Shown one piece after another: positions 1 to 64,000 of a stretch of DNA of 64,000 nucleotides. Origin of the DNA: Fusobacterium ulcerans ATCC 49185. Its GTDB lineage: Bacteria; Fusobacteriota; Fusobacteriia; Fusobacteriales; Fusobacteriaceae. The notes beneath the pieces were generated by a model. The model worked only from the letters and a program-made list of their open reading frames with translations, ran no database searches and was not told the origin of the DNA. Made by a program: the position numbers and the translations under genes. Position 1 is the first letter of the stretch; each line of letters begins with the position of its first letter. Location: NCBI RefSeq assembly GCF_900683735.1, contig NZ_LR215979.1, positions 3,658,001 to 3,722,000 on the forward strand, written 5' to 3'.

Positions 1-2
1 GA

Positions 3-527
3 TTAGCAGGAATTGAAATACCAGAAGGAACAAGAGTATTACTTTCTGAGCAGTCAACTGTATCAAAGAGCAATCCATATTCAAGAGAAAAATTAACTAC
101 AATACTTGCATTCTATACAGCTGAGAACTGGGAAAAAGCTTGTGAAAGAGCTATAGAACTTCTTATGAATGAAGGAAAAGGGCATACAATGATTATTCAT
201 ACAGAAAATAAAGAGCTTGTAAAAGAATTTGCATTGAAAAAACCAGTATCAAGACTTCTGATTAATACTCCAGGATCATTGGGGGGAATAGGTGGAAGTA
301 CAAATTTAGCTCCTGCTTTAACTTTAGGATGTGGAGCAGTAGGAGGAAGTTCAACTTCTGATAATGTAACTCCTATGAATCTTTTAAATATAAGAAAAGT
401 AGGATGGGGAGTAAAGGAGTTGGAAGATTTTAGAGAAAAAGAGAATTGTAGAGAGTGTGATTCTTTAGAAGAATTGAACCTAGAGGAGTTAGTGAAAAAA
501 GTCCTTTCTGAAATTGCTAAAGGATAG
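3..527 (+). CDS. eutE: Acetaldehyde dehydrogenase (acylating), C-terminal part
   Basis: The reading frame is open from the first bases of the window, so the N-terminus lies outside it; 174 codons remain. EutE converts acetaldehyde plus CoA and NAD+ to acetyl-CoA inside the ethanolamine microcompartment. The visible part has the family's C-terminal stretch (RLLINTPGSLGGIG, then LTLGCGAVGGSSTSDN and the NLLNIRKVGWG block). The last 20 residues form an amphipathic helix (LEELNLEELVKKVLSEI) resembling a shell-targeting peptide. It is followed 6 bp later by eutT and heads the visible eut genes. Identity rests on these motifs and the operon context. Confidence 0.9.
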   Translation, partial: LAGIEIPEGTRVLLSEQSTVSKSNPYSREKLTTILAFYTAENWEKACERAIELLMNEGKGHTMIIHTENKELVKEFALKKPVSRLLINTPGSLGGIGGSTNLAPALTLGCGAVGGSSTSDNVTPMNLLNIRKVGWGVKELEDFREKENCRECDSLEELNLEELVKKVLSEIAKG

Positions 528-533
528 AGAGGT

Positions 534-1304
534 GTGGTTATGGTTTTGACAGAAGATAAACTAAAAAGTCTATATAAAAAAGAAGAATTTAAAAAGTTCA
601 TAGTGGAAAATGGAACTATAATAACTCCATCAGCAAGACAATTTCTTACAGATAAAGGAATAGAAGTTGTAAAAGAAGGAGCTGTTGAAGAAAAAACTGC
701 AGTGCATGAAAAAGTAGTAGAAAGAATTATAGAAAAAACAATAACTCCTAAATATATTGGACTTTCTGGAGAAAGTTATTTTGAAAAGCCAGAACATATG
801 ACACAGATATCTGGGAATATACTTGTAAATAAAAATGATAAGAGAATAATATTCAGAGGAAAACTTGATAGTTTGAAATCTAAATGGTTGATACTGCAAA
901 AAGAACTTGAAAATTATGGAAATGAAAAACTTAATAAAGATATGGAAAGTGTAACTGATTTTATAAAAAAAATAGTATTGGCAGAAGTTTTAGATACAGA
1001 ATTAGAAGAAATAAAAGTGTTGGGAGAAACTTTAGATAAAATAAAAGAGATATCTCATAATCCTAAAAAATTCTTTGAAATTGGGCATATGTTTGATATT
1101 TCAGTGAAAAACAGTATGTTAGTTTTAAAGCTAAATGAAATGAGAAGTAATTGCAGAGAGTGTGAAATAACAGGGGTTACTACTTTTTTAACTGAAAAGG
1201 GAATAGCTGAAAAAAAGGAGATACTGAAAGCATTGAATAGACTTAGCAGCATAATATATGTAATGATGTTAAAAGGAGAAAAGGGTGAATATGGAGATAG
1301 ATAA
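534..1304 (+). CDS. eutT: EutT-type cob(I)alamin adenosyltransferase
   Basis: 256 aa. EutT makes adenosylcobalamin, the cofactor of ethanolamine ammonia-lyase. Features shared with enteric EutT as I recall it: an N-terminal ITPSARQFLTDKGIEV element (about residues 31-46), FRGKLDSLKSKWLILQKEL (about 103-121) and the C-terminal LKALNRLSSIIYVMM block (about 231-245). The Cys-rich metal motif of the E. coli/Salmonella enzyme (HX11CCX2C) is absent; the corresponding segment around residue 75-90 has no cysteine pair, and the only Cys pair is C-R-E-C near residue 206. Two start codons are possible (ATG at 534 or 540); the second, MVLTEDK, is equally likely. The 3' end overlaps eutD. Confidence 0.85.
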   Translation: MVMVLTEDKLKSLYKKEEFKKFIVENGTIITPSARQFLTDKGIEVVKEGAVEEKTAVHEKVVERIIEKTITPKYIGLSGESYFEKPEHMTQISGNILVNKNDKRIIFRGKLDSLKSKWLILQKELENYGNEKLNKDMESVTDFIKKIVLAEVLDTELEEIKVLGETLDKIKEISHNPKKFFEIGHMFDISVKNSMLVLKLNEMRSNCRECEITGVTTFLTEKGIAEKKEILKALNRLSSIIYVMMLKGEKGEYGDR

Positions 1305-1914
1305 AATAGTAGAACTTGTAAAAAAGCAGCTGGAAAATTATGAGAAAAAAAGAATCCCCATAGAAGCTTCTGGAAGACACATTCATTTATCAGAAAAAGA
1401 TGCAGAATTCCTTTTTGGAAAAGACTATAAATTTACAGCAGTAAAGGAACTTTCTCAGCCAGGACAGTTTGCCTGTAAAGAAAGAGTGAGATTAATAGGA
1501 CCTAAAGGAATGATAGAAGGTGTAGTTATTTTAGGTCCTGTAAGAGAAAAAACTCAGGTAGAGATATCTATGACAGATGCAAAAATTTTGGGGATAAAAG
1601 GGATAGTAAGATTATCTGGAGATACTAATGAAACTCCAGGAATATTAGTAACTAATCAAGATAAAATATTAAATTTAAGTGAAGGAGTAATAGTAGCTAA
1701 AAATCATATTCATATGACATCAGAAGATGCTGAAAGAATGAATGTAAAAGATAAACAGTTGGTAAAGGTAAAAGTATTCTCTAAAAGACCTTTAATATTT
1801 GAAGATGTTATAATAAGAGTTACAAGCAAGTCAAAATTCAGTATGCATATAGATTATGATGAAGCTAATGCCTGCCTTTTAGAAAAAGATTCATATGGAG
1901 TTATTTATGAATGA
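1285..1914 (+). CDS. eutD: PduL-type phosphotransacylase
   Basis: 209 aa. Converts acetyl-CoA to acetyl phosphate, recycling CoA within the microcompartment. PduL family marks are ASGRHIHLSEKDAEFLFG near the N-terminus, SQPGQFACKERV, and the second half repeat AKNHIHMTSEDAERM; the paired HIH motifs are the zinc ligands known for the family. The GTG at 1285 sits 6 nt after AAAGGAG (1272-1278), while an in-frame ATG at 1291 sits 12 nt after it, so GTG is slightly favoured. Residues 1-19 (KIVELVKKQLENY) form an amphipathic encapsulation-like helix. Overlaps eutT by 20 bp. This replaces the EutD/Pta-type enzyme used by enteric eut operons. Confidence 0.9.
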   Translation: MNMEIDKIVELVKKQLENYEKKRIPIEASGRHIHLSEKDAEFLFGKDYKFTAVKELSQPGQFACKERVRLIGPKGMIEGVVILGPVREKTQVEISMTDAKILGIKGIVRLSGDTNETPGILVTNQDKILNLSEGVIVAKNHIHMTSEDAERMNVKDKQLVKVKVFSKRPLIFEDVIIRVTSKSKFSMHIDYDEANACLLEKDSYGVIYE

Positions 1915-2485
1915 ATACGAATTAATAGAGATAATAAAAAGAGAGATAGAGAAATATTATTTAAAAACAGAAGCGAATTCTAAAAAAACTATTGGCTTTT
2001 TAGGAAAAGATATGGTATTAAAGGATCATCTTGAAAATATATTTAAAATAGAAGAAACAGCAGATAAAATAGTGGTATCTGAACTGGCTATAAAAAATCT
2101 GGCAGAAATAACTCATGGGACATATTCAACAGATGAAGGTAAAAAACTTCTGTATTATATATTAGAAGGAAAAGAATTGATACTGGCAGAAGAAGGAATA
2201 GAATGGAGAAGTTTCCCACTTATTCCTCCTAAACTTCAGGAAAAATATAGAGAATATGAAAAAATATTGGAAATGTATGGAGTCAAAATCCTGAAACGAA
2301 TAGAAATAAAAGAATATCTTGAAGGAAAAAAAGACAGCTATAATGGAAGGGTACTTGATCTGAGAACTTTGAAAAACAATTTTAGCAGAAATGAAGGATA
2401 TATTGAAATATCTACATCTACCACAGTGACAGAATTGGCAAAAGAATATGCAGCTGCAAACAATATCAAAATAACAAAAAGGTGA
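1907..2485 (+). CDS. Eut-operon-associated protein of unknown function
   Basis: 192 aa if the ATG at 1907 is used; GGAG at 1897-1900 is 6 nt upstream and the start overlaps the end of eutD, so I prefer it over the ATG at 1895. It resembles the uncharacterised family found only in clostridial-type ethanolamine microcompartment operons (TIGR02536-like, from memory). No catalytic motif is recognisable. Visible: an N-terminal amphipathic segment ELIEIIKREIEKYYLK similar to encapsulation tails of neighbouring enzymes, and a middle region with GTYSTDEGKKLLYYILEGKEL. Assignment to eut comes from position and the tail; function is unknown. Confidence 0.7.
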   Translation: MNEYELIEIIKREIEKYYLKTEANSKKTIGFLGKDMVLKDHLENIFKIEETADKIVVSELAIKNLAEITHGTYSTDEGKKLLYYILEGKELILAEEGIEWRSFPLIPPKLQEKYREYEKILEMYGVKILKRIEIKEYLEGKKDSYNGRVLDLRTLKNNFSRNEGYIEISTSTTVTELAKEYAAANNIKITKR

Positions 2486-2489
2486 AAAT

Positions 2490-2738
2490 ATGATAATAGG
2501 AAAAGTTATTGGAAATGTGTGGGCTACAAGAAAAGCAGATAATCTGAATGGATTAAAATTTATGATAGTAGAGCTTCAAACAGGAGCATCCATAGTAGCT
2601 TGTGATGGAGTAGGAGCTGGAATAGGGGATAAAGTGCTAATAACTAAGGGAAGTTCAGCTAGAAAAGTTATGAGTCTGGAGGAAGCTCCTATTGATGCTG
2701 CAATAATTGGAATAATAGATGAGGGAGAAGGTGAATAG
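2490..2738 (+). CDS. eutN: Microcompartment vertex protein EutN/CcmL
   Basis: 82 aa, the normal length of the EutN/CcmL/PduN family that forms pentamers capping the vertices of the protein shell. The N-terminus MIIGKVIGNVWATRKADNL and the middle VACDGVGAGIGDKVLITKGSSAR are diagnostic for the family, as is the DAAIIGIID ending. Starts 4 bp after the preceding stop with an AAAGGTG ribosome site. Its presence confirms that the pathway is compartmentalised. Confidence 0.95.
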   Translation: MIIGKVIGNVWATRKADNLNGLKFMIVELQTGASIVACDGVGAGIGDKVLITKGSSARKVMSLEEAPIDAAIIGIIDEGEGE

Positions 2739-2741
2739 GGG

Positions 2742-3035
2742 ATGGCAAAAAAGTTGATAACTCCTAATAATGTAACACAATATTTAAATGGAAATAAACT
2801 GTATGTTGATAAGGATATGATCTTATCTCCAAGTGTAAAGGACTATTTTAAAGAAAAAATGATTACAGTAATCTATGGAGAAGCAGAATTATGTGAAGAA
2901 AAAAAGTGTTGTGAAAAACAATCAGCAGAAAATATGAAAGATATGATAACAAGAATTTTAGAAAAAGATTTTAATATATATGATAAAAAACTAGTAGAGC
3001 TGATTTTAAAAAAAATTGAAGGAGTGGTTAAATAA
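2742..3035 (+). CDS. Free-standing EutQ N-terminal-like domain
   Basis: 97 aa. It resembles the N-terminal half of enteric EutQ: it opens KKLITPNNVTQYLNGNKLYV (compare Salmonella KKLITANDIRAAHARGEQ, from memory), then ILSPSVKDYFKEKMITV, an element also present near the N-terminus of the EutT encoded here (ITPSARQFLTDKGIEV). The middle is Cys-rich (CEEKKCCEK, about residues 51-59). The C-terminus KKLVELILKKIEGVVK is an amphipathic helix. The EutQ cupin half is a separate gene two positions downstream (4142-4594), so EutQ appears split around eutH. Stop overlaps the eutH start by 1 bp. Confidence 0.65.
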   Translation: MAKKLITPNNVTQYLNGNKLYVDKDMILSPSVKDYFKEKMITVIYGEAELCEEKKCCEKQSAENMKDMITRILEKDFNIYDKKLVELILKKIEGVVK

Positions 3036-4129
3036 TGGGGATTAATGAAATAATTATCTATATAATGGTTTTGTTTATGGTAATTGGTGCAGTAGACAGA
3101 TGTTTGGGAAATAAATTTGGATATGGACAGCAGTTTGAAGAAGGATTTATGGCTATGGGATCATTGGCTCTTGCAATGGTAGGGGTAGTTTCACTTGCTC
3201 CAGTACTGGCAAATATTTTAAGACCAGTAGTTTCACCAGTATATAAAATGCTTGGAGCTGATCCAGCAATGTTTGCAACTACTCTTCTTGCTTGTGATAT
3301 GGGAGGATATCCTCTGGCTATGCAGCTGGCAGAAACAGAAGCAGCTGGAAAATTTGCAGGACTTATTCTTGGGTCAATGATGGGAGCAACAATAGTATTT
3401 ACTATTCCTGTAGCTTTGGGAATTATAGAAGAAAAAGATAGAGAATTTTTAGCTAAGGGAGTTCTGGCAGGAATAATAACAATACCTCTTGGATGTTTAG
3501 CTGGAGGACTTGCTGCAGGATATAGTCTTTCTATGGTGCTTGCTAATCTAGTACCTATTATTATTGTTGCTGTTCTTATTTCTTTAGGTTTATGGAAGAT
3601 ACCTGAGAAAATGACAAAAGGATTCACAATATTTGGACAGGGAGTTGTTATTGTAATAACTATTGGATTGGCAGCAATAATAATTGAAACATTGACAGGA
3701 ATAGTTGTTATTCCAGGAATGGCACCTATATCTGAGGGAATTGCTACAATAGGAGCTATTGCTATAACTTTAGCTGGAGCTTTCCCATTAGTTTATTTCA
3801 TTACAAAAGTATTTAGTAAGCCTCTTTTAAAACTTGGAGGACTGCTTGGAATGAATGATAAAGCAGCAGCGGGAATGATAGCTACTCTTGCTAATAATAT
3901 TCCTATGTTTGGATTATTGAAAGAAATGGATAATAGAGGAAAGATTTTAAATGTGGCATTTGCAGTAAGTGGAGCATTTGTATTTGGAGATCATTTAGGA
4001 TTTATAGCTGGTGTGGATAAAACAATGATATTCCCAATGGTAGTTGGAAAACTTGTAGGAGGTATATCTGCTGTGATATTGGCTATGATAATGTTTGGAA
4101 AAGTGTCTGAAGAGAAAAAAATAAAATAA
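3035..4129 (+). CDS. eutH: Ethanolamine permease EutH
   Basis: 364 aa inner-membrane protein with about ten hydrophobic segments. EutH imports ethanolamine. Family features: N-terminal IGAVDRCLGNKFGYGQQFEEGF, LLACDMGGYPLAMQLA around residue 88, and late ATLANNIPMFGLLKEMDNRGKI and GDHLGFIAG. Length matches the family. It is placed between the two halves of EutQ in one tightly spaced operon. Confidence 0.95.
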   Translation: MGINEIIIYIMVLFMVIGAVDRCLGNKFGYGQQFEEGFMAMGSLALAMVGVVSLAPVLANILRPVVSPVYKMLGADPAMFATTLLACDMGGYPLAMQLAETEAAGKFAGLILGSMMGATIVFTIPVALGIIEEKDREFLAKGVLAGIITIPLGCLAGGLAAGYSLSMVLANLVPIIIVAVLISLGLWKIPEKMTKGFTIFGQGVVIVITIGLAAIIIETLTGIVVIPGMAPISEGIATIGAIAITLAGAFPLVYFITKVFSKPLLKLGGLLGMNDKAAAGMIATLANNIPMFGLLKEMDNRGKILNVAFAVSGAFVFGDHLGFIAGVDKTMIFPMVVGKLVGGISAVILAMIMFGKVSEEKKIK

Positions 4130-4141
4130 GCAGGTGAAGAT

Positions 4142-4594
4142 ATGGAAATAAATCAAGCTTTGTTGGAAGAACTGATAAAAAAAGTCATAGAAGCTGAAAT
4201 GGGAAATAAAAACACTCAAGAATATAAATTTATGGATAAGAGTGGTATTGGTGTAGTTAAATTAAATAAGATGACAAAAAGAGACAGAATGGATACAGGA
4301 AATCCAAAGGATGAAGTGTACACTACTGATCTGTTTACTTTAGAAGAAGGACCAAGAATAGGTGCTGGACTGATGGAAATGGTAAAAACTACATTTGACT
4401 GGACTCTTACTTATGATGAGATAGATTATATAATAGATGGAAAATTAGATATAATAATAGATGGAAGGACAATATCAGGAGAAAAGGGAGATGTTATACT
4501 AATACCTAAAAATTCAAAAATCCAGTTTAGTGCTCCTGAATATGCAAAATTTCTATATGTAGTTTATCCAGCAAACTGGCAGGAACAAAAATAG
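4142..4594 (+). CDS. eutQ: EutQ cupin domain (acetate-kinase type)
   Basis: 150 aa single cupin domain corresponding to the C-terminal half of enteric EutQ (about 230 aa), which has been reported to have acetate kinase activity and to be needed for microcompartment assembly. Cupin signs: DYIIDGKLDIIIDGRTISGEKGDVILIPKNSKIQFSAPEYAKFLYVVYPANW. The first 20 residues (ALLEELIKKVIEAEM) form an amphipathic, encapsulation-like helix in place of the missing N-domain, which is encoded separately at 2742-3035. RBS AGGTGAAG lies 6 nt before the ATG. Confidence 0.85.
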   Translation: MEINQALLEELIKKVIEAEMGNKNTQEYKFMDKSGIGVVKLNKMTKRDRMDTGNPKDEVYTTDLFTLEEGPRIGAGLMEMVKTTFDWTLTYDEIDYIIDGKLDIIIDGRTISGEKGDVILIPKNSKIQFSAPEYAKFLYVVYPANWQEQK

Positions 4595-4603
4595 GAGGGA
4601 AGC

Positions 4604-5719
4604 ATGAAAACTTTTGGAATAAAACCAGAAATTAAATTTGGAGAGGATTCCCTTTCTTTCTTGAAAGATCTTCCTTATAAAAAATATTTTATAGTAACAG
4701 ATGAGATGATGGTGCAGTTAAAACTTACTGATAAAATTATAGATAATTTAAATTCTAACTGTAAAATAAAAATATTTAGCAAGGTGCTTCCAAATCCAAC
4801 AGTTGATATAGTTCAAAAAGGAATAGCAGAATTGATAACTTTTGAACCAGAATGTGTAATAGCTTTAGGTGGAGGTTCTCCAATAGATGCTTGTAAAGCA
4901 ATACTATATTTTGGTGACAAGATATTTGAACTTTTAGGAAAGAAGAAAGAGAGAATATTTATTGCTATACCCACTACAAGTGGAACAGGTTCAGAAGTAA
5001 CTTCTTATAGTGTTATAACTGATAATAACAGTAAGATAGCATTGGCAGATGATAAAATGCTTCCTGATATAGCTATATTAAATCCAGAATTTATGAAAAC
5101 TTTACCTAAAAAAGTAGTAGCTGACACTGGGATGGATGTATTGACTCATGCATTGGAGGCTTATGTATCAAAAAATTCTAATTCATTTACAGATTCTATG
5201 GCATTGGAATCTATAAAAATTATATTTGAAAATCTATTGGAACACTATAATGATAGAGAAAGTATAGAACCTAGAGAAAATGTACAGTATGCCTCATGTA
5301 TGGCAGGAATAGCATTTAATAATTCATCATTAGGAATAAATCATAGTATTGCTCACAGTATAGGAGCTAAATTCCATATACCTCATGGAAGAGCCAATGC
5401 CATTCTTCTTCCTTATATAATAGAAGTAAATAGTAATGCTGATGGAAGATATGCCTCAATTGCCAAAATTTTAGGATTCCCTGCTTCTAATAAAGAAGAA
5501 GGTAAAAAATCTTTGAGAATATTTATTAATATTTTAAAAGAGAAAATGGGAATAGAAAAATCTCTTGAAGAATTTGGAATAGATTTTGAAGAATATAAAA
5601 AAATGATTCCAGAAATATTAGTAGATATAAAAAAAGATATCTGTACTACATATAATCCAAATAGCTTAACTGATAAAGATTATATAAAATTATTGCTGAA
5701 AATCTATTATGGAGAATAG
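4604..5719 (+). CDS. eutG: Iron-type alcohol dehydrogenase EutG
   Basis: 371 aa group III (iron-containing) alcohol dehydrogenase, reducing acetaldehyde to ethanol and regenerating NAD+ in the microcompartment. It shows GGGSPIDACKA (nucleotide binding, about residues 89-99), PTTSGTGSEVT, and the metal-ligand region TGMDVLTHALEAYVS plus HSIAHSIGAKFHIPHGRAN. Starts 9 bp after eutQ with a GGAGG site. It could equally be labelled PduQ-like; the operon supports EutG. Confidence 0.88.
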   Translation: MKTFGIKPEIKFGEDSLSFLKDLPYKKYFIVTDEMMVQLKLTDKIIDNLNSNCKIKIFSKVLPNPTVDIVQKGIAELITFEPECVIALGGGSPIDACKAILYFGDKIFELLGKKKERIFIAIPTTSGTGSEVTSYSVITDNNSKIALADDKMLPDIAILNPEFMKTLPKKVVADTGMDVLTHALEAYVSKNSNSFTDSMALESIKIIFENLLEHYNDRESIEPRENVQYASCMAGIAFNNSSLGINHSIAHSIGAKFHIPHGRANAILLPYIIEVNSNADGRYASIAKILGFPASNKEEGKKSLRIFINILKEKMGIEKSLEEFGIDFEEYKKMIPEILVDIKKDICTTYNPNSLTDKDYIKLLLKIYYGE

Positions 5720-5751
5720 TATCCATAAAACTTTCGAAATAGGAGGAGTTT

Positions 5752-6903
5752 ATGAACAAGATTATAAAGAAAATAATCAAAGTAGCAATAATATTCCAAT
5801 TTTTAATCACTACAATTTTTGCAGGAGGACTTCTGGAACCAGGGAGATGGAATCCTGTAAATAGAGAAAAACTAGAAATACTGATAGAAAATAATAAAAA
5901 CAAAGGAAATTATGTAGTTTTTGACTGGGATTATACATCTATATATCAAGATACCCAAGAAAATCTATTTAGATATCAAATAGATAATTTAAAATTTAAA
6001 ATGACTCCAGCAGAATTCAAAAAAGCTATAAGAAAAGATATTCCTATGGATAATTTTGCAGATGAATTTAAGAATGTTGATGGACAAAATATAAATATAG
6101 AAAAAATAGGAGAAGACTTAGATAAAGATTATGGTTTTCTTTATGAAAATTATATAAAAAATAGGAAAATGACTCTTGAAGATATACAAAAAACAGAGGA
6201 ATTTAAAGATTTTAGAGGGAAATTAGCATTTCTTTATGAAGCTATTGGGGGAACTTTTTCTCATGATATAGCTTATCCATGGGTTCTTTATCTATTTACT
6301 GGAATGACTCCAGCAGAGGTGAAAGAATTAGCAAAAGAGGCAAATGATTTTGGTATAGGAAATAGGTTGGACAAATATGTTTTAGAATCAAGTGATATTC
6401 TTAAAGGAAAAGCTGGAAAAGTAAGTAATATGTATAAAAGTGGATTAAGAACACAACCTGAAACAGCAAATTTATTTCATACTTTGAGAGATAATGGAAT
6501 AGAAGTATATGTAGTATCAGCATCATTAGAAGAGGTAGTAGAAGTCTTTGCTACTGATAGATCATATGGATATAATCTGCCAGAAGAAAATATTTTTGGA
6601 ATGAGATTAGAAATAAAAGATGGAAAGTTTACTACAGAATATAGGAAAGATTATCCACAAACTCAGACTAAGGGAAAAGTAGAGGCAATAAATAAATTTA
6701 TAAAACCTAAACATGAAGGGAAAGAACCTATATTAGTAGCTGGGGATAGTTCAGGAGATTATAATATGATGACAGAATTTAAAGATATTCAAACTCTTCT
6801 GATAATGAAAAGAGAAGGGAAACTTGATGATTTAACAAAAGATTCAAGAGCTGTAACACAGCAAAGAAATTCTCAAACTGGATTATTTTCTCCTGAAATA
6901 TAA
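5752..6903 (+). CDS. Exported HAD-superfamily phosphatase
   Basis: 383 aa. The N-terminus (KKIIKVAIIFQFLITTIFA, residues 5-23) is a signal peptide. All four HAD motifs are visible: FDWDYTS (motif I, about residues 59-65), VVSASLEE (II), the lysine in TKGKVEAINKF (III) and AGDSSGDYNMM (IV). The arrangement resembles SerB/PchP-like enzymes, which include secreted phosphorylcholine phosphatases of Pseudomonas. It sits 32 bp after eutG behind an AGGAGG site with no terminator between, so it is probably cotranscribed with eut. The substrate is not shown; a phosphomonoester such as phosphoethanolamine is only a guess from context. Confidence 0.8.
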   Translation: MNKIIKKIIKVAIIFQFLITTIFAGGLLEPGRWNPVNREKLEILIENNKNKGNYVVFDWDYTSIYQDTQENLFRYQIDNLKFKMTPAEFKKAIRKDIPMDNFADEFKNVDGQNINIEKIGEDLDKDYGFLYENYIKNRKMTLEDIQKTEEFKDFRGKLAFLYEAIGGTFSHDIAYPWVLYLFTGMTPAEVKELAKEANDFGIGNRLDKYVLESSDILKGKAGKVSNMYKSGLRTQPETANLFHTLRDNGIEVYVVSASLEEVVEVFATDRSYGYNLPEENIFGMRLEIKDGKFTTEYRKDYPQTQTKGKVEAINKFIKPKHEGKEPILVAGDSSGDYNMMTEFKDIQTLLIMKREGKLDDLTKDSRAVTQQRNSQTGLFSPEI

Positions 6904-6973
6904 AAATGACAATAAAATAGTAATTTAGTATATGATTATAGTATAAAAATAATAAAAATGTATAATGAGAAAT

Positions 6974-7034
6974 AAACAGAACTTAAAATAAAGAGAAAAA
7001 ACTCTTATAATTATTTTGAGTTCTGTTTTATTTT
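6974..7034. terminator. Terminator ending the eut operon
   Basis: An 18-bp inverted repeat (arms 6974-6991 and 7011-7028, one G-T mismatch) with a nested AAGAG/CTCTT hairpin, followed by a T-rich run. It separates the HAD gene from the flavodoxin gene. Confidence 0.8.
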
Positions 7035-7041
7035 ATATAAT

Positions 7042-7070
7042 TTGACAATATTTTTTATATATTATACTAT
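7042..7070 (+). promoter_or_regulatory. Sigma-70-type promoter of flavodoxin gene
   Basis: TTGACA at 7042-7047 and TACTAT at 7065-7070 with a 17-bp spacer (or TATACT at 7063-7068, spacer 15). Lies directly after the terminator and 68 bp before the gene. Confidence 0.6.
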
Positions 7071-7137
7071 ACCTTAAATAGAATATATATTTTTGGATAA
7101 ATAATAAGCTTTTTATATTTCAAATGGAGGAATAATT

Positions 7138-7620
7138 ATGGAAAATAAAGTATTAGTTGTCTATTTTACTTGGAGTGGAAGTTCAAAAATAGTGGCAGAA
7201 ATAATGAAAGAAGAATTAAATGCTGTTATATTTCAAATTGAAGCAGTAAAAAAATATCCAGATAAATATATTACTTGTGTAGCCCAAGCTGGAGTGGAAA
7301 AATTAAAAAAAGAAAGACCTCAGTTGAAAGCAGAACTAGAAAATATTTCTGACTACAATAAAATAGTATTAGTATTTCCTAACTGGTGGGGAACATTACC
7401 AATGCCTGTATTTTCTTTCTTGGAGAAATATGATTTTACAGGAAAAACAATTCTTCCTATTTGTATGCATGGAGGAGGAGGACTTACTAAAACAATAAAA
7501 GATTTAGAAAAAGCATGTTCAACTGCGAATGTTTTAGAGGGAACTCCAATAAAGAAACAGGATACAGAATCAGATGCCACAAAAGAGATATTGAAAAAAT
7601 TAGCAGAAGAAATAAAATAA
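7138..7620 (+). CDS. Flavodoxin-family protein
   Basis: 160 aa. FMN-binding signature at the N-terminus (VVYFTWSGSSKIVAEIM, about residues 7-23), then VFPNWWGTLPMPVFSFLEKYDFTGKTI and MHGGGGLTKTIKDLEKAC, as in short-chain flavodoxin-like electron carriers or quinone reductases. Cytosolic, no signal peptide. Has its own promoter and is followed 46 bp later by a GNAT gene. Redox partner unknown. Confidence 0.8.
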   Translation: MENKVLVVYFTWSGSSKIVAEIMKEELNAVIFQIEAVKKYPDKYITCVAQAGVEKLKKERPQLKAELENISDYNKIVLVFPNWWGTLPMPVFSFLEKYDFTGKTILPICMHGGGGLTKTIKDLEKACSTANVLEGTPIKKQDTESDATKEILKKLAEEIK

Positions 7621-7666
7621 TAAAGGTAAAATATAAAATTTTCAAAGCTGTAAAGGAAGTGATATT

Positions 7667-8536
7667 ATGGAATATAAATTAGTTAAACAAATAAGAGCTA
7701 ATGATATCCTTCGTCAAAGTTTTATAAAACTGGCAGAAAAAACTTTTGGGTTATCTTTTCAAAATTGGTATGAAAATGGATTTTGGACAGAAAAATATAT
7801 TCCATATACAATAGTGAAAGATGGAAAAAAAGTAGTTGCAAATGTTTCAGTAAATATTATAGACACAGAATGGGAAAACATGTCAAAACGCTATATACAG
7901 CTAGGAACAATAATGACTGATCCAGAATATAGAAATAGAGGATTTTCTTCTCAGCTGATTAAAGTAATTCTTTCAGAATGGGAAGATAAGTGTGATGCTG
8001 TTTATTTATTTGCAAATTCTACTGTTCTTGATTTCTATCCAAAATTTGGGTTTGTAAAAGCAGTTGAATATCAGTGTAAGATGCCTTTTTATGAAATGAA
8101 AGGAGATTTTAGAAAACTTAATATAAGTGTAGAAAAAGATAATGAAATACTAAAAAAGTGCTATAGAAAATCAAATCCTTTTTCTATATTACCTATGAAA
8201 AATAATTATGGGTTACTTATGTTTTATTGCAGTTCTTTTATGAAAGATTCTATATATTATTCTAAAAAATATGATATAGTATGTATTGCAGAAAAGGAAG
8301 AAAATACACTAATTTGTTTTGATATTTTTGGTAATAATATCTGCTCTATGGAAGAAGTAATTTTTAGCATCCCTTTAAAAAATATAAAAGAAGTTACTTT
8401 AGGATTTACTCCAAAGAATAGAGAAAAATATTTTAGTTCTCAAATAATAAATGAAGATACATTGTTTGTTTTAAAAGGGAAGGAAAATATATTTAAGAAT
8501 AATAAGATTATGTTTCCTTTGTTATCACATGCTTAG
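7667..8536 (+). CDS. GNAT-family N-acetyltransferase
   Basis: 289 aa. The acetyl-CoA binding motif A is LGTIMTDPEYRNRGFSSQLIKVIL (residues about 81-104), followed by VYLFANSTVLDFYPKFGFVKAVEY, typical of the fold. The C-terminal 150 residues form a second domain I do not recognise, like two-domain Eis-type GNATs. Starts after AAGGAAGTG. Substrate unknown. Confidence 0.75.
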   Translation: MEYKLVKQIRANDILRQSFIKLAEKTFGLSFQNWYENGFWTEKYIPYTIVKDGKKVVANVSVNIIDTEWENMSKRYIQLGTIMTDPEYRNRGFSSQLIKVILSEWEDKCDAVYLFANSTVLDFYPKFGFVKAVEYQCKMPFYEMKGDFRKLNISVEKDNEILKKCYRKSNPFSILPMKNNYGLLMFYCSSFMKDSIYYSKKYDIVCIAEKEENTLICFDIFGNNICSMEEVIFSIPLKNIKEVTLGFTPKNREKYFSSQIINEDTLFVLKGKENIFKNNKIMFPLLSHA

Positions 8537-8566
8537 TATAAAATAATAAATATTAAAAAAATTTTT

Positions 8567-8612
8567 AAAAGTTGAAACTGGAATTAAACTAGCTTCAACT
8601 TTTTCTTTTTTC
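8567..8612 (+). terminator. Rho-independent terminator after GNAT gene
   Basis: Stem AAAAGTTGAA (8567-8576) with TTCAACTTTT (8594-8603) followed by a T-rich tail. The rest of the 8537-8930 gap is AT-rich with no gene that I can support. Confidence 0.7.
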
Positions 8613-8930
8613 TATGTTTTTTAGTGATATAAGCTATTTTTAATTGTAATAGTAAAAATTAAGAATTAATATTTTTTAAGAAAAGTCCACAAATTCTATA
8701 AATTTAACTATAATAAATACTTATAATTATTAATTGTTCCATTTTTAGTAAAAAATAATTTTTAATATTATGAAAATTGAACAAGGAAAAAATATGTGTA
8801 AAAATTGTAATTCATTCTCTTTGTATATTGTTTAATTCAAGGAAAATAAAAATTAAAAATAAAATATAAGTAAATAATAGAAATAAAATTTCAAAAAACT
8901 GAAAAATGAAAAAAATATATCAAAAATATC

Positions 8931-8959
8931 TTGACAGGAGTTACTTGAAGTTGTATACT
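8931..8959 (+). promoter_or_regulatory. Strong promoter of oppA
   Basis: TTGACA (8931-8936), 17-bp spacer, TATACT (8954-8959). It lies inside the longest open frame of oppA, which argues that translation starts downstream at 9008. Confidence 0.8.
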
Positions 8960-9007
8960 TACATCAAACAAAAATATGTCAACTATAATATTAAAGGGGG
9001 AGAGCAT

Positions 9008-10648
9008 ATGAGAAAGTTTAAAGTGATTCTTTTGGCATTGTTTGTATTTGGGATACTTTCTGGATGTGGTGGAAGTAAAGAAGCACCAGCACCAGCAGAA
9101 ACTAAAACAGAGCCAGTAAAGAATAATATTGTAACAATTGCAAATGATGTGGAACTTTCTTCAATGGATACAGGAGTAGCAACTGACGGGACTGCCTTTG
9201 AGGCTATTGCAGCAGTGAGTGAAGGGCTTTATCAGCTTGATGCTGCTGGAAATACTATTCCAGGTATGGCAGTGAAGGAAGAGGTAAGTGAAGATGGAAA
9301 AGTACGTATTTTTACTATTCGTGATGCAAAATGGAGTGATGGACAGCCAGTAACAGCAAATGATTTTGTATTTGCATGGAGACGTCTTGCTGATCCTAAG
9401 ACAGCATCACAATATGGATATATGATAGAGGTAGCAGGTGTAAAAAATGCTGGTGCAGTAACATCAGGAGAAAAACCAGCTTCTGAATTGGGAATAACAG
9501 CAGTAGATGATAAAACATTGAAGATAGAACTTGAATATCCAGTTCCATTCTTTGATCAGCTAGTTGCATTTCCAGTATATTACCCAATTCGTGAAGATTT
9601 TTATAATAAATACAAAGAACAGTATGCACTTACTCCAGAAGCAATCTTGTCTAATGGACCTTTCAAAATGACAGAATGGAATCAAGGTGCAAACTATACA
9701 ATGATAAAAAATGATCAGTATTATGATGCTGATAAAGTAAAAATAGATGGACTGAATTTCCAAGTAGTAAAAGATGCTCAGTCTGCAATGGTTGCCTTTG
9801 AGCAGGGAACTGTAGATTATGTAAAACTGACTGGTGAAATGGTGGAGCAATATAAAGATGCCCCTGGATTTTTAAATACTTTAGGTAGTTATTTATGGTA
9901 CATATCTCCTAATCAAAAAGTAGCAGGACTTGAAAATCTTAATCTTCGTATGGCAATAGCTACTTCATTTGATAAAGAGCAAATAGCTAAATTTCTTTTA
10001 AAAGATGGTTCAATAGCTGCTAACTTTGCAGTTCCTGTAAAACTAGCAGTAGGACCTGATGGAAAAGATTTTCGTGAAACTGCTCCAACATATTTAAATG
10101 TAAATAAAGAAAAAGCAAAAGAATATTTTGAAAAAGCTAAAAAAGAACTTGGAAAAGATAAATTTACATATGAACTGTTATTTGAAGATACTGAATCTAG
10201 TAAAAAAGTAGCTGAATATTTGAAATCAGAAATAGAAACAAATCTGGTGGGAATGACAATTACTTTGAAACAACAGCCTAAGAAAGCTCGTCTGCAGTTA
10301 ATGAGAAAGAAAACATATGAATTAGGGCTTACTCGTTGGGGTCCAGACTATGCTGATCCTATGACTTATCTTGATTTATGGATTACTGGAGGAGCATCTA
10401 ACTATGGAGATTGGTCAAATGCAAAATATGACAAACTTATCTTTGATGCAAGTAAAGGTGATTTAACTGGTAAACCTGTAGAAAGATGGGAAGCATTAAA
10501 AGAAGCTGAAAAAGTTTGTTTAGATGATGCAGCTATTCTCCCTGTATATCAAACAGGTTCAGCAGTTATGATAAATCCGGACTTAACAGGATTTGAATTC
10601 CACTCAGTAGGTATACCTACAATTTATAAAAATATTATAAGAAAATAA
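9008..10648 (+). CDS. oppA: Oligopeptide ABC transporter, substrate-binding lipoprotein
   Basis: 546 aa. Lipoprotein signal MRKFKVILLALFVFGILSGC with the lipidated Cys at position 20, then an SBP family 5 domain (TVTANDFVFAWRRLADP-type region at PVTANDFVFAWRRLAD, SNGPFKMTEWNQGANYTMIKN). It captures peptides outside the inner membrane for OppBCDF. The ATG at 9008 follows AAAGGGGGAG; the longer frame from 8906 is rejected because the promoter lies within it. A terminator separates it from oppBCDF, a usual way to make more binding protein than transporter. CGT arginine codons are frequent here, unlike most neighbours. Confidence 0.93.
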   Translation: MRKFKVILLALFVFGILSGCGGSKEAPAPAETKTEPVKNNIVTIANDVELSSMDTGVATDGTAFEAIAAVSEGLYQLDAAGNTIPGMAVKEEVSEDGKVRIFTIRDAKWSDGQPVTANDFVFAWRRLADPKTASQYGYMIEVAGVKNAGAVTSGEKPASELGITAVDDKTLKIELEYPVPFFDQLVAFPVYYPIREDFYNKYKEQYALTPEAILSNGPFKMTEWNQGANYTMIKNDQYYDADKVKIDGLNFQVVKDAQSAMVAFEQGTVDYVKLTGEMVEQYKDAPGFLNTLGSYLWYISPNQKVAGLENLNLRMAIATSFDKEQIAKFLLKDGSIAANFAVPVKLAVGPDGKDFRETAPTYLNVNKEKAKEYFEKAKKELGKDKFTYELLFEDTESSKKVAEYLKSEIETNLVGMTITLKQQPKKARLQLMRKKTYELGLTRWGPDYADPMTYLDLWITGGASNYGDWSNAKYDKLIFDASKGDLTGKPVERWEALKEAEKVCLDDAAILPVYQTGSAVMINPDLTGFEFHSVGIPTIYKNIIRK

Positions 10649-10666
10649 TTTAAAAATATATTATTT

Positions 10667-10707
10667 ATACAGCACAATGCTGTTTTGGTATTGTGCTGTA
10701 TTTTTAT
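10667..10707 (+). terminator. Intra-operon terminator between oppA and oppB
   Basis: Perfect stem ATACAGCACAAT (10667-10678) with ATTGTGCTGTAT (10690-10701) and a T-rich tail. Probably partial, reducing oppBCDF relative to oppA. Confidence 0.8.
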
Positions 10708-10804
10708 TATATAAAATTCAATAAATAGAAAGTTAAATTGTTAGTGACAGTATACTGCTTAAAGATTGTGTTGGCAGAGTAACTTTTAAAGGAGTAAAGG
10801 AAAA

Positions 10805-11746
10805 ATGATTAAATATATAATAAAACGTTTAGCTATTGCTGCTATAACTCTTATTGTCATAGTTTTTATATTGTATCTAATGCTCCAGCTGATGCCTGGA
10901 ACACCATTTAATGATGAAAAATTGACAGAGGCTCAAATGGCAATAGTAAAAGCAAAATATGGATTGGATAAACCATTTCTTGTTCAATTTTTTAATTATC
11001 TAAAACTTATGTTGCAGGGAGATTTTGGTGTGAGTTATTCTATTCAGCAAAATATGCCTGTATCACAAATGCTTGATGCTCGTCTATGGACATCTATCCG
11101 TATAGGACTCCAGGCTGTTGTAGTAGGAATAGTTTTAGGATTGCTTCTGGGAATAACAGCTGCATTGAAAAAAAATACATGGATAGATACACTATCTTCA
11201 TTACTGGCAGTTATAGGGGTATCTATACCATCATTTGTTTTCGCACTATTCTTTATTTTGTTATTTGCTAAAAAATTAAATATACTTCCAGTACTGTATA
11301 ATGTTCATCAGCCATTTATTTCAAGTATAATGCCCACAGTGGCGCTTTCGGTTTTTACTGTGGCAAATATAGCTCGTTTTACGAGAAGTGAGATGTCAGA
11401 AGTATTGGGAAGTGAATATATGCAGCTGGCACAGTCTAAAGGTTTGAGCAGAGGAACATTGATATTCCGTCATGCTTTAAGAAATACTTTGATACAAGTA
11501 GTAACAATTTTGGCACCATTGATAGTAGGATTGATGACGGGGTCGCTGGTAATAGAAAAAATGTTCTCAATACCAGGAATTGGACAGTTGTTAACAATGG
11601 GAATACAGGTAAATGACTACAATGTAATTATGGCTTGTGCATTTATTTACAGCTTGATGTATATTATTGTAATGTTGATAGTAGACCTTCTGTATGGAAT
11701 AATTGATCCACGTATCAGACTGGTAAAAGGAGGAACAAATGAGTGA
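10805..11746 (+). CDS. oppB: Oligopeptide ABC transporter permease OppB
   Basis: 313 aa, six predicted membrane segments. N-terminal YIIKRLAIAAITLIVIVFILYLMLQLMPGTPF and DKPFLVQFFNYLKLMLQGDFGVSYS are typical of DppB/OppB; the EAA-like loop is MSEVLGSEYMQLAQSKGLSR with RHALRNTLIQVV. RBS AAAGGAG at 10788-10794. The 3' end overlaps oppC by 8 bp. Confidence 0.93.
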   Translation: MIKYIIKRLAIAAITLIVIVFILYLMLQLMPGTPFNDEKLTEAQMAIVKAKYGLDKPFLVQFFNYLKLMLQGDFGVSYSIQQNMPVSQMLDARLWTSIRIGLQAVVVGIVLGLLLGITAALKKNTWIDTLSSLLAVIGVSIPSFVFALFFILLFAKKLNILPVLYNVHQPFISSIMPTVALSVFTVANIARFTRSEMSEVLGSEYMQLAQSKGLSRGTLIFRHALRNTLIQVVTILAPLIVGLMTGSLVIEKMFSIPGIGQLLTMGIQVNDYNVIMACAFIYSLMYIIVMLIVDLLYGIIDPRIRLVKGGTNE

Positions 11747-12749
11747 TCAAAGAATAGTTTTTCAGAAAGATGATTTCAAACTTGCTCATCATAAAGACCT
11801 ATACATAGATAAAGTCTATGAGAACCATTCTTTCTGGAGAGATTTTTTTATACGTTTAAAAGCTAATAAAGGTGCAGTAATTGGACTTATCTGCATATGT
11901 ATAATAATTTTAATGTCAATAATAGCTCCTATATTTTCTCATTTTCAAATCAATGGAAATAATCTTGCTCATCAAAGTCTGCCTCCCAAAATTCCTTTTC
12001 TACAAAACTTAGGAATAGCAGATGGATATATGAAAGGAAAGGATATGTATGCAGTGAAAAAGATAAAAGATATATTCTATCTTTTTGGAACTGATACGAT
12101 GGGAAGAGATATCTGGCTGAGAACATGGAGCGGAACTCGTATTTCATTGCTGGTAGCTGGAGCAGCTATCATTATAGATATGGCAGTTGGTATGACATAT
12201 GGACTTATCTCAGGATATTTTGGTGGAAGAGTAGATATGGTTATGCAGCGTATTGTTGAGGTAATAAATTCTATTCCTACTTTGGTAATTGCTACACTTA
12301 TGTTGGTAATTTTAAAACCAGGAATTATTCCCATCTTATTTGTTCTGGTACTGACAGGATGGATAGGGATGAGTCGTATTGCTCGTGCTCAGATGCTTAA
12401 ACTAAAAGAACAGGAGTTTGTTCTTGCTTCAAAGACATTAGGAGCATCAGATATGCATATAATATTTAAGGATATTCTGCCAAATATATTTGGGCAGCTT
12501 ATTATCATGTCAATGTTTTCAATACCTAATGCAATATTTATGGAAACAACACTTTCCTTTGTAGGTTTGGGAATTCCAGCACCAAATGTATCATTAGGAG
12601 TAATGATATCAGATGGATTCAAGTCATTTATGATATCTCCATATATGACTATTATTCCAGCTACGATATTAGCTATTCTTATGTTGAGCTTTAACTTGCT
12701 TGCTGATGGATTAAAGGATGCCTTTGACCCTAAAATGAAAGAGATGTAG
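11739..12749 (+). CDS. oppC: Oligopeptide ABC transporter permease OppC
   Basis: 336 aa with a cytoplasmic N-terminal extension, then membrane segments; LFGTDTMGRDIWLRTWSGTRISL is the DppC/OppC signature, and the EAA loop is LKEQEFVLASKTLGASDMHIIFKDILPN. Pairs with OppB to form the transmembrane channel. Confidence 0.93.
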   Translation: MSDQRIVFQKDDFKLAHHKDLYIDKVYENHSFWRDFFIRLKANKGAVIGLICICIIILMSIIAPIFSHFQINGNNLAHQSLPPKIPFLQNLGIADGYMKGKDMYAVKKIKDIFYLFGTDTMGRDIWLRTWSGTRISLLVAGAAIIIDMAVGMTYGLISGYFGGRVDMVMQRIVEVINSIPTLVIATLMLVILKPGIIPILFVLVLTGWIGMSRIARAQMLKLKEQEFVLASKTLGASDMHIIFKDILPNIFGQLIIMSMFSIPNAIFMETTLSFVGLGIPAPNVSLGVMISDGFKSFMISPYMTIIPATILAILMLSFNLLADGLKDAFDPKMKEM

Positions 12750-12759
12750 GAGAGAAAAT

Positions 12760-13830
12760 ATGGAGAAAGAAAGAATATTATCAATTCGTGATTTAGATAT
12801 TTGTTTTCATACAGCTAATGGAGTTGTGAATGCTATACGTGGTGTTCGTTTAGATTTATTCAAAGGAGAAACTATTGCTATAGTTGGAGAATCAGGATCA
12901 GGAAAATCTGTAACAGTAAAAGCTATAATGGGAATTTTGAGTGGTAATGGATTTATTAATAATGGAACTATTATATTTAAATATACAAATGAAAAGGGAG
13001 AAAAGATAAGAAGGGATATAATAAAACTAACTCCTAAAGAAATGCAGAAACATATTTGTGGAAAACGTATTGCAATGGTATTCCAAGACCCTATGACATC
13101 TCTGAATCCTACTATGACTATAGGGAAGCAGATTATGGAGGGAATGTGCTATCACTACAAAGTTTCTAAAAAAGAAGCTTATCAAAAGGCAGTAGAGTTA
13201 TTAGAAGAAGTAGGTATTACTGAACCTGAAAAACGTATGAAAAACTATCCTCACCAGCTGTCTGGAGGTATGCGTCAGCGTGTTGTCATAGCAATAGCTC
13301 TGGCTTGTGATCCAGAAATATTAATATGTGATGAGCCAACTACAGCATTAGATGTTACTATTCAGGCAAAAATACTTGAATTGATAAAAGATATACAGGT
13401 TAAGAAAAATATCTCTGTAATCTATATAACACACGACCTTGGAGTAGTGGCAAAAGTTGCTGATTATGTAGCTGTTATGTATGCTGGAAAGATAGTGGAA
13501 AAAGGAAGTGTAGATGAGATATTTTATGATCCTCGCCATCCATACACATGGGGTCTTTTGTCATCTATGCCTGACATTGAGGCAAATGATGAGGTATTGT
13601 ATACTATCCCAGGAACTCCACCAAATCTACTGAATAAAGTACCAGGAGATGCCTTTGCAGTTCGTAATGAATATGCTTTAAATATAGATTTCAGAGAAGA
13701 ACCTCCAATGTTCAATGTGGGAGGAAAACATCGCGTGTCATCATGGCTTCTCCATGAAAATGCACCTAAGGTGGAAATGCCTGCTTCTTTAAAATGTCGT
13801 ATAGAAAAAATGATAAAGGAGGGTAAATAA
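12760..13830 (+). CDS. oppD: Oligopeptide ABC transporter ATPase OppD
   Basis: 356 aa. Walker A GESGSGKS (about residues 43-50), Q-loop VFQDPMTSLNPTMTIG, signature LSGGMRQR, Walker B ILICDEPTTALD and switch His in YITHDLG. The C-terminal oligopeptide extension is present (YTIPGTPPNLL), but the region after it lacks the usual cluster of cysteines, so the Fe-S site seen in some DppD proteins is probably absent. Confidence 0.93.
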   Translation: MEKERILSIRDLDICFHTANGVVNAIRGVRLDLFKGETIAIVGESGSGKSVTVKAIMGILSGNGFINNGTIIFKYTNEKGEKIRRDIIKLTPKEMQKHICGKRIAMVFQDPMTSLNPTMTIGKQIMEGMCYHYKVSKKEAYQKAVELLEEVGITEPEKRMKNYPHQLSGGMRQRVVIAIALACDPEILICDEPTTALDVTIQAKILELIKDIQVKKNISVIYITHDLGVVAKVADYVAVMYAGKIVEKGSVDEIFYDPRHPYTWGLLSSMPDIEANDEVLYTIPGTPPNLLNKVPGDAFAVRNEYALNIDFREEPPMFNVGGKHRVSSWLLHENAPKVEMPASLKCRIEKMIKEGK

Positions 13831-13832
13831 TT

Positions 13833-14759
13833 ATGGAAAGAACTCCTTTGCTTGAAGTAAAAAACTTGAAACAGTATTTTAAAATAAATAAAAAATTTAC
13901 AGTAAAAGCTGTAGATGATATATCATTTAATATTTATCCAGGAGAAACATATGGATTGGTTGGAGAATCAGGATCAGGAAAATCTACAACAGGTCGTTCA
14001 ATAATTCGTTTATATGAACCTACAGATGGAGAAGTTAATTTCAAAGGGGTAAAAATATCTGGGAAATTATCTGCAAGTCAGCTACAACATCTTCGTACAA
14101 AGATGCAGATGATATTTCAAGACCCTATGGCCTGTCTGAATCCAAGAATGAAAGTAATAGATATTATTGCTCAGGGACTGGATATCCATAAACTTTACAA
14201 AGATGAAAAAGAAAGAGAAGAGAAAGTTTATCATATTCTTGAACTAGTAGGGTTGTCACATGAACATGCAATGAGATATCCTCATCAATTTTCTGGAGGA
14301 CAAAGACAGCGTATAGGAATAGCCAGAGCATTGATAATGAATCCTGAACTGATAATTGCAGATGAAGCTATTTCTGCTTTAGATGTATCGATACAGGCAC
14401 AGGTAGTAAATCTAATGAAGGAACTTCAAAAGAAAACAGGAGCAGCATATCTATTTATTGCACATGATTTATCTATGGTAAAATATATCTCTGACAGAAT
14501 AGGAGTACTTCATTTGGGACATTTGGTAGAAACAGGAACAACAGAAGAAATATTCAGTAATCCTATTCATCCATATACAAAGAGCCTTTTGTCAGCAATA
14601 CCACTTCCCGATCCTAGAGTGGAAAAGGCAAGAATTGCAATGACTTATGACTACAAGAACAGCGGAATAGATTATACAAAGGGAAAGCAGAATCACATAG
14701 ATGGACAGCACTATGTACTAGCAACAGATGAAGAGCTGAATGAATGGATTAAGAAATAA
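13833..14759 (+). CDS. oppF: Oligopeptide ABC transporter ATPase OppF
   Basis: 308 aa. Walker A GESGSGKS, Q-loop IFQDPMACLNPRM, signature FSGGQRQR, Walker B LIIADEAISALD, switch FIAHDLS. Walker B carries DEAISALD, which is usual for OppF/DppF. Starts 2 bp after oppD and closes the operon. Confidence 0.93.
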   Translation: MERTPLLEVKNLKQYFKINKKFTVKAVDDISFNIYPGETYGLVGESGSGKSTTGRSIIRLYEPTDGEVNFKGVKISGKLSASQLQHLRTKMQMIFQDPMACLNPRMKVIDIIAQGLDIHKLYKDEKEREEKVYHILELVGLSHEHAMRYPHQFSGGQRQRIGIARALIMNPELIIADEAISALDVSIQAQVVNLMKELQKKTGAAYLFIAHDLSMVKYISDRIGVLHLGHLVETGTTEEIFSNPIHPYTKSLLSAIPLPDPRVEKARIAMTYDYKNSGIDYTKGKQNHIDGQHYVLATDEELNEWIKK

Positions 14760-14762
14760 AAT

Positions 14763-14795
14763 AAAAGACCTTGAAAAAAATCAGGGTCTTTTTTT
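14763..14795 (+). terminator. Terminator of the opp operon
   Basis: Stem AAAAGACCTTGA / TCAGGGTCTTTT around a six-A loop, followed by T7. Directly after oppF. Confidence 0.85.
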
Positions 14796-14903
14796 ATTTC
14801 TTAGGAAATTATAATTTGATAAATTTTTTGAAAAAATAAAAAATGTTAATTATTTTGTATTCATATTAGATATATTAATTGAATAAGATTAAAATTGACA
14901 GCA

Positions 14904-14928
14904 CAAAAAAGCTGATTGTTAATCAGCT
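14904..14928 (-). terminator. Terminator of the IS91-type transposase gene
   Basis: On the minus strand a perfect 8-bp stem AGCTGATT / AATCAGCT (14910-14928) is followed by T6. It lies just past the transposase stop and probably near the left end of the element. Confidence 0.65.
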
Positions 14929-14930
14929 AT

Positions 14931-16139
14931 TTAGCGATATTCTTTCCAGCAAATGGAGCCTGTATGTATATTAAAATATGATATTTTTTTAACTTTCATT
15001 CTGGTATTACATTTAAAACAATAAAAAGGATTTACTCCAAAAGCTTTCCATATTTCAAGTTGATAAAAAGTAAAATTGGAATATTTAGAGACATATTTTC
15101 TCATGAATTTCATGATGTTTTTAAGTTCTGATTTAATATTTCTAGAATAGATTCCAAAGCGCCTAATCATTTTGAAATGTTTAGGGGGAATGTGAATAAT
15201 TAATTTGGAAAGAAATGTTTCTGCATCTAAAGTAAGCTCAATTCTTTGTTTATCATCAGCAAGACTTTCATAATAGAAAGTAACCTTATTATCATAAAAA
15301 TCAATAATTTTATATTCTGCGATAGGAGCTCTTGCTAGATATCTGCCAATATATTTAATTGCATAAATATTATTATTTAAATCATTTTTTGCAACATTGA
15401 AAAAGAATCTTGTATTTTTGCGATAAAGGTAGTTAGCAGCAGCATAAGCTTTAGCTTTAATTTCAGGCTTGTCATAATTTCCAGATTTAACAATATCAAT
15501 AACCATTTTTTTCCATTGTCCAGCAATGGAATTGACATGAAAATATTTTTTTTCAAGAAATTGGTAGTTTTTATTGAAACCACCTAAAGTAACAATAGCA
15601 TGAATATGAGGGTTCCATTTAAGATCGCGTCCAAAGGTGTGAATAACAGTAATCAATCCATAATGAATGATATCTGAGTTAGTAAAGTATTTAGAAGAAT
15701 ATTTTGAAATTTTATGAATTCTTTGATTTTTTGCTTTAATGTTATGAAATTGATATTTAAAAACATCATTAACAGCATAAGCAAGCTTAGTTAAAAGATC
15801 TCTATCATAGAAGAAAAACATTCTAAGTTCTTCAGGAATAGTAAAAAGGACACTTCTATGTTTAACATCAATAAGAGAAGCGGAAGTTTTTTCAGTTCAA
15901 AGAGCAGAATAACGTTTACCGCAGGAAGGACAAAATCTAGATTTACAAGTAACTTTAATTTTATGTGCATCATGACAATTAGGGCATTGAAGAGAGAGAA
16001 AAGATTTATCAATAGAACAAGCTAAGAATTTTTGAATAGTCTGTTTAACATCCTCAAAATGCTCATTTTTAAAATATTTCTTGATTTTACCTAAAAGATT
16101 TGTTATATTGATTTTAGAGATAATATGTTTGATTTGCAT
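14931..16139 (-). pseudogene. IS91-family transposase, interrupted by one stop codon
   Basis: Reading the minus strand from 16139, a zinc-finger domain comes first (CPNCHDAHKIKVTCKSRFCPSCGKRYS), stops at an in-frame TGA (15897-15899), and continues in the same frame to 14931 with WNPHIHAIVT (HUH catalytic motif), KYIGRYLARAPIAEY and a C-terminal CFKCNTRM. Together this is about 402 codons, the size of a full IS91/IS801-type rolling-circle transposase. Only one nonsense codon breaks it, so decay is recent. A CGA-to-TGA or TGG-to-TGA change would explain it. Terminal inverted repeats are not expected for this family and none were seen. Confidence 0.85.
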
Positions 16140-16190
16140 GTATGTCTCCTTTGTATAATTAGGGTGGTAACTATATTATACAAAAAAGAG

Positions 16191-16232
16191 AGCTGAGTAA
16201 AACATTTTTTTTAATGTTACTCAGCTTTTTTT
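16191..16232 (+). terminator. Hairpin with T-tract beside the IS element
   Basis: AGCTGAGTAAAACATT pairs with AATGTTACTCAGCT (two-base bulge) and is followed by T7. It lies upstream of the transposase start and could mark the element's other end or be a leftover terminator. It shares AGCTGA with the hairpin at 14910. Confidence 0.5.
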
Positions 16233-16316
16233 ATTACTTAAAATTAATCATCTGGGTATTCAAGATCTTCGATACTTTTAGGAATAAATCCATTGATAGC
16301 TTCAACAATAGAAAAC

Positions 16317-16511
16317 CTTAAAGTCAATAGATGGAAAGGAATAAAAGCAGAAGAGGAAACAGGAAAAACTTCAAGAGAGGGAGTATTTGCAGGAGTTGCT
16401 GCAGTTAATATTATACTTGTATTATTTGTTGATGAACATCGTTACAATAAAGATTGGAAAGTGGTACAGAAAAAATGTGAAAAGGTTGCAGCAGTTAATG
16501 TAAATGCTTAA
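16317..16511 (+). pseudogene. Gene fragment similar to glutamate synthase small subunit C-terminus
   Basis: Open for 72 codons from 16293, but only residues 9-34 look familiar: LKVNRWKGIKAEEETGKTS then REGVFAG, close to the GltD/NfnB-type segment ETGKTSREGVFAGGDAVTGA. After VFAG (ending 16394) the expected GGDAVTGAATVI is replaced by unrelated sequence that still reads open to 16511. No credible ribosome site precedes it. I read it as a displaced, decayed scrap next to the IS element. A short minus-strand open tail ending at TAA 16244-16246 (INGFIPKSIEDLEYPDD) may be a second gene remnant. Confidence 0.5.
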
Positions 16512-16627
16512 AATATTAATTTGAAAAATATAACTTTTTTAAAAAATAAAATATTTATTAGAAAGAGCAGGAGAAGGGCAAGTAATTTTTCTTCCTAATA
16601 TAAAATATGTTAGAAAATAATAGTATG

Positions 16628-16636
16628 TGCTATAAT
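16628..16636 (+). promoter_or_regulatory. Extended -10 promoter of tyrosine phosphatase gene
   Basis: TGCTATAAT, an extended -10 element, 50 bp before the start codon; the -35 region (TGTTAG near 16608) is weak. RBS AAGGAAGAAGGA follows. Confidence 0.55.
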
Positions 16637-16685
16637 TGAGTTAAAATAAAAAACAATACTGCTAAGAAGGAAGAAGGACTGCTAT

Positions 16686-17312
16686 ATGGATACTAAAATT
16701 TTAAAAAGAACACTAAAAATAAAAAAAATATTGCCAATTATTGTAGTATTTTTTAGTTTTTTTATTTTAACAAATTGCTCAGCTCAAACAATAAATAAAA
16801 CAACAGATTCAAAAGAAACAGCTGTCCCAATAAAAATACAGGGAGTAGACAATTTTTATAAAGTTTCTGAAACTTTATTTCGTTCTGCACAGCCTACAGA
16901 AACTGGGATGAAAAATATAGAATCTTTTGGAATTGGAACAGTAATTTCTTTGCGTTCTAAACAAAAAGATACAGAGTTGGCTAAAAATACAGAATTAAAT
17001 CTTATACATGTAAGTATGAGAGCATGGAATCCTAAATATGAAGATGCAGTAAAAGTGATGTATCTTTTAAATCCAAACAATCCAGACACAAATAGAAAAC
17101 CAATATTAATACATTGTTATCATGGAGCAGATCGTACTGGAATGATGGTTGCCTTGTACAGAATGGTCTATCAGAACTGGGAAAGAGAAAAAGCTCTAAA
17201 TGAAATGTTGAATGGAGGATATGGATACCACTCAATGTGGAAGGATATAGTTACTTTTATAAAAACAGTAGATATAGAACAACTTAGAAAAGACAGTCAA
17301 ATAGTAAATTAA
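16686..17312 (+). CDS. Lipoprotein tyrosine / dual-specificity phosphatase
   Basis: 208 aa. A basic start and hydrophobic stretch end in the lipobox ILTNC (Cys31), so the protein is membrane-anchored outside the cytoplasm. The catalytic P-loop is HCYHGADRTG (His143, Cys144, Arg150), and the region FYKVSETLFRSAQPTETGM is typical of Siw14/DSP-type phosphatases. A general-acid Asp is not certain. It stands alone between two terminators. Candidate substrates include phosphotyrosine, inositol phosphates or other phosphomonoesters; the sequence does not decide. Confidence 0.85.
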   Translation: MDTKILKRTLKIKKILPIIVVFFSFFILTNCSAQTINKTTDSKETAVPIKIQGVDNFYKVSETLFRSAQPTETGMKNIESFGIGTVISLRSKQKDTELAKNTELNLIHVSMRAWNPKYEDAVKVMYLLNPNNPDTNRKPILIHCYHGADRTGMMVALYRMVYQNWEREKALNEMLNGGYGYHSMWKDIVTFIKTVDIEQLRKDSQIVN

Positions 17313-17331
17313 AAAATATTGAAGAAAATTA

Positions 17332-17385
17332 AAAAGAGGAAGGTTCAAAGATAGATTATTCTGTCTGTGATTTTCCTCTTTTAAT
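17332..17385. terminator. Bidirectional terminator between phosphatase and nitrilase genes
   Basis: AAAAGAGGAA (17332-17341) pairs with TTCCTCTTTT; T-rich on both strands, between convergent genes. Confidence 0.75.
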
Positions 17386-17394
17386 ATTTATAAA

Positions 17395-18315
17395 TTATTC
17401 TTTAATTTTTAGTTCAAGAACATCAGGTCTTGAGTAATGTCCACAAGCATCAAATTCCATACGACTCATAGGAACTTTTTCCATATCCAGTTCTGCATAG
17501 ATAATTTTCTCTTTATCCCAGACAGGCTCAGTCTCATAATGTCCATATGGATCAACTATACAGCTTCCTCCACGACATACAATATCAGAAAGTTTTTCAA
17601 TTTCATCTGGGCAGTGTAAATCATTAGGATACATATTCTTTGTAAAATACATATCACAATTGATAAAATAGCAGTGACCTTCAATAGCTATGTGACGAAT
17701 AGTTGCCTGCCATTCTTCATTGTCATTAGTATTTGGAGAAATATATAAAGTGACACCTTTTTCATATAAAGCAACTCTAGCTAAAGGCATATAGCTTTCC
17801 CAACAGATAAGGCTTCCCATTATTCCCCAAGGAGTTTCAACAACTGGGAAATATCCTTTATCTGCATCTCCCCAGACAACACGTTCAGCACCAGTAGGTT
17901 TCAATTTTCTATGTACAGCAATCAGCTCTCCTTTTGGTGAGAAAAATAGATTTGAATTGTAAAGTGTAGCACTGACAGGGTCACGTTCAGAAACTCCAAT
18001 ACTTACATAGGCATTAGCTTTTTTTGCTGCTTCTCCTATAGCTTTTGTTTCCTCTCCTGGAACTAAAATAGAATTGTCATAATACATTTTCCAGTCTTTA
18101 CGACCATCTGCATTACGGCTGCCTACAGTAAAACCAAATGTCATTCCATAGGGATATCCTGGAATGAAAAGTTCTGGAAATATGATTAATTCACTTTGTT
18201 TTTCTGAAGCCTCTTGGATTAATTTGATAGTTTTTTCAGTACAAAGGTGCTTGTCAAACATTACTGGAGCAGCTTGTACAACAGCAATTTTACACTTATT
18301 ATTTAAATCTTTCAT
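17395..18315 (-). CDS. Nitrilase (carbon-nitrogen hydrolase family)
   Basis: 306 aa cytosolic enzyme hydrolysing nitriles to acids and ammonia. The catalytic triad is visible: Glu in IIFPELFIPGYPYG, Lys in HRKLKPTGAERVVWG, and Cys in GSLICWESYMPLAR. The CWE(S/N)YMP sequence and the KLKPT(G/H)AER loop point to true nitrilases rather than amidases of the superfamily. RBS AAAGGGGGAAAATT precedes ATG. Monocistronic. Confidence 0.88.
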   Translation of the reverse strand: MKDLNNKCKIAVVQAAPVMFDKHLCTEKTIKLIQEASEKQSELIIFPELFIPGYPYGMTFGFTVGSRNADGRKDWKMYYDNSILVPGEETKAIGEAAKKANAYVSIGVSERDPVSATLYNSNLFFSPKGELIAVHRKLKPTGAERVVWGDADKGYFPVVETPWGIMGSLICWESYMPLARVALYEKGVTLYISPNTNDNEEWQATIRHIAIEGHCYFINCDMYFTKNMYPNDLHCPDEIEKLSDIVCRGGSCIVDPYGHYETEPVWDKEKIIYAELDMEKVPMSRMEFDACGHYSRPDVLELKIKE

Positions 18316-18370
18316 AATTTTCCCCCTTTAACCAGCAATTTTATGTTAATCTCAAATATTTAACACTATT

Positions 18371-18400
18371 ATTATATCAAAAATACAAGGTACTTGTCAT
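18371..18400 (-). promoter_or_regulatory. Promoter of nitrilase gene
   Basis: Minus strand ATGACA (18400-18395), 18-bp spacer, TATAAT (18376-18371). About 55 bp before the start codon. Confidence 0.6.
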
Positions 18401-18582
18401 ATGTTTTATTTTTAATATAGGATACTTCATAAAGATAAAGGACTTTTTTATCAATTAAGTTGACTTTGGATTGAAAAAACAGTTGACTCAGTATCATAAA
18501 AATGTTAAAAGTAGATAGCTTAGTCCAGTGAAATTAAGCAAAGACAAAAATAATTTTATACAGCAGCATTTTAGGGGGGACT

Positions 18583-19077
18583 ATGAATTTTATAATTAGA
18601 GAGTATAAAAATGAGGACTTAGATTTTATTGTTGAGAAGCATTGGGAGATATATTCAACAGAATATGGGTACATCAAAAGAAGCTTTTATGATTATGTAA
18701 AAAAAACTTTAGATGATTTTCTTGTTGTAACAAAGTTTGAAAGAGAAAAAATTTGGATTGCTGAAGCAGAGGGAAAACCCATTGGAGCCATAGCTTTGAT
18801 TATACCAGATTCTGACAAGCTATGGGAAGGACAGCTTCGTTGGTTTATTGTAGAAAAAGAATATAGAAAATATGGAGTAGGAAGAGCAATGATGGATAAT
18901 CTGCTGAAATTTGCTGAAAAATGTGAGTACAAACATATTTTTCTCTGGACAGCAAGTAATTTAGACAGGGCATTATCATTTTATAGTCATCAAGGATTTT
19001 ATGAAACAGATAGATTTTTGGAAACTGAATGGTGTGATGAGCCAATTTATGAAATTAGACTAGAGAAAGATATTTAA
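18583..19077 (+). CDS. GNAT-family N-acetyltransferase
   Basis: 164 aa single GNAT domain. Acetyl-CoA motif LRWFIVEKEYRKYGVGRAMMDNLL (about residues 86-109) and ALSFYSHQGFYETDRFLET at the C-terminus, as in MarR-linked or free-standing GNATs. RBS GGGGGGA before the ATG. Substrate unknown. Confidence 0.85.
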   Translation: MNFIIREYKNEDLDFIVEKHWEIYSTEYGYIKRSFYDYVKKTLDDFLVVTKFEREKIWIAEAEGKPIGAIALIIPDSDKLWEGQLRWFIVEKEYRKYGVGRAMMDNLLKFAEKCEYKHIFLWTASNLDRALSFYSHQGFYETDRFLETEWCDEPIYEIRLEKDI

Positions 19078-19258
19078 AAATTATAAATAAATAATTAATG
19101 TATAGAAAAATAAAAATCTAAACTAAATTTTAGAAATTTGGAAATTAGAAAAGTTTGTGTAATTAATGAAACAAATAAAATGTAAAAAATAATATTATTG
19201 AATGAAGTGAGTTAGAATTCAGTAAATGATTAAAAAGTATTATTTTAAATAAAGTTAT

Positions 19259-19300
19259 GAGGGATATTTCCATAAGAGGATATATCTCTTTTATTTTTTT
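19259..19300 (+). terminator. Terminator-like hairpin before the smr gene
   Basis: GAGGGATAT (19259-19267) pairs with ATATCTCTT allowing G-U, with a competing AAGAG/CTCTT stem, followed by a T-rich run. The 19078-19380 gap otherwise holds only AT-rich sequence and a TTGACA (19338) without a clear -10. Confidence 0.55.
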
Positions 19301-19380
19301 GTAAATTATGTTATTCTATTAAATAAGGCTAAAGTTTTTGACAGGCTTTTTTGTAAAAAAAATTAGGAGATATTGCTGAA

Positions 19381-19671
19381 ATGTATAATGAAATCGACCT
19401 TCATCAAATGAACTTTGATGATGCTTTGAGGGTTTTTATAACTAAATATAATGCTTTATACAAAAAAGGCGAAAGAAAAGAGATAAAAGTGATACATGGA
19501 TATGGCTCAAAATTTTTAGATGGAGAAGCTGTAATAAGAACGAAAATAAGACAATTTTTCTCTAAAAATAAAGACTGTGTGAGAATGAGAATAGATTTGA
19601 ATCCTGGAGTGACATATGTCATGCCGTTGAAAAATCTTCCTCAGCCTAAAAAGAAAAAAATTGGATTTTAG
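19381..19671 (+). CDS. Smr-domain protein
   Basis: 96 aa, essentially one Smr domain: EIDLHQMNFDDALRVF, then KEIKVIHGYGSKFLDGEAVIRTKIRQFF. The IHGYGS motif corresponds to the HGxG catalytic loop of Smr nucleases. Such stand-alone domains are linked to RNA or DNA cleavage, for example in ribosome rescue, but the role here is unknown. First gene of an apparent run with aroF, pgeF and a MATE gene (gaps of 38, 13 and 30 bp). Confidence 0.85.
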   Translation: MYNEIDLHQMNFDDALRVFITKYNALYKKGERKEIKVIHGYGSKFLDGEAVIRTKIRQFFSKNKDCVRMRIDLNPGVTYVMPLKNLPQPKKKKIGF

Positions 19672-19709
19672 CTGATAGAGAATCTAAACTATTTAATCGG
19701 AAGGTAATT

Positions 19710-20723
19710 ATGTATATAAAAACTAAAAAAAATATTGGTGAACATGAAAAAGAAAAAATAATAGAATTTTTAAAAAGCAACGGATTAGGAATTATAATAA
19801 TAGAAGATGAGGATATCCTGAAAATAGGAGTAATGGGAAATAAAAAAAATGTAGATATAGATGTACTTCTGTCTTTTGATGGCGTTGATGAAATGGTTCC
19901 CATTGGAAAAAGCTATAAATTTGTCAGCAGGGAATTTCAAAAAGAAGATACTGTGATAGACATCAAAGGAAGAAAAATAGGTGGAGGAAACTTCATGCTT
20001 ATGGCTGGTCCTTGTGCTGTTGAGAGTAGAAAATCTATATTTGAAATAGCTGAAAGAGTAAAAAAATCTGGAGCCCAGGTATTGAGAGGAGGAGCTTTTA
20101 AACCAAGAACCTCTCCTTATGATTTTCAAGGTTTGGGAGAAGAGGGACTAAAATACATGAAAGAGGCAGCAGACAAGTACGACCTTTTAGTAGTAACAGA
20201 AGTAATGGATACTCAGGATATATCTCTTGTATCCAGATATGCTGATATACTTCAGATAGGGGCAAGAAATATGCAGAACTTCAGCCTTCTTAAAATGCTT
20301 GGGAAATGTGATAAGCCTATACTTTTAAAGAGAGGGCTAAGTGCAACAATGAGAGATCTTCTTATGGCAGCAGAATATATAGTTGCATATGGAAATACAA
20401 AAATAATACTGTGTGAAAGAGGAATCAGAACATTTGAAACAATAACTAGAAATACTGTGGATATAAATGCCATTCCTTTAATAAAAGAGAAATCACATCT
20501 TCCAATAATAATAGATGCAAGTCATGGAACAGGAAGAAGAAATCTTGTAGAGCCTGTAACATTGGCAGGAGTAATAGCTGGGGCAGATGGGACAATGGTA
20601 GAAGTACATGAAAATCCAGAATGTGCAATTTCTGATGGAGTTCAATCATTAGATTTCCCTGGATTTGAAAAACTGACAGAAAATTTGAAAAAAGTTTTGG
20701 AAGTAAAGAAAAATCTCATATAG
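19710..20723 (+). CDS. aroF: 3-deoxy-7-phosphoheptulonate (DAHP) synthase
   Basis: 337 aa. First step of the shikimate pathway: phosphoenolpyruvate plus erythrose 4-phosphate gives DAHP. The N-terminal 75 residues form the ferredoxin-like regulatory extension of the AroA-I-beta/type Ib class, then FMLMAGPCAVES, LRGGAFKPRTSPYDFQG, ILQIGARNMQNF, ILLKRG, LCERGIRTFE and PIIIDASHGTGRR. No chorismate mutase domain is fused. Start follows GGAAGG. Confidence 0.93.
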   Translation: MYIKTKKNIGEHEKEKIIEFLKSNGLGIIIIEDEDILKIGVMGNKKNVDIDVLLSFDGVDEMVPIGKSYKFVSREFQKEDTVIDIKGRKIGGGNFMLMAGPCAVESRKSIFEIAERVKKSGAQVLRGGAFKPRTSPYDFQGLGEEGLKYMKEAADKYDLLVVTEVMDTQDISLVSRYADILQIGARNMQNFSLLKMLGKCDKPILLKRGLSATMRDLLMAAEYIVAYGNTKIILCERGIRTFETITRNTVDINAIPLIKEKSHLPIIIDASHGTGRRNLVEPVTLAGVIAGADGTMVEVHENPECAISDGVQSLDFPGFEKLTENLKKVLEVKKNLI

Positions 20724-20736
20724 AAAGAGGTAAGAT

Positions 20737-21453
20737 ATGTTTGAAGATAAAGGAAGCCATTTAATAATAAGAGAATTTGAAGATATGGGAATAGGAACTA
20801 TATTTACAGATATCTCCTATGGGAATGCAAAACAGAAAACACGGGAAGAACTTGTAGAAGATTTTGCTCTTGGAAGCAGAATACTGATATCAGGATATCA
20901 AACTCATAGTAAAAATATACAGGTAATAAAAGAGATAGACCAGAAATATTTTGAAAATACAGATGGATTTATAACAGACAGAAAAGATGTAGTTATATTT
21001 ACCAAATATGCTGATTGTCTTCCTGTATATATTTATGATCCTGTAAAAGAAGTTATTGGACTAGTACACTCTGGCTGGAGAGGAACTCTTCAGGAAATAA
21101 CTTTAGAAGCTGTAAAACTAATGGAAGAAAATTATGGAACAGATATAAAAAATGTTTATTTTGCTTTTGGTATAGGTATTGGACAGGAAAATTATGAAGT
21201 TGGGCAGGAATTTAAAGACCTGTTCTCAGAAAAATTTCCATCTGATATAATAGCTGAAAGTTTTGTAGAAAAAAATGGGAAAATATATTTTGATAATCAG
21301 AAATTTAATCATCTAAATTTGATAGCTAATGAAGTGGACAAGTCTAAAATAATAACAAATGGATATTGTACATTCAGAGATAAAAGATTTCAATCTTTCA
21401 GAAGAGATAAAGAAAATTCAGGGAGAGCAGGAGGCTTTATTTATTTTAGATGA
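20737..21453 (+). CDS. pgeF: PgeF/YfiH purine-nucleoside or peptidoglycan-editing hydrolase
   Basis: 238 aa YfiH/laccase-domain protein. Motifs: DCLPVYIYDPVKEVIGLVHSGWRG with the Cys and His of the metal/active site, FGIGIGQENYEVG, and TNGYCTFRDKRFQSFRRDKE. Family members remove L-Ser-type errors from peptidoglycan precursors (PgeF) and also act on adenosine/inosine. 13 bp after aroF, so cotranscribed. Confidence 0.88.
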   Translation: MFEDKGSHLIIREFEDMGIGTIFTDISYGNAKQKTREELVEDFALGSRILISGYQTHSKNIQVIKEIDQKYFENTDGFITDRKDVVIFTKYADCLPVYIYDPVKEVIGLVHSGWRGTLQEITLEAVKLMEENYGTDIKNVYFAFGIGIGQENYEVGQEFKDLFSEKFPSDIIAESFVEKNGKIYFDNQKFNHLNLIANEVDKSKIITNGYCTFRDKRFQSFRRDKENSGRAGGFIYFR

Positions 21454-21483
21454 TTATGAAATATTTATTGGGGGAGAATAATC

Positions 21484-22818
21484 TTGGATAAAGCTTTTTA
21501 TAGAAACCTTTTGGCAATAACTATGCCTATTGCATTCCAGAATATAATTTCATATAGTGTAAATATGATGGATACACTTATGCTTGGAAGTTTGGGAGAA
21601 ACTGTGCTGTCAGCTTCAAGTTTGGCTGGGCAGGTATTTTTTCTTTTTTCTATACTTGTATCTGGATTGGGATGTGGAGCAGGAGTTCTATGCAGTCAGT
21701 ATTTTGGAAAAAGAGATTTAAAAAATCTGAGAAAAATAGCAGCAATGGTATTAAAACTGGCAATAGGCTTGAGTGTTATATTTACTCTGCTATTATTAAT
21801 ATGTCCAGCAGCAGTTATGAAAATATTTACTCCTGAAACAGCAGTTATAGAGCAGGGAGCAAAATATTTAAGAGCAGTTTCTGTATCATATATATGTTTT
21901 GGAATAACTACAACATTTTTAATAGTATTAAGAAGTCTGCAGGATGTAAAGCTTTCTCTATGGATATATACAGTGTCATTTTTTACAAATGTATTTTTTA
22001 ATTATGTATTTATCTTTGGACATTTTGGATTTCCAAGAATGGGAATAGTTGGAGCTGCATTGGGAACAGTAATGGCTAGAGGAGTAGAAGTAGCTCTAGT
22101 AATGATATATCTAAAAAAATATGAGAAAGTTTTAAAATTTAAACCTATAATGCTGAAGCTTTATGATCGGATACTGTTTAAAGATATGATAAAATATGGA
22201 CTTCCTGTAATAATTGGAGAATTATTCTGGGGGCTGGGGCTTTCAGCTCACTCAGCGATATTAGGGCATATGGGAGCAGCTGTAGTGGCAGCTAACAGTA
22301 TATGTAATGTACTTCATCAGTTTGCTCTCTCATTTGTACAGGGAGTGGGAAGTGCTTCAGCTGTAATTATGGGAAGATATATTGGTGCTGGAGAAATTGC
22401 AGCAGCTAAGAAAGCTTCAAAAGCTCTTGTAAAATTCTTTGCTGTATGTGGAGTGATAACAGCTGCATTTTTATTAGGTGTAAGTGAACCATTCTTTTCA
22501 TTCTACAGCTTACAGCCAGCTACTTTGAAATTAGCCAGACATTTTATGCTTGCATATGCTTTTATCACTATGTTCAGAGCAATATCAGCTCCTATTATAG
22601 GAGGAATATTGTGGGGAAGTGGAGATACAAGGTTTGCAGCAACTGTGGATATATCATTCTTGTGGTGTCTGCTTCCAATAGGATTTATGGCGGCTTTTAA
22701 ATGGCATTGGAACCCAGCTTTGGTTCTTGTGATATTAAGACTTGAAACACCATTGAAAATGGTAGCCTGTCTTATAAGGCTTCGTGGAGATAAGTGGATA
22801 AAGTCAACAGTAAGATAG
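21484..22818 (+). CDS. MATE-family efflux transporter
   Basis: 444 aa with twelve hydrophobic segments arranged as two similar halves. Opening LLAITMPIAFQNIISYSVNMMDTLMLG and the middle GLPVIIGELFWGLGLSAHSAILG are MATE hallmarks (family of Na+- or H+-driven multidrug exporters). The start is TTG at 21484, 6 nt after GGGGGAG; no ATG lies close by. Ends the smr-aroF-pgeF run. Confidence 0.88.
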   Translation: MDKAFYRNLLAITMPIAFQNIISYSVNMMDTLMLGSLGETVLSASSLAGQVFFLFSILVSGLGCGAGVLCSQYFGKRDLKNLRKIAAMVLKLAIGLSVIFTLLLLICPAAVMKIFTPETAVIEQGAKYLRAVSVSYICFGITTTFLIVLRSLQDVKLSLWIYTVSFFTNVFFNYVFIFGHFGFPRMGIVGAALGTVMARGVEVALVMIYLKKYEKVLKFKPIMLKLYDRILFKDMIKYGLPVIIGELFWGLGLSAHSAILGHMGAAVVAANSICNVLHQFALSFVQGVGSASAVIMGRYIGAGEIAAAKKASKALVKFFAVCGVITAAFLLGVSEPFFSFYSLQPATLKLARHFMLAYAFITMFRAISAPIIGGILWGSGDTRFAATVDISFLWCLLPIGFMAAFKWHWNPALVLVILRLETPLKMVACLIRLRGDKWIKSTVR

Positions 22819-22827
22819 AAAACAAAT

Positions 22828-22876
22828 AAAAAACTGTACCTAAAATCTTAAATAAAAGAGAGGGTACAGTTTTTTT
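22828..22876. terminator. Bidirectional terminator between MATE and S24 repressor genes
   Basis: AAAAAACTGTACC pairs with GGTACAGTTTTTT; the A and T runs serve both strands between convergent genes. Confidence 0.85.
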
Positions 22877-22878
22877 AT

Positions 22879-23568
22879 TTATTGAATATCGTTTATAACT
22901 TTCAATACTTTTCCTACAACACTGAATTCTTCACCAGGTCCTATGTAAATAGGCTGATAATTAGGATTGTCACTGATTAGTGCAATGTAATTTCCAGTTA
23001 CTTTCAATCTTTTTACATATGATTCTTCATTAACTATAAAAGCTCCTATTTCGCCATTTCTTACTTCTACTCCTTTCCTGCAAAGAATAATAGAAGAATT
23101 TTTGATAGTTGGCTCCATAGAATCTCCCTTCACATTAACAGCAAAAAGAGTTTCAATATTTCTTACACCTGGAATAGATATAAAATCTACAGGTTCTTCT
23201 TCAGTAAATACTCCTATTCCTGCACTTATTCTTGAATAAAGAGGAATGTAATTATCTAAATCTTTTAATTCAGATGCAGCAACTCTTGGAGAAGCATCTT
23301 TTTGTTTTGCTAGTTTTTTTAGTTCATCCAGTATTATTGCTGGAGTTCTTTCAATAGCAGCTAAATATTTAAATTCAGCAGCTTCTTTTGCACTCAATTG
23401 AAGAATTGCTATCATCTTATCAAGTATCTCTTCACTAGGAGGATTTCTCACTTCTCCTCTTTCTATTGTATTATAATATGATTGGGTAATTCCGATTGTT
23501 TTAGCTAACCTATTTTGACTGTAACCCATTTCTTCCCTATGGTTTCTTAAAAAGGTTTTAAAATTCAT
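22879..23568 (-). CDS. XRE-HTH / S24 peptidase repressor (LexA/CI-like)
   Basis: 229 aa. N-terminal HTH (NRLAKTIGITQSYYNTIERGEVRNP, about residues 19-43) and a C-terminal S24 domain with nucleophile Ser in VKGDSMEPTI and base Lys in ESYVKRLKV. An Ala-Gly bond in SRISAGIGVF lies at the position where LexA/CI proteins self-cleave. It could be a phage-type or stress repressor; no phage structural genes lie nearby. It is divergent from a small gene (23726-23944), which it probably controls. Confidence 0.88.
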   Translation of the reverse strand: MNFKTFLRNHREEMGYSQNRLAKTIGITQSYYNTIERGEVRNPPSEEILDKMIAILQLSAKEAAEFKYLAAIERTPAIILDELKKLAKQKDASPRVAASELKDLDNYIPLYSRISAGIGVFTEEEPVDFISIPGVRNIETLFAVNVKGDSMEPTIKNSSIILCRKGVEVRNGEIGAFIVNEESYVKRLKVTGNYIALISDNPNYQPIYIGPGEEFSVVGKVLKVINDIQ

Positions 23569-23599
23569 ATTGCACCTCCTGTGTATCTATATATAAATA

Positions 23600-23628
23600 A
23601 TTATAATATAAAAATAAAAATTTTACAA
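23600..23628 (-). promoter_or_regulatory. Promoter of the S24 repressor gene
   Basis: Minus strand TTGTAA (23628-23623), 17-bp spacer, TATAAT (23605-23600), 32 bp before the start codon; RBS AGGAGGTG. Confidence 0.7.
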
Positions 23629-23644
23629 CAAAAATAAAAAAGAG

Positions 23645-23686
23645 TTGACAAAAGCATCTTCATAGTTTAATATATATTTAAATATA
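23645..23686 (+). promoter_or_regulatory. Divergent promoter with palindrome (possible repressor operator)
   Basis: TTGACA (23645-23650), 17-bp spacer, TAATAT (23668-23673). A perfect 14-bp palindrome TATATTTAAATATA (23673-23686) starts in the -10 element, a plausible site for the adjacent repressor. AT-rich palindromes are common in this genome, so this is tentative. Confidence 0.5.
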
Positions 23687-23725
23687 GATAAACTATTTTT
23701 AGATATAGTAAAGGGGGTAAAGGAT

Positions 23726-23944
23726 ATGAAAATATTAATAAAAAATAAAAAGTGGGAAACTTCATTTAAGACAGTGAAATTAATATGTAATGTTTCTTCT
23801 GAAAATAAAATTTTTAACATAAGCTTTAACTACAATGGAAAGAATATTAATATAAAAACATACAACCTTGACTATACATTTAAATATCTTGAAAAATTTT
23901 TTGACAGTATAAATATACAGGAGGCAGCAAAAATTGCCAGCTGA
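23726..23944 (+). CDS. Small protein of unknown function
   Basis: 72 aa, no family recognised. Supported by AAAGGGGGTAAAGG before the ATG, a promoter at 23645 and a terminator-like hairpin after it. Lys/Asn/Ile-rich, with FNISFNYNGKNINIKTYNLDYTFKYLEKFFDSINI suggesting beta strands followed by a helix. Divergent from the S24 repressor and possibly its target. Confidence 0.55.
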   Translation: MKILIKNKKWETSFKTVKLICNVSSENKIFNISFNYNGKNINIKTYNLDYTFKYLEKFFDSINIQEAAKIAS

Positions 23945-23964
23945 AAAGATATAAATAAAAAATA

Positions 23965-24028
23965 ATAATATATTAAAAAGGAAATTTTTATTATCTCTGA
24001 GATTTTAAAAGTTTCCTTTATTATTTTT
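23965..24028 (+). terminator. Terminator-like hairpin
   Basis: AAAGGAAA (23977-23984) pairs with TTTCCTTT (24012-24019), flanked by AATAATA / TTATTATT which can extend the stem; T-rich tail. Confidence 0.5.
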
Positions 24029-24120
24029 AAAAAAATTTAACATATATATAAAATTTATGTTATAATATAAAAAGTGAAAAACACTGTCAAAAGTATAAAA
24101 TAAAAAATTGTTTTCAGCTA

Positions 24121-24149
24121 TTGACAATTAAATAAAAAAAAGTTATATA
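24121..24149 (+). promoter_or_regulatory. Promoter of dhaM-like gene
   Basis: TTGACA (24121-24126), 17-bp spacer, TATATA (24144-24149), 36 bp before the ATG. A second candidate, TTAACA-18-TATAAT, lies at 24037-24066. Confidence 0.5.
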
Positions 24150-24184
24150 GGTTAGTATAAAAATATAGTTTCTATGGGGGAAAT

Positions 24185-24574
24185 ATGGTAGGAATAGTAG
24201 TAGTCGCACATAATCCTAAACTTTCACAAGAGATAATCAATTTTTGTATGGAGCTTAAAAATAGTGATTTTATGCTGGAAAATGGCGGTGGACTAGAAAA
24301 TGATGACGGGTATGGGACCTGTCCTGAAGTTATAACCAAAGCAATAAGAAAAGCTGAACAAGGTGATGGAGTAGTGATACTTTGTGATTTGGGAAGTTCA
24401 GTGAGCAATGCAGAAACAGCAAAAGAAAGATTAAAAAATGAAATAAGAGTAGAAATAGTAGATGCACCAATAGTAGAAGGAACGATAGTAGGAGTTTCTT
24501 CCAATCATCCAAAGGTAAAGTTAGAAACATTAGTAGAATTTATAAAGGAATCAAAAGAGTTTCCAAAGTTTTAA
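24185..24574 (+). CDS. dhaM: PTS EIIA-type phosphotransfer subunit DhaM
   Basis: 129 aa. Accepts phosphate from HPr and passes it to the ADP of DhaL in PTS-dependent dihydroxyacetone kinases. The active-site His is His9 in VGIVVVAHNPKLSQEI; DGVVILCDLGSSVSNAETAKE (about residues 62-82) is the DhaM signature. dhaK and dhaL are not adjacent: the next gene, behind a strong terminator, is a MATE transporter. The partner genes must lie elsewhere, or it serves another kinase. Confidence 0.85.
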   Translation: MVGIVVVAHNPKLSQEIINFCMELKNSDFMLENGGGLENDDGYGTCPEVITKAIRKAEQGDGVVILCDLGSSVSNAETAKERLKNEIRVEIVDAPIVEGTIVGVSSNHPKVKLETLVEFIKESKEFPKF

Positions 24575-24579
24575 GGGGG

Positions 24580-24622
24580 AGATAACTTAAAAGGGATATC
24601 AGCTTTTAAGTTATCTTTTTCT
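24580..24622 (+). terminator. Terminator after dhaM
   Basis: Perfect 14-bp stem AGATAACTTAAAAG / CTTTTAAGTTATCT followed by a T-rich tail; also acts as a block before the MATE gene 24 bp further on. Confidence 0.88.
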
Positions 24623-24645
24623 TTTGTAATAGAGAAGGTGAGAAA

Positions 24646-25992
24646 ATGAATAATGAATTAGAAAGTAAAAATGTCAGCAGACTGTTTTTTAAGTTTGCTG
24701 TCCCAAGTATAGTGGGAATGTTGATAGTATCTATACAAATGATGGTAGATGGTATATTTATAGCAAATACTCAAGGAGCATCTGGACTTGCAGCAATTAA
24801 TCTGTCTATGCCAATAATATTATTTACTAATAGTATAGCTCTGATGATAGCAGCTGGTGGAGGAGTATATTGTTCAATAGCTTTAGGAAAAGGAAAATTT
24901 AAAAGAGCTAATGAGATAATGTCATTTACTCTTCAAATATTTGTAGTGTTTTTAGGAAGTATATCTCTTTTAGGATTTCTTTTTATAAATGGAATAATAG
25001 GAATATTAGGAGCAACGGAAATTCTTGCTCCATTAGTAAAAGCTTACCTTTTAACTATGTTAGTATTAAATATACCATATAATATACCAATATTTACAGA
25101 GGGATTTATAAAAATAGCTGGTAAGCCAAATCTTGTATTTTTGAGTTGTACAATATGTCTTGCAGGAAATGTTTTGATGGATTATCTTTTTATAGTAAAG
25201 ATGGATATGGGAGTACTTGGAGCAGCTCTTGCTACTTCTGCAGCTAATGGAACTGCTGGAGCAGTTCTTATGTGGAATTATTTTAAAAACAGAAGCAGGC
25301 TTAATATAGTAAAACCTAATGGGAACAGGATTCTTTTAGGAAAGATATTATATAATGGAAGTTCTGAAATGCTCACAATGGTATCAAGTGCTCTTGCTAC
25401 TTTTATCTTTAACTATATACTTATCAGAAGAATTGGAGAAATAGGAGTATCAGCATTAACTATTGTTTTCTATGTAAATACAGTGGTAAATATATGTCTT
25501 TTTGGATTATCACAAGCACTTCAGCCAATAGTTTCCTACAATCTTGGTGCTAAAAGAATGGAACAGATATACATGGTATTGAAAACAGCTTTCTTTACAG
25601 GAGGAAGCATAGGGTTTTTCTTTTTCTTTGTAATGAAATTTAATAGTGCTCCTATTATAAAGGTATTCTCAAAAGATAATGCTGATTTGATAGCTCTTAC
25701 TGGAAGAGCTTTGAGCTTTGTAGTATTTCAATATTTATTTTCATTTGTGAATGTTATAATCAGTTCTTTTTTGACTGCTGTGGAAAAACCTATGGAATCA
25801 GCAGCTGTGGCAATGTGCCGTTCACTTGTATGTGTAGCAGGACTTCTTTTCATACTCCCAATATTTCTGGGAGAAAAAGGATTATGGCTGGCTCTTCCAT
25901 TGGGAGAACTTTTATGTATGACAGTAAGTGTTCCTCTTTTGATAACAACATACAAGAAAATAAAAATAAGAATAACTAAAAATCTGGTATAG
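24646..25992 (+). CDS. MATE-family efflux transporter
   Basis: 448 aa, twelve hydrophobic segments. LFFKFAVPSIVGMLIVSIQMMVDGIFIA and FGLSQALQPIVSYNLGAKR place it in the MepA/DinF-like branch of MATE pumps, distinct from the NorM-like protein at 21484-22818. Drug or metabolite specificity cannot be told. RBS GAAGGTGAG. No separate promoter was recognised after the dhaM terminator. Confidence 0.88.
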   Translation: MNNELESKNVSRLFFKFAVPSIVGMLIVSIQMMVDGIFIANTQGASGLAAINLSMPIILFTNSIALMIAAGGGVYCSIALGKGKFKRANEIMSFTLQIFVVFLGSISLLGFLFINGIIGILGATEILAPLVKAYLLTMLVLNIPYNIPIFTEGFIKIAGKPNLVFLSCTICLAGNVLMDYLFIVKMDMGVLGAALATSAANGTAGAVLMWNYFKNRSRLNIVKPNGNRILLGKILYNGSSEMLTMVSSALATFIFNYILIRRIGEIGVSALTIVFYVNTVVNICLFGLSQALQPIVSYNLGAKRMEQIYMVLKTAFFTGGSIGFFFFFVMKFNSAPIIKVFSKDNADLIALTGRALSFVVFQYLFSFVNVIISSFLTAVEKPMESAAVAMCRSLVCVAGLLFILPIFLGEKGLWLALPLGELLCMTVSVPLLITTYKKIKIRITKNLV

Positions 25993-26024
25993 ATAATTAA
26001 TAGTCATATAAACAAAAATAAAAG

Positions 26025-26075
26025 AACTAAAAAAGATGTTTTTCCTAAAATTAAGGAAGAACATCTTTTTTAGTT
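26025..26075. terminator. Bidirectional terminator between MATE and sigma-54 regulator genes
   Basis: Perfect 16-bp stem AACTAAAAAAGATGTT / AACATCTTTTTTAGTT with an inner TTCCT/AGGAA pair, between convergent genes. Confidence 0.85.
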
Positions 26076-26081
26076 AGGTTT

Positions 26082-27452
26082 TTATAAAGAATTATTATTT
26101 ATGTATTTTCTAATTAATTTATTAGCCTTGGTTTGGCTTATTTTTAAGTATTGAGCTACTTTTCTTGAAGTTTTAAATTTTTGATAAGCTTCTTTTATTA
26201 GATTGGCTTCGTAATGACTTACCTTTTCATCAAATGACATACTAAAATCTTCTTCAATAGAATTTTTGTCTGAAGAATGATTAGGAAGCTTTTCAGAAAG
26301 GTGTTCAATTCCGATAATAGAACTATCATTAGTAACCATAAGTCTTTCTATTGCATGCTGTAATTCTCTTATATTTCCTTTCCATTGAGCAGCTTCTAGT
26401 ATTTCTAAAGCTTCTTTTGTAAAAGATTTGGAGAAAAAATATTTTTTATTAAACTTTTCAATAAAACTTTTTATTAAAAATGAAATATCTTCTTTTCTCT
26501 CTCTTAAAGGGGGGAGATATAATTCTATAACATTCAATCTGTAATATAAGTCTTCTCTGAATTGCTTGTTGAAAACTAAAGTTCTCAAGTCTTTATTAGT
26601 TGCAGCAATTATTTTTACATCAATTTCAATAGGTTTATTTCCACCAATTGGTAAATATTTTTGCTCTTGCAGGACATGAAGTAATTTTGATTGAGCTGAA
26701 AGAGGAAGTTCAGATATTTCATCTAACAATAGAGTTCCTTTGTTTGCTGTTTCAAAGAGCCCCTTTTTACCTTTTGAATTTGCTCCTGTAAAAGCACCTT
26801 TTTCATAACCAAATAATTCACTCTCAACTAAGTTTGTTGGAATGCTGGCACAATTTAAACTTACAAAAGGTTCATTTGCTCGATCACTGATAGAATGGAT
26901 ATATTTAGCCAGCATAGTTTTTCCAGTTCCACTTTCGCCAGTTAAAATACATGGAGTATCAATATTTTTTATACGCTCAATCATTTTTAGAAGTTCCTGC
27001 ATTTTAATATTATTGCTCTTAGGCGGCTCTATATTTTTTACAATGGAATCTTTGTATGTATAATCAGGATTATAAATTTTTATACCATCTGTATTATCCC
27101 TTACATTCATAACAACATATTTTAAAATATTTTTTTCATCAAAAATTGGAATTGCAATAGTAAATAATTCAGTTCCCAGAAATGTTTTTTGTTTAACAGC
27201 ATAAGGTTTTCGATCTTTATATACAATGGGAAGAATGGAACAATCCCAAGAATTATTATCCTTGTTTATAAAATCAAAAAAAGATTTTCCAATCATAGAT
27301 TCAGCTGTACAATTATAATGTCTTTGGCAGGCTTTATTAATATATACAATATTGTAGCGATTATCATAGATCAGAATTTCATCATACATATTATCGATAA
27401 TTTTCATAATTGTTTCAAGACTAATATTGAAAGGTAAATTCTTAAATGACAT
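26082..27452 (-). CDS. Sigma-54-dependent activator with PAS sensor
   Basis: 456 aa. PAS domain (about residues 15-115, IYDNRYNIVYINKACQRHYNCTAESMIGKSFFDF), AAA+ domain with Walker A GESGTGKT (162-169), the sigma-54 contact loop GAFTGA (209-214) and Walker B GTLLLDEISELP, arginine-finger region REDLYYRLNVIELYLPPLRER, and a C-terminal FIS-type HTH (SRKVAQYLKISQTKANKLIRKY). It remodels RpoN-polymerase. The divergent operon at 27704 has a -24/-12 promoter and palindromic sites, so it is the likely target; the PAS domain probably senses its substrate. Confidence 0.92.
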   Translation of the reverse strand: MSFKNLPFNISLETIMKIIDNMYDEILIYDNRYNIVYINKACQRHYNCTAESMIGKSFFDFINKDNNSWDCSILPIVYKDRKPYAVKQKTFLGTELFTIAIPIFDEKNILKYVVMNVRDNTDGIKIYNPDYTYKDSIVKNIEPPKSNNIKMQELLKMIERIKNIDTPCILTGESGTGKTMLAKYIHSISDRANEPFVSLNCASIPTNLVESELFGYEKGAFTGANSKGKKGLFETANKGTLLLDEISELPLSAQSKLLHVLQEQKYLPIGGNKPIEIDVKIIAATNKDLRTLVFNKQFREDLYYRLNVIELYLPPLRERKEDISFLIKSFIEKFNKKYFFSKSFTKEALEILEAAQWKGNIRELQHAIERLMVTNDSSIIGIEHLSEKLPNHSSDKNSIEEDFSMSFDEKVSHYEANLIKEAYQKFKTSRKVAQYLKISQTKANKLIRKYINNNSL

Positions 27453-27513
27453 TATTTCCCCCCCTAATTATAAAAAGTTCAAAAATATTACATAATGTTA
27501 TTATACTTTAAAA

Positions 27514-27568
27514 TTGAGTTGAAATCAAGTCGTTGAATTGAAAATGATTCAACTTTTCGAGTCGAAAA
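27514..27568. promoter_or_regulatory. Candidate upstream activator sites
   Basis: Three adjacent dyads: TTGA-N7-TCAA (27514-27528), GTTGAA-N10-TTCAAC (27532-27553) and TTTTCGAGTCGAAAA (27554-27568). They lie about 80-130 bp upstream of the -24/-12 promoter, the usual place for binding by a sigma-54 activator. Confidence 0.6.
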
Positions 27569-27645
27569 AAACTCAAAAAAGAAATATATTTTAAAATGAA
27601 AGAAAAAAATAAGCTTTTTAGATTGAAATAAAATAAGAATAAAAA

Positions 27646-27660
27646 TGGCATAGATATTGC
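27646..27660 (+). promoter_or_regulatory. Sigma-54 (-24/-12) promoter
   Basis: TGGCATAGATATTGC: GG and GC elements with the strict spacing of the RpoN consensus TGGCACG-N4-TTGC. About 44 bp before the ATG at 27704, and next to a sigma-54 activator gene. Confidence 0.85.
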
Positions 27661-27703
27661 TTATATATAAGACAATAATCTTAATTAAAAAAGGAGATGT
27701 CAT

Positions 27704-28822
27704 ATGAAAATCACAGATGTAGAAGTTATTTGTTTGAGAATACCACCAATGGATAGTCCATGTGAATGGGGTGAGGATGCTGTAATTGTAAAAGTTCACA
27801 CAGACATGGGAATAGTTGGAGTAGGAGAAAGTGATACTTCACCAGTGGTTGTGAAAGCGATTATAGAAGCACCAGAGACAAATTTATACTGTAGTGGATT
27901 GAAAAGACTATTGATAGGGGAAAATCCATTAGAGATACAAAAACTATGGGATAAGATGTATTGGGCTTCCAACTATGTAGGGAGAAGGGGAGCAGGGATA
28001 CATGCTATAAGTGCTATTGACATAGCTCTTTGGGATATAGCTTCTCAATATTATAAAGTTCCAATATATATGTTGCTGGGGGGAAAATATAGAGATAAAA
28101 TAAGAGCATATGGAACATTTATTCCAGCAGATACTCCAGAAGAGAATAAAATTATAGCTCGTGAACTAAAAAATCAAGGATTCACAAGTTTAAAATTTGG
28201 TGGTGGAGTTTTAGGAGATAGTCCAGAATTAGATGAAAAAATAGTAAGAGCAGTTAGAGAAGAATTAGGAGATGATTTTGAGTTAGAAATAGATCTTGCA
28301 AGTAAATGGAGAACATATGGAAATTCATTATCAATGATAAAAAAACTAGAAAAATATAATTTGAACTGGATAGAGGAACCTATACTAGCAGATGATTTAA
28401 AAGGGTATTCAAAATTATCAGGAGTGTCATCAGCAAAAATAGCTGGAGGAGAATCATTAACTACACGTTATGAATTTCAAGAATTTTTAAAAAGTGCACA
28501 GCCAGATATAGTTCAGCCTGATGTAACAAGATGTGGAGGAATAAGTGAACTGTGTAAAATATATGATATGGCTGAATTAAATGGAACTAAATTAATTCCT
28601 CATGGTTTTAGTACAGGGATTTTATTAGCAGCAACAGTTCAATTTTTAGCAGCAACAGAGCATGGGGATTTGATGGAATATTCTCAAAGTAATAGTCCGC
28701 TTTTCAAGGATTTAGTAAAAAATAGAATTCCTTTTGAAAATGGATATGTAACAGTACCTGATTGTATAGGATTAGGAATAGAATTAGATGAGGAAATGAT
28801 AAAAAAATATAGAATGAAATAG
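27704..28822 (+). CDS. Enolase-superfamily sugar-acid dehydratase or racemase
   Basis: 372 aa mandelate racemase/muconate lactonizing enzyme family. Metal ligands: Asp in LEIDLASKWR, Glu in WIEEPILADD, Glu in AGGESLTTR. A His-Asp dyad (QPDVTRCGG and LIPHGFSTG) and one Lys in SLKFGGG indicate the mandelate-racemase subgroup, which mostly dehydrates acid sugars or epimerises alpha to a carboxylate. Substrate not identifiable from sequence alone. First gene of the RpoN-controlled operon; RBS AAAGGAG. Confidence 0.85.
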   Translation: MKITDVEVICLRIPPMDSPCEWGEDAVIVKVHTDMGIVGVGESDTSPVVVKAIIEAPETNLYCSGLKRLLIGENPLEIQKLWDKMYWASNYVGRRGAGIHAISAIDIALWDIASQYYKVPIYMLLGGKYRDKIRAYGTFIPADTPEENKIIARELKNQGFTSLKFGGGVLGDSPELDEKIVRAVREELGDDFELEIDLASKWRTYGNSLSMIKKLEKYNLNWIEEPILADDLKGYSKLSGVSSAKIAGGESLTTRYEFQEFLKSAQPDIVQPDVTRCGGISELCKIYDMAELNGTKLIPHGFSTGILLAATVQFLAATEHGDLMEYSQSNSPLFKDLVKNRIPFENGYVTVPDCIGLGIELDEEMIKKYRMK

Positions 28823-28832
28823 AGGGGGAGAA

Positions 28833-30359
28833 ATGGAGAAAAAGTTAGATAAATTATTAATTATAGTAAGCTTGATAGTTGTTTTTATTATAGTAGGATG
28901 TTTATATTTTATGCCTGAATCTTCTCAGGAAATAGCAAATAAGATATTTAAATTATTCACTGATGTATTTGGATCATTAACTCTTTTATTTACTTTCATT
29001 GGAGTCATTTTATTAGCAGGAATATCTTTCAGTAAATTTGGGAGAATAAAATTAGGAGAGGGAGAACCTGAATACTCAACATTTAAATGGGTGTCTATGA
29101 TGATATGTTGTGGACTTGGATCTGCAACAGTATATTGGGCATTTATCGAATGGGCTTATTATATAGGAACTCCTGGTTTAGGAATAGTACCTAACTCTAT
29201 CAGAGCATATGAAATGAGTGTTACATATTCAATGTTTCATTGGGGAATAAGTGCTTGGACTTTATATGCACTTGCAGGAATTCCTATTGCTTATCATTTT
29301 CATGTCAGAAAAAATAAAGGACTTAGTTTAAGTAGTGTAATAAGTTCAATAACAGGGTTAAAACAAGATGGGATAATCTGTAGAATAGTGGATATATTAT
29401 TTATATTTATCTGCTTTGGAGGATTAAGTATAACATTGGGGGTATCAGTTCCTCTGGTTACAGAAATTTTCTGTAATGTAATTGGAATACAGCCAAGTTT
29501 TATAATAAATTTTCTTATAATAGTAGTTATTTCAATTGTATATTCTTTCAGTTCATATATAGGTATTCAAAAAGGAATGTCAAAAATAGCAGACTGGAAT
29601 ATAAAATTAGTTATAATTTTCCTTGTAGCAGTAGTTGTTTTTGGACCAACGTTATTTATAATTAATAACACAACTCAATCTTTAGGCCTGATGTTTCAAA
29701 ATTTTATAGGAATGAGTTTATTCACAGATTCGATAGGAAAATCAGGTTTTCCAGAATCTTGGACTATGTTCTACTGGTTGTATTGGATAACTTATGCACC
29801 TTTTACAGGGATTTTTATAGCAAAAGTTTCAAAAGGAAGAAATATACGTTCTGTAGTTGCGAATACACTGATTAGTGGAAGTTTCGGATGTTTTGTATTC
29901 TTTGGAGTTTTAGGAAGTTTGTCATTAGAACGACAGCTTAATAAAGTCGTTGATATGGTAGGAATGTTGAGTAATGGACAAGATAATATTGCTATTGTTA
30001 AAGTATTGCGTTCATTACCATTTGGTTCAATTTTTATGATAGTATTTTGCATAGTAACATTGTTATTCCTTGCTACAACATTAGATGGAGCAGCATTTAC
30101 AATGGCAACTACATCATCAATAGGACTTAAAAATAATGAAGAACCTAATCCTATGTTACGTCTTTTTTGGTGTGTAATGTTGGCTCTAGTGCCTCTTACA
30201 ATGATTCTTATTAAAGCAAATCTAAACACAATAAAAACTTGTGCAATAATAACAGCTGTACCAATTATCTTTATAATGATAGTAATGCTTATAGGAATGA
30301 TTCAGTGGATGTTCAAAGATTTTGGACAGATTGAAGCACATATGATAGATAAAAAATAA
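28833..30359 (+). CDS. BCCT-family transporter
   Basis: 508 aa with about twelve membrane segments. The BCCT signature is seen in YSMFHWGISAWTLYALAGIPIAYHFH and MFYWLYWITYAPFTGIFIAKVSKGR, and the start of the domain in GLGSATVYWAFIEWAYYI. Family members usually carry betaine, choline, carnitine or related zwitterions. Located between two acid dehydratase-type enzymes, so it probably imports their substrate. RBS AGGGGGAG, gap 10 bp. Confidence 0.9.
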   Translation: MEKKLDKLLIIVSLIVVFIIVGCLYFMPESSQEIANKIFKLFTDVFGSLTLLFTFIGVILLAGISFSKFGRIKLGEGEPEYSTFKWVSMMICCGLGSATVYWAFIEWAYYIGTPGLGIVPNSIRAYEMSVTYSMFHWGISAWTLYALAGIPIAYHFHVRKNKGLSLSSVISSITGLKQDGIICRIVDILFIFICFGGLSITLGVSVPLVTEIFCNVIGIQPSFIINFLIIVVISIVYSFSSYIGIQKGMSKIADWNIKLVIIFLVAVVVFGPTLFIINNTTQSLGLMFQNFIGMSLFTDSIGKSGFPESWTMFYWLYWITYAPFTGIFIAKVSKGRNIRSVVANTLISGSFGCFVFFGVLGSLSLERQLNKVVDMVGMLSNGQDNIAIVKVLRSLPFGSIFMIVFCIVTLLFLATTLDGAAFTMATTSSIGLKNNEEPNPMLRLFWCVMLALVPLTMILIKANLNTIKTCAIITAVPIIFIMIVMLIGMIQWMFKDFGQIEAHMIDKK

Positions 30360-30381
30360 ATTATTAAGGGAGATTAATGTA

Positions 30382-30717
30382 ATGAAAAGAAGTGTGAGAA
30401 TGCATGAAAAAGATCAGGTATCTACAGTTCTGAATGATGTAAAATGTGGAGATATAGTTGGAATATATAATGAACAAAATGAATTTTTATACGAAATAGA
30501 AGCAAAAGAGGATATACCTTATGGAAATAAAATAGCCTTATTTGATTTAAAAAAAGGGGAAGCGGTTATAAAATATGGTGAAAAAATAGGAGAATTAACA
30601 AAAGGAATATCAAAAGGAGAATTAGTACATGTTCATAATGTAAAAAGTTTATCAGTAGATATTCCTCCTGCTTTTAAAAAAGAAATTATTAGACAGATGA
30701 ATATAAAGTTAAAATAA
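30382..30717 (+). CDS. Altronate/sulfolactate-lyase-type small subunit (SAF domain)
   Basis: 111 aa SAF domain, matching the N-terminal part of UxaA/GarD-type dehydratases or the SuyA subunit of (R)-sulfolactate sulfo-lyase. Seen: MHEKDQVSTVLNDVKCGDIVGIY, IPYGNKIALFDLKKGEAVIKYGEKIGELTKGISKGELVHVHNVKSL. The HVHNVKS ending is characteristic. Works with the large subunit encoded 11 bp downstream. Confidence 0.85.
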   Translation: MKRSVRMHEKDQVSTVLNDVKCGDIVGIYNEQNEFLYEIEAKEDIPYGNKIALFDLKKGEAVIKYGEKIGELTKGISKGELVHVHNVKSLSVDIPPAFKKEIIRQMNIKLK

Positions 30718-30728
30718 GAGGAGGAAAA

Positions 30729-31910
30729 ATGATGAACTTTTTAGGATATAAAAGACCTGATGGAACAGTAGGTATAAGAAATAAAATTTTAATTATTTCA
30801 GTAGATGAATGTTGTGATGGAATAGCAAGAAAAATAGCGGAAAAAAGTGAAAATGCAGTGGTATTGACAAACTGGTATACATGTATGCTTGGAGGAAATG
30901 AAGAAACATTTAATCAAATGATAGAAGTTTCTAAAAATCCAAATGCAGCAGGGATTATAGTTCTAGCTATGGGGTGTGGAAGTATTTTACCTGAACAGAT
31001 AGCAGATCCAGTAAAAGAGACTGGAAAATTAACTGCAACTCTTGTATGCCAGGAAAACGGAGGAACAAAACAAACAATAGAAAAAGGAAGAAAAATTCTT
31101 GCAGATATAGATGCATATATAAAAAATTTAAAACTTGAGAAATTTACACTTGATAAACTTGTTGTTGGAGTTAAATGTGGAGGAAGTGATACAAGTTCAG
31201 GGATAGCATCTAATCCTAGTGTAGGAGTGGCTATTGATAAATTAATAGATATGGGAATGACTTGTATTGGAGGAGAATTATTTGAGTTACAAGGATGTAA
31301 TGAAATATTATTTAAGAGAGCTGTTTCTGATAAGGTTAGAGAAAAAATTGAAATATTGATAAACAATGAACGTGCTCGTTGGAGTGTAGAAGGAACAGAT
31401 GTAGAAACAATGAGTATAGGAAACAGTGTAGGAGGATTAACAACAATAGAAGAGAAATCTTTAGGAGCATTGCATAAAATGGGAACTAAACCTATTCAAG
31501 ATGTTCTTCAAATAAATAAAGATTTCATTGAAAAGCCTACTAAAGCAGGGTTTTATTTGTCAGAAGTAACTATGCTTTGTGGAGGAGCAGGAGTAAATTA
31601 TGCAGCTTTAGGAGCTCATATAATATTGTGGACAAGTGGAGCAGCAGGGTTTAATAATGCAATAGTCCCAGTTATAAGAGTAAGTGGAAATTCTGACTTG
31701 ATGAATGATGATATAGATGTCAATGTGGCAGAAATAATGGAAGGAACTATGGGGATTAGCCAGGGGGCTGATTTAATTGTACAAAAAGTTTTAGAAATTG
31801 CTAATGGCACACCAACAAAAATAGAAAATTATGGGGATTCTACAATGACTCTTTATCAAAAGGACCAGAGAGTAGAGAAAATGTTAAACTTGAAATGTGT
31901 AAATAAATAA
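30729..31910 (+). CDS. Altronate/sulfolactate-lyase-type large subunit
   Basis: 393 aa, UxaA C-terminal family (UxaA, GarD, SuyB). Opening GYKRPDGTVGIRNKILI is diagnostic; conserved cysteines VKCGGSDTSSGIASNPSVG, MGCGS and TMLCGGAG probably bind an iron centre. Whether it removes water from an aldonate or sulfite from a sulfonate is not decided by motifs I can judge. The two-gene form occurs in SuyAB as well as split altronate dehydratases. Start ATG 30729; ATG 30732 possible. Confidence 0.85.
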   Translation: MMNFLGYKRPDGTVGIRNKILIISVDECCDGIARKIAEKSENAVVLTNWYTCMLGGNEETFNQMIEVSKNPNAAGIIVLAMGCGSILPEQIADPVKETGKLTATLVCQENGGTKQTIEKGRKILADIDAYIKNLKLEKFTLDKLVVGVKCGGSDTSSGIASNPSVGVAIDKLIDMGMTCIGGELFELQGCNEILFKRAVSDKVREKIEILINNERARWSVEGTDVETMSIGNSVGGLTTIEEKSLGALHKMGTKPIQDVLQINKDFIEKPTKAGFYLSEVTMLCGGAGVNYAALGAHIILWTSGAAGFNNAIVPVIRVSGNSDLMNDDIDVNVAEIMEGTMGISQGADLIVQKVLEIANGTPTKIENYGDSTMTLYQKDQRVEKMLNLKCVNK

Positions 31911-31921
31911 TGATTAAATAT

Positions 31922-31971
31922 AAAGGATAAAAGAAAAAATGAATTTAAAAAATTTCTTTTATCCTTTTGTT
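31922..31971 (+). terminator. Terminator of the enolase/BCCT operon
   Basis: Perfect 15-bp stem AAAGGATAAAAGAAA / TTTCTTTTATCCTTT followed by TGTTAT. Confidence 0.8.
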
Positions 31972-31997
31972 ATATAAAGAATAAAATTAAAATAGGG

Positions 31998-32027
31998 TTT
32001 ACTTTTGTATAGGATATGTGATATATT
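31998..32027 (+). promoter_or_regulatory. Promoter of the ileS leader
   Basis: TTTACT (31998-32003), 18-bp spacer, TATATT (32022-32027); 30 bp before the leader-peptide ATG. Confidence 0.5.
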
Positions 32028-32057
32028 GTACTTAGAAAATATAACAAGGAGAAGAAA

Positions 32058-32111
32058 ATGACTTTAAGAGCTGCTATAATTATAATAATATCAATAATAT
32101 GCTTTCAATAA
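32058..32111 (+). CDS. Isoleucine-rich leader peptide of ileS
   Basis: 17-codon frame MTLRAAIIIIISIICFQ with seven Ile codons (six ATA, one ATT), preceded by AAGGAG 6 nt upstream. A rho-independent terminator follows at 32176-32203, before ileS. This is the arrangement of a transcription attenuator: when charged Ile-tRNA is scarce the ribosome stalls in the Ile run and the downstream RNA can refold. AATAATATC within the Ile run (32084-32092) is perfectly complementary to GATATTATT (32122-32130), a possible 1:2 stem. No T-box sequence is present. Confidence 0.75.
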   Translation: MTLRAAIIIIISIICFQ

Positions 32112-32175
32112 AAATATTATAGATATTATTTATGTAGTCTAAGTTATTCTTCTTAAGGAAATAAATTGAAAGTTG

Positions 32176-32203
32176 AAGACAGCCTGCATAGCTGTCTTTT
32201 TTA
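32176..32203 (+). terminator. Attenuator terminator in the ileS leader
   Basis: AAGACAGC (32176-32183) pairs with GCTGTCTT (32191-32198), followed by a T run. Lies between the leader peptide and ileS, 33 bp before the start codon. Confidence 0.8.
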
Positions 32204-32235
32204 TTACAATCTAAACTTTTTATCAGGAGGGTTTT

Positions 32236-35200
32236 ATGTATAAAAAAGTGTCTACGAGTCTGAATTTCGTAGAAAGAGAAAAGGAAATTGAAAAATACTG
32301 GGAAGAGAACAAAATTTTTGAAAAAAGTCTTGAATTAAGAAAAGGAGATAAGACATATACTTTCTATGACGGACCTCCTACAGCTAATGGTAAACCACAT
32401 ATAGGGCATGTTTTAACTCGTGTAATAAAAGATATGGTACCTAGATACAGAACTATGAAAGGTTATGATGTACCAAGAAAAGCTGGATGGGATACACATG
32501 GACTTCCAGTAGAGCTTGAGGTAGAAAAATTATTGGGAATAAATGGAAAAGATCAAATAGAAAGTTATGGACTACAACCATTTATTGAAGAGTGTAAAAC
32601 AAGTGTGTGGAAATATAAGGGAATGTGGGAGGACTTTTCTAAAACAGTTGGATTTTGGGCTGATATGGAAAAACCATATGTAACTTATGACAATAACTTC
32701 ATTGAATCTGAATGGTGGGCATTGAAGCAAATATGGGAAAAAGATTTACTTTACAAAGGATTTAAAATCGTTCCTTACTGCCCAAGATGTGGAACACCTC
32801 TATCAAGTCACGAAGTAGCACAAGGGTATAAAGATGTAAAAGAAAGATCAGCAATAGTTAGGTTTAAAGTGAAAGACGAAGATGCATATATTCTAGCTTG
32901 GACAACTACTCCTTGGACACTGCCTTCAAATGTGGCTCTTTGTGTAAATCCAAATGAAACTTATGTAAAAGTTCAGCATGAAGGATATACTTACTACATG
33001 GCAGAAGCTTTAGTTCCAACAGTATTAAAAGAAAACTATACAATTATTGAGAGTTACAAAGGAAAAGATTTAGAGTACAAAGAATATGTACCTCTATTTA
33101 ATTTTGTAAAACCAGATAAAAAATGCTGGTATGTAACTTGTGATACTTATGTTACATTGACTGATGGTACTGGAGTAGTTCATACAGCCCCTGCATTTGG
33201 AGAAGATGACGCCAATGTAGGAAGAAAATATGATCTTCCATTTGTACAATTAGTAGATTCTAAAGGAGAAATGACAGAAGAAACACTTTGGCCTGGAGTA
33301 TTCTGTAAAAAAGCAGATAAAGATATTTTGAAAACTCTTGAACAGAATGGACTTCTTTTTGATGCACCTGTATTCGAGCATAATTATCCTCACTGCTGGA
33401 GATGTGACACTCCTCTTATCTATTATGCAAGAGAATCTTGGTTTATCAAAATGACAGCTGTAAAAGAAGACCTTATCAGAAACAATGACACTATCAACTG
33501 GATACCAAAAACTATAGGGAAAGGACGTTTTGGTGACTGGCTTGAAAATGTTCAGGACTGGGGAATCAGCCGTAATCGTTACTGGGGAACTCCTCTGAAT
33601 GTATGGGAATGTGAATGTGGACATAATCACGCTATTGGAAGCATAGAAGAATTAAAATCTATGTCACCTAACTGCCCTGAGAATATTGAGCTTCACCGTC
33701 CATATATAGATGCAGTAACTATAACTTGTCCTCATTGTGGAAAACAAATGACAAGAGTACCAGAAGTTATTGACTGTTGGTTTGATTCAGGGTCAATGCC
33801 TTTTGCTCAGCACCATTATCCATTTGAAAATAAAGACTTATTTGAAAAACAATTCCCAGCAGACTTTATATCTGAAGCTGTTGATCAGACAAGAGGCTGG
33901 TTCTATTCGCTTCTTGCAATATCTACATTGATTTTCAATAAAGCACCATACAAAAATGTAATTGTATTGGGACATGTACAAGATGAGAATGGACAGAAGA
34001 TGTCTAAATCTAAGGGAAATGCAGTAGACCCATTTGAAGCACTTGCTACTTATGGAGCAGATGCTATTCGTTGGTACTTCTATATAAATTCAGCTCCTTG
34101 GCTTCCTAACAGATTCCATGGAAAAGCGGTTCAGGAAGGGCAGCGTAAATTCATGGCTACATTATGGAATACCTATGCTTTCTTTGTTCTTTATGCTGAG
34201 ATAGATCAGTTTGATGCTACTAAATATACTTTGGACAGAGATAAATTAACTGTTATGGATAAATGGCTTCTTTCTAAATTGAATACAGTAGTAAAAGGTG
34301 TAGATGAAAACCTTGCTGATTACAAACTTCTTGAAGCTGCAAGACTTCTTCAGGATTTTGTAGATGAATTAAGTAATTGGTATGTAAGAAGAAGCAGAGA
34401 ACGTTTCTGGGTACAAGATATGACTGCTGATAAAATTACAGCATATATGACTTTATATACAGCTCTTGTTACTATTTCAAAAGCTGCTGCACCAATGATT
34501 CCATTTATAACAGAAGAAATTTATCGTAATCTGGTATGCAGTATAGATAAAACTGCACCTGAAAGTATTCATTTGACTGATTTCCCAGAAGTACATGAAG
34601 ATCTTATAGATAAAGCACTTGAAGAGGATATGGAAGAAGTTCTCCAGGTAGTTACTTTAGGAAGAGCAGCAAGAAATGCAGCTAATATAAAAAATAGACA
34701 GCCAGTAGCTAATATTTATGTAAAAGCTGGACATAAAGTTGGAGAGCTTTATCAAAACATTATAAAAGAAGAACTTAATATTAAAGAGATTCACTTTGTA
34801 GAGGATACTTCACAATTTACTTCATATACTTTCAAACCTCAATTAAAAGTGTTAGGACAAAAATATGGTAAGAAAGTAAATGAAATCCGTACTCTGTTGG
34901 CAGAGATGGACGGAAGCAAAGCTAAAAAAGAGCTGGATACTAATGGAGTTTTAGTTATTAAATTAGCTGATGGAGAGGAAGCATCTCTTACTGTAGATGA
35001 TTTGTTGATAGAAACAGCTCAAACAGAAGGATATATGCCTCTTGAAGATAGAGGGATAACAGTTGTACTTGATACTAAACTTACTCCTGAATTAATAGAA
35101 GAGGGATTTGTAAGAGAAGTTATCAGTAAAATTCAATCTATGCGTAAAGAGGCAGATTTTGATGTAACTGATCACATTATATTCTATGAAAAAGATAATG

Positions 35201-35352
35201 ATAAAATTAAAGAAATCATTGAAAGAAATGCTGAAGAAATTAAGCATGATACTCTTGCTGATGAAATAGTCTTTGGACAAGCAGATGGATTCACAGGAGA
35301 ATTTAATGTAAATGGAGAAAAGGTTGTCTTTGGAGTAAAAGTAAATAAGTAA
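32236..35352 (+). CDS. ileS: Isoleucyl-tRNA synthetase, type-2-like
   Basis: 1038 aa. Charges tRNA-Ile. HIGH motif in GKPHIGHV (about residue 52), KMSKSKG late in the catalytic domain (NGQKMSKSKGNAVDP), editing CP1 domain with WTTTPWTLPSN and GTGVVHTAPAFGEDD. Its length (over 1000 aa, against about 930 for type 1) and KAGWDTHGLPVELEVEKLLG place it near the eukaryote-like IleS2 group, which is often less sensitive to mupirocin. Own leader with Ile-rich peptide and terminator; own terminator at the end. Confidence 0.95.
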   Translation: MYKKVSTSLNFVEREKEIEKYWEENKIFEKSLELRKGDKTYTFYDGPPTANGKPHIGHVLTRVIKDMVPRYRTMKGYDVPRKAGWDTHGLPVELEVEKLLGINGKDQIESYGLQPFIEECKTSVWKYKGMWEDFSKTVGFWADMEKPYVTYDNNFIESEWWALKQIWEKDLLYKGFKIVPYCPRCGTPLSSHEVAQGYKDVKERSAIVRFKVKDEDAYILAWTTTPWTLPSNVALCVNPNETYVKVQHEGYTYYMAEALVPTVLKENYTIIESYKGKDLEYKEYVPLFNFVKPDKKCWYVTCDTYVTLTDGTGVVHTAPAFGEDDANVGRKYDLPFVQLVDSKGEMTEETLWPGVFCKKADKDILKTLEQNGLLFDAPVFEHNYPHCWRCDTPLIYYARESWFIKMTAVKEDLIRNNDTINWIPKTIGKGRFGDWLENVQDWGISRNRYWGTPLNVWECECGHNHAIGSIEELKSMSPNCPENIELHRPYIDAVTITCPHCGKQMTRVPEVIDCWFDSGSMPFAQHHYPFENKDLFEKQFPADFISEAVDQTRGWFYSLLAISTLIFNKAPYKNVIVLGHVQDENGQKMSKSKGNAVDPFEALATYGADAIRWYFYINSAPWLPNRFHGKAVQEGQRKFMATLWNTYAFFVLYAEIDQFDATKYTLDRDKLTVMDKWLLSKLNTVVKGVDENLADYKLLEAARLLQDFVDELSNWYVRRSRERFWVQDMTADKITAYMTLYTALVTISKAAAPMIPFITEEIYRNLVCSIDKTAPESIHLTDFPEVHEDLIDKALEEDMEEVLQVVTLGRAARNAANIKNRQPVANIYVKAGHKVGELYQNIIKEELNIKEIHFVEDTSQFTSYTFKPQLKVLGQKYGKKVNEIRTLLAEMDGSKAKKELDTNGVLVIKLADGEEASLTVDDLLIETAQTEGYMPLEDRGITVVLDTKLTPELIEEGFVREVISKIQSMRKEADFDVTDHIIFYEKDNDKIKEIIERNAEEIKHDTLADEIVFGQADGFTGEFNVNGEKVVFGVKVNK

Positions 35353-35360
35353 TAATATAA

Positions 35361-35392
35361 AAAGAGGTTGACGGTGTCAACCTCTTTAATTT
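35361..35392. terminator. Bidirectional terminator between ileS and flavodoxin genes
   Basis: Perfect 12-bp stem AAAGAGGTTGAC / GTCAACCTCTTT with a 3-nt loop, A-rich before and T-rich after, between convergent genes. Confidence 0.9.
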
Positions 35393-35896
35393 TTAGTTGA
35401 AATATGGTTTAATTTTTTCTATCCATTCTTTAATTCTATCTGGAGTGTCTGTTCCCTGATTTCCTTCATCAAGAGCAAGACCTACAAATTTTCCATCTAC
35501 AACTGCTTCAGTTTCTTCATAATGATATCCTTCTGTAGAAGTAAATCCAATAACTTTTGCTCCATTTTTTACAACAGCATCATAAAGTATTTTCATAGCT
35601 CCAACATATGATTCACCAAAAGCAAACTGGTTTCCAAGTCCTACTATGGCAACAGTTTTACCTGTGAAATCTATATTTTTAAACTCTTCAAAAACATTGT
35701 TCCAATCTTCTTGCAATTCTCCAACTCCATAAGTAGGAGAGACAAGAATAAGATTTTCATAATCTTTTATTTCAGATATTCCATCAGCTACATTATATGT
35801 TTGGTAGTCATCTTTTCTAAGGTAGAATTCTATCTCATCAACTATACCAGTGGTATTTCCAGATGTTGTTCCATAAAAAATTCCTATTTTTTTCAT
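35393..35896 (-). CDS. fldA: Flavodoxin
   Basis: 167 aa long-chain-type flavodoxin. FMN phosphate loop IGIFYGTTSGNTTGIVDEI at residues 3-21, isoalloxazine loops SPTYGVGELQEDW (about 53-65) and LGNQFAFGESYVGA (about 93-106). Carries single electrons between reductases and enzymes; flavodoxins are also the common reductant of radical SAM enzymes, of which five are encoded 8 kb away. RBS AGGAGGAATAAAT. Confidence 0.93.
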   Translation of the reverse strand: MKKIGIFYGTTSGNTTGIVDEIEFYLRKDDYQTYNVADGISEIKDYENLILVSPTYGVGELQEDWNNVFEEFKNIDFTGKTVAIVGLGNQFAFGESYVGAMKILYDAVVKNGAKVIGFTSTEGYHYEETEAVVDGKFVGLALDEGNQGTDTPDRIKEWIEKIKPYFN

Positions 35897-35907
35897 ATTT
35901 ATTCCTC

Positions 35908-36612
35908 CTATAAATTACAGATATCTTTTACAACTTCACTTGCTATTATAAGCCCAGCACTTGAAGGAACAAAAGATATGCTTCCGACATTTACCTTTTT
36001 TTCTCTGCTCCCAGTTTCATTTTCAGGTTTTCTGGGGATTTCTTTTGAATAAACCACTTTTAATTTTTTTATTCTTCTATTTTTTAACTCTTTTCTCATA
36101 ACACGAGCTAAAGGACATACAGAAGTTTTGTAGATATCAGCTACTTCAAGCATTGTTGGTTCAATTTTATTTCCAGTACCCATAGAAGAAATAATTGGAG
36201 TACCAGTGTTTTGAGCTGTTTCAGCTAGTACCAGTTTAGAAGTCACTAAATCAATTGCATCTACTATATAATCATACTTTTTGCCTTTAAAAAATTTATC
36301 ATAATTTTCTATTGAAAATTTTTCTGAATACTCATGTATTTTTATATCTGGATTGATAGAAAGAAGTCTGTCTTTCATAACAGAAGTTTTTAATTTTCCC
36401 ACAGTATCCTGTAAGGCAATAATCTGTCTGTTGAGATTGGTAATATCCACAGTATCAAAATCTACAATGGATAATTCCCCAACGCCAGCTCTGGCTAGAG
36501 CTTCTATGACAAAGCCTCCAACTCCTCCAACCCCAAATACTATTACATGAGAATTTTGAAGTTTTTCAAGGTTTTCTTTTCCTATCAAAAGTTCAGTTCT
36601 TTGAAATATCAT
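35908..36612 (-). CDS. tcdA: tRNA threonylcarbamoyladenosine dehydratase TcdA
   Basis: 234 aa from the ATG at 36612, which follows GAGGATGATGAC; the longer frame to 36669 would translate a perfect hairpin and is unlikely. ThiF/MoeB-fold E1-like enzyme: VIVFGVGGVGGFVIEALARAGVG (ATP binding), DFDTVDITNLNRQ, MGTGNKIEPTMLEVADIYKTSVCPLARVMRKELK. It cyclises t6A37 of tRNA. Gap to fldA is 11 bp, so both are cotranscribed. Confidence 0.88.
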   Translation of the reverse strand: MIFQRTELLIGKENLEKLQNSHVIVFGVGGVGGFVIEALARAGVGELSIVDFDTVDITNLNRQIIALQDTVGKLKTSVMKDRLLSINPDIKIHEYSEKFSIENYDKFFKGKKYDYIVDAIDLVTSKLVLAETAQNTGTPIISSMGTGNKIEPTMLEVADIYKTSVCPLARVMRKELKNRRIKKLKVVYSKEIPRKPENETGSREKKVNVGSISFVPSSAGLIIASEVVKDICNL

Positions 36613-36625
36613 GTCATCATCCTCA

Positions 36626-36660
36626 AATATATTATTTACTATCTTAGTAAATAATATATT
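36626..36660 (-). other. Perfect 15-bp inverted repeat before tcdA
   Basis: AATATATTATTTACT and its exact complement AGTAAATAATATATT around a 5-nt loop, ending about 13 bp upstream of the tcdA start codon. As mRNA it would form a hairpin just before the ribosome site; as DNA it could be an operator. No T-tract follows, so it is not a terminator. Confidence 0.75.
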
Positions 36661-36784
36661 ATTTTTCATAAAAAATCAATAATATATTTTTTAGAGATTA
36701 AAGGATACAGAGGTTTTCTAAATAATAATATGAAAATAATTGGAAGTAAATGTAAGTAAATAGAAAAAAATGTTTAAAAAGCTA

Positions 36785-36813
36785 TTGACAAAATAGAGAT
36801 CATGAGTTATATA
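36785..36813 (+). promoter_or_regulatory. Promoter of the lacI-type/sugar operon
   Basis: TTGACA (36785-36790), 17-bp spacer, TATATA (36808-36813); TATAAT at 36810-36815 is an alternative with a longer spacer. The operator follows 19 bp later. Confidence 0.65.
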
Positions 36814-36831
36814 ATTTATCAACAGGAGAGA

Positions 36832-36845
36832 TGAAAACGTTTTCA
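36832..36845. promoter_or_regulatory. LacI-family operator O1
   Basis: Perfect palindrome TGAAAACGTTTTCA with the central CG typical of LacI-family sites, placed just downstream of the promoter and before the regulator gene. It sits within a 23-bp stretch (36829-36851) repeated exactly inside the gene. Confidence 0.8.
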
Positions 36846-36864
36846 AAAAGAGGTGCATAACAAG

Positions 36865-37878
36865 ATGAAAATAAATGATGTAGCAGAATATGCAGGAGTT
36901 TCATTAGCTACTGTTTCAAGAGTTATAAATGGGAAAAATGTAAAAAAAGAAACAAGGGAAAGGGTAGAGGAAGCTATAAAAAAATTAAATTATACACCAA
37001 ATTTTATGGCAAGCAGCCTTCAAAGAACTAAAAGCAATATGCTTTTGATAATAGTTCCAGAGATATCAAATCCTTATTATTCTGCCATTTTAGAGGGAGT
37101 AGAAGTAACAGCTAAAAGTATGGGGTATAATATTATTTTAGGAAGCAGCTACTCATCAGAAGCACAATTATTAGATTATCTCACTCTGTTGAATACCAAA
37201 CTTGTAGATGGAATAATACTTATGGAGAAAATAAAAAAAGATAAGATAATGGAAAAAATAAAAGATGAAAACGTTTTCAAAAAGATAGTTCAGTGCAGTG
37301 AGTATATAGAGGAAAATGGACTTACTTATGTGACTATAGATCATAAAAAAGCTGCTTATGAAGCTGTAAGTCATCTTATATCAATAGGGAAGAAAGATAT
37401 ATATCTTTTCTCAATGAAAAAAAATTATACATATTCTACATTAAGAAGAGAGGGATTAATAGAAGCTATGAGAGATAATGGACTGGAATTTAAAAAGGAA
37501 AATGAAATACTTTTAGATGAATTGTCTATAAAAGAAGCTCAGAAACATATGAATATAATTTTAAATAATAGAGAGGTAAAAAATATAGGAATATTTGCAG
37601 TATCTGATGTGATAGCTATAGGAATATTAAAAGCTCTCAATACTAAAAATATGAAAATACCACAGGAAGCAGCAGTAATAGGATTTGACAATATAGATTT
37701 TTCAGCAGTTACAGAACCATCACTTACAACAGTATCACAGCCAGGATATGAATTAGGAGCAGAATCAGTAAAAAGCTTGGTGAGAAAAATAACAGGAGAA
37801 TACAGTGATCCTGAAAAAATCATTTTAGACCATGAGCTTATAGTCAGAGAAACAACCAATAAATTTGTTTTAAAGTAG
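36865..37878 (+). CDS. LacI-family transcriptional regulator
   Basis: 337 aa from the ATG at 36865 (RBS AGAGGTG); the in-frame GTG at 36853 lies within the ribosome site. HTH KINDVAEYAGVSLATVSRVINGK at the N-terminus with hinge YTPNFMASSLQ, then a periplasmic-binding-protein-like effector domain (IIVPEISNPYYSAILEGVE, IGFDNIDFSAVTEPSLTTVSQP). Probably represses itself and the transporter and catabolic genes downstream, with a sugar as inducer. Its coding sequence contains a second copy of the operator. Confidence 0.9.
   Translation: MKINDVAEYAGVSLATVSRVINGKNVKKETRERVEEAIKKLNYTPNFMASSLQRTKSNMLLIIVPEISNPYYSAILEGVEVTAKSMGYNIILGSSYSSEAQLLDYLTLLNTKLVDGIILMEKIKKDKIMEKIKDENVFKKIVQCSEYIEENGLTYVTIDHKKAAYEAVSHLISIGKKDIYLFSMKKNYTYSTLRREGLIEAMRDNGLEFKKENEILLDELSIKEAQKHMNIILNNREVKNIGIFAVSDVIAIGILKALNTKNMKIPQEAAVIGFDNIDFSAVTEPSLTTVSQPGYELGAESVKSLVRKITGEYSDPEKIILDHELIVRETTNKFVLK
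37266..37279. promoter_or_regulatory. Second operator copy inside the lacI-type gene
   Basis: TGAAAACGTTTTCA again, inside a 23-bp exact repeat (37263-37285) of the upstream operator region, 434 bp from it centre to centre. It encodes residues of the effector domain (KDENVFKK). Resembles the auxiliary O2 operator inside lacZ. Confidence 0.7.
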
Positions 37879-37916
37879 AGAGATATCTCTAATAAAATAT
37901 AAGGAGGATTGATTTG

Positions 37917-38915
37917 ATGAAGAGATTTTTTACATTATTAGCAACATTATTGCTTTTAAGTGTAGCTGCATTTGCAAGTGCTGGAGGAAAAGTTCTGGGA
38001 ATTGTTATGCCTAATGCAACTCATGGATTTTTGGGAGAGAGTATAAAACACGCTAGAGCAGCAGCTGAGGAATATTCTAAGGCTAATGGATTTGAATACA
38101 AATTCCTTACTTCTGCTGAAGCATCAGAACAAAATAACCAGTTAGATACCTTGATTAATGAAAAAGTTGATTGTATTGTTTTATGGCCACATAATGGGAA
38201 TGAATTAAGATCTGGGGCTATGAAAGTTATGGAAGCTAAGATTCCATTAATTATCTACGACCGTTTAATTGATGAATTTAAACCTACTGCTGAAGTTATG
38301 GGAGATAACTTTACAATAGGAGAAGAGACTGGAAGATATTTGAACAAATACTTTGCTGAAGATTTGAAAAAAGGAAAAGTTAATATCCTTGAGTTCAAAG
38401 GGGATAACTCTACAGTTCCTCAACAACGTTCAGATGGATTTGCTAAAACTGCTGATAAAAATATTAATATTCTTCAACAATTCAGTACTGACTGGCAAAG
38501 AGCAAAAGCTCAGGAACAAATGGAAACACTTCTTAATAGCTTGAAAAAAGATGAAGTGGAAAGTATAAAAGCTGTATTTACTCATGATGATGAAGTTATG
38601 CTTGGAGTATTAGATGCAATAATGAGTTATAGTGGAAATGCTAAACTTAATATTAAACTTGTAACTGGTGTTGGTGGAAGAAGAGAAAATATAGAAACTT
38701 TTGATATATTCAAAAATGATTTAGGAATAGATCAAGTAACTTATCTGTTCTCTCCTACAATGGTAAGAGATGCAGTTAAAATGGGTGCAGATATATTAGA
38801 TGGAAAAACATTCTCTGGACTATATCTTATTCCTACAGAAACAATAGATAACAATAACTACAAAGACTATATGAAGAGTGAGCATTGGAAAATAAGATAT
38901 GAAAGTGGAATCTAA
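37917..38915 (+). CDS. Sugar ABC transporter, periplasmic substrate-binding protein
   Basis: 332 aa from the ATG at 37917, 9 nt after AAGGAGG; a TTG directly before it is unlikely. Signal peptide KRFFTLLATLLLLSVAAFASA. Fold of RbsB/XylF-type pentose and hexose binding proteins: KVLGIVMPNATHGFLGESIKHAR, NTLINEKVDCIVLWPHNGNEL, IYDRLIDEF, VFTHDDEVMLGVLDAI. The ligand cannot be read off. A strong hairpin separates it from the ATPase gene. Confidence 0.88.
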   Translation: MKRFFTLLATLLLLSVAAFASAGGKVLGIVMPNATHGFLGESIKHARAAAEEYSKANGFEYKFLTSAEASEQNNQLDTLINEKVDCIVLWPHNGNELRSGAMKVMEAKIPLIIYDRLIDEFKPTAEVMGDNFTIGEETGRYLNKYFAEDLKKGKVNILEFKGDNSTVPQQRSDGFAKTADKNINILQQFSTDWQRAKAQEQMETLLNSLKKDEVESIKAVFTHDDEVMLGVLDAIMSYSGNAKLNIKLVTGVGGRRENIETFDIFKNDLGIDQVTYLFSPTMVRDAVKMGADILDGKTFSGLYLIPTETIDNNNYKDYMKSEHWKIRYESGI

Positions 38916-38928
38916 AATAAATTAATTT

Positions 38929-38950
38929 AAGGGTGGGAATTCCCACCCTT
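38929..38950 (+). other. GC-rich 22-bp perfect palindrome between binding-protein and ATPase genes
   Basis: AAGGGTGGGAA and its exact complement TTCCCACCCTT, the most GC-rich hairpin in the window. No T-tract follows, so it is more likely an mRNA stabiliser or partial attenuator giving excess binding protein. Confidence 0.75.
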
Positions 38951-38980
38951 ATTTAAAAAATGGGGTAGGTGATAAAAATC

Positions 38981-40477
38981 ATGCTTTTGGAGATGAGGAA
39001 TATAGTGAAATGTTTTGGTCCTGTACAGGCTTTGAAAGATGTTTCCCTCAGTGTAGATAAAGGAGAAATACACGGACTGTTAGGAGAGAATGGAGCAGGG
39101 AAATCTACTCTGATGAATATTCTGGCAGGGACATTTCCGCCTACACAGGGAGAGATTTTTTTTAATGGAGAGAAAATAGAAGACCTTAATACTAAGAAAA
39201 CACAGGGAATGGGAATAAGATTTATACATCAGGAATTAAATCTTGTAAATGATCTTACTGTCTATGAAAATCTTTTTCTTGGAGAGGAGCTTCTTAATAA
39301 ATATGGATTTCTAAATAAGAAAGAAATGATAAAAAGATCTAAAGAAATTCTTGAAAAAATGAATCTGGATATTGACCCTGAAATGGAAGTAAGACATTTG
39401 GAAACATCAAGAAAACAGCTTGTTGAAATAGCTAAAGCTCTTCTTTTTGATGCGAGGCTTATAATAATGGATGAGCCTACAACAGCTTTAACTAATAAAG
39501 AGATAGAAATGCTTTTTGTTCTTATGAGAAGATTAAAGGAGCAAGGAGTGACTATGATTTATATATCTCATAAAATGCCAGAGCTTTTCAGTATCTGTGA
39601 CAGATATACAGTGCTTAGAGATGGAATGTTTATAGAAAGTGGTTATTTTAAGGATATAAATGAAAGAAAAGCTACTGAACTTTTAGTGGGAAGATGTATA
39701 GAAAATGAAAAGATAGAAAAAGAAAAAATATCAGAAGAAATATTGATGGAAGTAAAAAATATAACTTCAGAAGGAAAATTTAAAGATATATCTTTTAATT
39801 TGAGAAAAGGGGAAGTTGTAGCAGTTACAGGGCTGCATGGAGATGGAAGAGATCAGCTTGCAGAGGCGTTGTATGGGGTATGTAAAATAGATTCTGGAGA
39901 AGTATGGATAAATGGAAAAAAACTTGGGTATAGAAGTATAAAAGATACAGTGGAAAATGGAATAAGTATGGTACAGAGAAATAGAAAAGAACGTTCTATT
40001 ATAAAAGATATGAGTATACTTAATAATTTTTCTGTTTCAAGATTTGTTTCAAAACATAAAAAACTTTTTATTGATGATAAATCAGAAATAGAAAGATTTG
40101 ATGCAAGAAAAAAAGAGATGTCCACAAAAATTGGACACTATGATGACTATATAACATCACTTTCAGGAGGAAATCAGCAGAAGATAATTATAGGAAGATG
40201 TCTTGAACTGGATACTGATGTGATAATTCTTGATAATCCTACACAGGGAATAGATGTAGGAGCTAAATTTGAAATTTACAAGATAATCAATGAATTGGCT
40301 AAAACTGGAAAGGGAATAATAATATTCAGTTCTGAATATCCAGAGATAAATAAAGTAGCAGATAGGTGTTTTGTAATGTATAAAGGAAGAATAAATAAAG
40401 AACTGACAAGAGATGAGTTCAGTGAGATAAACATCATGCACTATGCTACAGGAGCAAATATGGAGGAAAAAATATGA
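38981..40477 (+). CDS. Sugar ABC transporter ATP-binding protein (RbsA/MglA type)
   Basis: 498 aa, two fused nucleotide-binding domains. First: LLGENGAGKSTLMNIL Walker A, LETSRKQLVEIAKAL in place of the usual LSGGQ signature, LIIMDEPTTALT Walker B. Second: TGLHGDGRDQLAEAL degenerate Walker A, LSGGNQQKIIIGR signature. This asymmetry is normal for the family. Start ATG 38981 chosen over the GTG at 38969, which overlaps the TAGGTGAT ribosome site. Overlaps the permease by 4 bp. Confidence 0.92.
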   Translation: MLLEMRNIVKCFGPVQALKDVSLSVDKGEIHGLLGENGAGKSTLMNILAGTFPPTQGEIFFNGEKIEDLNTKKTQGMGIRFIHQELNLVNDLTVYENLFLGEELLNKYGFLNKKEMIKRSKEILEKMNLDIDPEMEVRHLETSRKQLVEIAKALLFDARLIIMDEPTTALTNKEIEMLFVLMRRLKEQGVTMIYISHKMPELFSICDRYTVLRDGMFIESGYFKDINERKATELLVGRCIENEKIEKEKISEEILMEVKNITSEGKFKDISFNLRKGEVVAVTGLHGDGRDQLAEALYGVCKIDSGEVWINGKKLGYRSIKDTVENGISMVQRNRKERSIIKDMSILNNFSVSRFVSKHKKLFIDDKSEIERFDARKKEMSTKIGHYDDYITSLSGGNQQKIIIGRCLELDTDVIILDNPTQGIDVGAKFEIYKIINELAKTGKGIIIFSSEYPEINKVADRCFVMYKGRINKELTRDEFSEINIMHYATGANMEEKI

Positions 40478-41436
40478 GTCAGTTGAATAAAAATCTAGAT
40501 ATGAAAAAAATATATTCTAATTATACATTTGTATTTTCTTTTTTAGTACTTGTTGTAATAGCAACTGCAATAAATCACTCATTCCTGTCATGGACAAATT
40601 TATCTACACTTATGCTTCAATCATCTATTAAAGGGATAATAGCACTTGGAATGACTCTTATTATCATATCAGGGCAGATAGATTTGTCAGTAGGGTCGCA
40701 ATGTGCCCTTGTAGCAGGATTAGGAGTAGTTGTTCTCAATAGAATAGAAAGTCCTTTTATAATGTTGCTCTTCTGTATGGCATTTGGTGCTTTACTAGGA
40801 ACTATTAATGGACTGATAACAAATAAAGGGAAAATGGCACCTTTCATAGTTACTCTTGCTACAATGAGTGCCTATAGATCTATAATAGTTCAGCTTGGAC
40901 AGGGCGGGCCTTTTAATATTAAGATGAAGATACTTATGAGCTTTAGGAAAATAGCAGCAGGGAAGTTTTTAGGTGTGCCTAACCTTGCAGTAATCTTTAT
41001 AATAATAACTATACTTATGGTTATTTTAGTGAAATATACTAAATTTGGAAGATATGTATATGCTGTAGGTTCTAATGAAAATGCTACTTTCCTTACTGGA
41101 GTAAATGTAGTAAAAGTAAAAACCTTATGTTTTACACTTACAGGATTTTTAACAGGAATAGCTTCTTTTCTCCTTTCATCAAGACTTACTTCTATCACAG
41201 CAGCTAATGTGGGAATGTCTTTTGAGCTGGATGCAATAGCAGCAGTTGCTATTGGTGGAACATCTATGAGTGGAGGAAGAGGAAAAATAATGGGAACTTT
41301 CTTGGGAGCTATAATGCTTCAAATGATAGAAGGTATCCTTATAGCAGCTCGTATTCCACCATTTCTGTCAGGTTTGGTAAAAGGAATAATAATAATTTTG
41401 GCAGTAATTTTCCAAAGTAAAAAAGGTAATGATTAA
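40474..41436 (+). CDS. Sugar ABC transporter permease (RbsC/MglC type)
   Basis: 320 aa, eight to ten hydrophobic segments. Family marks: GIIALGMTLIIISGQIDLSVGSQ, MAPFIVTLATMSAYRSI, FGRYVYAVGSNENATFLTGVNV, AIAAVAIGGTSMSGGRGKIMGTFLGA. Forms the membrane channel with the ATPase. Confidence 0.92.
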   Translation: MSQLNKNLDMKKIYSNYTFVFSFLVLVVIATAINHSFLSWTNLSTLMLQSSIKGIIALGMTLIIISGQIDLSVGSQCALVAGLGVVVLNRIESPFIMLLFCMAFGALLGTINGLITNKGKMAPFIVTLATMSAYRSIIVQLGQGGPFNIKMKILMSFRKIAAGKFLGVPNLAVIFIIITILMVILVKYTKFGRYVYAVGSNENATFLTGVNVVKVKTLCFTLTGFLTGIASFLLSSRLTSITAANVGMSFELDAIAAVAIGGTSMSGGRGKIMGTFLGAIMLQMIEGILIAARIPPFLSGLVKGIIIILAVIFQSKKGND

Positions 41437-41462
41437 AATATAACAAACTTATGGAGGTTCAT

Positions 41463-42389
41463 ATGAAATTAGGATTTTTAACTGGGATTATGGGAGATAT
41501 GTCAATATATGAAAAAATACAATGGGCTCATAAGATAGGATTTGAAACATTAGAAGTTTCATGCTGGCCTAAAACAAATTCCAGAGATTATTCAGGAAGC
41601 GATATAGATGTAGTAAATTTTACTAAAGAAGAGGCAAATAAGTTGAATGCTTTTCTTAAAGAAAATGAGATGACAATTGTAACTCTTGCTTATTATGACA
41701 ATAATCTGGATCATGATCCTGTGAAGAGAAAAGGATATAATGATCATCTAATGAAAGTAATAGATGCAGCCTCACTTTTAGGAGTAAAAAATGTAGGAAC
41801 TTTCATAGGAAGAGATATGACCCTTCCAATAGAGGAAAATTTTGATGAGATGGAAAAAGTTTTCAAGCCTATACTTGAGTATGCGAAAGAAAAAAATGTA
41901 AGAATAATAATAGAAAACTGTTCTATGCCAGGGTGGCATGAAAGCGGATGGGCAGGGACTATCTCATATTCTCCAGAATTGTGGGATGAGATGTTTAAAA
42001 GACTTCCATATGATAATTTTGGATTGAATTACGATCCATCACATTTATTATGGCTGGGAATAGACTATATTCAAGCTTTGAAAGATTACAAGGATAAAAT
42101 ATTTGAAGTTCATGCTAAAGATACAGAGGTATTTGAGGATAAGAAAAAATATTACAGTATTTTAGGAAAGCAATTAGGGAGAAAGGATAGCTGGGATCTG
42201 GGATTCTGGAGACATAGAATGCCAGGAAAAGGTGATATAGACTGGAAAAAATTTATTGATACACTAAAAGAAATTGGGTATGATGATGAGTTGGTAATAG
42301 AGCATGAAGATTTAGAGTATCAGGATACAGTTGAAAAAGTAAAAGAGGGTCTTGAATTGGGGTATAAATATTTAAAGGAAAGGATGTAG
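41463..42389 (+). CDS. Sugar phosphate isomerase/epimerase (xylose-isomerase-like TIM barrel)
   Basis: 308 aa from ATG 41463 (GGAGG 5 nt before); an ATG at 41451 overlaps that site. AP-endonuclease-2-type barrel: Glu/His metal ligands in RIIIENCSMPGWHESGW, YDPSHLLWLGID, FEVHAKDTEV and LVIEHEDLEYQD. Similar to IolE/IolI or ketose 3-epimerases. With the dehydrogenase next to it, it likely carries out an epimerisation or oxidation sequence on the imported sugar. Confidence 0.85.
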   Translation: MKLGFLTGIMGDMSIYEKIQWAHKIGFETLEVSCWPKTNSRDYSGSDIDVVNFTKEEANKLNAFLKENEMTIVTLAYYDNNLDHDPVKRKGYNDHLMKVIDAASLLGVKNVGTFIGRDMTLPIEENFDEMEKVFKPILEYAKEKNVRIIIENCSMPGWHESGWAGTISYSPELWDEMFKRLPYDNFGLNYDPSHLLWLGIDYIQALKDYKDKIFEVHAKDTEVFEDKKKYYSILGKQLGRKDSWDLGFWRHRMPGKGDIDWKKFIDTLKEIGYDDELVIEHEDLEYQDTVEKVKEGLELGYKYLKERM

Positions 42390-42398
42390 GAGGCAGAG

Positions 42399-43436
42399 AT
42401 GAAGAAAATAAGGGTAGGAATAATTGGATGCGGTTCTATAACTGAAAAAAGACATGCTCCTGAATATCTGGATAATCCCCATGTGGAAATAGCAGCATTT
42501 TATGATTTGAATAAAAAAAGAGCTGAATTAATGGTAGAAAAATTTGGTGGAAAAGCTGTAGATGAATATATGGATATTTTAAATGATCCAGAAATAGATG
42601 CAGTAAGTGATTGTACTCCTAATAATATGCACTGTATTATCTCTACAAAAGCTATGGAGCTTGGGAAACATGTATTGTGTGAAAAGCCTATGACTAAAAA
42701 TGTAGAGGAAGCAGAGAAAATAGCAGATATGCAGAAAAAAACTGGAAAAATATTTATGATGGATCATAATCAGAGATTTACAGAAGCTCATAAAAGAGTG
42801 AGAGAGATAATAAGAAGTGGAGAATTAGGAAAAGTAATCACTTTCAGAACTACTTTTGGACATGGAGGCCCTGAATCATGGACAGAGAGTAAATCTAAAA
42901 ATACATGGTTTTTCCAAAAAGATAAATGTGAATTTGGGGTAATAGGAGATTTGGGAGTTCATAAAATAGATCTTATCAGATATCTTACAGACTCAGAATT
43001 TGAAAGTGTATGTGGAATGGGAGGAACTCTTCATAAAACTTTTGAGAATGGAGATCCTGTAGAAGTTTATGACAATGCAATCTGTGTATTAAAAATGGTA
43101 TGTGGAGCAATAGGGACAGGAACTTTCAGCTGGACATATTATGGACAGGAAGATAATTCAACTGTTTTGTATATGGAGAAGGGGATAATTAGAATATATG
43201 ATGATCCTAAATATCAGATTAAAATAATCTATGAAGATGGAAAAATGGAAGAGCTGGAAGTTGAAGCTATACAGACAAATGACAATCAGACAAAAACTGG
43301 TGTAATAGATGCTTTTGTAAATACTATTTTAAGAAATGAAGAATCTCCTGTAACAGCAGAAGATGGACTTATTTCTATAAAAGTAGTAAAAGGAATAATA
43401 AAAGCTATTGAAGAGAAAAAGGAGATAAAATTATAA
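42399..43436 (+). CDS. Gfo/Idh/MocA-family NAD(P)-dependent dehydrogenase
   Basis: 345 aa. Rossmann start IRVGIIGCGSITEKRHAPEYLDNP, catalytic lysine in HVLCEKPMTKNVEEA (EKP motif), and DLGVHKIDLIRYLTDSE with the conserved Asp/His pair. Oxidises a polyol or sugar hydroxyl; inositol or an aldose are candidates. Last gene of the operon. Confidence 0.88.
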   Translation: MKKIRVGIIGCGSITEKRHAPEYLDNPHVEIAAFYDLNKKRAELMVEKFGGKAVDEYMDILNDPEIDAVSDCTPNNMHCIISTKAMELGKHVLCEKPMTKNVEEAEKIADMQKKTGKIFMMDHNQRFTEAHKRVREIIRSGELGKVITFRTTFGHGGPESWTESKSKNTWFFQKDKCEFGVIGDLGVHKIDLIRYLTDSEFESVCGMGGTLHKTFENGDPVEVYDNAICVLKMVCGAIGTGTFSWTYYGQEDNSTVLYMEKGIIRIYDDPKYQIKIIYEDGKMEELEVEAIQTNDNQTKTGVIDAFVNTILRNEESPVTAEDGLISIKVVKGIIKAIEEKKEIKL

Positions 43437-43446
43437 AAAAATAATA

Positions 43447-43482
43447 AGGACAGCGGTTTAAGTTAACAGCTGTCCTTTTAAT
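43447..43482 (+). terminator. Terminator of the sugar ABC operon
   Basis: AAGGACAGC pairs with GCTGTCCTT, inner GTTTAAGTTAAC; followed by TTTAATATT. It faces the convergent rSAM operon. Confidence 0.75.
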
Positions 43483-43530
43483 ATTATAGAATAGATATTA
43501 CTTTAAAAAAAAATAAATACTATTACATGA

Positions 43531-44589
43531 TTATAAAAATGCTACCTCTAATTTCAAAAGAGCTTCTTTAAGTTCATCAGTTGTTTTATCTTCTTTATCC
43601 CAAGTTACATGATATATTCTGCTTCGATATTTAATATTTTTAATTCTTGAAAAGGCTTTATTCAGAGGATCTTCTTCTAAAAGTCCCAACATCACAAAAT
43701 CACGTTTAGGGGAAATTTTTAGCAGTTGTGTGATAAGTTCATATCCAAGTTCGACATTGTTATCTTTTACCATTATTCCCATAGATGTATAGTCAGCAGA
43801 GTGATTTTCCTTTGGAAATGAAGGATATTTTAAAAGTCGTGTAGGAAGTTTTGAAATATATTTGTAGATTCCCAAATAATTTTTTATCACATATTTCTTA
43901 TAATCTTGTTGGTTGAGGAGATATCCTATTCCCAATAATTGAGAATTTTCATAGATACCATAAAATTCTCCATTTTTTAAATCATTGCTGTTCAATGAAG
44001 GGTATGTGAGATTATATTTTTGAGCTTCTTTTATATAAAACTCTTCAGCTTGAGAAAAATCACATCTAGTTATTTGAAAATTTGTTTTCTTGAAATTTCC
44101 TGTTTTACAAAAATATACAATATAACTGTCAAGAAATCTATATTCAGGCATATTTTTATGTCTTTTTTCCAAAAGCAGGAGAGCAGCTGTATTTTCTTCA
44201 AGAATAGAACTGTAGTAAAAGTCTATATAATTTTTAGTTTCTTCATAAAAAAATCTATATATCTCTGGGATGCACATGACTCTTCTCTGATATTCAGGAA
44301 TAATCTTTAACCCTGTAAGATATCCAGCTCTTTTAATTTTTCCATTTACAAGGGCAGGTCTTACTATACATCCTCCCATCCCAACAGCTTCTCCATGTTC
44401 TTTTTCTTTGAGAATATATATAAAAGATTCAGTTCCTTCTTTCTCAAAAGAAGCAAGGGGGTCATTCCCTCTTAGATATTGAACTTCTATCCCACCACTA
44501 AAACTCCCACTGTTCATGATTTTTTCAATATCTCCAGTATCTTTTTTTTCTGCCCTTGTTAGAGTAAATTTTTTATTTTGGAAACTCAT
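43531..44589 (-). CDS. Two-domain GNAT-like acyltransferase in the rSAM/GH3 operon
   Basis: 352 aa. N-terminal GNAT-like half with GYLTGLKIIPEYQRRVMCIPEIYRFF (acetyl-CoA loop, about residues 88-113); a C-terminal half resembles a second, degenerate GNAT fold (SMGIMVKDNNVELGYELITQLL). No known family beyond this. It is the last gene of the eight-gene minus-strand operon and overlaps the upstream rSAM gene by 17 bp, so the two are translationally coupled. It may acylate an amine intermediate of the pathway. Confidence 0.65.
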   Translation of the reverse strand: MSFQNKKFTLTRAEKKDTGDIEKIMNSGSFSGGIEVQYLRGNDPLASFEKEGTESFIYILKEKEHGEAVGMGGCIVRPALVNGKIKRAGYLTGLKIIPEYQRRVMCIPEIYRFFYEETKNYIDFYYSSILEENTAALLLLEKRHKNMPEYRFLDSYIVYFCKTGNFKKTNFQITRCDFSQAEEFYIKEAQKYNLTYPSLNSNDLKNGEFYGIYENSQLLGIGYLLNQQDYKKYVIKNYLGIYKYISKLPTRLLKYPSFPKENHSADYTSMGIMVKDNNVELGYELITQLLKISPKRDFVMLGLLEEDPLNKAFSRIKNIKYRSRIYHVTWDKEDKTTDELKEALLKLEVAFL

Positions 44590-45904
44590 CTAAATTCCTC
44601 CCTATAGGTACATTTATTTTTTGATCAATTTCATTGTTTATACTTAAATTCATTATCCAAAAGAGGCTCCACAGCATAGGACTGCTATATTTCATAGCCT
44701 GTATTCCTCTTTTGAATACAGTTTTAAAGGAAGCAAATTCCTTTCTTGCATTCTGACATGCTTTACTTAGGTCTTCAGGACTCATTTGTTTAGGTTTAAA
44801 TGCCAGCTCTCCATAGTTGTAATTTTCTTCCAGCCACCATTTATCATACAACAGTCTGTTGTCATTTTTCAATCTATCATAGAGTTTTGTCCCAGGAAAG
44901 GGAAGTAAATGATTGAATGCTGCTGTATAAAAATTATGTTTCTTGGAAAATTCAACTGCCTTTTTTATAGTATCTTGGGTATCATTGTCATAACCAAAGA
45001 CAAAAGTAGCATAAATTCCTATTCCAGCATTATGTATTCGCTGAACAAGCTCATCTCGCTCAGCTTCCATGATATTTACAGCTTTATTCATCTGTTTAAG
45101 ATTATCTGTATCAAGACTTTCAAAACCTATCAATATTATTTCGCAGCCACTTTTTTTCATTGCAGTAAGAAGATCCTTGTCTTTTGCCATATTTAGAGTT
45201 CCTTGTCCAGCCCATTTTATTTTTAAAGGTTCTAGTTTTCTAAAAAGTTCCATGGCATTTTTTCTGTCTGCTACTAGATTATCATCTACTAAAAAGTGAT
45301 ATTTATGTTTAGAATCCTTTATATCCCTTACTATGTCTTCATGAGGTCTAGGGTAGTAATGAAATTTATAGTATCCTGCTATAGCACAAAACTCACAGCT
45401 GTTACAACATCCTCGCCCTGTTTCCACAAGAGATACAGGTACATATTTTTTTCCTTCAAATATACTTTTATCAGGCTGAATATGAAGATATGTTGTTTCT
45501 CCTTTGTATTTTTTCTTTAGAGTATTGGAACGGCAGTCTTCTATTACCTCATTCCATATCGTCTCTGCATTTCCAGTGATAATGCAGTCTGCATACTTTT
45601 CTGCTTCTTTGGGTATCAAAGTTACATGATATCCACCTAATATTACTTTTATTCCTCTTCTCCTGAAATTTTCTGCTATTTCATAGCTTCTCTTAGCAGT
45701 ATAGGTTTCCACAGGAATTATCACTGCATCAGCTTTAGCTCCATAATCTATCAATTCGATTCTATCATCATAGAGGACTGTTTCTACATCTAAAGGAGTA
45801 AGAGATTTTAATACTGCTATTGTAAGAGGTTCCATTTTCCATGTTCCTATATATTTTTCACCTTTTTTCTTTCCAATGGCAGGAACAATAAATATTATTT
45901 TCAA
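44573..45904 (-). CDS. B12-binding radical SAM protein A
   Basis: 443 aa class-B radical SAM protein. N-terminal cobalamin-binding-like Rossmann domain (about residues 1-140, VILGGYHVTLIPKEAEKYADCIITG; no DxHxxG motif, as in BchE-like proteins). Radical SAM cluster motif ETGRGCCNSCEFCAI (C-x3-C-x2-C). LIGFESLDTDNLKQMNKAVN and NHLLPFPGTKLYDRLK are conserved in this subgroup. Likely a methyltransferase or other C-H-modifying enzyme. Most similar within the cluster to proteins C and D. Overlaps gene B by 4 bp. Confidence 0.88.
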   Translation of the reverse strand: MKIIFIVPAIGKKKGEKYIGTWKMEPLTIAVLKSLTPLDVETVLYDDRIELIDYGAKADAVIIPVETYTAKRSYEIAENFRRRGIKVILGGYHVTLIPKEAEKYADCIITGNAETIWNEVIEDCRSNTLKKKYKGETTYLHIQPDKSIFEGKKYVPVSLVETGRGCCNSCEFCAIAGYYKFHYYPRPHEDIVRDIKDSKHKYHFLVDDNLVADRKNAMELFRKLEPLKIKWAGQGTLNMAKDKDLLTAMKKSGCEIILIGFESLDTDNLKQMNKAVNIMEAERDELVQRIHNAGIGIYATFVFGYDNDTQDTIKKAVEFSKKHNFYTAAFNHLLPFPGTKLYDRLKNDNRLLYDKWWLEENYNYGELAFKPKQMSPEDLSKACQNARKEFASFKTVFKRGIQAMKYSSPMLWSLFWIMNLSINNEIDQKINVPIGRNLDEFPK

Positions 45905-47247
45905 TTCTTATTTCCTCCTTCTGATAAAGGTATATCTGAGTTATCACACATAACTTCTTTAGTGAAATACTCATATTTTTTTGCATAATTTCTATAGCCA
46001 AAATTTAAAGGAAAAGAAAGCCATGGACTATGATTAAAAGGAGCCAACCTCTTTAAAATATTTTTTGCTTTATATGTTTCATTCCATGCCCATGCAGTTC
46101 CATCTTCTAATTGTTTTTTTGTCATTTTTTTAGGTTGGAATACACAATGCTCTACATCGTACATTGCCCAATTATGTTCTATTATTCTTCCTTGTTTTTC
46201 CAATTCAGCATAAAAATCAGTTTTAGGGAAAGGTGTAAGAATACTATATCTAGGGAGATCAATTTTTGATTTTATTACAGCTTCCACTGTTCTTTCGAAA
46301 ACAGAAACATCCTCTTCATCTCCTCCAAAAGCAAAGCATCCTTGTACAAGTATTCCATTATCATGAAGCCTCTTCATAAGTTCTGAATATCCATTTACAT
46401 TATTTATTCCCTTGTTCACATATTTTTGAGAGTCCTGAGAGATAGATTCAAAACCTATAAGAAGACCTTTGCATCCACTTTTATGAAAAATATCTATCAG
46501 TTCATCATCTATTCCAACAGATGATGTTGCCAGCCCCAGCCAGTATTTATTTAGAGGTATCATTTCTCTAAAAAGTTCTAGTGCATATTCTCTGTCTGCT
46601 ATGAGATTTACATCTGGAAAGAGAACTATTTTTGAGTTAAAAGTTTCTATTTCTTCTATTACTTCCTTCACAGGACGTTTATATATTTTCTTTCCAAAAG
46701 CTGCAGGATAGGCACAGAAAGTACAAGGAAGAGAGCAGCCTCTTACAGCTTCTATTGTATTTTTTGTTATGTATCCTTTTTTCAATAGATCTCTTCTTGG
46801 TAATGGCTTTCCTCCCATAGAAAAATCATTTCCCTGTACATAGAGTCTTTTTAATTGTTTTAGTTTAAAATCCATTATCATCTGAGGAAATGTAAATTCT
46901 GAAAATCCTGTCATTACAACGTCTGCATGTTTTAGAGCTTCATCTGGCATAAGAGAAGGATGCACCCCCCCAAGGACAGTTTTTATCCCTCTACTTCTAA
47001 AATAATCTGAATAAGCATAACATCTTTGAGCAGTTCCTGTAATACATGTAATAACAATGAGGTCAGCTTTTAGATTTAAAGGTATTTTTTCAGATGATTC
47101 ATCAAATATTTCAACATCTGCATCTATTTCTGCAGGTATAAGTGATGCCAGTGTTGTGAGAGTAAGAGGCGCATAATGAAGCACCTTCCCAAAATTTCCA
47201 TTATATCTGTGCATAGCCCCAGATGGAGCTAAGAAAACTATCCTCAT
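45901..47247 (-). CDS. B12-binding radical SAM protein B
   Basis: 448 aa. N-terminal cobalamin-binding-like domain (TVLGGVHPSLMPDEALKHADVVMTG), radical SAM motif VRGCSLPCTFCAYP, and LIGFESISQDSQKYVNKGINN. It belongs to a second subgroup with protein E: the first 38 residues align with E without gaps (YAPLTLTTLASLIP against YPSLTLPTLVSLVP). Substrate unknown. Overlaps the GH3 gene by 4 bp (ATGA). Confidence 0.88.
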   Translation of the reverse strand: MRIVFLAPSGAMHRYNGNFGKVLHYAPLTLTTLASLIPAEIDADVEIFDESSEKIPLNLKADLIVITCITGTAQRCYAYSDYFRSRGIKTVLGGVHPSLMPDEALKHADVVMTGFSEFTFPQMIMDFKLKQLKRLYVQGNDFSMGGKPLPRRDLLKKGYITKNTIEAVRGCSLPCTFCAYPAAFGKKIYKRPVKEVIEEIETFNSKIVLFPDVNLIADREYALELFREMIPLNKYWLGLATSSVGIDDELIDIFHKSGCKGLLIGFESISQDSQKYVNKGINNVNGYSELMKRLHDNGILVQGCFAFGGDEEDVSVFERTVEAVIKSKIDLPRYSILTPFPKTDFYAELEKQGRIIEHNWAMYDVEHCVFQPKKMTKKQLEDGTAWAWNETYKAKNILKRLAPFNHSPWLSFPLNFGYRNYAKKYEYFTKEVMCDNSDIPLSEGGNKN

Positions 47248-48770
47248 TTTTCCCCCTTTTGTAAATATCCTGTATACACTTTATCCCATCCATTTTCTAG
47301 AGAAAGTATTTTCAGTTTTATGTCTCCTAATCTCTGCCCTTTTTTTAAGCAGTATTCTGTATATTCTTTTTCAGGTTCTCCTGTAAGTATGAATACTTCA
47401 ATCTCTTTTAACTGACCAAGTTTTCTGCAGTAATCATAATGGAAGTTTCTTCTGAACATCTCATCTATTTTTGAGTTAGAGATTTTCCACTGATTTTTCA
47501 AATAAAGTCTGTATCTATTTTTTTCTGGTGTCAGCATAAAATATTGTGCTTTCAGCTCTTTATAAATTTTACCTGCAAACTCTTCACTGATCTTTTCTCC
47601 AAAAAGATCAGTGACAATTCCTTTTCTTCCAGAAAATTTGATGACAGGATTTCCATTTTTAACAGTTATCACTGTGATTATATCTCCTATACAATATCTA
47701 TACAAACCACCACTTGTAGTAAGTACTATTTCATAATTTTTTCCAGCTTCTAGCTGATAAACAAGTTTTATATCTCTGGATTCCATTTCTATAAATTCAA
47801 AAAAATGTGAATAATAACTTATTCTGCTTCCTTCTTCATCTCCAATAGGAAAGGAAAGAAACCCCTCAGTAGCAAGAATTCCCTTTGGTTGTATTGCTGC
47901 TGTTTTAAAAATATTTTTCAGATCATTAATATAGTGGGCAGCATTTCCATCACCCCAGCAGCTGATAACTTTTAAATCTTTCCATACCTCAGAATATTCA
48001 CCATTGATAAGATAATTTTCTATTTCTTTTCTTCTTCTAAGTGAAATTTTTTTTAAAAGCTCCTCTTTATTTTTCTCGATATATTGTATCAGCAGAAGCA
48101 AAAATGATGGACTCCATACAGATATAAGAGAAAGATTTTTTGTTTCTAAAAGTTTTACAGCTGTTTTTAAATAAAAATTATCTATGTCTTTTTCTAGCTT
48201 TATATTTTTAGGAGAGGCAAATATTATATCCATAAGATAATTTTCTATTTTGCCAAAATATTCACTATCCTCTTCAAAACCAATTGGAATTCCTCCAGAT
48301 GTATATTTTTTTTCAGTAGTCATGGGAGTAACAGACCAGTAACTTTTTCCCTTTTTTATTTCAGAAAAATTATTATATAGAGAGTATATCCATGGTTTAA
48401 TTCCAGCTTGAAATTCTCTTTTTAATCCTTCTGTATATGGAATTAATTTACTAGATGACATAGAGCCGCTTGTTGGTTCCAAAAGAATTATTCCCTCTTT
48501 AGTAAGGATATTTTTTTCACCATTTTTTATCAGTTCTATATATTCCAGATAGTCTTCATAATTTGTGAGAGGAACTTTTTCTCTATATTCTTCAGGTGTT
48601 TTTATCTCACTAAAGTTGTATTTTTTCCCATATAAAGTATCTTTATTTTTTTCAAGAATCTCTTTGAATTTCTCTTCTTGAACTTCTTTGATATTTTTGC
48701 AGCTCATATATTTTTTGTACTCTTTTTTATAAAGGGAGCAGATGAGTGTATTTACAAACCAACATATCAT
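47244..48770 (-). CDS. GH3-family acyl-adenylating ligase
   Basis: 508 aa. Resembles plant GH3 acyl-acid amido synthetases, which adenylate a carboxylic acid and join it to an amino acid. Seen: LLEPTSGSMSSSKLIPYTEGLK (ATP/phosphate loop, about residues 95-116), PIGFEEDSEYFG, WGDGNAAHYI, and VLTTSGGLYRYCIGDIITV (adenylate-domain hinge region). Bacterial GH3 proteins are scattered and mostly unstudied. In this operon it probably activates a carboxylate made or modified by the radical SAM proteins. Two Met-containing starts upstream are unlikely since the gene already overlaps its neighbour by 4 bp. Confidence 0.85.
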   Translation of the reverse strand: MICWFVNTLICSLYKKEYKKYMSCKNIKEVQEEKFKEILEKNKDTLYGKKYNFSEIKTPEEYREKVPLTNYEDYLEYIELIKNGEKNILTKEGIILLEPTSGSMSSSKLIPYTEGLKREFQAGIKPWIYSLYNNFSEIKKGKSYWSVTPMTTEKKYTSGGIPIGFEEDSEYFGKIENYLMDIIFASPKNIKLEKDIDNFYLKTAVKLLETKNLSLISVWSPSFLLLLIQYIEKNKEELLKKISLRRRKEIENYLINGEYSEVWKDLKVISCWGDGNAAHYINDLKNIFKTAAIQPKGILATEGFLSFPIGDEEGSRISYYSHFFEFIEMESRDIKLVYQLEAGKNYEIVLTTSGGLYRYCIGDIITVITVKNGNPVIKFSGRKGIVTDLFGEKISEEFAGKIYKELKAQYFMLTPEKNRYRLYLKNQWKISNSKIDEMFRRNFHYDYCRKLGQLKEIEVFILTGEPEKEYTEYCLKKGQRLGDIKLKILSLENGWDKVYTGYLQKGEK

Positions 48771-49507
48771 TTTTCTCTCTCCAATGAAAGCAAAGATTTT
48801 ACCTCATTTAAGAGATTATCTTTTTTGAGTTTTGTGATGCATACCATATCATTTCCCATAAAATATTTTGGATTTTTTTCTTGAAAAAATTTTATATCTT
48901 TATTTTTCAAATGTCTTTCTGTAATATCTGCAACTCCCTCTTTCAATTTATCTTTTTTTATTTTTTTATATTCTATAACTCCAGTTTTTTTATTATATTC
49001 TTTAGGATAAAAATTTTCACCAAAATTATCCATTATTTTTTTCATCTCTACTGGTATTTCTGTAAGGGAGTTTGGATAAAATTCTCTAAAAAAAGTTGGA
49101 AGAATTTTATATGTTTTATATCCTTTGACAATGAGAAACCAGTAAAAATCTTCATATTTTTCACCTATATCAAAGAAAAAATCTGCAAATATTCTGAATA
49201 ATTCCAAACTTCCCCAGTTACTTTTATGTATTATTGTATCCCCAGAAAATATTCCATATATTTCCTTTCCTTCAACAGAAAAATTTATTAGCTTTTGTGT
49301 TGAAAAACCTTTTATATTACCTTTTTCATCTCTTAATATTATACAATAATCTTTGTTATAAAAATCCATTGTAAAAATATCCTTTTCCATATTGTCATAA
49401 AATTTTGTCATAAGTTCATACATTTCATCAATATCTTTATTGTTAATTTTGTCTATACTAACAATTTTTCCTTTTAGATTCATTTGCTCTCCCTTATTTA
49501 TTTCCAA
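48767..49507 (-). CDS. GNAT-like protein in the rSAM/GH3 operon
   Basis: 246 aa. Weak resemblance to acyl-CoA N-acyltransferases: DEMYELMTKFYDNMEKDIF, CIILRDEKGNIKGFSTQKLINF and IFSGDTIIHKSNWGSLELFRIF resemble the first strands and the CoA loop of a GNAT or FeeM-like fold, but no clean R/Q-x-x-G-x-G/A motif is present. Start could be ATG 49507 or ATG 49483 (MNLKGKIV, with GGGAG before it). Coupled to both neighbours by overlap (14 bp and 4 bp). Function unknown. Confidence 0.55.
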   Translation of the reverse strand: MEINKGEQMNLKGKIVSIDKINNKDIDEMYELMTKFYDNMEKDIFTMDFYNKDYCIILRDEKGNIKGFSTQKLINFSVEGKEIYGIFSGDTIIHKSNWGSLELFRIFADFFFDIGEKYEDFYWFLIVKGYKTYKILPTFFREFYPNSLTEIPVEMKKIMDNFGENFYPKEYNKKTGVIEYKKIKKDKLKEGVADITERHLKNKDIKFFQEKNPKYFMGNDMVCITKLKKDNLLNEVKSLLSLEREK

Positions 49508-50828
49508 ATTTCATTCCTTGTTTTTTATGTACCTCTTTTCTAAAAAGAGGATTATAGATAAGATATGTAAAAAATCTATATGGTGTTCTCATATTTGTTT
49601 TAAAGTCAAAAGCTCTTCTAAATATGGAGAAAGGGCTGTTGAATTTTTTACGACACCAGAAAGAAATTTCTGTTAACTCATCAGGTGTCATATTTTTAGG
49701 AAGAATAGCTGAATAATTAAATTTATATTCATCATGAAGCCACCATTTTCCATCATAGAGAAGTCTTCCTTCCTCCTTTAGTTTTTCATAAAGGGGAGTT
49801 CCTGGATAAGGCATCAAAATATTGTATGCTGCAAAACAGAATTTATTTTCAATAGCAAAGTTACAAGTTTCCTGAATGCTTTCTATAGTATCTCCATCAT
49901 GTCCAACTGTAAATGCTGCCCATGTTTGAAGCCCCCAATTTCTCAATATTTCTATTTCTTTTTTGTATTTATCAAATTTTTTTTGTCTATTTGAACTTTT
50001 ATTCATATTTTTGAGGTTTTCTTCATTTATAGATTCAAATCCTATTACCAATCCTAAACAGCCGCTTTTTACCATGAGTTCCATGAGTTCATTGTCATAA
50101 AGCATATCCATACTTCCTTGGCTTACCCATTTTATTTTTAATGGGATTAATGCTTTGAATAGTTCCTTTGCTTTTTGAAAATCTGCTGTGATATTGTCAT
50201 CTACAAAGAAAATTAATTTTCTTTTCTGGCTTTTTATTTCTGTGACAACATCTTCTACTCTTCTGCAAAAGTGTTTGTTTTTAAAATATGCACTGGAAGC
50301 ACAGAAATTACATCTATACCTGCATCCTCTGGAAAATTGGATAAGAGTTATAGGAAGATATCCCTTTCCTTCAAAAATATCTCTTCTTGCAATAATATTT
50401 TTCTGAGGAATGAGAGGTTGCTCCCCCTCATATTTTTTTTTCAATTTTCCAACTCTTAGATCTTTTATCATTTCTTCCCATACAGGTTCAGCATCCCCAA
50501 CTATAATAGAATCACAGTGTTCCTGAACTTCAGATGGTATCAACATTGCATGCATTCCCCCCATAAGGGTTTTTACACCTTTATTTCTATAGTTTTCAGC
50601 TATTTCATAAGCTCGTTTAGCTGTGAAAGTTTCAACTGTGAGTACTGCTAAATCTGTATATTCATCATAAGGAATTTCTTCCATTCTGTCATCATACATC
50701 ACTACTTTTATATCTTCTGGGGTAAGGGCAGCTAATATTCCTAACTGGAGAGGTTCCATTCTTCCTTCATCTACATAAAGATTATCTCCCTTTTTTCCGA
50801 TATTAGGCTTTATCAATGTTATTTTCAT
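49494..50828 (-). CDS. B12-binding radical SAM protein C
   Basis: 444 aa, same subgroup as A and D. Cobalamin-binding-like N-domain (TLMGGMHAMLIPSEVQEHCDSIIVG), radical SAM motif FSRGCRYRCNFCASS, then VIGFESINEENLKNMNKSSN and AYNILMPYPGTPLYEKLKEEG. The C-terminal part (about residues 340-444) is Phe/Arg/Tyr-rich with short hydrophobic patches, as in lipid-modifying relatives, but this is not proof of membrane contact. Ends 1 bp from protein D's gene. Confidence 0.87.
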   Translation of the reverse strand: MKITLIKPNIGKKGDNLYVDEGRMEPLQLGILAALTPEDIKVVMYDDRMEEIPYDEYTDLAVLTVETFTAKRAYEIAENYRNKGVKTLMGGMHAMLIPSEVQEHCDSIIVGDAEPVWEEMIKDLRVGKLKKKYEGEQPLIPQKNIIARRDIFEGKGYLPITLIQFSRGCRYRCNFCASSAYFKNKHFCRRVEDVVTEIKSQKRKLIFFVDDNITADFQKAKELFKALIPLKIKWVSQGSMDMLYDNELMELMVKSGCLGLVIGFESINEENLKNMNKSSNRQKKFDKYKKEIEILRNWGLQTWAAFTVGHDGDTIESIQETCNFAIENKFCFAAYNILMPYPGTPLYEKLKEEGRLLYDGKWWLHDEYKFNYSAILPKNMTPDELTEISFWCRKKFNSPFSIFRRAFDFKTNMRTPYRFFTYLIYNPLFRKEVHKKQGMKFGNK

Positions 50829-50829
50829 T

Positions 50830-52134
50830 TCATCTTCCTCCCAGTACTCTTCCTTGTTTTTGATGAATCTCTTTTCTAGAAACTATATTTATCAAAAGAT
50901 ATATCCACATATTTTTCAAAGAAAGATGAAGTCTGTTTTTTATCAATCTTTTTAATATATTCTTTATACTGTAAAATTCAAAACGAGCATCTCTGCATAG
51001 ATTTTTTAAATCTTCAGAAGACATTCCTACAGGGGTATATACAGTATCTCCGTAACAATACCCTTCCTTCAGCCACCATTTTTTATATAGCAATCTTTCT
51101 GATTTTTCCAGTCTATCATAAAGTTTTGTGCCTGGCATAGGTATTAAAGGGTTAAAATTTGCAACTGCAAAGTTATGTTTGTGAGCAAAATCTACTGTTC
51201 CTTTTACATTTTCCAAGGTATCATAGTCATATCCAAATATGAAAGTACCATATATAAGTAATCCATGTTTATATATATTTTCCACAGCACTATCATAATT
51301 ACTAATTGTTAGATTAGCTTTTTTATTCATTTGTTGAAGATTCAGACTGTTCATAGATTCAAAACCTATTAATACCATAAAACAGCCACTTTTTTTCATT
51401 TCTTCCAGCATATCATCTTGGAAAGCTATCTCTAAACTTATTTGACATACCCATCTTTTTTTTAAAGGCTTTATTATCTGAAGAAATTTAAAAAAACTTT
51501 CTTTATTATAAAAGAGATTATCATCAATAAAGAATAGTATTTTTTCTTTAAGAACTTTCAATTCTCTTTCTACAATATCCCAGTTTTTCTGTCTTACATT
51601 TTTTTGATACATTGATTTTATGGAGCAGAAATCACAGTCAAATTTACACCCTCTGGAAAATTGTACTACTCCTACAGGTTGATATTTCTTTCCTTCAAAA
51701 GATTTGTGATAATGTTCGATATATCCAAGATCCCTATTAAATTTCGATACATATATTTTTTTTAATTTGCCTTTCTGATAATCTTCAATCATTTTACTCC
51801 ATGTATCTTCAGCATCTCCTACTAAGACACAATCACAGTATAGTTTACTCTCTTCTGGCAATACAGTGGAATGGAATCCGCCAATAACAGTGATATTATC
51901 ATCTTTTTTATATTTTTGGGATAACATATATGTTCTCTTGATAGAAAAAGTTTCTGCTGAAAAAACAATTATGTCAGAATTTATTTCTGTGGGAAGTTTT
52001 TCTATCCTGTCATCAAAAAATTCTAACTCAATCCCTTCAGGGGTAAGACTGTCAAGTATAGGAAATATAAGAGGTTTCATTGCGTCATTGCTGTTCTTCT
52101 CAAACATATTTACTCTTATTATTGTTACCTTCAT
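50830..52134 (-). CDS. B12-binding radical SAM protein D
   Basis: 434 aa, same subgroup as A and C. N-domain with TVIGGFHSTVLPEESKLYCDCVLVG, radical SAM motif FSRGCKFDCDFCSIK, LIGFESMNSLNLQQMNKKAN, NFNPLIPMPGTKLYDRLE. The N-terminal region shows D-DRIEKLP as in A (DDRIELID) and C (DDRMEEIP). Gap of 1 bp to the next gene. Confidence 0.87.
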   Translation of the reverse strand: MKVTIIRVNMFEKNSNDAMKPLIFPILDSLTPEGIELEFFDDRIEKLPTEINSDIIVFSAETFSIKRTYMLSQKYKKDDNITVIGGFHSTVLPEESKLYCDCVLVGDAEDTWSKMIEDYQKGKLKKIYVSKFNRDLGYIEHYHKSFEGKKYQPVGVVQFSRGCKFDCDFCSIKSMYQKNVRQKNWDIVERELKVLKEKILFFIDDNLFYNKESFFKFLQIIKPLKKRWVCQISLEIAFQDDMLEEMKKSGCFMVLIGFESMNSLNLQQMNKKANLTISNYDSAVENIYKHGLLIYGTFIFGYDYDTLENVKGTVDFAHKHNFAVANFNPLIPMPGTKLYDRLEKSERLLYKKWWLKEGYCYGDTVYTPVGMSSEDLKNLCRDARFEFYSIKNILKRLIKNRLHLSLKNMWIYLLINIVSRKEIHQKQGRVLGGR

Positions 52135-52135
52135 T

Positions 52136-53431
52136 CTAATCTCCTTGTATTCCTAGGTATTTAAAGCCTATATTTGCTCCAAGGAGTATGAACTTTTCTG
52201 TGAGAGTTTTATTTGAAGAATTTTTTATTCTAAACCATATATTTTTAAATGTGTAGGTTTTTCTCCATACTTTTCTGTATATTTCATCCAGTCTTTCCAT
52301 AGACATATTCTCTGGTTGAAAAACTGTGTTGTTTTGTGTATATTTAGACCAGTCTTTTATAATTATTCGGCCTTCTTTGTCCATTTTTCTATATAGTTCA
52401 GAATTTGGCAAAGGAGTCAAAATAGAAAATCTTGCCAAATCTAGTCCTAAATATTTTATTTTTTCAGGGAGTGCCAGTAAATCTTCTTCAGTGTCTCCAT
52501 CCATTCCCAATACAAAACAACCATTTATTGCTATATTATATTTATGAGCTCTATCTATGCAATCTTTATATCTTTCTACATTGGAAAATTTTTTATTTAC
52601 TCCTTTTAAAGTTTCTTCTCTAAGAGATTCAAACCCTATGAGAATACCTGAACATCCGCTTCTTTTGGCAGCTTCCATAAGCTCATCGTCAAAAGGAGCA
52701 TCAGCTGTACCATTTCCAGCCCATTTTATTTTTAGTTTTTCCATTTCTTTCATTAATTTTAAAGAATACTCTTTAGGATAGAAGAAATTTGGGTCAAAAA
52801 ATATTATTTTATCGCTTTTTAAACTTTTTATTTCTTCAATCACATCTTCTACTGGTCTGGGATTACTTTTCCACATCTCGCTTATAGCACAAAAACTACA
52901 TTTGTTATCACAGCCTCTATCAGCTATTACTGGTGATACCTTCATATATCTCTTGCTTTTTATCACATTCCTTGGAACCATTTTTATTTTTCTTACATCT
53001 ATATTTTGATTATTATATATTTTTTTAGGTTCTCCCTTGAGATAATCATGAAAAAATTCAGGAAGAGATATCTCACCTGCTCCTATTATTACAGTATCAC
53101 AATGTTCTGCTGCTTCTTTAGGTACAGCAGAGGTGTGATATCCTCCCATTACAATATATGCACCTCTTTTTTTAAATTCTTTTGAATGTATATATGCCTG
53201 TTTGCTGGAAGAGGTATCAAAAGAAATTACAATAATATCATATTTTTTATTATTATAATCTACTTTATATGATATTTCATCACAAACATCTATTTCTGCA
53301 CTTATATCTTTTGGTACTAGTGATACCAATGTAGGTAAAGTGAGTGATGGATATGTCATTAGATTGGAAAATATTCCTCTGTATGATTTTTCTGTTTTGT
53401 TCCAAGCATGAATAAAAAGTATTTTTAAAAT
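52136..53431 (-). CDS. B12-binding radical SAM protein E (probable ATT start)
   Basis: 431 aa if translation starts at ATT 53431, 6 nt after GGGAGGG (53444-53438). The first ATG in frame (53359) would remove the first strand and loop of the cobalamin-binding domain and has no ribosome site. From the ATT the protein begins ILKILFIHAWNKTEK, and residues 3-40 align gap-free with residues 1-38 of protein B. N-domain IVMGGYHTSAVPKEAAEHCDTVIIG, radical SAM motif ADRGCDNKCSFCAIS, LIGFESLREETLKGVNKKFSN. First gene of the operon; an inefficient start could limit expression of the pathway. Confidence 0.75.
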   Translation of the reverse strand: MLKILFIHAWNKTEKSYRGIFSNLMTYPSLTLPTLVSLVPKDISAEIDVCDEISYKVDYNNKKYDIIVISFDTSSSKQAYIHSKEFKKRGAYIVMGGYHTSAVPKEAAEHCDTVIIGAGEISLPEFFHDYLKGEPKKIYNNQNIDVRKIKMVPRNVIKSKRYMKVSPVIADRGCDNKCSFCAISEMWKSNPRPVEDVIEEIKSLKSDKIIFFDPNFFYPKEYSLKLMKEMEKLKIKWAGNGTADAPFDDELMEAAKRSGCSGILIGFESLREETLKGVNKKFSNVERYKDCIDRAHKYNIAINGCFVLGMDGDTEEDLLALPEKIKYLGLDLARFSILTPLPNSELYRKMDKEGRIIIKDWSKYTQNNTVFQPENMSMERLDEIYRKVWRKTYTFKNIWFRIKNSSNKTLTEKFILLGANIGFKYLGIQGD

Positions 53432-53462
53432 ATCAATCCCTCCCTTAATGTTTCTTATTACT

Positions 53463-53468
53463 ATTATA
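53463..53468 (-). promoter_or_regulatory. -10 element candidate for the rSAM/GH3 operon
   Basis: TATAAT on the minus strand, 32 bp before the proposed ATT start; no convincing -35 (TTATTT at the right distance). The remaining 53470-53840 stretch is AT-rich and shows no gene. Confidence 0.35.
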
Positions 53469-53840
53469 GTATATTTTTTCTATAAAAATAAGAAGTAATA
53501 TTTATTGAGAGTCAATATACAGGAACTATTTCAATAAAAATTGTATACAATAATATTTCTGAAATCCACAAATAAATCTGGTTAAAAGAAAATATAGTGG
53601 TTAAAAATTTCTTTTTTAGATATTTAGTGGGGATTTATAAGTTCTGTTGTAAAACTGCAAAAAGTAATAAAACTTCAATTTTTAAATATGGGTTAGTAAA
53701 TATAAATATTGTATTTTTCAAAAGTTAAAATTTTTTTATAAAGTTAAGGTGTTTTAATTGAAATTTATCAAAGAGGTTTTTAATTATCCAAAGGAAAAGG
53801 AAATATTTTACATTAAAGCTTAATAAATATCTTCTTTTTA

Positions 53841-53869
53841 TTGACATTTCATATGTATTATGATATACT
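53841..53869 (+). promoter_or_regulatory. Promoter of rplU-prp-rpmA
   Basis: TTGACA (53841-53846), 17-bp spacer, TATACT (53864-53869). A near-consensus promoter, fitting a ribosomal protein operon. Confidence 0.85.
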
Positions 53870-53875
53870 TTACCG

Positions 53876-53930
53876 TAGATTACGCTTGGAAAGGGTCATC
53901 AGCAACCCTAAACCAGCGATTGCAATACTT
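53876..53930 (+). promoter_or_regulatory. L21-type leader RNA structure
   Basis: Nested stems between promoter and rplU: CGC-TGG with CCA-GCG (one bulged T; 53883-53918) enclosing GGGT/ACCC, and an outer GTA/TAC pair. Position and shape fit the ribosomal protein L21 leader class, where L21 is thought to bind its own mRNA. Confidence 0.65.
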
Positions 53931-53944
53931 TTGGAGGTGTTAAA

Positions 53945-54256
53945 ATGTACGCAGTTATAAAAACTGGTGGTAAACAGTACAAAGTAGCAGAAGGTGACGT
54001 ATTAAGAGTAGAAAAATTAAATGCTGAAGTTAACGCAACTGTAGAATTAACTGAAGTTCTTTTAGTAGCTAATGGAGAAACTGTAAAAGTTGGAACTCCT
54101 GTAGTTGACGGAGCTAAGGTTGTAGCAGAAGTAGTAGCTCAAGGTAAAGGTGCTAAAGTTGTTAACTTCAAATACAAGCCAAAAACAGGATACCACAGAA
54201 AAAAAGGTCACAGACAATCATTTACTGAGATCAAAGTTACTTCAATCAACGCTTAA
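53945..54256 (+). CDS. rplU: 50S ribosomal protein L21
   Basis: 103 aa. [25 protein letters not shown] start, [31 protein letters not shown] end: complete L21. RBS GGAGGTG. Heads the rplU-prp-rpmA operon. Confidence 0.98.
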
Positions 54257-54263
54257 TTAATTT

Positions 54264-54599
54264 ATGACAAGAGTTGAAATCTTTAGAAAAAATGGTAGAA
54301 TTGTGGGATACAAGGCTACTGGTCATTCGGACTATGCTGAATATGGAGAAGATATAGTATGTGCAGCCCTGTCAATGGCATTACAAATGCCTTTAGGGGG
54401 AATGCAGGACGTTCTTGAGCTGATACCCAAATTTGATATAGATTCTGATGGATACCTTAGGGTAGATATGAGAGGAATGGATAATAAAGGTAAAGAAAGG
54501 GAACTAGATACTCTTCTAGAAAGCATGGCTTTAATGGTTGAAAATTTATCAAAAGAATATCCTAAAAATGTAAAGCTTGTAGAGAAGGAGGAAAAATAG
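54264..54599 (+). CDS. prp: Ribosomal-processing cysteine protease Prp
   Basis: 111 aa. Catalytic His in ATGHSDYAEYGEDIVCAALS (His22) and Cys34 of the same motif. Prp removes the N-terminal extension of L27 in Firmicutes and Fusobacteria. It lies between rplU and rpmA, the standard place, and its stop is immediately followed by the rpmA start. No strong ribosome site: only TTAATTTATG precedes the ATG, suggesting low, coupled expression. Confidence 0.93.
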   Translation: MTRVEIFRKNGRIVGYKATGHSDYAEYGEDIVCAALSMALQMPLGGMQDVLELIPKFDIDSDGYLRVDMRGMDNKGKERELDTLLESMALMVENLSKEYPKNVKLVEKEEK

Positions 54600-54884
54600 A
54601 TGCAATTTACTTTAAATATACAATTATTTGCACATAAAAAAGGGCAAGGTTCTGTTAAAAACGGAAGAGACTCAAATCCTAAATATCTTGGAATCAAAAA
54701 ATATGATGGAGAAGTTGTTAAAGCTGGAAACATCATAGTTAGACAAAGAGGAACTGCTATACATGCAGGAAATAATATGGGAATGGGTAAAGATCATACT
54801 TTGTTTGCTCTAATTGATGGGTATGTAAAATTTGAAAGACTTGGAAAAGACAAAAAACAAGTTTCAATTTACTCTGAAAAATAA
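54600..54884 (+). CDS. rpmA: 50S ribosomal protein L27 with cleavable N-terminus
   Basis: 94 aa. Begins [18 protein letters not shown]: the [11 protein letters not shown] junction is the Prp cleavage motif, leaving AHKKG-type mature L27. The rest ([28 protein letters not shown]) is canonical. RBS GGAGGAAAAATAG overlaps the prp stop. Confidence 0.97.
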
Positions 54885-54902
54885 TAGCATTTAATAAAAA
54901 TA

Positions 54903-54940
54903 CTGAGAAGCTAGAGAAATCAAAGCTTCTCATTTTTTAT
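54903..54940 (+). terminator. Terminator of rplU-prp-rpmA
   Basis: GAGAAGCT (54905-54912) pairs with AGCTTCTC (54924-54931), followed by ATTTTTTATTT. Confidence 0.85.
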
Positions 54941-55002
54941 TTAAAAATAAGAAAATTGAAATAAAACTAGAGTGAAAATTTTAATGTATTATATAGTTAA
55001 AA

Positions 55003-55036
55003 TGATAAAAAGGAAGTCTAATATATCAGACTTCCT
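55003..55036 (-). terminator. Terminator of the beta-glucoside operon
   Basis: AGGAAGTCT / AGACTTCCT stem (55011-55036), T-rich on the minus strand past 55010, directly after the phospho-beta-glucosidase stop. Confidence 0.8.
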
Positions 55037-55049
55037 AAAATAATATTAT

Positions 55050-56540
<1,491 letters not shown>

Positions 56541-56616
56541 TTAAATATAAATTTTAAAGATTTAATAAATCTTTTTTGTTATGCTCAAAAATTTAAAATT
56601 AAGTTTATTTTAAACT

Positions 56617-58506
56617 TTATTGATTTTTATTGCCTTGTCTGATTATTAAAATATCATTATTTTGTTTTACTTTACCTAGATTTAATACTTTTACATCAGA
56701 ATAATCTTCAGTATTTGAAATTACCATTATAGTAGTTGTATCATATCCTGCTTTTTTTATTTTCTCTATATCAAATTCTATTAAGACATCCCCTGCTTTT
56801 ACTTTCTGTCCATCTTTTACTTTTTTTACAAATCCTTCTCCATTCATTTCAACAGTATTAATTCCAATGTGCATTAGTATCTCTGCACCTCTGTCAGTCA
56901 CCATTCCTACTGCATGGCCTGTAACAAATACAGTTGAAATTTCTCCATCAGCTGGAGCATAAAGAATCCCTTTTGCAGGGATGATTCCGACACCTTTTCC
57001 AATAGATTCAGATGCAAAGGCTTCATCTTTTACCTTGCTAAGTTCTACTGCTTCTCCATCAATACAAGATTTAATAATTATATCCTCAAGATCACTTTTA
57101 GTTTTACTGCTATTTTCTTCATAAACTTCTCTATCTACTTTAATTTCTTCATCTTCTTTTTCATCTATTCCTAAAAAGTAAGTGATTACTGCTGTTATTA
57201 CAAATGCAAGGGTAATTCCAATAACATAATATATAAATGTTTCTCCTAAAAATGCAGGTAAAGTAGTCAGTGCTGGAAATACATAGACTATAGCTTTAGT
57301 ATGCATCATCCCCATAAATCCACCTGCTATTGCTCCTCCTATTACTTGAGCTATAAAAGGTTTTCTGTATTTTAAAGAGATTCCATACACAATTGGCTCT
57401 GTAATTCCTCCTAATAAGGCTGGAATTGTAGCTGAAAGTGCATATGCTTTATTTTCTTTGTTTTTTGCTTTTAAAAATACTCCAAATGCAGCTCCTGCAC
57501 TTGCAAATGTTGCTGCTGCTATCATAGGCCGTATCACATCATAACCATATGTTGAAATATTATTAATCATAATAGGTACAACACCCCACTGTACTCCTAA
57601 CATTACAAGAAAAGTCCAGCCAGCTCCAATAACAGCTCCTGTTAATAACCCATTTTTTACACTTAAAAAATTAACTAAATTACCTACTTGATCTGCAAGG
57701 TATACGCCAATTGGTCCAATTACAATGACAGTAAGAGGTACCATTATGAGAAGAGCAACAAATGCAAGGGCAAATAGTTCTATATTTTTAGGAATAAATT
57801 TTTTTAAAATCTTTTCTAATTTAGAATAAATCAAAATAGAAACAATAGCAGGAACCAGACTTCCAGAATATCCTATCAAAACTACAGGAATTCCTAAAAA
57901 TGATGTTATATCACCTGGTTTTGACATAAGGTTTGTAAAATTCGGCTCCATTAATGTTGCCACTATTGCTAGTGCTATATATGGATTGCATTTAAAAGCT
58001 TTTGCAGAAGAATAAGCTAAAAATAATGGTAAAAAGTAAAATACACTGTTTCCAGCTGCTGCCAATATCTTATATGTTCCTCCACTTGTATCCAATATTC
58101 CCAATGTTGTTGTAAGAATAACAAGAAGAGCTTTTATCATACCAGCTCCTGCTAAAGCAATAACAATTGGATTTAGAATTGCTGACATCATATTTAAAGC
58201 TCGTGTAAATATAGTTCCGCTTTTTTTCTCTTCTTTTGTTTCTGTTTCTCCTATTGAATATTGTTTTTGAATTGCATTAAAAATATCTTCTACAGCATTT
58301 CCTACTACTACTTGAAATTGACCATTTCCTTTTACTATTGAAATTACTCCCTTAAGTTTTGATAAACTATTTTCATCAGTTTTTGTTTCATCTTTCAGTT
58401 TAAATCTTAATCTAGTTACACAATGTGTCAAATTTACTATATTATCCTCTCCACCAATAAGAAATACAATCTCTTTTGCTAATTGGTCATAATTTTGTTT
58501 CACCAT
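56617..58506 (-). CDS. Beta-glucoside PTS transporter EIIBCA
   Basis: 629 aa, three domains in one chain: EIIB with phospho-Cys in LTHCVTRLRFKLKDE (about residues 27-41), EIIC membrane domain (about 105-440), and EIIA with phospho-His in ADGEISTVFVTGHAVGM / ILMHIGINTVEMNGEGF (His in LMHIG). Takes up beta-glucosides such as arbutin, salicin or cellobiose with phosphorylation. No BglG-type antiterminator is nearby; an RpiR-type regulator is instead. Confidence 0.93.
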   Translation of the reverse strand: MVKQNYDQLAKEIVFLIGGEDNIVNLTHCVTRLRFKLKDETKTDENSLSKLKGVISIVKGNGQFQVVVGNAVEDIFNAIQKQYSIGETETKEEKKSGTIFTRALNMMSAILNPIVIALAGAGMIKALLVILTTTLGILDTSGGTYKILAAAGNSVFYFLPLFLAYSSAKAFKCNPYIALAIVATLMEPNFTNLMSKPGDITSFLGIPVVLIGYSGSLVPAIVSILIYSKLEKILKKFIPKNIELFALAFVALLIMVPLTVIVIGPIGVYLADQVGNLVNFLSVKNGLLTGAVIGAGWTFLVMLGVQWGVVPIMINNISTYGYDVIRPMIAAATFASAGAAFGVFLKAKNKENKAYALSATIPALLGGITEPIVYGISLKYRKPFIAQVIGGAIAGGFMGMMHTKAIVYVFPALTTLPAFLGETFIYYVIGITLAFVITAVITYFLGIDEKEDEEIKVDREVYEENSSKTKSDLEDIIIKSCIDGEAVELSKVKDEAFASESIGKGVGIIPAKGILYAPADGEISTVFVTGHAVGMVTDRGAEILMHIGINTVEMNGEGFVKKVKDGQKVKAGDVLIEFDIEKIKKAGYDTTTIMVISNTEDYSDVKVLNLGKVKQNNDILIIRQGNKNQ

Positions 58507-58614
58507 GTTATAACCTCCATAATATTTTACTTTTTGAATTTATAGCCATATCATAGCATACTTTTTTATCAGTATTTAAAAGTTCGTTTTTTGGAAACTA
58601 TATGCTATTAATAA

Positions 58615-58663
58615 TTAAAAAATAAAAATAGTGTATTATTTAATTTGATATAATACACTATTT
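58615..58663 (-). terminator. Terminator of the rpiR-type gene
   Basis: AAATAGTGTATTA (58626-58638) pairs with TAATACACTATTT (58651-58663); T-rich beyond 58625 on the minus strand. It lies upstream of the PTS gene, so regulator and PTS genes are separate transcripts. Confidence 0.8.
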
Positions 58664-58671
58664 CTATAAAA

Positions 58672-59472
58672 CTATTTATTTTTTATTAATTGACGATATT
58701 TATTTACAATATGATCATTTATCAAAGGATAAATTATAGAATGACTTTGAATTTCTGAATTATGATGGAAGGCTATGCAATTATCAATACCAGAATAATT
58801 TTTCATCTCTTCATTTCCAGTTATCAAAACAATCTTTGCTTTTGTTCTTGAATAATCTTTTTCTTCTTGAAATTCAGATAGTTGATATTTTTTCAGATAA
58901 AATCCAGAGTTAGAATATATAATTATTAATGTTTCTTCATCTGCTCTCCTAATAAATGTATCTTGTTTCACATCATCTAAATTTGTAATTAAAAATTTAC
59001 CATTATAAGCTAATTTCATTTGCAGATCAATAGCTCCAATTTCTGAAAACAGCAAACCAAAACTTGCAACTTTTTTGTAACTAATGAGATCTTGTGCCAG
59101 TTTTTCTATATTTTTTAAATTTTCCTCTCCATTTAATGAATCTATATCCTGCTGAATACATTTTAAATATGAGCTATATCCATATTTTTCTATATATTCA
59201 GCTATATTTTGATTATAATTTAAATTATAACCATATCTATTTTCCTTGAAGGAAGCTGAAGCTTTAAAATCTGCATAGTCTTCAAAATTTAAAATCCTGA
59301 TAAATTTAGAAATTGTAGACTTTGACACGTTACATAATTTTGCTACTTCTCCAATGGAAAGCTTATGCAATGAATGAAAATTCATTAATAATGTCATTGC
59401 AATGTGATAATTTGTAGAATCTAAATCATTATCATTCAACATGATTAAAAGTCTATTTAATAAATTCCCCAT
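58672..59472 (-). CDS. MurR/RpiR-family transcriptional regulator
   Basis: 266 aa from ATG 59472 (GGAGG 7 nt upstream); the longer frame to 59496 has no ribosome site. N-terminal HTH_6 (SIGEVAKLCNVSKSTISKFIRILNFEDYADFK) and a C-terminal SIS domain that should bind a sugar phosphate (LIIIYSNSGFYLKK, KIVLITGN). Probably controls the adjacent beta-glucoside PTS and hydrolase genes. Confidence 0.88.
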   Translation of the reverse strand: MGNLLNRLLIMLNDNDLDSTNYHIAMTLLMNFHSLHKLSIGEVAKLCNVSKSTISKFIRILNFEDYADFKASASFKENRYGYNLNYNQNIAEYIEKYGYSSYLKCIQQDIDSLNGEENLKNIEKLAQDLISYKKVASFGLLFSEIGAIDLQMKLAYNGKFLITNLDDVKQDTFIRRADEETLIIIYSNSGFYLKKYQLSEFQEEKDYSRTKAKIVLITGNEEMKNYSGIDNCIAFHHNSEIQSHSIIYPLINDHIVNKYRQLIKNK

Positions 59473-59715
59473 ATTATTCCTCCAATATATTTCCATATTG
59501 TTATAATAAAAATTTAATGATTTAATAAAGTATAAATTATATTTTATATTATGTCAAGAAGTGCCATATAGCTTACTTTTCTTATGCTAATAATAAAACT
59601 AAAGTTATAATTATAAATTATCTATGAATCCTAAAAATCAAATATTATTTCATAATTATATCCACTTTTATAATAAAATTTATGTTTTAAATTAGTTTTA
59701 ATTTTCTTAAAAATG

Positions 59716-59744
59716 TTGATATTGTAAAAAAAATAGGTTATAAT
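59716..59744 (+). promoter_or_regulatory. Promoter of the yhf-like operon
   Basis: TTGATA (59716-59721), 17-bp spacer, TATAAT (59739-59744). The 59497-59715 gap between divergent genes holds only AT-rich sequence. Confidence 0.75.
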
Positions 59745-59796
59745 AAATATATAAACCTTATTTTCAAAAAAATGAAAATTAAAAAAGGGGAAAATT

Positions 59797-60678
59797 ATGA
59801 ATAATCAAACTGGAAAATTACAAAAGGCTATAATAAACCTATCCAAAGATATTTTAAGTAGAGAAATAGAAAATAATTTAGATACAATAGTAAATTATTC
59901 AGAAAACTTAGAACTTTCTTTAGGAACAATACAAAAAGCTTTGAAAGAATTAACAGATATAAAAGCGATAGATTTAAAGAAAAAAGGCAAATATGGAACT
60001 GTTATTGAAAATATAGATTATAAAAAATTATTAGAAATTTTAAAAATAAACTATCTTTTGTGTGTTATGCCAATAACATATTCCCAAAGGTATAAAAAAA
60101 TAATGGACAACATTACAAATAGTTTGAAAATACCTATCCCATTATATTTTTCTCATATGAGAGGAGGATATGTAAGGCAAAAACTTATAGAAGAGGGTGT
60201 TTACCATTTTGGTGTTGTTTCAAAATTAGCTGCTCAAAATGCTATTGATAGTGGATTTAATTTGGAGATTATAGAGGAATTTGGTCCAAGAACTTATGTG
60301 ACAAAACATGTTATTTTAAAAAGAAAAGATTGTAAAGTAATTAATGTTGGAAAAGACTCTGAATCTAATGATCATATTTTTTTAACGAATTTTAATTTTC
60401 AAAAAAATGAAAATATTAAGATTATAGATATTAAATATTCAGAGGTTATTGAAAACCTGATTGCTAAGAAAATAGATGCAGCTATATGGAACTATGATGA
60501 TGTTTTAGATAAAATGATACATTTAGAAAAACATGGAATAGTTATTGAAGAGCTTAATGAAAATGAAGGGAATCTTTTAGCTACTGAATCTGTTATAGTA
60601 ATAAAAAAAGGAAATGAAGTTATTAAAAATATATTTAAAAAGTTTTTTGATAAAGAAAAATTTAAACTTATAGACTAA
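59797..60678 (+). CDS. yhfZ: YhfZ-like regulator (GntR-type HTH with binding-protein domain)
   Basis: 293 aa. N-terminal winged helix (LELSLGTIQKALKELTDIKAIDLKKKGKYGTVI, about residues 45-77) and a C-terminal PBP-like domain (PIPLYFSHMRGGYVRQKLIEEGVYHFGVVSK, KKIDAAIWNYDD), the YhfZ architecture of the E. coli yhf cluster. It lies first in the operon and probably regulates it. RBS AAAAGGGGAAA. Confidence 0.85.
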   Translation: MNNQTGKLQKAIINLSKDILSREIENNLDTIVNYSENLELSLGTIQKALKELTDIKAIDLKKKGKYGTVIENIDYKKLLEILKINYLLCVMPITYSQRYKKIMDNITNSLKIPIPLYFSHMRGGYVRQKLIEEGVYHFGVVSKLAAQNAIDSGFNLEIIEEFGPRTYVTKHVILKRKDCKVINVGKDSESNDHIFLTNFNFQKNENIKIIDIKYSEVIENLIAKKIDAAIWNYDDVLDKMIHLEKHGIVIEELNENEGNLLATESVIVIKKGNEVIKNIFKKFFDKEKFKLID

Positions 60679-60696
60679 ATAAATATTGGAGGGAAA

Positions 60697-61053
60697 ATGG
60701 ATTTACAAACTAGGCTAGATATATTAAATAGTTCAAAAGCTATAACAGATTGCACAAAGGATGTAATGTTGAATGTTATCCAAATGTTTAGTAAAAAATA
60801 TAAAATAGAACTAACTGAAGAGAATGGAGCAATGATGGTTACTCATCTGTCAATGGCTATAATGAGAGTAAAAAATAATGAGCCAGTAAAAGCTATAGAT
60901 GAAGATGTATTTAAAGAGGCACTAGAAAGTGAATATATTGAAAAAGCCCATCTTATCTATAAGGATTTATCAAAAGTTTTAGATGTGACTTTACCAGAAA
61001 ATGAAAAAAAATATATGTTGGTAAATATTTGTGTGATTTTAGAAAATATCTAA
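60697..61053 (+). CDS. yhfY: PRD-domain protein, YhfY-like
   Basis: 118 aa, one PTS-regulation domain: LTEENGAMMVTHLSMAIMRVKNNEPVKAID with a His (THLSMA) at the place that is phosphorylated in PRDs. No DNA-binding part. In E. coli YhfY follows the same partners. Likely senses PTS phosphorylation state and works with YhfZ. Confidence 0.8.
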   Translation: MDLQTRLDILNSSKAITDCTKDVMLNVIQMFSKKYKIELTEENGAMMVTHLSMAIMRVKNNEPVKAIDEDVFKEALESEYIEKAHLIYKDLSKVLDVTLPENEKKYMLVNICVILENI

Positions 61054-61082
61054 TTATTAAAAATAATGAGGGAGTGAAAAGT

Positions 61083-61442
61083 ATGAAAAGAATAGTAATA
61101 GGTGGACAAATTGATAAAGACAGATTAGCACAAATGGTAATAAATATTTGTGGTGACAAAGCAATTGTAACAGTAAAAACGGATATTGAAGCAGCTATGG
61201 ATGTAAAAACAAATACAGCAGATTATTATTTAGGAGCTTGTAATACAGGTGGTGGTGGAGCTTTAGCTATGGCTATTGCACTTTTAGGAGCAAATAACTG
61301 TGCTACAGTTTCAATGCCAGGAAATATAAAAAGTAATGAAGAAATTATAGCTGAAATTGCAGCTGGAAAAAAGGCTTTTGGATTTACAGCTCAACATATA
61401 GATGTGGTTGTACCAGTTATTCTAGCAGAGATTTTAAAATAG
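61083..61442 (+). CDS. yhfU: DUF2620 protein, YhfU-like
   Basis: 119 aa from ATG 61083 (GAGGGAGTG upstream); a longer TTG frame from 61029 overlaps yhfY and is unlikely. Seen: MKRIVIGGQIDKDRLAQMV, TADYYLGACNTGGGGALAMAIALLG and ITAEIAAGKKAFGFTAQH-like IIAEIAAGKKAFGFTAQH. Glycine-rich, possibly a soluble component of the YhfT transporter. Function unknown in any organism that I know of. Confidence 0.85.
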   Translation: MKRIVIGGQIDKDRLAQMVINICGDKAIVTVKTDIEAAMDVKTNTADYYLGACNTGGGGALAMAIALLGANNCATVSMPGNIKSNEEIIAEIAAGKKAFGFTAQHIDVVVPVILAEILK

Positions 61443-61451
61443 GAGGTATAG

Positions 61452-62738
61452 ATGAACTATATAGTTGCAGTATTATTAGGAAGTTTAGCAGCACTTTTAG
61501 CTAACAGAGGAGTGGCTGTATTTAATGATGGATTGAGACCTATTGTTCCTGAATTTTTAGAAGGAAGAATGGATAGAAAGTCATTAGCAGCTACAAGTTT
61601 TGCATTAAGTTTTGGTTTAGTTGTAGGGTTTGGAATCCCTTTTTCACTTACTACACATATAATTTTAATTCATAGTATTCTTTTAGGAACTGATATAATA
61701 GGATCATCTTTTAGCTCTGACAAAAAAGGAGCAGTATTTTCAACTGTGGCTGGTGGATTTTACGGATTGCTTATAACTTTAGGTTTAAAAGTTGTTGTAG
61801 ATATTTTTGCTAAATTACCAGTAAATTTTTTACCATCTCTTGGAAAAGTAGGATCTCCTATTATAGTTGCCTTTGCTGCTTTTCCAGCCTTAGTGGTAGC
61901 TTATCAGTATGGATATAAAAAAGGGGCTACAACTTTTGGATTGACAATAATTGTGAGACAGGTTATTCAAAAATATGGAACATTCATGTTTGATGGAAGT
62001 AAAATAGTTTTAAACCCAGATGGAATGGCTCTGCTTGTTGCTATGATAATTATGATAACTTTTGCTATGAGAGAAAAAGTGGTAACAGATGCTCCAGGTT
62101 CAAATACAATGTTACTGAATATATTTGCTGCTAGAGTTGAAAGAATAAAGAAAAATATTTTAGGATTAGCACTTATGGGGGGAATAATATCTGCTGCTAT
62201 AAGTTTACATCTAGTAGCAGGAGATCCAATATCTTTAAATCTCTTAGCTGATGGAAAAACTTCAGAAGCAGGACTTGCTGCTCTTGCTAGAGCTATTGGA
62301 TTTGTACCATTAGTTGCTACAACAGCTATAGCTACTGGGGTTTATGCACCTGCAGGAATGACATTTGTATTTGCTGTAGGAATCTTTTCAGGAAATCCTT
62401 TAATTGCCTTTGTTGGGGGAGCAGCAACTATATGCATTGAGATCTATGCTCTTGGTGCCATAGCTAAGTTCTTGGACAAATTTCCTGGAGTAAAGGGATG
62501 TGGAGATCAAATTAGAACAGCTATGTCTAAAGTTTTAGAAGTTGCATTAATTGTTGGAGGAATGATTGCAGCTGATGCTATGGCTTCAGGTCTTGGGTAT
62601 TTATTTGTAGCTGGAGTTTATTTATTAAATAAAACAGCTAAAAAACCACTTGTAGATATGGCAGTAGGACCAGTTGCTGCTATATTGTTTGGAATTTTAT
62701 TAAATATATTTTCAATTTTAGGTTTATATGGTGTATAA
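61452..62738 (+). CDS. yhfT: YhfT-like membrane transport protein
   Basis: 428 aa with about ten hydrophobic segments: MNYIVAVLLGSLAALLANRGVAVFNDGLRPIVPEFLEGRMDRK, then VFAVGIFSGNPLIAFVGGAATICIEIYALGAIAKF. It fits YhfT of E. coli in length and context. Substrate unknown. Starts 9 bp after yhfU. Confidence 0.87.
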   Translation: MNYIVAVLLGSLAALLANRGVAVFNDGLRPIVPEFLEGRMDRKSLAATSFALSFGLVVGFGIPFSLTTHIILIHSILLGTDIIGSSFSSDKKGAVFSTVAGGFYGLLITLGLKVVVDIFAKLPVNFLPSLGKVGSPIIVAFAAFPALVVAYQYGYKKGATTFGLTIIVRQVIQKYGTFMFDGSKIVLNPDGMALLVAMIIMITFAMREKVVTDAPGSNTMLLNIFAARVERIKKNILGLALMGGIISAAISLHLVAGDPISLNLLADGKTSEAGLAALARAIGFVPLVATTAIATGVYAPAGMTFVFAVGIFSGNPLIAFVGGAATICIEIYALGAIAKFLDKFPGVKGCGDQIRTAMSKVLEVALIVGGMIAADAMASGLGYLFVAGVYLLNKTAKKPLVDMAVGPVAAILFGILLNIFSILGLYGV

Positions 62739-62741
62739 AAA

Positions 62742-62773
62742 AATTTAAGAGGAGTTTTTACTCCTCTTAAATT
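62742..62773 (+). other. Perfect 13-bp hairpin between yhfT and the amidase-like gene
   Basis: AATTTAAGAGGAG / CTCCTCTTAAATT around a 6-nt loop, directly after the yhfT stop. No T-tract follows the second arm, so it is probably an RNA-processing or partial-attenuation site rather than a full terminator. Confidence 0.7.
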
Positions 62774-62789
62774 ATAGTGAGGTGAAGAA

Positions 62790-63821
62790 ATGGATTTAAA
62801 AGTTCTTTCTGGAATACAAAGGACAAAGGAGTTTTTAGGAAGAAGTGTAAAAAAGCAAAATCCAAATATAATTTTAGAACTTTTCAGAAAAAACTCTAAC
62901 TACAAAACTTTTGGAATTAAAGATACCAGTGAAATAAGTAATGAATTTATAAAAAAATTACTTGTAAAAGGATATTCTTGGAATACAATTGATAATTGCA
63001 GTGATAGAGGAAGAGCTGTAGATTTAAATCTTTTAAATCCTATTACTGGAAAATTAATGATTGGGTCATCCAGTGGAACAGCTATAAATATTTTATATGG
63101 ATTAAATACCATAGGAATTGGAACTGATGGAGGAGGATCTGTATTGGGACCTGCCATTGGATTAAATCTTTATTCAGCTTTATTATCTGGAATTGGAATA
63201 AAGGGAAGAAGCAGAAAAAAATCTACTGATTCCATAGAATTCATTCCAGGAATTGGAGTGATTGCTCAAAATTTTTCAGATTTACAAGAAACTTGTGAGA
63301 TATTTTTAACTGAATCTCAAGAAAAGATAGAAAAATGCTGTGTTATAGATTTGCATTTAGAAGATTGTAAAAAGTTAAGTAAAAGTTATGAGATAGACTT
63401 TTTAAAGATTAGTGAAAGACCTTATAAAAGAGAGGATATGATAACTTTTTTAAAAGATATATTTAAGAGTTACAAGATGTTTATATATTTAGAAAAAGAT
63501 ATAGAAATTGAAGGAATAGGAGATTCTGTTTTGGGGGTTATGGGTAAAAAAGCTAGTGAAATTCAAAAAAGTTCAAATAAAGGATTTTTAAAAGTTTTGA
63601 ATATGTTGAATTGTTCAGCCATAACTATTCCAACTGGTGATATTGGTAGTGCAATAGTTATAGTAGTGCCAAAGGGTGAAAAATATTTAAAATCTTTACT
63701 GGAAGTAGCATTCATTTTAAGTGAAGACAAAAGAGCAGAACTTTACAAAGAGTATTTTTTAAATTATCCACTAAAAGAGATAGACAACAGAGAATTTAAA
63801 AATTGGAGGGAATATGATTAA
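62790..63821 (+). CDS. Short amidase-signature-like protein
   Basis: 343 aa. Amidase-signature elements: Lys44 in FGIKDTSEIS, Ser93-95 in IGSSSGTA, and Ser117 in GIGTDGGGSVLGPA, matching the Lys, cis-Ser and Ser nucleophile of that family. It is shorter than usual (about 450-500 aa), with the segment between the Lys and Ser compressed to some 45 residues. Its stop overlaps the next gene by 8 bp. In E. coli this position is held by YhfS, a PLP enzyme-like protein, so this cluster uses a different enzyme. RBS GAGGTGAAG. Confidence 0.7.
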   Translation: MDLKVLSGIQRTKEFLGRSVKKQNPNIILELFRKNSNYKTFGIKDTSEISNEFIKKLLVKGYSWNTIDNCSDRGRAVDLNLLNPITGKLMIGSSSGTAINILYGLNTIGIGTDGGGSVLGPAIGLNLYSALLSGIGIKGRSRKKSTDSIEFIPGIGVIAQNFSDLQETCEIFLTESQEKIEKCCVIDLHLEDCKKLSKSYEIDFLKISERPYKREDMITFLKDIFKSYKMFIYLEKDIEIEGIGDSVLGVMGKKASEIQKSSNKGFLKVLNMLNCSAITIPTGDIGSAIVIVVPKGEKYLKSLLEVAFILSEDKRAELYKEYFLNYPLKEIDNREFKNWREYD

Positions 63822-64000
63822 AGATATAACATATATGCATGAGCATGTAACAATTGACCTTTCCAAAGAGAAAAATAATCTAGATTGTAAATTAGATTCT
63901 TTTGAAGAAACAAAAAAGGAGTTCTTAAGATTAAAAGAGCTTGGAGTAACAAGAATTGTAGATGTGACTAATATAGGAATTGGTAGAAATGTAGATTATG
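63814..64000 (+). CDS. Phosphotriesterase-like hydrolase, N-terminal part
   Basis: Starts ATG 63814 with GGAGGG upstream and runs off the window after 62 codons. The opening TYMHEHVTIDLS holds the HxH metal-binding motif of phosphotriesterase homology proteins (Php/YhfV), and ELGVTRIVDVTNIGIGRNV follows the usual pattern. The E. coli yhf cluster also encodes such a protein (YhfV). Substrate unknown, probably a lactone or amide rather than a phosphotriester. Confidence 0.75.
   Translation, partial: MIKDITYMHEHVTIDLSKEKNNLDCKLDSFEETKKEFLRLKELGVTRIVDVTNIGIGRNVDY

Follow-up and report, generated by a model that had tools for sequence, protein, structure and literature searches.

The window, by which we mean the whole analysed stretch of 64,000 nucleotides from Fusobacterium ulcerans ATCC 49185, contains a short open reading frame rich in isoleucine codons, a rho-independent terminator and a gene for an isoleucyl-tRNA synthetase, here called ileS2, in that order (Table 1). 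Seven of the 17 codons of the frame encode Ile, six as ATA and one as ATT, and the frame, its own ribosome site and the terminator ahead of ileS are all found in the sequence as the preliminary description of this DNA gave them. The same description regarded ATA as a rare type of codon, which is wrong, since ATA is the commonest Ile codon in the long ORFs of the window (59% of Ile codons). In this AT-rich genome a pattern of an ATG followed by four Ile codons has 18 matches, against 14 when read backwards. Ile runs after ATG are thus near background, and an argument for a regulatory leader has to be built on structure and conservation: the excess over chance lies in the combination of Ile run and structure and in the conservation across genera.

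Table 1. Features of the ileS2 locus, in window positions.
Feature	Position	Strand	Remarks
Conserved cassette: promoter, leader, terminator and ileS2	31972-35370	+	Flanks differ between lineages
Sigma-70 promoter TTTACT-18 nt-TATATT, extended -10 TG	31998-32027	+	Predicted; 9/12 matches
Leader peptide ribosome site AAGGAG	32046-32051	+	Inside the 5' foot of the 1:2 hairpin
1:2 hairpin	32049-32154 (arms 32049-32100 / 32114-32154)	+	Spans ribosome site, ORF and Ile run; from folding and paired changes
Leader peptide ORF MTLRAAIIIIISIICFQ	32058-32111	+	17 codons; run kept in 8/8 relatives
Segment 2 antiterminator core UAUGUAG	32131-32137	+	Once the hairpin is opened, pairs with the loop (CUGCAUA, 32184-32190) and some of the 5' arm of the terminator
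Rho-independent terminator (segments 3:4) GAAGACAGC-CUGCAUA-GCUGUCUUU and T run	32175-32202	+	From terminator search and folding
ileS ribosome site AGGAGG	32225-32230	+	From sequence
ileS2, IleRS2-type isoleucyl-tRNA synthetase	32236-35352	+	1038 aa; HIGH and KMSKS motifs

Judged by its sequence, the gene 3' of the leader is a second synthetase, of the IleRS2 type, and not the housekeeping enzyme. Among solved structures its product is matched best by Isoleucine--tRNA ligase 8c8v. Of the NCBIfam models MupA and MupB score highest, although both scores (1052 and 1027 bits) lie under the curated cut-off of 1900. The housekeeping IleS1 is found elsewhere in the same genome, directly 3' of a histidine-kinase-like gene, with 938 codons and 33% identity to the ileS2 product, and no leader was found upstream of ileS1 where its upstream region was read. 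The IleS1 of the window's genome is 73% identical to that of Fusobacterium vincentii, against 52% for the next genus, and the ribosomal rplU-rpmA region also matches Fusobacterium, in keeping with a host from among the Fusobacterium relatives. IleRS2 is the mupirocin-resistant type (PMC4861432, PMC10485003), and by analogy the enzyme of the window probably has low sensitivity to mupirocin; a canonical HIGH motif sets it apart from the hyper-resistant GXHH form.

Among 98 genomes of the phylum, ileS2 is present in eight, six of them in the genus of the window and the remaining two in a second genus of that family. The eight genes form one clade (SH-aLRT 99), which in the tree is nested within Clostridia, next to L009. 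In all eight genomes ileS2 is preceded by a leader with an Ile run, a hairpin and a terminator, the last of these placed after the leader ORF and before ileS2. The short ORF always has its own ribosome site, and its translation is predicted from sequence. With the Ile run and the terminator kept in all eight fusobacterial genomes that have ileS2, the leader passes the check on near relatives named in the preliminary description. Each leader has 6-11 Ile codons, and in the peptides of the four lineages (MTLRAAIIIIISIICFQ, MGYRKAIIIISIICSK, MNFTNTIIIISSIIK and MMTIISIIIISIICLKKNIIDSIVVL) the run is kept while the residues that flank it vary (MTLRA, MGYRK, MNFTN and MMTII). A covariance model built from the leaders recovers these eight from the 98 genomes at E 1e-15 to 1e-23 and no further match better than E 0.018, and it gives no match at E < 1 in 80 clostridial ileS loci. 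The weak match at E 0.018 (L143) was considered as another user of the leader and rejected, there being no isoleucine-metabolism gene nearby.

The block that is homologous between lineages consists of promoter, leader and ileS2 (31972/31999 to 35352/35370 in the window) and has different flanks at four genomic sites, and ileS2 and its switch appear to have spread together as a single cassette. By its score alone the predicted promoter is not above chance; its -35 and -10 boxes are alike in all four lineages, and it starts the homologous block in all eight genomes. Identity between the two genera is 84-88% for IleS2 and 77% for IleS1, a difference in sequence that fits transfer between genera, or that could alternatively come from slower change of IleS2. 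About 6 kb of sugar-acid type genes (26026-31954) lie between a MatE-type gene and the cassette in the window and in G010; they comprise an enolase-superfamily dehydratase, a BCCT-like transporter and parts of a UxaA-like dehydratase, and G008 and G009 are without them.

The perfect 9-nt complement between 32084-32092 and 32122-32130 that was pointed out in the preliminary description is correct, but it is just the core of a far longer hairpin that takes in the whole ORF and its ribosome site. The hairpin of each lineage has its 5' end on, or close to, the ORF's ribosome site or start codon, and it extends about 40 nt beyond the complement of the Ile run. The whole leader folds at -40 kcal/mol, compared with a shuffle mean of -25.7 (z = -4.25), and in all four lineages the 1:2 region has greater stability than shuffled versions of it (z -2.5 to -7.6). 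The stems also have the covariation that had been suggested as a check: pairing in two or more of the four lineages is seen at 46 positions, of which 15 have changed on both sides, counted by register from structures predicted for each sequence, which biases the counts towards pairing. The arm-swap control gave clear support for the own partner in two of the four lineages, and no preference for it in the other two. The terminator hairpin (32175-32199) has nine pairs followed by the T run, and one was found where 0.0 were expected in shuffles. A separate stem, AAAGGATAAAAGAAA / TTTCTTTTATCCTTT, followed by T-rich DNA, belongs to the upstream gene (31922-31967) and is distinct from the ileS2 terminator.

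In all eight leaders folding predicts mutually exclusive structures, 1:2 with 3:4 on the one hand and 2:3 on the other, that are switched by the position of the ribosome, and an alternative antiterminator fold with stalled and non-stalled states, the existence of which had been proposed, is thus found throughout. Without a ribosome the 1:2 hairpin is predicted to leave the terminator free in every leader. On a partial transcript that ends before the 3' arm of the terminator, capture of segment 3 by upstream sequence has a mean probability of 0.01-0.14 when no ribosome is present, and placing the A-site at the final Ile codon of the run raises it to 0.66-0.85 (8/8 leaders); the observed change was equalled by none of 300 shuffles in each of the four lineages, which are the only independent ones available for comparison. 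The capturing element is UAUGUAG in the window and AUGUGG, UUGUGG or UGUGG in the other lineages, and the terminator loops (CUGCAUA, CUGCAU, CUGCAA and CCACA) change in step with it. The energy of the 2:3 duplex by itself is not better than that of shuffles (p 0.03-0.35), and for stalls at Ile10-11 the leader of the window has weak 2:3 pairing, 0.16-0.27. We propose Ile codons 7-11 (32076-32090) and 13-14 (32094-32099) as the regulatory codons. A ribosome parked at the stop codon would also free segment 2 in seven of the eight leaders, its position masking segment 2 only in G036, and the off state of those seven would depend on rapid release.

We consider the leader to be a ribosome-mediated transcription attenuator of the classical type on an acquired ileS2, reading charged tRNA-Ile, and put the probability of this at about 0.88. 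RNA polymerase would start at the cassette promoter, presumed to be active, and a ribosome would translate the Ile-rich leader. With plenty of charged tRNA-Ile the ribosome would finish and leave, the 1:2 hairpin would close over the ribosome site as well, the 3:4 terminator would form and transcription would end before ileS2. When charged tRNA-Ile is short, because of isoleucine starvation or mupirocin-like inhibition of the housekeeping IleRS1, the ribosome would presumably stall within the Ile run and mask segment 1, and segment 2 would then take the loop and 5' arm of the terminator (2:3), so that read-through and induction of ileS2 could be expected. The attenuator interpretation given to this leader at the outset is supported, with the correction that the controlled gene is an acquired IleRS2 and not a general ileS.

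The logic of 1:2, 2:3 and 3:4 pairing with cognate codons is that of the E. coli pheST leader attenuator and of the trp, his and ilv operon attenuators. The fusobacterial leader shares it in another phylum and on another gene, and differs in a 1:2 hairpin that takes in the entire ORF as well as the ribosome site. An auxiliary, antibiotic-resistant Trp synthetase is reportedly under leader-peptide transcription attenuation, going by the title of Vecchione and Sello 2010 (cited in PMC4787780), and is said to be from Streptomyces; the likeness lies in a spare antibiotic-resistant synthetase with leader-peptide attenuation, whereas here the amino acid is Ile instead of Trp, the leader moves with its gene as a cassette, and there is a case of replacement that leaves a single enzyme. 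PMC1262725 lists, for Streptomyces avermitilis, a candidate attenuator in front of trpS2, and also T-boxes on ileS genes of actinobacteria. In Bacilli, His leader peptides have been predicted upstream of the hisS paralogues hisZ and hisS* (Naville and Gautheret 2010, PMC2965389), where likewise a leader peptide with cognate codons replaces the T-box on a duplicated synthetase gene; those genes are duplicates within the lineage and concern His, while ileS2 was acquired across phyla. An 'ileS leader CDS', CCNA_03934, is named for Caulobacter crescentus in PMC4117421; it is a small CDS upstream of an ileS gene, and the naming passage gives neither its sequence nor its regulation. Our literature search turned up no earlier account of an ileS gene under an Ile-leader attenuator, or of such an attenuator in Fusobacteria. 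The locus would be an instance of a synthetase gene under leader-peptide attenuation in Fusobacteria, where the T-box search gave few matches across the phylum, and a clean case of one sensor of tRNA charging, the T-box, being swapped for another, the stalled ribosome, on a gene that has moved between phyla.

Housekeeping IleS1 is present in seven of the eight ileS2 genomes, which makes a back-up role plausible, in which ileS2 would be turned on by inhibition of IleS1 or by a shortage of isoleucine; for a back-up against drugs in particular we judge the chances to be even. MupA, MupB and the IleRS2 of Priestia megaterium are of the IleRS2 type as well, and MupA is a mobile resistance gene (PMC10485003). 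In one mupA record, the Staphylococcus epidermidis plasmid NZ_CP014118.1 (L171), only 26 nt separate an upstream methyltransferase gene from the start of mupA, leaving no room for a leader attenuator of the ileS2 kind; compared with this record, the attenuator belongs to the cassette only in the fusobacterial case. The attenuation could also be real and serve ordinary feedback on isoleucine limitation, unrelated to antibiotics, a rival to the role and not to the mechanism. Feedback by tRNA charging is common on synthetase genes, and G035 keeps the leader even though ileS2 encodes the only IleRS found there. In this genome (99% complete; L152, L167, G035:C1) ileS1 is absent between the histidine kinase gene and lspA, its place in relatives, and the ileS2 cassette lies upstream of that place, between ffh and tex; it is a natural experiment in which a spare synthetase became the only one found. 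In the other seven genomes, however, IleRS1 is also present and plain feedback on a spare gene is less obvious, and ileS2 is patchy and found at different sites, much like a resistance gene. Ordinary feedback nevertheless keeps a little under half of the probability. We would tentatively go one step further, with somewhat less than an even chance of being right, and see a self-regulating mobile resistance cassette: a drug-tolerant clostridial ileS2 may have entered Fusobacteria, lost its T-box and gained a leader read by the ribosome, after which the unit of promoter, leader and gene spread among genera, was induced by inhibition of the resident IleRS1 and in one lineage replaced that enzyme. 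A drug role predicts inducible mupirocin tolerance in some fusobacteria; our literature search found no paper on mupirocin in Fusobacterium varium.

The stall itself might have another cause, if the hydrophobic, Ile-rich nascent chain arrested the ribosome upon drug or general translation stress, instead of the Ile codons reading the charging of tRNA-Ile. Inducible resistance leaders of the erm type act by nascent-chain arrest, and the Ile run is both conserved and hydrophobic, but the residues around it vary, unlike those of arrest peptides, the amino acid of the run is the substrate of the enzyme encoded downstream, and the folding switch responds to stalls at several points along the run. 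We find such an arrest improbable.

Attenuation by a stalled ribosome must further be weighed against a divergent T-box or other riboswitch, binding a ligand or tRNA, that would control ileS2 with the short ORF being incidental. The thought comes naturally because the nearest clostridial relatives (L009, L013, L039 and L047) have T-boxes upstream of ileS according to Infernal, which was used in place of a loose motif search of the clostridial upstream regions that proved uninformative. The clostridial T-box leaders (RF00230) share with ileS2 the gene family, the signal (uncharged tRNA-Ile) and the output (terminator read-through), but here there is no T-box and a translating ribosome does the sensing. 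The leader has no match to the T-box or any other Rfam family even at E 1, in agreement with the preliminary description, in which no T-box was visible; it is also only about 170 nt long, nearly all of it taken up by the ORF hairpin and the terminator, and its in-frame Ile run is conserved in eight genomes, all of which makes a riboswitch very unlikely. In the whole genome of the window no T-box was detected by a search with lossy filters. A strong T-box of 125 bits (L118, G007:C53:5272-5519) occurs in a fragmented and incomplete genome whose genus has otherwise yielded no T-box, and is possibly contamination or a recent transfer.

That an Ile-rich frame should merely have fallen beside the terminator of an upstream gene, in DNA of about 75% AT where Ile runs after ATG are near background genome-wide, is hardly credible, since a separate stem and T-rich tail belong to the upstream gene, ileS2 keeps its leader where the genes upstream differ, and both the covariation and the shuffles speak against it.

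A second small Ile-rich frame, MYICLFAGRGIKRNYNNIIFFIIIIYFI, is found at window positions 53186-53272 without a clear ribosome site; it is probably a product of chance and could be used as background.
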